Shown: positions 1 through 20,657 of the stretch, one piece after another
How positions within the stretch are numbered: the stretch's first letter is position 1
Layout: each line of letters begins with the position of its first letter
Source: a virus
IMG/VR virus record: IMGVR_UViG_3300021364_000790
Coordinates: 1 to 20,657 of that record
DNA length: 20,657 nucleotides
Direction: 5' to 3' (one strand)
The notes under the pieces: generated by a model
Seen by the model: only the letters and a program-made list of their open reading frames with translations
What the model was told of the DNA's origin: nothing
The model's database searches: none
Position numbers and translations under genes: made by a program

Positions 1-1
1 A

Positions 2-706
2 ATTCAAGCATACGCTGAAGTCGGGGGTGTTAGTGCTACAGCTGCTCCCGTTGCTAATTCTTCAGGCTCTGTTACAAATCAGGCAATCCAAGTTTTACAA
101 GGACCCTACATTACAAACACCTATGGGGCTGGGATCCAGTGTCAGGGACCAACTCTAAACATCACACCATATGTCACTGGTAGTGCTTCTGCTACCAGAC
201 CTTATGAAGATTATTACTATGATCCTGTCTATGATATGAGAGACATGGATGAGGACGGAGCACCTGACAATCCTGGTTCCATTCTCTACACTGTTCCTGT
301 AAGAACAGGACAAAAAGATAACTACAACCTAGGCGTTGGTTTCTCTATGACATGGAGCAAACCATTAGACCAGAAACTACAGGACCAATGTAAAGAAGCA
401 GCTGCTGCTAACATCGCTTTGATGCAACAGACAACTGCTAACAAGAGATTAGATTTTGAGATCGCTAGATTAAAAAATTGTGGCGAGTTGATGAAGCAAG
501 GCATTCAATTCCACCCTCGCTCACCTTATTATAAAGTGTGTGCTGATGTCGTAGTGAATAATCCACCAGGACACCAGCATCCACATGTCCATGCTATCCC
601 TTCCGTTTCTTCTTCCTCCTCGGGAACACAGAACGAAGCTCCTTCACAGCGTGGTTCATCTGACGCTGCTCTGCTTGGCGCTCCCCTTTCGACAAAACGG
701 GAATAG
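2..706 (+). CDS. cyanophage hypothetical protein, 5'-truncated by the window edge
   Basis: Reading frame 2 is open from the first bases to the stop at 704-706 (234 codons), so the true start lies outside the window; the in-frame ATG at 236 is probably internal, because the sequence before it is equally protein-like (AYAEVGGVSATAAPVA, LQGPYITNTYGAGIQCQGP). The visible part has a Gly/Ala/Ser/Thr-rich region, a Tyr/Asp-rich stretch (YEDYYYDPVYD), a probable helical segment (QKLQDQCKEAAAANIALMQQ) and a His/Pro patch (PPGHQHPHVH), then a low-complexity Ser-rich tail. I recall similar proteins annotated only as hypothetical in marine T4-like cyanophages. It is the only plus-strand gene here, and its last 113 bases lie antisense to the next gene; the tail after HAIPSV looks like non-selected translation. 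Function unknown. Confidence 0.8.
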   Translation: MQAYAEVGGVSATAAPVANSSGSVTNQAIQVLQGPYITNTYGAGIQCQGPTLNITPYVTGSASATRPYEDYYYDPVYDMRDMDEDGAPDNPGSILYTVPVRTGQKDNYNLGVGFSMTWSKPLDQKLQDQCKEAAAANIALMQQTTANKRLDFEIARLKNCGELMKQGIQFHPRSPYYKVCADVVVNNPPGHQHPHVHAIPSVSSSSSGTQNEAPSQRGSSDAALLGAPLSTKRE

Positions 707-1394
707 GTTTCTTTCTAATTGCTGCAATCTTCTTCATCACTTTCTTAACCGTTGGTTTGACTGCTTTCAAAAGTATGTCTGCCAACGGTTTTGCTAATAG
801 TGCTGATGCTGTAGCAATGACAGCAACACCACCCACCTGTACAACCTGACCACCACTAGGCAGTCCTGCTACTATCTGTTGAGGTAGTGGGACTGCTTCT
901 GTTATCTGGACACACTCGTTGCCCATCAGTTTATATTCAACTACCTTCTTTCTAAATCCTTCTACCAGTGTTCCTACAGGTTCCTTTGCTTCCTGTGCTG
1001 GTGTAGGACAATCTACCTTCGCAGTAGCAGGAGGAATTTTAGGTGTCGCTGGTAACTCGGGAGCTACGGGAGTTTTAGGTTGCCTTGTATCTACCTCTGG
1101 ACGCTGTGTTGGCAGCATCTGGTTAGGTTCAAAATTAATAGGATTATAACTGGGAACGCCAGCGTCACAATACGTAACCAGTCCTCTGTCGTCATCACTT
1201 CCGACAGTTTTAGATTTGCTATTACTCTCGTGTGCCTCTACACAACCAGGCACATCAACGATAGGCACACCAATATTTACCACTACGGGAGGTGCTAGTG
1301 GTATAGATGTGTAATTTTCTGTCGCTGTTACTACTTTTGGAATGTCAATCTCCCGAATGTTGATGTTGGGAGAAGTAATGTTAGGGATTTCCAT
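594..1394 (-). CDS. proline-rich protein with a C-terminal hydrophobic and basic region, unknown function
   Basis: 266 residues from the ATG at 1394, which overlaps the upstream stop as TAATG; an in-frame TTG six bases earlier is a less likely start. Residues 1-50 are rich in Ile/Pro/Val (MEIPNITSPN), and residues 85-140 are a Pro/Thr/Glu/Lys linker. Residues 183-208 form a hydrophobic Gly/Ala/Val stretch that could sit in a membrane. The tail is very basic (KKVMKKIAAIRKKP, then RRKKKRKG at the end). Cysteines occur at about 51, 76, 129 and 161. It is the last gene of a four-gene overlapping set, so it is probably translationally coupled. No enzymatic motif is visible. The architecture would fit a membrane- or nucleic-acid-associated phage protein, but I do not assign a function. 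Confidence 0.82.
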   Translation of the reverse strand: MEIPNITSPNINIREIDIPKVVTATENYTSIPLAPPVVVNIGVPIVDVPGCVEAHESNSKSKTVGSDDDRGLVTYCDAGVPSYNPINFEPNQMLPTQRPEVDTRQPKTPVAPELPATPKIPPATAKVDCPTPAQEAKEPVGTLVEGFRKKVVEYKLMGNECVQITEAVPLPQQIVAGLPSGGQVVQVGGVAVIATASALLAKPLADILLKAVKPTVKKVMKKIAAIRKKPIPVLSKGERQAEQRQMNHAVKELRSVFPRRKKKRKG

Positions 1395-2035
1395 TAGCAA
1401 TCATTAAATACTTGTCCTACTTCAGATCCAATATTAGATCCTACTTTTTGTCCTAGGAGTAATGCCCAACCACCTGCCAACCATCCAACGTAAGGGATGT
1501 TGACAACAGCAGGAACGATAGCACCAGCAGCTATAGCACTACCTGCCATCGCACCTTGTGAGCGTGCGCCAGCGTCCGCCCTGATGCACTCTTCGCTTTT
1601 TGCAAGGGACTTTCCCTCGCTGTCTACTGCAGCGCCTCCTAGGTTGCGTACACCGTCCATTGTATATTGATCACGACGATACTCTCTTCTCATCTCAGTC
1701 TGGTCTCCAAAGAAACCTTCCTTATGTTTGTTCAGGTGCAGAGATCTTTCTGAGTTTAGAATAGCAGGATCGTTTGCTTTATACTCAATCTCATATCCAT
1801 CCTTACCCGCTTTGATTTTATAAGACGAGTAAGGACCATGAGGAATATTAATAGTAGGGGGTTGATGAACCTTTTCTTGTGGTCTCAACACATAACCCAG
1901 AAGTCCAATATGAGAAACACCTAGGACGGCACCTAATGCCAACGCCGCCACCTTTATTGGTGATCTTTTCTTTGTTGGCATTTCCATTGGTGTTTCCTCG
2001 GTAGGTGTTACATCAGACTTCCAGGGTAGTTTCAT
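1394..2035 (-). CDS. membrane-anchored protein with glycine-rich C-terminal segment
   Basis: 213 residues; the ATG at 2035 overlaps the previous stop as ATGA, indicating coupling. After about 25 polar residues there is one transmembrane helix (about 28-50, AALALGAVLGVSHIGLLGYV) preceded by a basic KKRSPIK, so the N-terminus is probably cytoplasmic. A soluble middle part follows (GPYSSYKIKAGKDGYEIEYK, then Arg-rich MRREYRRDQYTMDG). Residues 158-207 are Gly/Ala-rich with small residues at regular spacing (GAMAGSAIAAGAIVPAVV, GQKVGSNIGSEVGQ), like glycine-zipper segments that insert in or cross membranes. I recognise the pattern from cyanophage hypothetical proteins but know no function. A membrane or channel-like role is inference only. 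Confidence 0.82.
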   Translation of the reverse strand: MKLPWKSDVTPTEETPMEMPTKKRSPIKVAALALGAVLGVSHIGLLGYVLRPQEKVHQPPTINIPHGPYSSYKIKAGKDGYEIEYKANDPAILNSERSLHLNKHKEGFFGDQTEMRREYRRDQYTMDGVRNLGGAAVDSEGKSLAKSEECIRADAGARSQGAMAGSAIAAGAIVPAVVNIPYVGWLAGGWALLLGQKVGSNIGSEVGQVFNDC

Positions 2036-2286
2036 GGTAGTGATGGGATAGCAGGTCCAGTTGTGCTAGGGACAGCAGGACCAGTTACCTTAGGTAACTC
2101 TGGCATTGCTGCATCCAACATACCAGGGAGAGCAGCAGTGACTGCTTCCGTTGCTGCCTTAGTAGCAGCACCTTTTGCTTGATCAATCAGGGCATCCTTA
2201 TTCAGAAGGACATAACCAGCACCACCAATCAAGGCAGCACTGGTCAATCCTGACAATAGAGCGATAACATTAATTACTTTCTGCAT
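2032..2286 (-). CDS. small single-span membrane protein
   Basis: 84 residues from the ATG at 2286, chosen over an in-frame TTG at 2313 because the ATG gives a clean N-terminal membrane helix and only a 17-base overlap with the upstream gene. Residues 4-27 are hydrophobic (NVIALLSGLTSAALIGGAGY), followed by a Lys/Asp/Ala helix (KDALIDQAKGAATKAATEAV). The C-terminus is Pro-rich with an imperfect repeat (TGPAVPSTTGPAIPS). Its stop overlaps the next ATG as ATGA. Small proteins of this form are frequent in cyanophage genomes and carry no known role. The helix-plus-Pro tail could be a membrane adaptor for its neighbours, which is inference. Confidence 0.78.
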   Translation of the reverse strand: MQKVINVIALLSGLTSAALIGGAGYVLLNKDALIDQAKGAATKAATEAVTAALPGMLDAAMPELPKVTGPAVPSTTGPAIPSLP

Positions 2287-2596
2287 CTTTCTTAGGTTCG
2301 ATAGCGGAGACAACCTCTGGTTCTTTTTTTGCTACTTGTTTGGCAGGAGCAGCACCGCCACTCTTAGCGGGAGACAGTCCAAAGGCAGCTAACGATCCAG
2401 AGAAGACCGATGCGATGAAGGTAGGATCAAAATCTAGGATCTTTTGACCATTAGGTAAGCGAACGTAACTAAAGGTTAGGAGAGAAGCAGACCAAATAAG
2501 TACAACAACTTTCACTAAATTACCAAGAACTTCACTTTTATCTTCATGCTGGTCGTCTTTCTCTTCTACCTTTGCTTTTGATTTATTTCCTAGCAT
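2270..2596 (-). CDS. small membrane protein, first gene of a four-gene overlapping operon
   Basis: 108 residues, ATG at 2596, 23 bases after a NATAAATA late-promoter motif. The N-terminus is highly charged (residues 5-22, KSKAKVEEKDDQHEDK). A transmembrane helix follows at about 25-46 (VKVVVLIWSASLLTFSYVRL), and a second weaker hydrophobic segment lies at 58-74 (PTFIASVFSGSLAAFGL). The tail is Lys/Glu/Ala/Pro-rich. The form of charged N-terminus, one or two helices and charged tail is compatible with a holin-like protein, but no endolysin is present nearby and I would not call it a holin from this alone. The Shine-Dalgarno match upstream is poor. Confidence 0.8.
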   Translation of the reverse strand: MLGNKSKAKVEEKDDQHEDKSEVLGNLVKVVVLIWSASLLTFSYVRLPNGQKILDFDPTFIASVFSGSLAAFGLSPAKSGGAAPAKQVAKKEPEVVSAIEPKKDAESN

Positions 2597-2618
2597 AGGT
2601 ATAGGAGTAAGGCTCTTC

Positions 2619-2626
2619 TATTTATG
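2619..2626 (-). promoter_or_regulatory. late promoter motif CATAAATA
   Basis: Minus-strand CATAAATA, a full match to NATAAATA, the late motif described for T4-like cyanophages. It lies 22 bases before the ATG at 2596 and contains the TAA stop of the upstream oxygenase gene (2622-2624). It probably drives the four small genes at 594-2596. Confidence 0.75.
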
Positions 2627-3239
2627 TTGCCAACGCCAAATTGCCAGCGACAGAAATCCTAGGTTCATCAGTACCATAAAAAGGATAGACAAGATGATTC
2701 ATCTCAGCAGGGAAGAACACCATCAGACCTTCCATCTGCTTACCCATAGGATAGTTGAATGATCTCCTACCACCAAATATATTTACATACTCAAACTGAA
2801 AACAAGAAACACATGGACTGGTAGTCTTCTTTGCAAAAGGTAGTTCCATCTGGTCTCTTGTTTCTACTGGCATCTTCATCCAGATGACAAAAGAATAGAC
2901 ACCAAAGTGTACATGAGATGGATTGAACTCAGTCTGATACTGCCAGTTCACCCAGAGATCATGCAACTGTATGGTTGCTTCCTTTGGTATCTCTGCTACC
3001 AGTTGACAAGGTTTGTAATTAAAATGCTTCTGATAATCATCAGTAACTTCACCGATGAAAGAAAGAAACTTATCACTAGCATCTAACTCCAAGCTGGTGC
3101 TGATGTTGCCAGCAAGTTTTTCTTTTGCGTCTACGCTAGCATGATCGATCATCTCCCAGAGATCTTTCATGACCTCATTTGGGAGACGAACTTCTAACCA
3201 CCCATCATTGGTGGGAACAATAGGTCTTGACTGTAACAT
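2622..3239 (-). CDS. 2OG-Fe(II) oxygenase-like protein (phage type)
   Basis: 205 residues. The C-terminal half has the marks of the short phage/bacterial 2-oxoglutarate, Fe(II)-dependent oxygenases: HVH at residues 109-111 followed by a Tyr/Phe/Val strand (FGVYSFVIWMKMP), a distal His at 182 (MNHLVYP), and RISVAGN at 194-200, whose Arg would bind the 2OG carboxylate. As is usual in this subfamily, the first iron motif reads H-x-H rather than H-x-D. Known members couple 2OG decarboxylation to hydroxylation of a protein or small substrate; the substrate here is unknown. Relative to the 150-residue oxygenase in this window it has an insertion between strand and distal His (about 125-165) with three Cys. 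Its start codon touches an 11-bp palindrome and lacks a well-placed ribosome site. Confidence 0.82.
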   Translation of the reverse strand: MLQSRPIVPTNDGWLEVRLPNEVMKDLWEMIDHASVDAKEKLAGNISTSLELDASDKFLSFIGEVTDDYQKHFNYKPCQLVAEIPKEATIQLHDLWVNWQYQTEFNPSHVHFGVYSFVIWMKMPVETRDQMELPFAKKTTSPCVSCFQFEYVNIFGGRRSFNYPMGKQMEGLMVFFPAEMNHLVYPFYGTDEPRISVAGNLALAT

Positions 3240-3265
3240 ATAATAGGGATGCTCTCCCTATTATA
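3239..3265. promoter_or_regulatory. perfect 11-bp inverted repeat between two genes
   Basis: Arms 3239-3249 (TATAATAGGGA) and 3255-3265 (TCCCTATTATA) are exact reverse complements around a 5-base loop. The palindrome fills the gap between the stop of the 1107-residue gene and the ATG of the oxygenase and includes the last base of that ATG codon on the plus strand. There is no T-run after it, so it is not a standard intrinsic terminator. It could be a translational hairpin, an RNA processing or stabilising element, or a protein-binding site. Confidence 0.7.
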
Positions 3266-3288
3266 CATCATGCCTGAGCTTCCGTCCA
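3260..3288 (-). promoter_or_regulatory. possible sigma70-type promoter for the oxygenase gene
   Basis: Minus strand: TGGACG (3283-3288, four of six matches to TTGACA), a 17-base spacer, then TATAAT (3260-3265, exact). Transcription would start about 14 bases before the oxygenase ATG. Early cyanophage genes use host-like sigma70 promoters. The -10 box lies in one arm of the palindrome, so the match may be a by-product of that structure. Confidence 0.35.
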
Positions 3289-6200
3289 GGAGATACGGAA
3301 GTCAATCGCCCTTCTGTTAGAACCACGACCACCACCGATGTTCGTTACCTTGACCGCGAGAACCTCAGGTCCATCAGGGAAAACACCAGTTGGATCAGGT
3401 GCTGTAGTAGCAGAAAGTTGATCTGTACCACCACCTAGAATAGAGTTAGAAATTTCCTTGACTCGTCCTAGATCATAGTCAGCAACACCAGCGTCAGCAT
3501 AGAATCCATAGATAACTTCACCACCCACAAGTTCGTTCGCAATAATAGATGCACCCTGCGTTAGGTCTGCATACTGTGCTAGTGATGTACCACCAACGTT
3601 CTGCCAGTTGACACTGTTAGCAATGTTTGGATTCAATACTAGTTCAACAAAGAACGCACCGTTAGAGGACACCTCAGCAGTTCTAAGAACCAATTGCATT
3701 CTATTAATAAGTTCTCTGGCACCAAATGCACCAGGGATACCATTGTCAACAGCAGGTGCTGTACGGATAGCAAGCAACGCTTTGGTTTGTCCAGAGTTAA
3801 CTTCTCGTCCAGTTCTAGATCCAACCGTGTAAACATATGCTCGGTCATCGTCGTAGAGACCTTCCATAATAACAGAAGAACCCCAGTGACTGATCTGTGG
3901 AACAGATGTAGCGGCAATCAATTCAATTCCTGTTGGTTGTGCTTCATCGTAGGTAAAGTTTTGTGCTGCAGCAGCACCAAGAGCAGGGAAAATTACACCT
4001 GTTGGGTTTGCTGCTGTCACTGCTTTACTCAATTCAATAGTAGAACCAGAGATAGAGTGAACAAAAGTATCTGCAGGGACATCACCACCAATAACTCTCT
4101 GTCCTTTTTGGATTCCAGTTGCACTACTTACGGTGCCAGATGATGTACCAGATGCCATGGTTAGGTTGACTCCAGTTGCACCTGCTTGCTCTCTAGTGAT
4201 ACCAGTAAAGGCACCAGATGTAGCACGTGCTAGAGGAGACAGAGCAGAACCTGTTGCTGTATCGATTGCAATAGGCGTACCACTGTTCAGGGTCTCAGTG
4301 ATAGTAAACTGAGTTCCAGATACTACAGTAGCAACGTAGTATACTTTGTTAGCAGAAATGTTAGAGAAAGGTGTGTCAAAAATGATTGGTTGTACACCAT
4401 TTGGATTCAGTCCAGTAGTAGATGCAACTTCAATCTGGTTGTTTCCAGCAGTAGAAGCGATAACATCCTGAACGAAAGTAGTCTTACCAGTGTAATTAAT
4501 ATACTCTTGAGTACCAGCAGTAGCACCTGTGGTTTTCTTGACTCTTAGTGTTCCCGATGTTGGGAAGTGAGTAGGAGCATCGAAACAATAGAGTGTGCTG
4601 TCACCTGTAGCAAAAGTCTTTGCTAGTTTTGTAGCAGGTGGAATAGTATTTACTTCATAACGAGCAGGTAGGTTACCCGATCTCATGTATGCTTCAGTGT
4701 TCTGGTTGTTGTTAGGAATCTTGTGTGCATAGATTACGTTACCATCTACAGCACGGAATCCCCAGCGTACAAAACCTGCACCATACCAAGAGTAGTCCAT
4801 ATAGAACATCTGCATCTTGGTTGGGTCAAGGTTGTAACCAGTCTTACCAGTACCATCACAACGGTCAATGTTCCAGTCTGCCTGATTCCACTCTGTTTCT
4901 ACAGTCTTAGTAACAGGTACGTTGTTTGCAGATGGTCCACGATAGTCAGGGAAGATAACCAACTGAGTATCAGAGATGATACCATCGACACGATAAGAAG
5001 AACCACGGATGACAATATAGTCACCAGGCTCCAGTTGCTTGGAGAACTTAGTGCTAGCACCATTAACACCAGTGAAACTAGAAACAATCGTATCACCTTG
5101 TGTTACTGTAACTCTGCCAGATAACTGGAAGGTAGATGTTCTACGTACAACGCTAAGATTTCCACTTGCCCAACGGAAGAATAGACCATTCTGCTGGTCC
5201 ATCATACCAATTTCTAACTTAGTTCCGTAAGAATTGATAGGAGTGACAGTGTATTCACCCGTTGCTGTTGTCTCACCAGGAGCAGAAGGAACAACGTACT
5301 GGAATACAAACGGATCAATTACATTTGTTACTTGATACTGTCCATTGTAACGATTGTCACCAACTCCACGAATATCAACCGTAGTATCTCTGGTTACGTT
5401 ATGAGCTTCCGCAGATGTAACTGTTACTGTTGTTCCAGATGCAGTAATAGAGTCAACGTTGACAAGTGCTGGTTCTAGAATCGAACCAGTAGAGAATGCT
5501 ACACCTTTACCAGACTGATATCGGAAGTAACGTTTGGTCTGTCTAATAATCTGTTGATTCTTAGAAGAGGAGTTAGTAGAAAATTTAACACCACCATCAA
5601 ATGCTCTGTGAATCGAACTACCCTGTGGTCTTGGATAAAGTTTGATAGTACCAGAAGAAACAGCACCAGATGGAGACTGATCAGGGAAGTAGAAAAATCT
5701 AGTAGGACTAGAGACTCTAGCAACTACCCACGATCCATTGACGTTAGTACCATTAGATCCAGCAATTGCAATCTCATTGCCAACCTCAAGACCATGTGCC
5801 TTAGATGTATCTACCTGAACTGCTCCTGCCATAGAACCAGCAGCAGATCCAAGAGTAATAGTTCCACCAATATCAGATCCAGTATAGTGAATACCAGAAT
5901 ACAATGCCGTTCTAGCAGAGTCAAAAATACCACTGTTACCTTGTGCCCATTCGTAAGTAGCAGTGTATGTAAAGTCTGTAGTTCCAGATGTGCTGTCAAC
6001 AATGAAGACACCGTTAGCACCAGGGAACAAAGTATCTTGCATAAAGATAGCAGTACCAGCAGCAGGACGTGTTGACTGGTTTGTATCTACAGAAACTGTA
6101 ATCTCTCTGCTGTCTTGTACTGCCTGAACATCAGTAATAACAATAGTATCTTCAGACTTAAATGCAAATGGGTTGTTGTTGATCATCGACAACGATTCCC

Positions 6201-6591
6201 ACTTCGTGCTCTGAGTTCCATACTCAAAGTCAGTATCAATCTGGGACTGAGGAGTCGAGACCCTCATCTTATTTACTGAGTCGTGATACGATTCAGATGG
6301 AGTGATTGTTTCCTGAAAGTCATCAACAATAATCTGGAGTTTGTCTGTGTCAGACATGGCAGATGTATCATATGCCAGTGTCAGTCTAGTTGTCGTGACA
6401 TTTCTAATGTCAGTCTCAATTGCGTAGGCAGTAGCAGTCAACTCAGGATCTGAGAAATTATAGATTACCTTATTGTCCGTAACGTTAGTGATCAGGATAA
6501 GATCTTCTCTCTGAACACCGCCAGGAATAACAACCTGTCTTGCGGACGCATCAAAAAGATAATAGTTACTCAGAATAGTTTTCCTTGCCAT
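3268..6591 (-). CDS. large virion structural protein, cyanophage type
   Basis: 1107 residues. The N-terminus (MARKTILSNYYLFDASARQV, then TNVTDNKVIYNFSDP and KMRVSTPQSQIDTDFEYGTQ) is a form I recognise from structural proteins of marine T4-like cyanophages. Residues 1-140 look like a virion-attachment part. Two related beta modules occur at 262-302 (AHGLEVGNEIAIAG to SPTRFFYF) and 395-435 (AHNVTRDTTVDIRG to DPFVFQYV). Residues 450-650 form a conserved-looking core (MFYMDYSWYGAGFVRWGFRA). A module at 808-866 resembles one in the 1186-residue protein. The C-terminus (960-1107) is another compact region. A late-promoter motif lies 35 bases before the ATG, and AAGGA serves as a distant ribosome site. 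It is probably part of a baseplate or fibre assembly; no exact part is assigned. Confidence 0.85.
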   Translation of the reverse strand: MARKTILSNYYLFDASARQVVIPGGVQREDLILITNVTDNKVIYNFSDPELTATAYAIETDIRNVTTTRLTLAYDTSAMSDTDKLQIIVDDFQETITPSESYHDSVNKMRVSTPQSQIDTDFEYGTQSTKWESLSMINNNPFAFKSEDTIVITDVQAVQDSREITVSVDTNQSTRPAAGTAIFMQDTLFPGANGVFIVDSTSGTTDFTYTATYEWAQGNSGIFDSARTALYSGIHYTGSDIGGTITLGSAAGSMAGAVQVDTSKAHGLEVGNEIAIAGSNGTNVNGSWVVARVSSPTRFFYFPDQSPSGAVSSGTIKLYPRPQGSSIHRAFDGGVKFSTNSSSKNQQIIRQTKRYFRYQSGKGVAFSTGSILEPALVNVDSITASGTTVTVTSAEAHNVTRDTTVDIRGVGDNRYNGQYQVTNVIDPFVFQYVVPSAPGETTATGEYTVTPINSYGTKLEIGMMDQQNGLFFRWASGNLSVVRRTSTFQLSGRVTVTQGDTIVSSFTGVNGASTKFSKQLEPGDYIVIRGSSYRVDGIISDTQLVIFPDYRGPSANNVPVTKTVETEWNQADWNIDRCDGTGKTGYNLDPTKMQMFYMDYSWYGAGFVRWGFRAVDGNVIYAHKIPNNNQNTEAYMRSGNLPARYEVNTIPPATKLAKTFATGDSTLYCFDAPTHFPTSGTLRVKKTTGATAGTQEYINYTGKTTFVQDVIASTAGNNQIEVASTTGLNPNGVQPIIFDTPFSNISANKVYYVATVVSGTQFTITETLNSGTPIAIDTATGSALSPLARATSGAFTGITREQAGATGVNLTMASGTSSGTVSSATGIQKGQRVIGGDVPADTFVHSISGSTIELSKAVTAANPTGVIFPALGAAAAQNFTYDEAQPTGIELIAATSVPQISHWGSSVIMEGLYDDDRAYVYTVGSRTGREVNSGQTKALLAIRTAPAVDNGIPGAFGARELINRMQLVLRTAEVSSNGAFFVELVLNPNIANSVNWQNVGGTSLAQYADLTQGASIIANELVGGEVIYGFYADAGVADYDLGRVKEISNSILGGGTDQLSATTAPDPTGVFPDGPEVLAVKVTNIGGGRGSNRRAIDFRISWTEAQA

Positions 6592-6626
6592 TACCTATGT
6601 TCCTTGGAATATTTTTATGCTTTATC

Positions 6627-6634
6627 TATTTATC
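6627..6634 (-). promoter_or_regulatory. late promoter motif GATAAATA
   Basis: Minus-strand GATAAATA, 35 bases before the ATG at 6591. Its first two bases are the last two of the TGA stop of the upstream gene. It probably drives the 1107-residue gene. Confidence 0.75.
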
Positions 6635-9600
6635 AGACACTATACTTAGCACTGGTAGCATTATAGTTTTGTAGAACTTCTGCTGCTGATAAAACTCTAT
6701 CATAAATTTGAATCTCTCCAATAGAACCAGGCCAATATTCACCATTTGTATTGTTAGATCCAATGCTCCATCCTGCAGATCCACCGTGAGTTCCACCATT
6801 GTCAGTCATAGTTTGTGATACACCATCCAAATAGATTGCATGAGCAGGATTGTTACTTCCAACTACAGTCCAAACAATTTGATGCCAATCTCCTGGTCCA
6901 GTTGTAGCAGGTGTGGGAGCAGTCCAATGACTTGTTCCACCATACATCAAAGTAATATTACCAGGCCAAGAAGCAACATTTACAATGCCACAACTAACTC
7001 TCTGACCTGCAATATTCATATTAAGAATCTCATCCATCAGGTTGACTCCAGGAGTCCATGCCGCATTATGAGTCACCCAAGCACAAACAGTGAATGGGTA
7101 TGCATTGATAGGACCAGCAAAAGATATGTTATCGTTAGATCCATCAAAACCAAAAGAGTTTCCACCAAATACTGGTCCATTGAGTGTGCCAGTATAAGAA
7201 GAACTTGAGAGGTTCTTTACTGTGGTTGGTGCGTTGATGGATAGTCCAGATGTTCTGATGTATCTACCATATGAATTTCCACGTTCAACTTGAGGATGCC
7301 AAATGAATAGAGACTTATCAACACCAACTCCAGCATAAGTATTAGCACTAATGCCAAGATACATAGCGCCATTAGTATTACTCTTTGTTCTAGTCCACTT
7401 ACAGAAATACCAACCATCTCCAACAGCAGACATACTAGCACCATTATTAGTAGTGACTCCAGTTGTTAAATTGAAGTTTGCTTGAGAGTCTCCAAACATA
7501 TGCATTTCCAAAACATCATGTGTATTAGCTTTGGCAAAAACAGTAAAGGTAAATGTATCACCGCTAGCAACCGTAACGTTGGGCATGGTTGCGATATTGA
7601 AGTAAGATAACTGTTGCTGTGAAGGGATAGATTCTTTTAGAAGTGCTGCTGTCCTAGATCCATCAGGAGCAATAGCATAGTTATTTTCCCAGAAGTGAAC
7701 TGCTTGATTCCACTTAGTAAAGTCTTCACTCCAAGGAAGTAAGTTTTCAGCACGATCATAAGTCGCTCTGTTTCCAAAGTCATAATTCAGAACTAGATTA
7801 TTATCAACCACAATACCATCAGAAGTAATCTTAGGTGCTACGTCAGGTGCTTCGTCGATATACTTACTCTTGGTGGAGTTGTAGTCTTGGAAAATCTGTG
7901 TTGCTGTTAGAGATCTACTCCAGATTCTAAACTCAGCGATGTCTCCATTGTAAGCATAAGGAGCACCAATCTGCCTAGATCCAATACGAACTGTTCCACC
8001 TGGGTAATGGTAGGGAGTTCCACTAAAAACAGCAGATGTATCTAACACACCATTCTTGTAGATGTATTGAGTAGTTCCATCCCACTTAATAGTAACATGA
8101 ATCCACTCTCCGTCAGGGAAGTTATTGGATCTCAGTTCTGATGTGAATCCAACTCCATTATCATTCAGACCAAACTCAATTGTATTTGGTTCAAAATTAT
8201 TTCTCTCTACTCTCCATGATTGTTCAGCGTCACCGTTACCAATCTGCATTAGTCCTTGAACTGCCACAAACTGTGCTGCCTGCCCTCCTGTAGTAGTTCC
8301 ACGCTGCCACCATGATGCTGTGAATCCACTAGTAATCAAATCGGGTTGATAGTCTCTAGGTAAATCAATAGCAGTTCCAGGGAAGTTGGCGCCTGCTCTT
8401 GTTTGGAGCTCCCACCATCCACTACTATTCCACGTTGCTCCGTCAGCAGTGACAGCAGCGTTACCATTAGCAGTGATAGAAAGAACATCTTCACCACCAT
8501 CACTGATGGTATCACCCTGACATGTAAGAAGTTTTGTTCCAGGAACTCTAGTCAGTGGTTCTGTTGGTGGTGTAAAGTTTGATGTGTAGAGTGCGGTTCC
8601 TTTTACAATACGGAAGTTAGAAATATATCCATTCCAACTAGAATTAGTTGGATCATTTGTATTGGCACCAACTCTAAATGTATAAGCAGAATAATCTACA
8701 GAATTTGTTTGAGTAGCACTAACATCAAAAGTTCCGTTGATATAAAGACTAATTGTATTTCCACCAGATTTAACAAAGGCAAGGTGAGTCCATTTATTTA
8801 ATTGCACAGTGGCAGTGCTACTAAAAAGTATACCATCATTATATCTGAATCTAAATTTATCTACATCATCAGCTGCTTCTAAAGAATAAGAATTACCCAA
8901 AGAAGGACCCATATTCCAGATACGTTTCCAATTACCACCTGTTGCTAATGAACTAGGATAAACCCAACACTCAATTGTAAAATCATCAGTTCCAAAATTC
9001 CAATTAGATCCAGCAGCAACATCCAAGTAATCATTTGTCCCATCAAAACTTACACTGCCCCACCCCAAGTATGGTTCACTGATGACAGTAGTTCCATCTC
9101 TTCCTTTACCAGAAAGATCAGTCCAAGTTCTACCACTTTGACTTTCTCCAAGACTAAACTCAGCAAAGTCTGGAGGTCTAATAGCAGGACTACCACTATA
9201 CTCAAAGCTACCAGCATCATCCATCTGTCTCTTTTTGTTAGAGACCTGAGTAGACAAGTCATCAAAGACAATCTTGTTAGCAGTAAATGGATAGGTGATG
9301 AAGTCGCTAGTGTCGTTCCTTACCGAACCGTCAGATACTCTACTAATTGCGTCACCAATGTTTAGAATTTCATAGTCGATAGTCTCACCAGTTCCTTCTG
9401 CATATTGGAAACCACCCAAACCATTACCAGAACTACTGACCTGACCGAATGTGTATGAATCTGGTGTTCCATTCAATCCATCAATAGCACCGTCAACATA
9501 CATTAGGTAATAGAATGATGGGTCAGCATCAAGACAAACATTACTAAACGAATCAGTATTATTAAAAGAACTGAATAAAGTTCTTCTCCAAACTAGGTTA

Positions 9601-10607
9601 CCATCTTTACCATACTTGCTCAGTACACCACCACGATCATTTCCATTCTGATCATAGTAAGTTCCAAACACAATAGTTTGTTCTGTTTCACCATCAGATT
9701 TTACACGATCAAAAGTGAAATTTTCTAGTGCTGTACCGTTAGTTCTCTTCTGCCAGATTAGATTTCCTTCAGCGGTGTATTTGAATATGTAACCTTGATC
9801 AGAAGAAGTTCCAACAATATAAATTTGATTATTGTTGTCAATAAAAACATCATTCAATACTAGATTAGCACCCGCATCTAAAGTTCTATCCCATAGAACT
9901 TCTCCAGTGTCAGTATCAATCTTGACAATATATCCTTTAGTAAAACTGTCGTCCTCTAGAGAACCAACAGCAACTACTTCTCTTCTAGAGTTAGCATCAA
10001 TACTAATAAGAGTAACGTCTCTGCCTAGCATGAATGCTGACTTACCCCATCCAGGGTTGCCATTGACATCAAACTTTTCTACAAATGCTTGTGCATCTCC
10101 TGATGTGTAACCACAAGCATAATAATTTGCTAAGTTAGTAACAGTATCTACTGCTGATGCAACACCAGTATACTCTACATCAGCAGAGTTAGTTGTTGCT
10201 TGCCAATTAATAGTACCATTATTTTGATATTGTGCAATCCAAGGCACATTACCAGTCTTACCAACAACAATCAAATTATCGTTACTATCCAACTCCATGG
10301 CACGAAGAGTTGTGTCAAGACCTTGTGTAGATTCTATTCTGGTTGTGTAATCTGTAGTCAGAGAACCAGTCTCTAGATTATAATCTTGTCTTTCAAACCA
10401 ACCAAATTCTGTTGAGTTGCTATCTTGTGCTGTACCAGCGAGAGCATACTTCTGGTTGGAAAAGATATACTTTATTTCCGAAGGTAAGTATACACCATCA
10501 GTCCCTGCCGACTGATCAATCGTTTCAAAAAAGTTTGTTACAGCTGCTTGACCAGACGAACCTAGGAGAAATAGGTTTCTGGCGGGACTATTAATTCCTA
10601 CTGGCAT
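6633..10607 (-). CDS. giant tail fibre/adhesin: beta-propeller plus three LamG-like domains
   Basis: 1324 residues. The N-terminus (MPVGINSPARNLFLLGSSGQ) matches a cyanophage structural-protein form I recognise. Residues about 45-450 hold repeated blade-like units ending in a Gly-x-(L/I/V)-x-Trp pattern (NNGTINWQ, DTGEVLWDRTL, AEGNLIWQKR, KDGNLVWRRT), suggesting a beta-propeller. Three concanavalin-like/LamG domains follow: 516-690 (VSFDGTNDYLDV to SNFRIVKGTALYTSNF), 735-912 (ending AEFRIWSRSLTATQIFQDYN) and 1128-1322 (FGFDGSNDNISF to IQIYDRVLSAAEVLQNYN). Between the last two, 954-1120 resembles a carbohydrate-binding module (NLLPWSEDFTKW to ERGNSYGRYIRTSG). The domain set argues for binding glycans or another host surface ligand. 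GAGGAT gives a good ribosome site, and the ATG lies 10 bases after the upstream stop, so the two giant genes form one unit. Confidence 0.87.
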   Translation of the reverse strand: MPVGINSPARNLFLLGSSGQAAVTNFFETIDQSAGTDGVYLPSEIKYIFSNQKYALAGTAQDSNSTEFGWFERQDYNLETGSLTTDYTTRIESTQGLDTTLRAMELDSNDNLIVVGKTGNVPWIAQYQNNGTINWQATTNSADVEYTGVASAVDTVTNLANYYACGYTSGDAQAFVEKFDVNGNPGWGKSAFMLGRDVTLISIDANSRREVVAVGSLEDDSFTKGYIVKIDTDTGEVLWDRTLDAGANLVLNDVFIDNNNQIYIVGTSSDQGYIFKYTAEGNLIWQKRTNGTALENFTFDRVKSDGETEQTIVFGTYYDQNGNDRGGVLSKYGKDGNLVWRRTLFSSFNNTDSFSNVCLDADPSFYYLMYVDGAIDGLNGTPDSYTFGQVSSSGNGLGGFQYAEGTGETIDYEILNIGDAISRVSDGSVRNDTSDFITYPFTANKIVFDDLSTQVSNKKRQMDDAGSFEYSGSPAIRPPDFAEFSLGESQSGRTWTDLSGKGRDGTTVISEPYLGWGSVSFDGTNDYLDVAAGSNWNFGTDDFTIECWVYPSSLATGGNWKRIWNMGPSLGNSYSLEAADDVDKFRFRYNDGILFSSTATVQLNKWTHLAFVKSGGNTISLYINGTFDVSATQTNSVDYSAYTFRVGANTNDPTNSSWNGYISNFRIVKGTALYTSNFTPPTEPLTRVPGTKLLTCQGDTISDGGEDVLSITANGNAAVTADGATWNSSGWWELQTRAGANFPGTAIDLPRDYQPDLITSGFTASWWQRGTTTGGQAAQFVAVQGLMQIGNGDAEQSWRVERNNFEPNTIEFGLNDNGVGFTSELRSNNFPDGEWIHVTIKWDGTTQYIYKNGVLDTSAVFSGTPYHYPGGTVRIGSRQIGAPYAYNGDIAEFRIWSRSLTATQIFQDYNSTKSKYIDEAPDVAPKITSDGIVVDNNLVLNYDFGNRATYDRAENLLPWSEDFTKWNQAVHFWENNYAIAPDGSRTAALLKESIPSQQQLSYFNIATMPNVTVASGDTFTFTVFAKANTHDVLEMHMFGDSQANFNLTTGVTTNNGASMSAVGDGWYFCKWTRTKSNTNGAMYLGISANTYAGVGVDKSLFIWHPQVERGNSYGRYIRTSGLSINAPTTVKNLSSSSYTGTLNGPVFGGNSFGFDGSNDNISFAGPINAYPFTVCAWVTHNAAWTPGVNLMDEILNMNIAGQRVSCGIVNVASWPGNITLMYGGTSHWTAPTPATTGPGDWHQIVWTVVGSNNPAHAIYLDGVSQTMTDNGGTHGGSAGWSIGSNNTNGEYWPGSIGEIQIYDRVLSAAEVLQNYNATSAKYSV

Positions 10608-10617
10608 CTATCTATCC

Positions 10618-13600
10618 TCAGCTAAAGTCTGTGTTTCCTTGTCCAAAGACCTTCGTTACACCAGCGTTGTCCTTGACGATAACAAATGTAAGTATATCTG
10701 TGTTTGCTGTTGGTACTGGTGGCGAACCGCCCGACCACTGAACACCATTCGAGATCGCTACACTGTCAACATTACATGCGTCACCATAGATTGCTGCAGT
10801 GTTGGCAGTCAAGATCAGAGTGATTGTCTTCGACTGTCCATTAGATAGTCCAACACCAGTGAAGTCCCAAGTGTTGATTGCAGTAGCAGCAGGTGTACCA
10901 CAGAAAGTATTAGCACCTGCAAGGTTGATTGTAAGAACTCCAGAGGATGGAGTCAGAGCAGTTGAGTAGTTGTTGAATACCTTCTCTGTAACTACACCAC
11001 CAATGGTTACGAATCCATCAACAGTTAGATTAGTCAGTGTGCCAACAGATGTAAGTGAAGAGTTGACAACTGTAGCACCAAGAGTAGATGCACTCAATGC
11101 TAACTGGTTACCAATGACAAACTTCTTACCGAATGCAATCTCCAAGTTCTCAGAGAATGTCCAATACTTATCGGTTCTAGTATTGTCATAGAGGATAGTC
11201 TTGTCTGTGTCTCCCTTCAGGATCAATCCACCACCGTTAGCTGCGGTGTCACTGGGACCAGTACCATCAATAGTTGCTGTACCAGATCCACTAACAGAAG
11301 TAGATAGAGTAGCAGAGTTACCATTCAGACTTACAATTTCACAGTTAGCACCAAGATCAATACCACCCGTGACAGAGTTCAATCTCATGCCAGGAATAAT
11401 ACCTGCAGTTGGTGTGATACCTGTGATCTGGTTGCTGCCATCAGTACAAACAGCAGTGAATGTAACGTTAGCAACTGCTGCTAGTTCTAGGTTTTTGTCA
11501 TCTACAGAAATAGTATTCGACTCAATGGTTGTGGTCGTTCCCTGAATCACCAAGTTGCCTTGAATTGTAGTGTCTCCACCAACAGTTAGATCACTAGGAA
11601 CAGTAACCTTAAACTGATTGTCACCCCTAATCCATGCGTTGGTTCCAGATCCAATGACAAGTTGTCTATCACCACCAATGTTTGGTGGAGCATAAGTTGC
11701 ATCAGCAGCGTTCTCGTTATCTGATGGACCGATCAGAACGTTACCAGTTCCTAGTGCAGCGTAACCAGCATAGTGTCCGATACATACGTTAGCATCACCT
11801 GCGTTGTTGGATGCCAGTGAGTTGTTACCGATACCAACGTTCTGCTCACCGTCTAGGTTTACCAACAAACAATCTTTACCAATCGCAACGTTGTTACGTC
11901 CAACACCATTTGCTCTCAGTGCTCTGTTACCAATCGCAGTGTTAGAAGCACCAGAGTTATTTGTATACAGTGCTTCAAAACCGATCGCAGTATTCTGAGA
12001 TCCAGAACTATTGTTTAGCAGTGCATTGTGACCAGCACGAACGTTAGATGTAACACTACCACCACCTCTACCAACGTAGAATGGAGCAGCACTACCACCG
12101 TATAGAGTTAGGTCTGCAAGTTCTAGATTGAGTGTACCATTGAATGTGATTGTATCAGATATTGCTGTACCTACTGTCAGGTCTTCATTGACAACTACAC
12201 TCTGATCAAAGGTTGTAGTACCACCAGCAGCACCAATTGTAATTGTCTGTGCTGCACCACCAAGATTAATAGAAGTTGCAGTGGAGTTGACAAGGTTGAA
12301 AGAAGCAGATCCAGTGTTGATTGCGTTTAGAATCGTTGGACCATCTTGGAATACAAGTCTACTAGTTCCAGTGGTGTCAGAGATAAGACCACGCAATTGA
12401 GTAGAAGTTGTAGATGCAAACGCTGCAAGAGTGTCAGATCTATATGCAATGTTACCACCGTTTCTAAAGTTGACAGTGACAGATGCATTTGCATCATCAC
12501 TAGTAAGAAGCAGTGATCTCTGAACTTCCAGACTCTTAGCAGGATCGACAGTTAGTGTAGAGGATGCTGTCGATGTAATAATCAAACCGTTGATTGATGT
12601 TGCTGTTGCAGCACCAAGTGTAGGTGATGTTAGTGTTGGAGAAGTAAGAGTCTTATTTGTTAGTGTCTGAGTCTCGTTCTCAGATACCATTCTGTGCTCA
12701 ATAGATCCATCAAAAGATCTCCAGTATCCACCGCTCTCATACCACTGGAATGCTTGGTAAGACGATACGTTACCAGCAGCATCAGTTGCTCTGTTGAGTT
12801 GGATACCACCATCAGCACCAGTTAGGTTGGTTCCTTTTCTCAGTTCGATCTGGTTGTCTTCAACAATCAGAGTCTGTGTCTCTAGAATAGTTTGTGTGCC
12901 AGTGACGATTAGGTCACCACCAATAGTAACAGTAGATCCGTTGTCAGTAATAAGACTATTTGCTAGTTGACTGTTACCAGAGTCCCACTTGATAACTGTG
13001 TTACCAGTGAAGTTAGCATTGTTCTTGAGTTGGAAGTCAGCGCCAGAAAGAAGAACACCACCAGATGCAGTCAAAGATGCACCAGTATCAGAGTTGACAG
13101 AACTAATTTCAAATGTGGTTACACCACCTGCTGTTGTCTGAGTAATACTAGTAGCACCAGATCCAGTAAACTTGAAATCTCCTGCGCTGACTAGGTTAGC
13201 ACCAGATGCCAGTCTTGTTACGGTGTTGGTGTCAACACTAGAAATCTCAAGAGTAGATCCTACCTGAGATACAGTAACATTAGTTCCACCAGTAAGAGTG
13301 ATATCACCAGAAGTATAACTTCCAATTGTTGTTCCCCTCAGTCTAGTGACAGTATCAGTGGAAGAGTATTGGATAGTTGGATCTCCATTTCCATCTACAC
13401 CCTGAGAAATACTGGTCGCACCAGCAGCAAGGAATGTGAAATCACCAGAATTAAATACCTGTCCAGCAGTTGCTCTCAGTCTAGTAACAGTATCAACATA
13501 ACTGGAGTCGATAGTAATTGTACCACCTGCTTGAGATACAGTAGAAGATCCAGTAGCAGCGATGGTAATAGCACCAGTCTGTGGTGTACCACCAACAGCA

Positions 13601-14178
13601 GACTGAACTGTAGTTACCGTGTTATTATCTACAGATGTACCAGCAATAGTAATAATATCTCCCTGTCTGTCAAGTTCTAGTACAAGAGGTTGAGATCCAG
13701 CAGGGACAGAAGCAGGAGATCCAACCGCTAGTACGATATCATCATTGCCAGAACCAGATCCACCAGCAGTCAGTCTAATAATTTTTTGTGTTGCAGACAG
13801 TCCATCTACAGCAGAGACTGTATACGTTGTATTGTCATTTGGTGTAACAACTGTTCCGCCTAGAGCAATAGCAGAACCATTGATAGTAATAGATGAGTTG
13901 GATAGAGCAGCGTTTGGGACGTTAGTAATTGTGTTCGAAGCACCTGAAATAGTAGAACTCAAAAGAGTTTTATTTGTCAGTGTTTGTGTCTGTGTTAGAT
14001 ACACATCACCAGGACTACCCCATAGAACATTCGTCCCATCACTAGTCAGATACTTTCCAGCACCCCTGTCACCACTGATGATAATACCATTGTTTGTTAG
14101 CTCTAAACTATCACCAGCTACAAGCTCTTCAATCTTCCTTGATACTTCATTTACAATTAATGGAAAACGGTCAGACAT
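10618..14178 (-). CDS. repeat-built tail fibre/adhesin-like structural protein
   Basis: 1186 residues, Ser/Thr/Gly/Asn-rich and without enzyme motifs. After an N-terminal part (MSDRFPLIVNEVSRKIEELV) come fibre-type modules: QTLTNKTLLSSTISGA (65-80) recurs as QTLTNKTLTSPTLTSP (504-519). A tandem series of about 41-46-residue beta repeats spans 184-361, marked by DTVTRLR at 229 and 275 and DTNTVTRL at 316. Residues 712-817 hold seven units of a 17-residue repeat (core N-x-AIG), probably a beta-solenoid like adhesin head domains. GDLTV/TIQGNLVIQG motifs and KYWTFSENLEIAFGKKFVIG follow, then a compact C-terminus. It is expected to form trimeric fibres on the virion; its order relative to the 1324-residue protein suggests partners in one appendage. 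A late-promoter motif lies 31 bases before the ATG. Confidence 0.86.
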   Translation of the reverse strand: MSDRFPLIVNEVSRKIEELVAGDSLELTNNGIIISGDRGAGKYLTSDGTNVLWGSPGDVYLTQTQTLTNKTLLSSTISGASNTITNVPNAALSNSSITINGSAIALGGTVVTPNDNTTYTVSAVDGLSATQKIIRLTAGGSGSGNDDIVLAVGSPASVPAGSQPLVLELDRQGDIITIAGTSVDNNTVTTVQSAVGGTPQTGAITIAATGSSTVSQAGGTITIDSSYVDTVTRLRATAGQVFNSGDFTFLAAGATSISQGVDGNGDPTIQYSSTDTVTRLRGTTIGSYTSGDITLTGGTNVTVSQVGSTLEISSVDTNTVTRLASGANLVSAGDFKFTGSGATSITQTTAGGVTTFEISSVNSDTGASLTASGGVLLSGADFQLKNNANFTGNTVIKWDSGNSQLANSLITDNGSTVTIGGDLIVTGTQTILETQTLIVEDNQIELRKGTNLTGADGGIQLNRATDAAGNVSSYQAFQWYESGGYWRSFDGSIEHRMVSENETQTLTNKTLTSPTLTSPTLGAATATSINGLIITSTASSTLTVDPAKSLEVQRSLLLTSDDANASVTVNFRNGGNIAYRSDTLAAFASTTSTQLRGLISDTTGTSRLVFQDGPTILNAINTGSASFNLVNSTATSINLGGAAQTITIGAAGGTTTFDQSVVVNEDLTVGTAISDTITFNGTLNLELADLTLYGGSAAPFYVGRGGGSVTSNVRAGHNALLNNSSGSQNTAIGFEALYTNNSGASNTAIGNRALRANGVGRNNVAIGKDCLLVNLDGEQNVGIGNNSLASNNAGDANVCIGHYAGYAALGTGNVLIGPSDNENAADATYAPPNIGGDRQLVIGSGTNAWIRGDNQFKVTVPSDLTVGGDTTIQGNLVIQGTTTTIESNTISVDDKNLELAAVANVTFTAVCTDGSNQITGITPTAGIIPGMRLNSVTGGIDLGANCEIVSLNGNSATLSTSVSGSGTATIDGTGPSDTAANGGGLILKGDTDKTILYDNTRTDKYWTFSENLEIAFGKKFVIGNQLALSASTLGATVVNSSLTSVGTLTNLTVDGFVTIGGVVTEKVFNNYSTALTPSSGVLTINLAGANTFCGTPAATAINTWDFTGVGLSNGQSKTITLILTANTAAIYGDACNVDSVAISNGVQWSGGSPPVPTANTDILTFVIVKDNAGVTKVFGQGNTDFS
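11728..12045 (-). repeat. 17-residue (51-base) coding repeat, seven units
   Basis: The repeat lies inside the 1186-residue protein. Units start at residues 712, 729, 746, 763, 780, 797 and 813 with core N-(T/V)-x-IG (NVRAG, NTAIG, NTAIG, NVAIG, NVGIG, NVCIG, NVLIG), and the middle units are linked by xxAL/xxSL and an Asn/Gly turn. Spacing is exactly 17 residues five times, then 16. The regularity argues for stacked coils of a beta-solenoid. Confidence 0.8.
13096..13629 (-). repeat. tandem coding repeat of about 41-46 residues, four units
   Basis: The units start at about residues 184, 229, 275 and 316 of the 1186-residue protein. Each runs from an Asp/Asn-Thr-Val-Thr-x-Leu start through a GDFTF-like strand to a (S/T)-(V/I)-(S/T)-Q motif and ends in an I-x-S-S strand. 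They are diverged at the amino-acid level, so duplication is old or under diversifying selection. Confidence 0.65.
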
Positions 14179-14209
14179 TTAACTATCCAATGATACTAGT
14201 GCTCAGGTT

Positions 14210-14217
14210 TATTTATG
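14210..14217 (-). promoter_or_regulatory. late promoter motif CATAAATA
   Basis: Minus-strand CATAAATA, two bases after the TGA stop of the protease gene and 31 bases before the ATG at 14178. It probably drives the two giant fibre genes as one transcript. A short TGCC/GGCA hairpin overlaps the stop just upstream. Confidence 0.75.
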
Positions 14218-14219
14218 CC

Positions 14220-16241
14220 TCAGGCAATAATGATCTGTCCAACCATTCCACTGTGGAATTGACAGATATACCAGTAGGTTCCTGGGGTTACACCACTTGT
14301 ATCCCAAGTAATAGTTGCAAGCTGCTGACCATTATTTGTTACGGTTCCAGTAGTAACAGCATTACCTGTTCCTAGCGTTGGAGATGTCTTGATCCAGAAT
14401 GGATGACCCAATGCATTTACATTGAACACTAAAGTATCTCCAGCAGAACAATTGATAGAAGGATCTAGTGCAGTGTTGAAAGTTCCTAGAGCATCACTTC
14501 CAGTAAAGGTAAAACTAGATGATCCACTACTTCCTACTGTAAATGTATACGTCTGTGCTACTAAAGCACCAGTACACAGTAACTTTCTCCTTGGAAATAC
14601 TTGCCCATCAAATCTTTTACCAACAGTGGTAGCAATTTGTCCAACTTGTCTTCGAGGATTTTGTGCTAGCAGATACCTGTTTGGACTTCCTCCCCTAGAA
14701 GATGGGTCATTGAATCCACCACCGTTGACATCAAATGTCATATCACCAGTCTTACTATACTGCTGAAGATATCCAATGACATCATCTTGTGTAAATCTAT
14801 CTTTGCCCGTAGCAAGACATGCCATGACACCACATACCTGTGGTGATGCCATACTAGTTCCTTGAATGGGATAAAAGTAGTTACCAGAACCTTGTGTATA
14901 TTTTGTGTCGTTTAGTCCAGTGTTTCCATAAGCAGAAACGATGTTATCACCAGGAGCATAGACATCAATAGCAGGACCAAAGTTGGTGTAAGTAGATCTC
15001 CTAAAGTCCCCCTGCTTACTCAGAGCACCAACATTAATTGATCCACTATCAGGAGAATTTGGCCAACCACCTCTCATGTAATAGAATGTTCCAACTCCAC
15101 TTACAGAAATAGTATTGTTCCAGTTAGCACCATTTGGATCTGCGAACAAAAGATTATCATTTCCAGCAGCACCAATGATAACAACACCATCATCAATTGC
15201 ATCTTGAATGTCTGCATTGACAGCAGAACTCCATGCTGGATACACATCGACACCAAATCTAATACCAAAGTCAGTTGTTAGACCTGCTGCTGTCCACCCA
15301 CTAGGTCCTGGGTTACCAGCATTATATACAGTGCCTTGATAAAATACCTGTGTAACATCAGCAAACTGTAAGTTACTATTTGGCATAGGAATAATGCCAC
15401 CATAACTATGGTTTGTAATGGTAGGATTTCTTTTTCCAGTTGTTGGATTGATTGGTTTATTTTGATGGAACGCTCTCAAGTAATCAAAGATTAGCAACGC
15501 TGGAAACTGCTGTCCAGATGGATACTGACCAGTGACTGCCATGTTATAGATGTTTGCTTCTCTTGCCCATCCATAATGCTGACCACATGCAGTTCCAGTT
15601 ACGTGATTGCCATGAAACTCTGGTGTTGAAGCATTAGTTCCGTATGTAATTGTTCCAGTTGGTTCTGTCATTCCATCATCATCAATAGTATTGACTAATG
15701 TATTCAACTCATTGAACCACTGATACTGAACAAACCTTGTTTGATTACTGCTAGGACTGTACCACTCTTCACTATCATATGATACTGGGTCATCAACAAT
15801 AACTACATCAACATGTCTACCGTTGTTGAATACTTCTACACTATCATTGACTTGTTCGTATGTCCACCCCTGACTGATAGGTCCAAACTGATTCTTACCT
15901 CTCTGTGCGTCACTTCCTGCACAGTGAATGTGTCCCCACTGATAATCATTAGGACTGATAGTTGTTGATCCCTGTGTATCATCTTTCCAGAAGTTACCAG
16001 TTACAGCATATGATTCATTGCTAACTACCTGGCGTCTAGGAATAAAGCTATCTGCACGTTCTACACCCCAGACTCTAGGGTCTTGGCGCAGTCTCTCTGC
16101 CTGTTCCTCTGTCATCATGTAGTGAGTGTTCCTACTAATAGGACGCTTTCTAGTTAAAGGAAAGTTACTGAGTTGCATCTCATTGTAAAACTGCTCCAGG
16201 TCTTCTTTCCTGTAAAGAGTTACAACGTATTCCTTATCCAT
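14220..16241 (-). CDS. subtilisin-family (S8) serine protease with C-terminal cupredoxin-like domain
   Basis: 673 residues. Residues 1-65 resemble a subtilisin I9 propeptide (KEYVVTLYRKEDLEQFYNEM, then MTEEQAERLRQDPRVWGVE), normally a folding chaperone cut off by the mature enzyme. The catalytic domain spans about 140-480: Asp150 (VVIVDDPV), His210 (HGNHVTGTACG), oxyanion Asn361 (VVIIGAAGNDN) and Ser463 (GTSMASPQVCG), so the set is complete. Residues about 560-673 form a beta sandwich ending in the type-1 copper pattern: His613 (GHPFWIK), then Cys660, His663 and Met666 in YICQFHSGMVG. No signal peptide is visible, so it should act in the cytoplasm during assembly or ride on the virion. The ATG follows the upstream stop by one base, with GAGG as ribosome site, coupling it to the 296-residue fibre gene. 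Targets are unknown. Confidence 0.92.
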   Translation of the reverse strand: MDKEYVVTLYRKEDLEQFYNEMQLSNFPLTRKRPISRNTHYMMTEEQAERLRQDPRVWGVERADSFIPRRQVVSNESYAVTGNFWKDDTQGSTTISPNDYQWGHIHCAGSDAQRGKNQFGPISQGWTYEQVNDSVEVFNNGRHVDVVIVDDPVSYDSEEWYSPSSNQTRFVQYQWFNELNTLVNTIDDDGMTEPTGTITYGTNASTPEFHGNHVTGTACGQHYGWAREANIYNMAVTGQYPSGQQFPALLIFDYLRAFHQNKPINPTTGKRNPTITNHSYGGIIPMPNSNLQFADVTQVFYQGTVYNAGNPGPSGWTAAGLTTDFGIRFGVDVYPAWSSAVNADIQDAIDDGVVIIGAAGNDNLLFADPNGANWNNTISVSGVGTFYYMRGGWPNSPDSGSINVGALSKQGDFRRSTYTNFGPAIDVYAPGDNIVSAYGNTGLNDTKYTQGSGNYFYPIQGTSMASPQVCGVMACLATGKDRFTQDDVIGYLQQYSKTGDMTFDVNGGGFNDPSSRGGSPNRYLLAQNPRRQVGQIATTVGKRFDGQVFPRRKLLCTGALVAQTYTFTVGSSGSSSFTFTGSDALGTFNTALDPSINCSAGDTLVFNVNALGHPFWIKTSPTLGTGNAVTTGTVTNNGQQLATITWDTSGVTPGTYWYICQFHSGMVGQIIIA

Positions 16242-16242
16242 A

Positions 16243-17133
16243 TCAAGCCTCTAGTTGTAGGTACGTTAATGTTACAGTAATATTATTAGTTGAACCACTC
16301 TTATTAACAACCTTCATATAAGTTGTGGTATTAGCAGCGGTATTATAGCAGATCGTACCTGGCGTGATGATTTGAGTAACAGCACCTGTTGTAATAACCT
16401 CAGTGAGAACACCAGATCCTGGCAGTGGATCTGTCAGTTCCGTTCTGCTAGCATCAGATGTTCTGCTAGCAGTGCTGTCATAGATTGTCACCCATGCGGC
16501 ATGAGATGTTTGAATGCTATACAACACATAGGTTTTGGCAGTTGTGATAGAAACATTTGCCGCAGTATTATTAGCAATAGATTGTGTTACCTGTGCCGTA
16601 GTTCTTGTCTGCAATCCTGTCGCACCAGCAAGAGTTGCATTGACCCAGTTTGCACCATTGTACTGAAGGACTTGACCGTTTGATGGTACAGCAATTGAAA
16701 CATCACTGATGTTAGTTAGAGCACCAAGAGATCCAGCAGATCCAGTAACATCAATATTATATACACCACTCAATCTGTCAGCAGAAAGAGTTCCAGCATT
16801 TAGATTACTAGCATTAGTAAAATACACACCCTGCTGTCCGTCTAAAAGATCAGCATCAAGACCAGATCCAGGACCATCATTAAGACCAGGACCAGAGAAT
16901 CCACTCAAATCAGGTGGTGTATATGTAAACACACCGTTGTTAGAATTATAACTCAGAGAAGGAGTGCCTGCTGCATTGCTAGAAACAGATAGCAATGTCA
17001 AATCTGTAGCACTTTGTCCAGCACCTGCTGCAGCCCAAGATGATCCATTCCAAACGTAAGTCAGACCAGCAACTGTATAAGTATAAGATCCGTCAGTTGG
17101 TTGCCCTGCTGTCGAGGGAAAATTGATTGCCAT
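16243..17133 (-). CDS. tail-fibre-like structural protein built of shared modules
   Basis: 296 residues, ATG at 17133 with a strong AAGGAG site 11 bases upstream. Modules in order: an N-terminal YTVAGLTYVWNGSSW strand pair; LSYNSNNGVFTYTPPDLSGF (60-79), also present twice in the 787-residue fibre; a fibre repeat with DADLLDGQQGVYF and NLNAGTLSADRLSG (93-123) ending NIDVTGSAG; GQVLQYNGANWVNA (153-166), another module shared with the large fibre; then a C-terminal beta domain (175-296; YVLYSIQTSHAAWVTIYDST, NKSGSTNNITVTLTYLQLE) that I recognise from cyanophage fibres. It is likely a short fibre or a fibre-tip subunit. Its stop is one base from the protease ATG, so the two may act together. Confidence 0.85.
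   Translation of the reverse strand: MAINFPSTAGQPTDGSYTYTVAGLTYVWNGSSWAAAGAGQSATDLTLLSVSSNAAGTPSLSYNSNNGVFTYTPPDLSGFSGPGLNDGPGSGLDADLLDGQQGVYFTNASNLNAGTLSADRLSGVYNIDVTGSAGSLGALTNISDVSIAVPSNGQVLQYNGANWVNATLAGATGLQTRTTAQVTQSIANNTAANVSITTAKTYVLYSIQTSHAAWVTIYDSTASRTSDASRTELTDPLPGSGVLTEVITTGAVTQIITPGTICYNTAANTTTYMKVVNKSGSTNNITVTLTYLQLEA
16897..16956 (-). repeat. TYTPPDLS coding module, copy in the 296-residue gene
   Basis: This codes a 20-residue module with FTYTPPDLSG (residues 60-79). The same module recurs at 18258-18317 and 19140-19199 in the next fibre gene upstream, with clear similarity at the DNA level, e.g. a shared minus-strand run around the PPDLS codons. Confidence 0.75.
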
Positions 17134-17156
17134 TTGTTATAGTGCTCCTTCCGTAT

Positions 17157-17164
17157 TATTTATT
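17157..17164 (-). promoter_or_regulatory. late promoter motif AATAAATA
   Basis: Minus-strand AATAAATA, one base after the TGA stop of the 787-residue gene and 23 bases before the ATG at 17133, with an AAGGAG ribosome site between. It probably drives the fibre-plus-protease pair. Confidence 0.72.
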
Positions 17165-17165
17165 T

Positions 17166-19529
17166 TCAAAGATCTAGGATATATCCCCTGAACTGCTCAT
17201 AGGTGTCACAAGCAACCATGATTTCTTTAAGATCTGCAAGCATGATAACATCGTCTCCACCCCATGTGAGGTTACCATCATGGAACGATAGATTCTTACC
17301 ACCTTCCGTGTGAATAGAACCCGTGTCTAGATATAGATCACGTACTTTGTACTCGGCACTACCAATATCATATGCAGCATTTACTTCTGGGATTATATGA
17401 CCTGCACCAGTAATCTTCCATCGTGCTGTGGAGTTTGTTCTGAATGAAAGAGCAGCATCAACTGATGTTCCACCAACATTGGCAAGAACAAGACTAGTTG
17501 CACCATTAGTGAGACTAGATGGATCTGCTAGTGGTGGAGATGTATCAACCCACTGAGAACTATCAGTATCCTGGTAGTAAATCTTGAGGCGACCAGTGTC
17601 ACTCTCCCACCACAGATCACCAGCAACGGCAGCAGGTGGTGTGTCTGCGATAGTCACACTAGCAGCACCGCCACCGCCTCCACCAGTATTGTCATCACTT
17701 GGTTCCCACTGAGTACCACTCCACTTGAGAACTTGTCCTGCATTGGGAGTTGTATTGGCAACATTTGAAAGGTCACCAAGTTCAGATCCAGTGTCAAGCA
17801 TCTGGATCCAACCACCAGCATGTGCAAAGTATCCATGTCCCTCAGAATGAACATGAGCAAACATACCATGATATGTTCCTGCGTTGACAGCGTTAAGTGC
17901 TGTCAGATCAGCAAAGTTATTAGAGAAGTAAACCTTACCAGTAGTTGTGATGTCTCTAGTTGTTGTAGAACCTCTAGAAAGAACACTATCTAGTGTGTCA
18001 GTCTCTGTATAGGATGAAATGTAGCTAGGAGTAAAGTTTTCCCAGTTGGTTGTTGCTGCATTATATCTCAGCAACTGTCCTGTAGAAGGACTGCTAACAT
18101 TAACATCTGTGTGGGTAGTAATAGAACCAAGACTGCTTAGATATCCTGCAGCAGCATGATTGCCCCATCCATATGCTGCATCCCAGTTGCTAACTTGAGT
18201 GGAAGTAATACCACTAGCAGCAGATGCGGAAAAGACAGGATCAGTTTCAGCACTTAGATAACCAGAAAGATCTGGTGGTGTGTATGTAAAGACACCGTTT
18301 GTATTATTATACGATAGATTTGCTGTACCAGCAGGCGCTACACTAACAGACAAATCTCCAAAGGTTAAACCACCCGATCCACCTACAAGATCGTTTGCTG
18401 GTTTCCAGGAAGAACTAGATGCTTCCCACTTGAGAACTTGTCCATCAGTTGGAGCGACGCTTAGATCTACACTGTTGAGATGTGTAAGATCCAGTGCGCT
18501 TCCATTTACTGTATATCCACCAGTAGCATTATGAGTTCCTTGTGTTTGAGAACCACCAGGAGTAGTTTGTAACTTTAGACTACCATTATAGAAAAGATCT
18601 ACTTGAGCATTTGCTATAGCGACAATTGCATACTGAGATCCAAATCTATGGAACATGCCAGTGCCATTAGATTCAATCCAAAGACTTCCATTACCACCCT
18701 CTTGGATATAAGAATCACTTCCGTTGCTATAGATTCTTAGATTATTGTTGGCACCAAAGTAAACGCTATCGTTACTATCTACAAATAAATTTTGAGTTAG
18801 ATATGTGTTTGCGTTTAGTTCAATCTTAGAAGGATTTCTATAGCACTTCAGTTCATTGCCATCTCCAAGTGCTACAAAAGCATTGCTGGCATTGCCAGCA
18901 AAAAGATATAGATTATAGTCTGGGGAATCAATAAAAGCCCCATCGATTCCAGTATAACTTCTGAACTGTAGACGAGTGTAAGATCCTGTGTCGTAGATTC
19001 TTAGAGTTCCATTGTTAGTTCCGTCATTCCTAAGGGTAATTTCAGGTGCAACAATAGCACCAGTAGAAATACTTCTAGAACTAGAAGATCCTCTAGCAAG
19101 TACCTGATCAAGAGTAGAAGTCTCAGTGTATGATGTCAGGAAAGAAGAGAGATCTGGTGGAGTGTATGTAAACTCACCATTAACTGAACTATAAGAAAGA
19201 GTAGAAGCACCAGCAGCAGTTACAGTTACTGTAGGAAGAGGAGGAACTGTTGGTTTGTTTAGAATTCTAGTAACACCACTAGTAGCATCCCAATCAGAGT
19301 TTACTTGAGCAGCAGGAATACTAGGTCTATTAGAAAGACTATTGTAATTTCCATCAAAAGGAGTAGTCCACTGTATAGTAGAACCAGTCGTGCTCAGTAC
19401 CTGACCAGAAGTACCTGCGCTACCAGCAGCTTGTAGTGGTTTTCCAGCAGGGATGTTGAGACCTTCTTTGATCTCAATAGGAGAGTCATCCCCGTAATTA
19501 GCGATCTGGTTCGCAAGAATTTTTGACAT
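17166..19529 (-). CDS. modular tail fibre protein
   Basis: 787 residues. The start MSKILANQIANYGDD and IKEGLNIPAGKPLQ are typical of cyanophage tail fibres. It is a mosaic of repeats: GQVL-x-W-type modules at 42-54, 363-376, 485-496 and 599-609; TYTPPDLS modules at 111-130 and 405-424; and two copies of a TET-x-TLD-x-VL-x-RGS segment at 133-159 and 506-532. Residues 160-340 form a long unique region of short strands (NNLRIYSNGSDSYIQEGGNG). The C-terminal part has a Gly-rich hinge (616-621), WWESDTGRLKIYYQD (640-654) and HIIPEVNAAYDIGSAEYKVR (711-730), a recognisable fibre motif. It probably forms a trimeric tail fibre contacting the host. A late-promoter motif lies 37 bases before the ATG. 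Confidence 0.87.
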   Translation of the reverse strand: MSKILANQIANYGDDSPIEIKEGLNIPAGKPLQAAGSAGTSGQVLSTTGSTIQWTTPFDGNYNSLSNRPSIPAAQVNSDWDATSGVTRILNKPTVPPLPTVTVTAAGASTLSYSSVNGEFTYTPPDLSSFLTSYTETSTLDQVLARGSSSSRSISTGAIVAPEITLRNDGTNNGTLRIYDTGSYTRLQFRSYTGIDGAFIDSPDYNLYLFAGNASNAFVALGDGNELKCYRNPSKIELNANTYLTQNLFVDSNDSVYFGANNNLRIYSNGSDSYIQEGGNGSLWIESNGTGMFHRFGSQYAIVAIANAQVDLFYNGSLKLQTTPGGSQTQGTHNATGGYTVNGSALDLTHLNSVDLSVAPTDGQVLKWEASSSSWKPANDLVGGSGGLTFGDLSVSVAPAGTANLSYNNTNGVFTYTPPDLSGYLSAETDPVFSASAASGITSTQVSNWDAAYGWGNHAAAGYLSSLGSITTHTDVNVSSPSTGQLLRYNAATTNWENFTPSYISSYTETDTLDSVLSRGSTTTRDITTTGKVYFSNNFADLTALNAVNAGTYHGMFAHVHSEGHGYFAHAGGWIQMLDTGSELGDLSNVANTTPNAGQVLKWSGTQWEPSDDNTGGGGGGAASVTIADTPPAAVAGDLWWESDTGRLKIYYQDTDSSQWVDTSPPLADPSSLTNGATSLVLANVGGTSVDAALSFRTNSTARWKITGAGHIIPEVNAAYDIGSAEYKVRDLYLDTGSIHTEGGKNLSFHDGNLTWGGDDVIMLADLKEIMVACDTYEQFRGYILDL
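17934..18014 (-). repeat. SYTET-TLD-RGS coding module, second copy
   Basis: Residues 506-532 of the 787-residue fibre (SYTETDTLDSVLSRGS) repeat residues 133-159. Together with the TYTPPDLS copies this marks an internal duplication of a multi-module block. Confidence 0.7.
18258..18317 (-). repeat. TYTPPDLS coding module, second copy in the 787-residue gene
   Basis: Residues 405-424 (LSYNNTNGVFTYTPPDLSGY). It is closer to the copy in the neighbouring 296-residue gene than to the other copy in its own gene, which suggests exchange between genes. Confidence 0.75.
19053..19133 (-). repeat. SYTET-TLD-RGS coding module, first copy
   Basis: Residues 133-159 of the 787-residue fibre (SYTETSTLDQVLARGS), directly after the first TYTPPDLS module. 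Confidence 0.7.
19140..19199 (-). repeat. TYTPPDLS coding module, first copy in the 787-residue gene
   Basis: Residues 111-130 (LSYSSVNGEFTYTPPDLSSF), the most diverged of the three copies in the window. Confidence 0.72.
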
Positions 19530-19566
19530 ACTTCCAGTCCTGAAGACAGTTTCTCTGAGCTAGAAG

Positions 19567-19574
19567 TATTTATG
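19567..19574 (-). promoter_or_regulatory. late promoter motif CATAAATA
   Basis: Minus-strand CATAAATA. It contains the TAA stop of the oxygenase gene (19570-19572) and lies 37 bases before the ATG at 19529. It probably drives the 787-residue fibre gene. Confidence 0.75.
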
Positions 19575-20022
19575 AATATACAAGATTGCCAGCAACGATG
19601 CTTCTACCATCACCCCTGTTTGGTGGAACGTAATGATCTGCCCACCCAGGAAATAACAACATCATACCAGCAATAGGTTTGATCCTCTTACTCAAATTTC
19701 TGAATACAATAGGAGAAGATCCTGGTGGAGTATTCACATAATAAACAAATGACCAGTCGTTCTGTATATGATTATGAAAAGTCTGATGGTGACCAATCTT
19801 GTAAACCTGACCCCACAAATCAACTAACTTTGTAGGTTTATCTATAAGACTCTTCGCGTAATCAGCAATGACATTAAATTCTTTTACATCAAAACAATCC
19901 CACTGAGTCATTAGTGCTCCCTTATCTTTGGTAACACTGTTCTCACATATAATCTTATGCAGAATAGGATTCATCTCTTCTGCTTTTGGATATTTGTGTG
20001 CTTCTATTTCTTTTATCTTCAT
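19570..20022 (-). CDS. 2OG-Fe(II) oxygenase-like protein (phage type, short form)
   Basis: 150 residues. Motifs in order: VDLWGQVYKIGHHQTFHNH, with the iron-site HNH at 83-85; a following strand WSFVYYVNTPPGSSPIVFRN; GMMLLFPGWADHYVPP with the distal His130; and RSIVAGN at 140-146, whose Arg would hold 2-oxoglutarate. This is the pattern of the putative 2OG-Fe(II) oxygenases common in cyanophages, again with H-x-H in place of H-x-D. The reaction would be 2OG-dependent hydroxylation; the substrate is unknown. It is the shorter relative of the 205-residue enzyme at the far end of the fibre cluster. The ATG lies 10 bases after the 3' end of tRNA-Gly, with no Shine-Dalgarno match in that gap. Confidence 0.85.
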   Translation of the reverse strand: MKIKEIEAHKYPKAEEMNPILHKIICENSVTKDKGALMTQWDCFDVKEFNVIADYAKSLIDKPTKLVDLWGQVYKIGHHQTFHNHIQNDWSFVYYVNTPPGSSPIVFRNLSKRIKPIAGMMLLFPGWADHYVPPNRGDGRSIVAGNLVYS

Positions 20023-20032
20023 GATTCTATAA

Positions 20033-20104
20033 AGCGGGAGATCGGATTCGAACCGACGACATCTAACTTGGAAGGATAGCGTTCTACCACTGAACTACAC
20101 CCGC
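20033..20104 (-). tRNA. tRNA-Gly (anticodon UCC)
   Basis: The 72-base minus-strand cloverleaf folds fully: acceptor GCGGGTG/CTCCCGC, D stem GTTC/GAAC, anticodon loop CTTCCAA (anticodon TCC, reads GGA/GGG), five-base variable loop ATGTC, T arm GTCGG-TTCGAAT-CCGAT and discriminator U. It has two U-U mismatches, one in the acceptor (6-67) and one in the anticodon stem (30-40). CCA is not encoded. It is a typical cyanophage tRNA, thought to supplement host codon supply; Gly codons are abundant in the fibre genes next to it. Confidence 0.95.
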
Positions 20105-20332
20105 AGAAAATGGGGGAGGTCAATCCCCCTTGGACACATGCACGCCACCTGTTTTAGTTTCAGTTGCAAAACAGGAAATCAACCACACGGAAGGGGTCAT
20201 TTGGATCCACCACTTGCTCTTTGACTGGAAGCAAGAAACCAGGCGGGAGAGTATCCCATCCGCACCACCAGTTCTTATGGAAAAACTGGAAACCCGAGGG
20301 GTCGTGAAACCCATCCCGACCAGAGCAAGTTT
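20105..20332 (-). other. GC-rich structured spacer between tRNA-Gly and the 107-residue gene
   Basis: There is no convincing gene here. GC is 52% over 20111-20330 (115 of 220 counted) against 42% in the next 60 bases. Four inverted repeats can be drawn: 20112-20117/20124-20129 (six G-C-rich pairs, followed on the minus strand by ATTTT); 20148-20155/20168-20175 (eight pairs, CCTGTTTT/AAAACAGG); 20268-20276/20281-20289 (eight pairs with one mismatch, loop of four); and 20300-20304/20317-20321 (five pairs). Short open frames exist on both strands, but none has both a good start and a family I know. It may be a structured RNA, a tRNA leader, or the remnant of a gene. Confidence 0.5.
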
Positions 20333-20656
20333 TTAGTCATTTCGGGACTGGTAATCACCAAATGAAATAACATCAGGTGCGTTTCCTAGAGTAATGTACG
20401 ATCCTGCTGCATCAAAGTCAATGTTATCCATTGCATCTAGATCTCTACCAGGACGGTTAAGATATTCAGATGACAGACTAAAACTATAATTAGGATCAAA
20501 AGTAATTTTCTCATTGACCTTTCGGTTTAGGTCACTGACTGACTGATACTGTGTAAACAGTTCAGACAGATATTCTTCATCTCCCTCAGCAAGAGCGTTG
20601 ATCAATGCCTGACGGAGTGCTTCTTCAGCAGCTTGAACTTGTGATTTAACGCTCAT
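20333..20656 (-). CDS. small helical protein, unknown function
   Basis: 107 residues; the ATG at 20656 is one base from the window edge, so upstream signals are not visible. Residues 1-50 are a strongly helical, acidic segment (QVQAAEEALRQALINALAEG, DEEYLSELFTQYQSV) that could form a coiled coil. The second half is Asp/Asn/Ser/Gly-rich with short strands (FDPNYSFSLSSEYL, ITLGNAPDVISFGDY). There is no transmembrane segment or catalytic motif. Position ahead of the fibre cluster and base composition like its neighbours suggest a small virion or assembly protein. That is inference; I do not recognise the family with certainty. Confidence 0.78.
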   Translation of the reverse strand: MSVKSQVQAAEEALRQALINALAEGDEEYLSELFTQYQSVSDLNRKVNEKITFDPNYSFSLSSEYLNRPGRDLDAMDNIDFDAAGSYITLGNAPDVISFGDYQSRND

Positions 20657-20657
20657 A

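Follow-up and report, generated by a model that had tools for sequence, protein, structure and literature searches.

A tail-cluster subtilase of T4-like cyanophages with an apparently exchangeable cupredoxin domain and a putative copper site

The window analysed here is a 20,657-nt IMG/VR virus fragment (IMGVR_UViG_3300021364_000790, positions 1 to 20,657) whose nearest DNA, by DNA comparison, is that of the T4-like cyanophages S-H9-1, S-RSM4 and S-WAM2. On its minus strand lies a single open frame (14220..16241, (-); ATG at 16241, stop at 14220-14222) that encodes a 673-aa tail-cluster fusion of a subtilase with a cupredoxin domain, a protein of PHROG 9158 whose counterparts in S-H9-1 and S-WAM2 are annotated 'subtilisin-like serine protease'. 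Homologues spanning at least 80% of the fusion protein occur in 28 phage records, and relatives are found in dozens of IMG/VR contigs; the frame is therefore not a chance one. Immediately upstream is a fibre-like gene of 296 aa (16243..17133, (-); phrog_9627 and tail-fibre phrogs), and the original prediction that the protease gene starts one base after the stop of a fibre gene holds, as does the tail context: the stop codon (16245-16243) and the start codon of the protease gene (16241-16239) form a TGA-T-ATG junction with a single base between them. The identical one-base spacing precedes the protease in ACG-2014j, S-H9-1, S-WAM2, S-RSM4 and S-MbCM7, and translational coupling of the two genes would be the natural reading of this arrangement. 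The cluster also encodes a 787-aa tail fibre protein (17166..19529, (-); phrog_9729) and, downstream of the protease, a 1186-aa virion structural protein (10618..14178, (-); phrog_6002) whose S-RSM4 homologue carries a record note of similarity to an S-PM2 protein detected by mass spectrometry (MS). In the order of transcription the window reads tRNA-Gly, a 2OG-Fe(II) oxygenase-like gene, the tail fibre and fibre-like genes, the protease and three large virion structural proteins. The tRNA-Gly (TCC; 20033-20104, (-)) lies just upstream of the tail-fibre cluster and occupies the same place in S-H9-1, S-WAM2 and S-RSM4, and two 2OG-Fe(II) oxygenase-like genes (2622-3239, (-), and 19570-20022, (-)) flank the tail cluster. 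A 1324-aa structural protein (6633-10607, (-)) has three Laminin_G_3 stretches, the same lectin type that replaces the cupredoxin in the relatives L020-L022.

Residues 78-530 of the fusion protein (14652..16010, (-)) form a proteinase K-like subtilase (S8) catalytic domain, which matches Pfam Peptidase_S8 (PF00082) with an E value of 1.5e-21 (77.4 bits against a cut-off of 21.8). In an AlphaFold2 model of the fusion protein built with 46 relatives (window and IMG/VR sequences), the mean pLDDT was 86.6, with most of the catalytic domain above 85-90, and the solved structures closest to the S8 part were proteinase K-like (VIA Z 34.1, rmsd 2.4 over 278 residues). The complete subtilisin site that had been read from the sequence is present: Asp150 (codon 15792..15794, (-)), His210 (15612..15614, (-)), the oxyanion Asn361 (15159..15161, (-)) and Ser463 (14853..14855, (-)) sit in the motifs VIVDD, HGNHVTG, AAGND and GTSMASP, respectively. 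All four are invariant across the 77-78 protease ORFs long enough to cover them (78/78 for Asp150), and all four are kept in 11 divergent S8 proteins of cyanophages with identities as low as about 25%, including those of S-SCSM1 and P-SSM2, with whose DTG aspartate Asp150 aligns. The residues that follow the catalytic Asp vary, being DDP in the window protein and D-A/G-H, DTG or DSG elsewhere among the 11. Because the catalytic residues stay invariant in near relatives and aligned in divergent ones, the phage S8 enzyme is, judging by these alignments, under strong selection for catalysis. Compared with the proteinase K-like subtilases of PF00082 (8c4z, 4dzt aqualysin I and 2prk), the window protein shares the fold (Z 33-34), the Asp-His-Ser triad and the oxyanion Asn, but it has long insertions (about 450 versus 280 residues) and Asp-Asp-Pro in place of Asp-Ser/Thr-Gly, it lies in a phage tail context, and no signal peptide was apparent by eye at its N-terminus. 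The contractile-sheath 'subtilisin-like domain' (PF04984) was considered and rejected, the match being to PF00082 with a full active site.

Residues 1-77 (16011..16241, (-)), for which an I9-like propeptide had been proposed, are conserved in 32 relatives. In the model, the secondary-structure order of residues 3-62 is predicted at moderate confidence (pLDDT about 67-87) to be beta-alpha-beta-beta-alpha-beta, which matches that of the ferredoxin-like I9 fold, and model residue 78 aligns with the first residue of mature proteinase K. By sequence, PF05922 (I9) scored 14.7 and 10 bits against a cut-off of 21.2, with only the last 20 positions aligned, and a propeptide profile searched against the PDB returned only noise. 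Because the Pfam score falls below the cut-off, we call the N-terminus I9-like only and do not assign it to PF05922. The protease unit is followed by a linker predicted to be disordered (residues 531-562; 14556..14651, (-); pLDDT about 31 at 531-560), within which lie the conserved FPR motif that closes the protease unit and the junction between the modules.

The C-terminal part of the protein (residues 563-673; 14223..14555, (-)) is a cupredoxin domain by AlphaFold2 and VIA fold match. When residues 556-673 were modelled alone the pLDDT was 96.4; the best VIA match to this model was the cupredoxin domain of Hyphomicrobium nitrite reductase (2dv6; Z 11.0, rmsd 1.9 over 92), rusticyanin scored Z 10.2, and nearly all of the 49 Foldseek matches at E <= 0.001 were copper proteins. 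The two folds thus came out as the original prediction had expected, and we regard the identities of the two domains, subtilase and cupredoxin, as nearly certain. By sequence, the cupredoxin part alone scored 19.9 bits against PF00127, just below the cut-off of 21.2, and a profile of the phage cupredoxins searched against the PDB found plastocyanin 1bxu first (E 0.001), then more plastocyanins, amicyanin and rusticyanin. In the alignments inspected, the phage His and the Cys/His/Met loop fall onto the copper ligands, so that the four predicted type-1 ligands occupy plastocyanin ligand positions: His613 (codon 14403..14405, (-)), Cys660 (14262..14264, (-)), His663 (14253..14255, (-)) and the putative axial ligand Met666 (14244..14246, (-)). 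The loop, C-x2-H-x2-M, has the spacing of amicyanin 1sfd. Relative to the small blue-copper proteins of PF00127 (plastocyanin, amicyanin, rusticyanin) and the NirK-fused cupredoxin 2dv6, with which they share the fold and the four ligand positions, the phage cupredoxins differ in having His-Pro rather than His-Asn/Ser, in their low identity (about 18-27%), in being fused to protease or fibre proteins and in having no apparent secretion signal. An origin from the phage photosynthesis gene petE finds no support in the ligand spacing or in the His-Pro motif.

The conservation of the putative copper site was surveyed in a ligand-blind sample, in which viral contigs were searched only with the 46 residues between His613 and Cys660, and all cupredoxin domains, including those from the protease search, were scored by a profile with the four ligand columns masked. 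His, Cys, His and Met were all kept in 110 of 118 distinct full-span domains, and in the other eight, from about five lineages, both His ligands and the Cys were missing together while the fold was kept; loss of a single ligand was seen in none of the 118. Variants in loop length retain the ligands as well (C-x2-H-x4-M in L082 and C-x3-H-x2-M in L087). Across both the catalytic and the ligand positions, then, residues are conserved among homologues, the exceptions being joint losses in a small number of other proteins or copies. Since the ligand residues are kept or lost as a group, they behave in these alignments like one metal site, and this site, most likely for copper, is probably functional. 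One reservation is that Pro follows the first His in 108 of the 118 domains; small blue-copper proteins usually have Asn or Ser there, and the T1 motif of laccases, HPxH, likewise has Pro.

Comparison of relatives indicated that what follows the protease unit is exchangeable. The conserved FPR motif, near residue 550 of P0001, ends the protease unit, and the sequence beyond it differs between relatives: protease-only relatives (S-WAM2, S-RSM4 and others) stop just past it; the window protein, ACG-2014j, S-CAM4, S-H9-1 and about 40 more continue into a cupredoxin; L020 (E 9.8e-23) and L022 have a Laminin_G_3 (LamG) lectin as the C-terminal module; S-MbCM7, L066, L074 and others have an alpha/beta-hydrolase and then a cupredoxin; and L043 has several cupredoxins in one protein. 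The hydrolase insert resembles esterases or PHB depolymerase-like proteins at a weak to moderate level (best E 7e-12), and a search of PDB sequences with it gave no match. In L080, L084 and L086 the cupredoxin precedes the FPR motif, and L076 has cupredoxins both before and after it; the same module has therefore been inserted at two places. A quick tree of the protease requires the cupredoxin to have been gained or lost at least seven times and the esterase likewise at least seven times, counts from which we omitted L036, which appeared cupredoxin-free but retains a frame-shifted remnant of the domain. Furthermore, L059 and L013 share 89% in the cupredoxin but 55% in the protease core. The domain pair had been thought unusual; in our search of cyanophages it proved to be the commonest architecture of the protease family in the sample, and the fusion is common in T4-like cyanophages. 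As far as sequence comparison can tell, the cupredoxin is an optional, swapped C-terminal module. In L158 (220-3348) the I9-like part is separated from the S8 domain by a hydrolase-like segment, recognised by eye, and a cupredoxin without the ligands follows; judged from this arrangement, L158 is a second place of hydrolase-S8 joining. In L029 (4971-7958) about 280 residues split the cupredoxin (576-660 and 939-996).

Whole-genome scans found exactly one S8 gene in 10 of 10 phage records, and in the regions that we fetched the S8 genes adjoin fibre, baseplate or other structural genes. The two domains also occur apart. Scans of the complete genomes of S-WAM2, S-RSM4, S-CREM1 and S-H38 detected no cupredoxin of the phage family, and cupredoxin domains without protease are found in the P-TIM68 'baseplate wedge tail fiber protein connector', in P-SSM2 fibre proteins and in the long tail fibre proximal subunit of S-SCSM1. 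In S-SCSM2R (L179; 4131-6923) the S8 gene is followed, about 20 bases on, by a gene annotated PetE; its protein matches the tail cupredoxin family (E 3e-12) and, on that match, is probably not a photosynthetic plastocyanin. A 2648-aa protein of S-BM3 (L006; 9077-17023) annotated 'peptidase S8' gave no S8 match in Pfam, its domains being of the cupredoxin, YHYH and Ig types, and we did not count it as an S8 fusion. Its annotation looks wrong, or else refers to a degenerate half domain. Evidence on the virion comes from S-SCSM1, in whose record both ORF228, an S8 protein 29% identical to the window protease, and ORF231, the proximal tail fibre with a cupredoxin, are tagged '(virion protein)', as is the prohead protease. 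We counted 48 such tags, and the published account (PMC9602691) gives 45 proteins that MS detected in purified virions. Not every predicted structural gene has the tag, several (those for the baseplate hub and head completion proteins among them) being without it; from this we infer that the tag marks detection by MS.

Taken together, the structural cluster, the virion tag of the homologue, and the lectin swap and esterase addition lead us to favour a tail-borne protease acting outside the host. Specifically, we put at roughly 0.5 the probability that the window gene encodes a virion-borne tail protease with exchangeable accessory heads that trims host surface protein at adsorption. The protease would be made together with the upstream fibre protein through translational coupling, fold under its propeptide and then cleave itself near residues 70-78; the mature enzyme would ride on the tail, in the fibre or baseplate region, and cut a host surface protein near the adsorption site, much as tail modules of the depolymerase or esterase type do to surface glycans. 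The C-terminal module would be an accessory head, here a putative copper-binding beta-sandwich that probably serves attachment or stability on the virion or the host. Because the cupredoxin is absent or swapped in relatives, copper should not be needed by the protease, and the domain would be dispensable for proteolysis. Of the parts of this reading, carriage in the virion is probable; the identity of the substrate as a host surface protein stands at about even odds, and the role of the cupredoxin as an attachment or structural module is a similarly balanced call. The occurrence of cupredoxins on the P-TIM68 connector and the P-SSM2 fibres counts in favour of this reading as a whole; against it, the I9 score lies below the Pfam cut-off, the virion tag belongs to a homologue of 29% identity, and maturation proteases too occur in virions.

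This last point makes fibre maturation, which we think less likely, the main rival, since an enzyme of that kind might also be found in the virion, beside its substrates. The enzyme would then cleave neighbouring fibre or structural proteins during assembly, with the C-terminal module docking it to the substrate or to the assembling tail. Such a role is consistent with the fibre genes that adjoin the protease in all close relatives and with the one-base spacing to the upstream gene. Moreover, in S-SCSM2R and P-SSM2 it is the next gene that holds a cupredoxin, the protease having none, so that enzyme and substrate could share a docking partner, and the prohead protease of the same phages indicates that maturation proteases occur and stay in virions. 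However, the number and size of the neighbouring fibre genes vary among relatives, and the lectin swap and the repeated addition of an esterase-like hydrolase are hard to explain for a pure assembly factor; both are parts expected on host-facing tail gear and favour the cutting of host surface protein. An intracellular protease for host takeover, with no link to the virion, would fit the lack of an apparent signal peptide, but we consider it very improbable given a gene inside a structural-gene cluster, a homologue tagged as a virion protein, and fused lectin or cupredoxin modules of kinds also seen in fibre proteins.

Two further alternatives concern the cupredoxin itself. That copper or its redox state switches the protease on and off, a form of control that had been suggested for the window gene, has in its favour that both sites are intact in a single chain. 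The protease nevertheless persists in S-WAM2, S-RSM4, S-CREM1 and S-H38, a disordered linker of about 30 residues separates the two domains, and the cupredoxin is inserted at two chain positions (before the FPR motif in L080 and L084, after it in the window protein). As many relatives do without a cupredoxin, copper control is unlikely as a general mechanism, and we give such a switch hardly any weight. Alternatively, the domain could be a beta-sandwich spacer that has retained the cupredoxin fold and whose site in vivo is empty or occupied by a different metal. The prevalence of Pro after the first His and the retention of the fold in the lineages without ligands would accord with a spacer, which we think improbable in view of the all-or-none retention of the ligands, the Cys kept at the ligand position, the ligands kept by the loop-length variants, and a nearest cellular relative that passes PF00127 (31.5 bits against 21.2). 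At the other extreme, the tails of T4-like cyanophages may carry genuine blue-copper centres on fibres, baseplate connectors and the protease, perhaps with the esterase, and use copper at infection; this is a doubtful proposition, as is any particular use of the metal, be it to dock on a host surface that handles copper, to sense redox state or to lock the head by a redox change. If true, the iron sites of phage fibres would have a counterpart in copper. Those iron-binding HxH sites (T4 gp37; PMC11705849) are, like the putative copper site, metal sites on a tail protein of marine phages, but differ in metal, fold and ligands and lie in trimeric fibre shafts.

The S8 family itself is already known. 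P-SSM2 PSSM2_297 (T4-GC 292) carries the record note 'contains PF00082', the ACG-2014e protein is named 'Peptidase S8/S53' in UniProt, and S8 peptidases have been reported in P-HM1 and P-HM2 (PMC3037559). These cyanophage peptidases (T4-GC 292, PHROG 9158, the S-H9-1 and S-WAM2 protease) share family, gene, tail-cluster position and catalytic site with the window protein, and those of S-WAM2 and S-RSM4, unlike it, have no cupredoxin. None of their annotations that we saw names a cupredoxin or an exchange of modules. A literature search that covered few subscription papers found no description of the cupredoxin fusion, of module exchange or of a conserved copper-type site in virion proteins, and no link between the S8-cupredoxin gene and host range (the coevolution mutations in PMC9910659 concern S-PM2d); the modular design and the copper site are thus apparently undescribed. 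Our analysis predicts that abundant marine phages have a protease and type-1 copper sites on those parts of the virion that face the host. This is relevant to the way in which cyanophages get through the host surface, to the shuffling of domains among adsorption proteins and to the trace-metal chemistry of virus particles. Given the all-or-none pattern of the ligands, a single 12-kDa domain would suffice for a direct test of copper binding, and the names petE or 'peptidase S8' may in some phage records have been given wrongly to tail modules. Among cellular proteins, the closest relative of the phage cupredoxin (profile E 1.7e-35) is a free-standing cupredoxin of Prochlorococcus sp. AG-670-O13 (L187; 4773-5189), which has an apparent signal peptide and the loop C-x2-H-x4-M; because it is present in one of the 121 genomes of its family, its gene was probably acquired.
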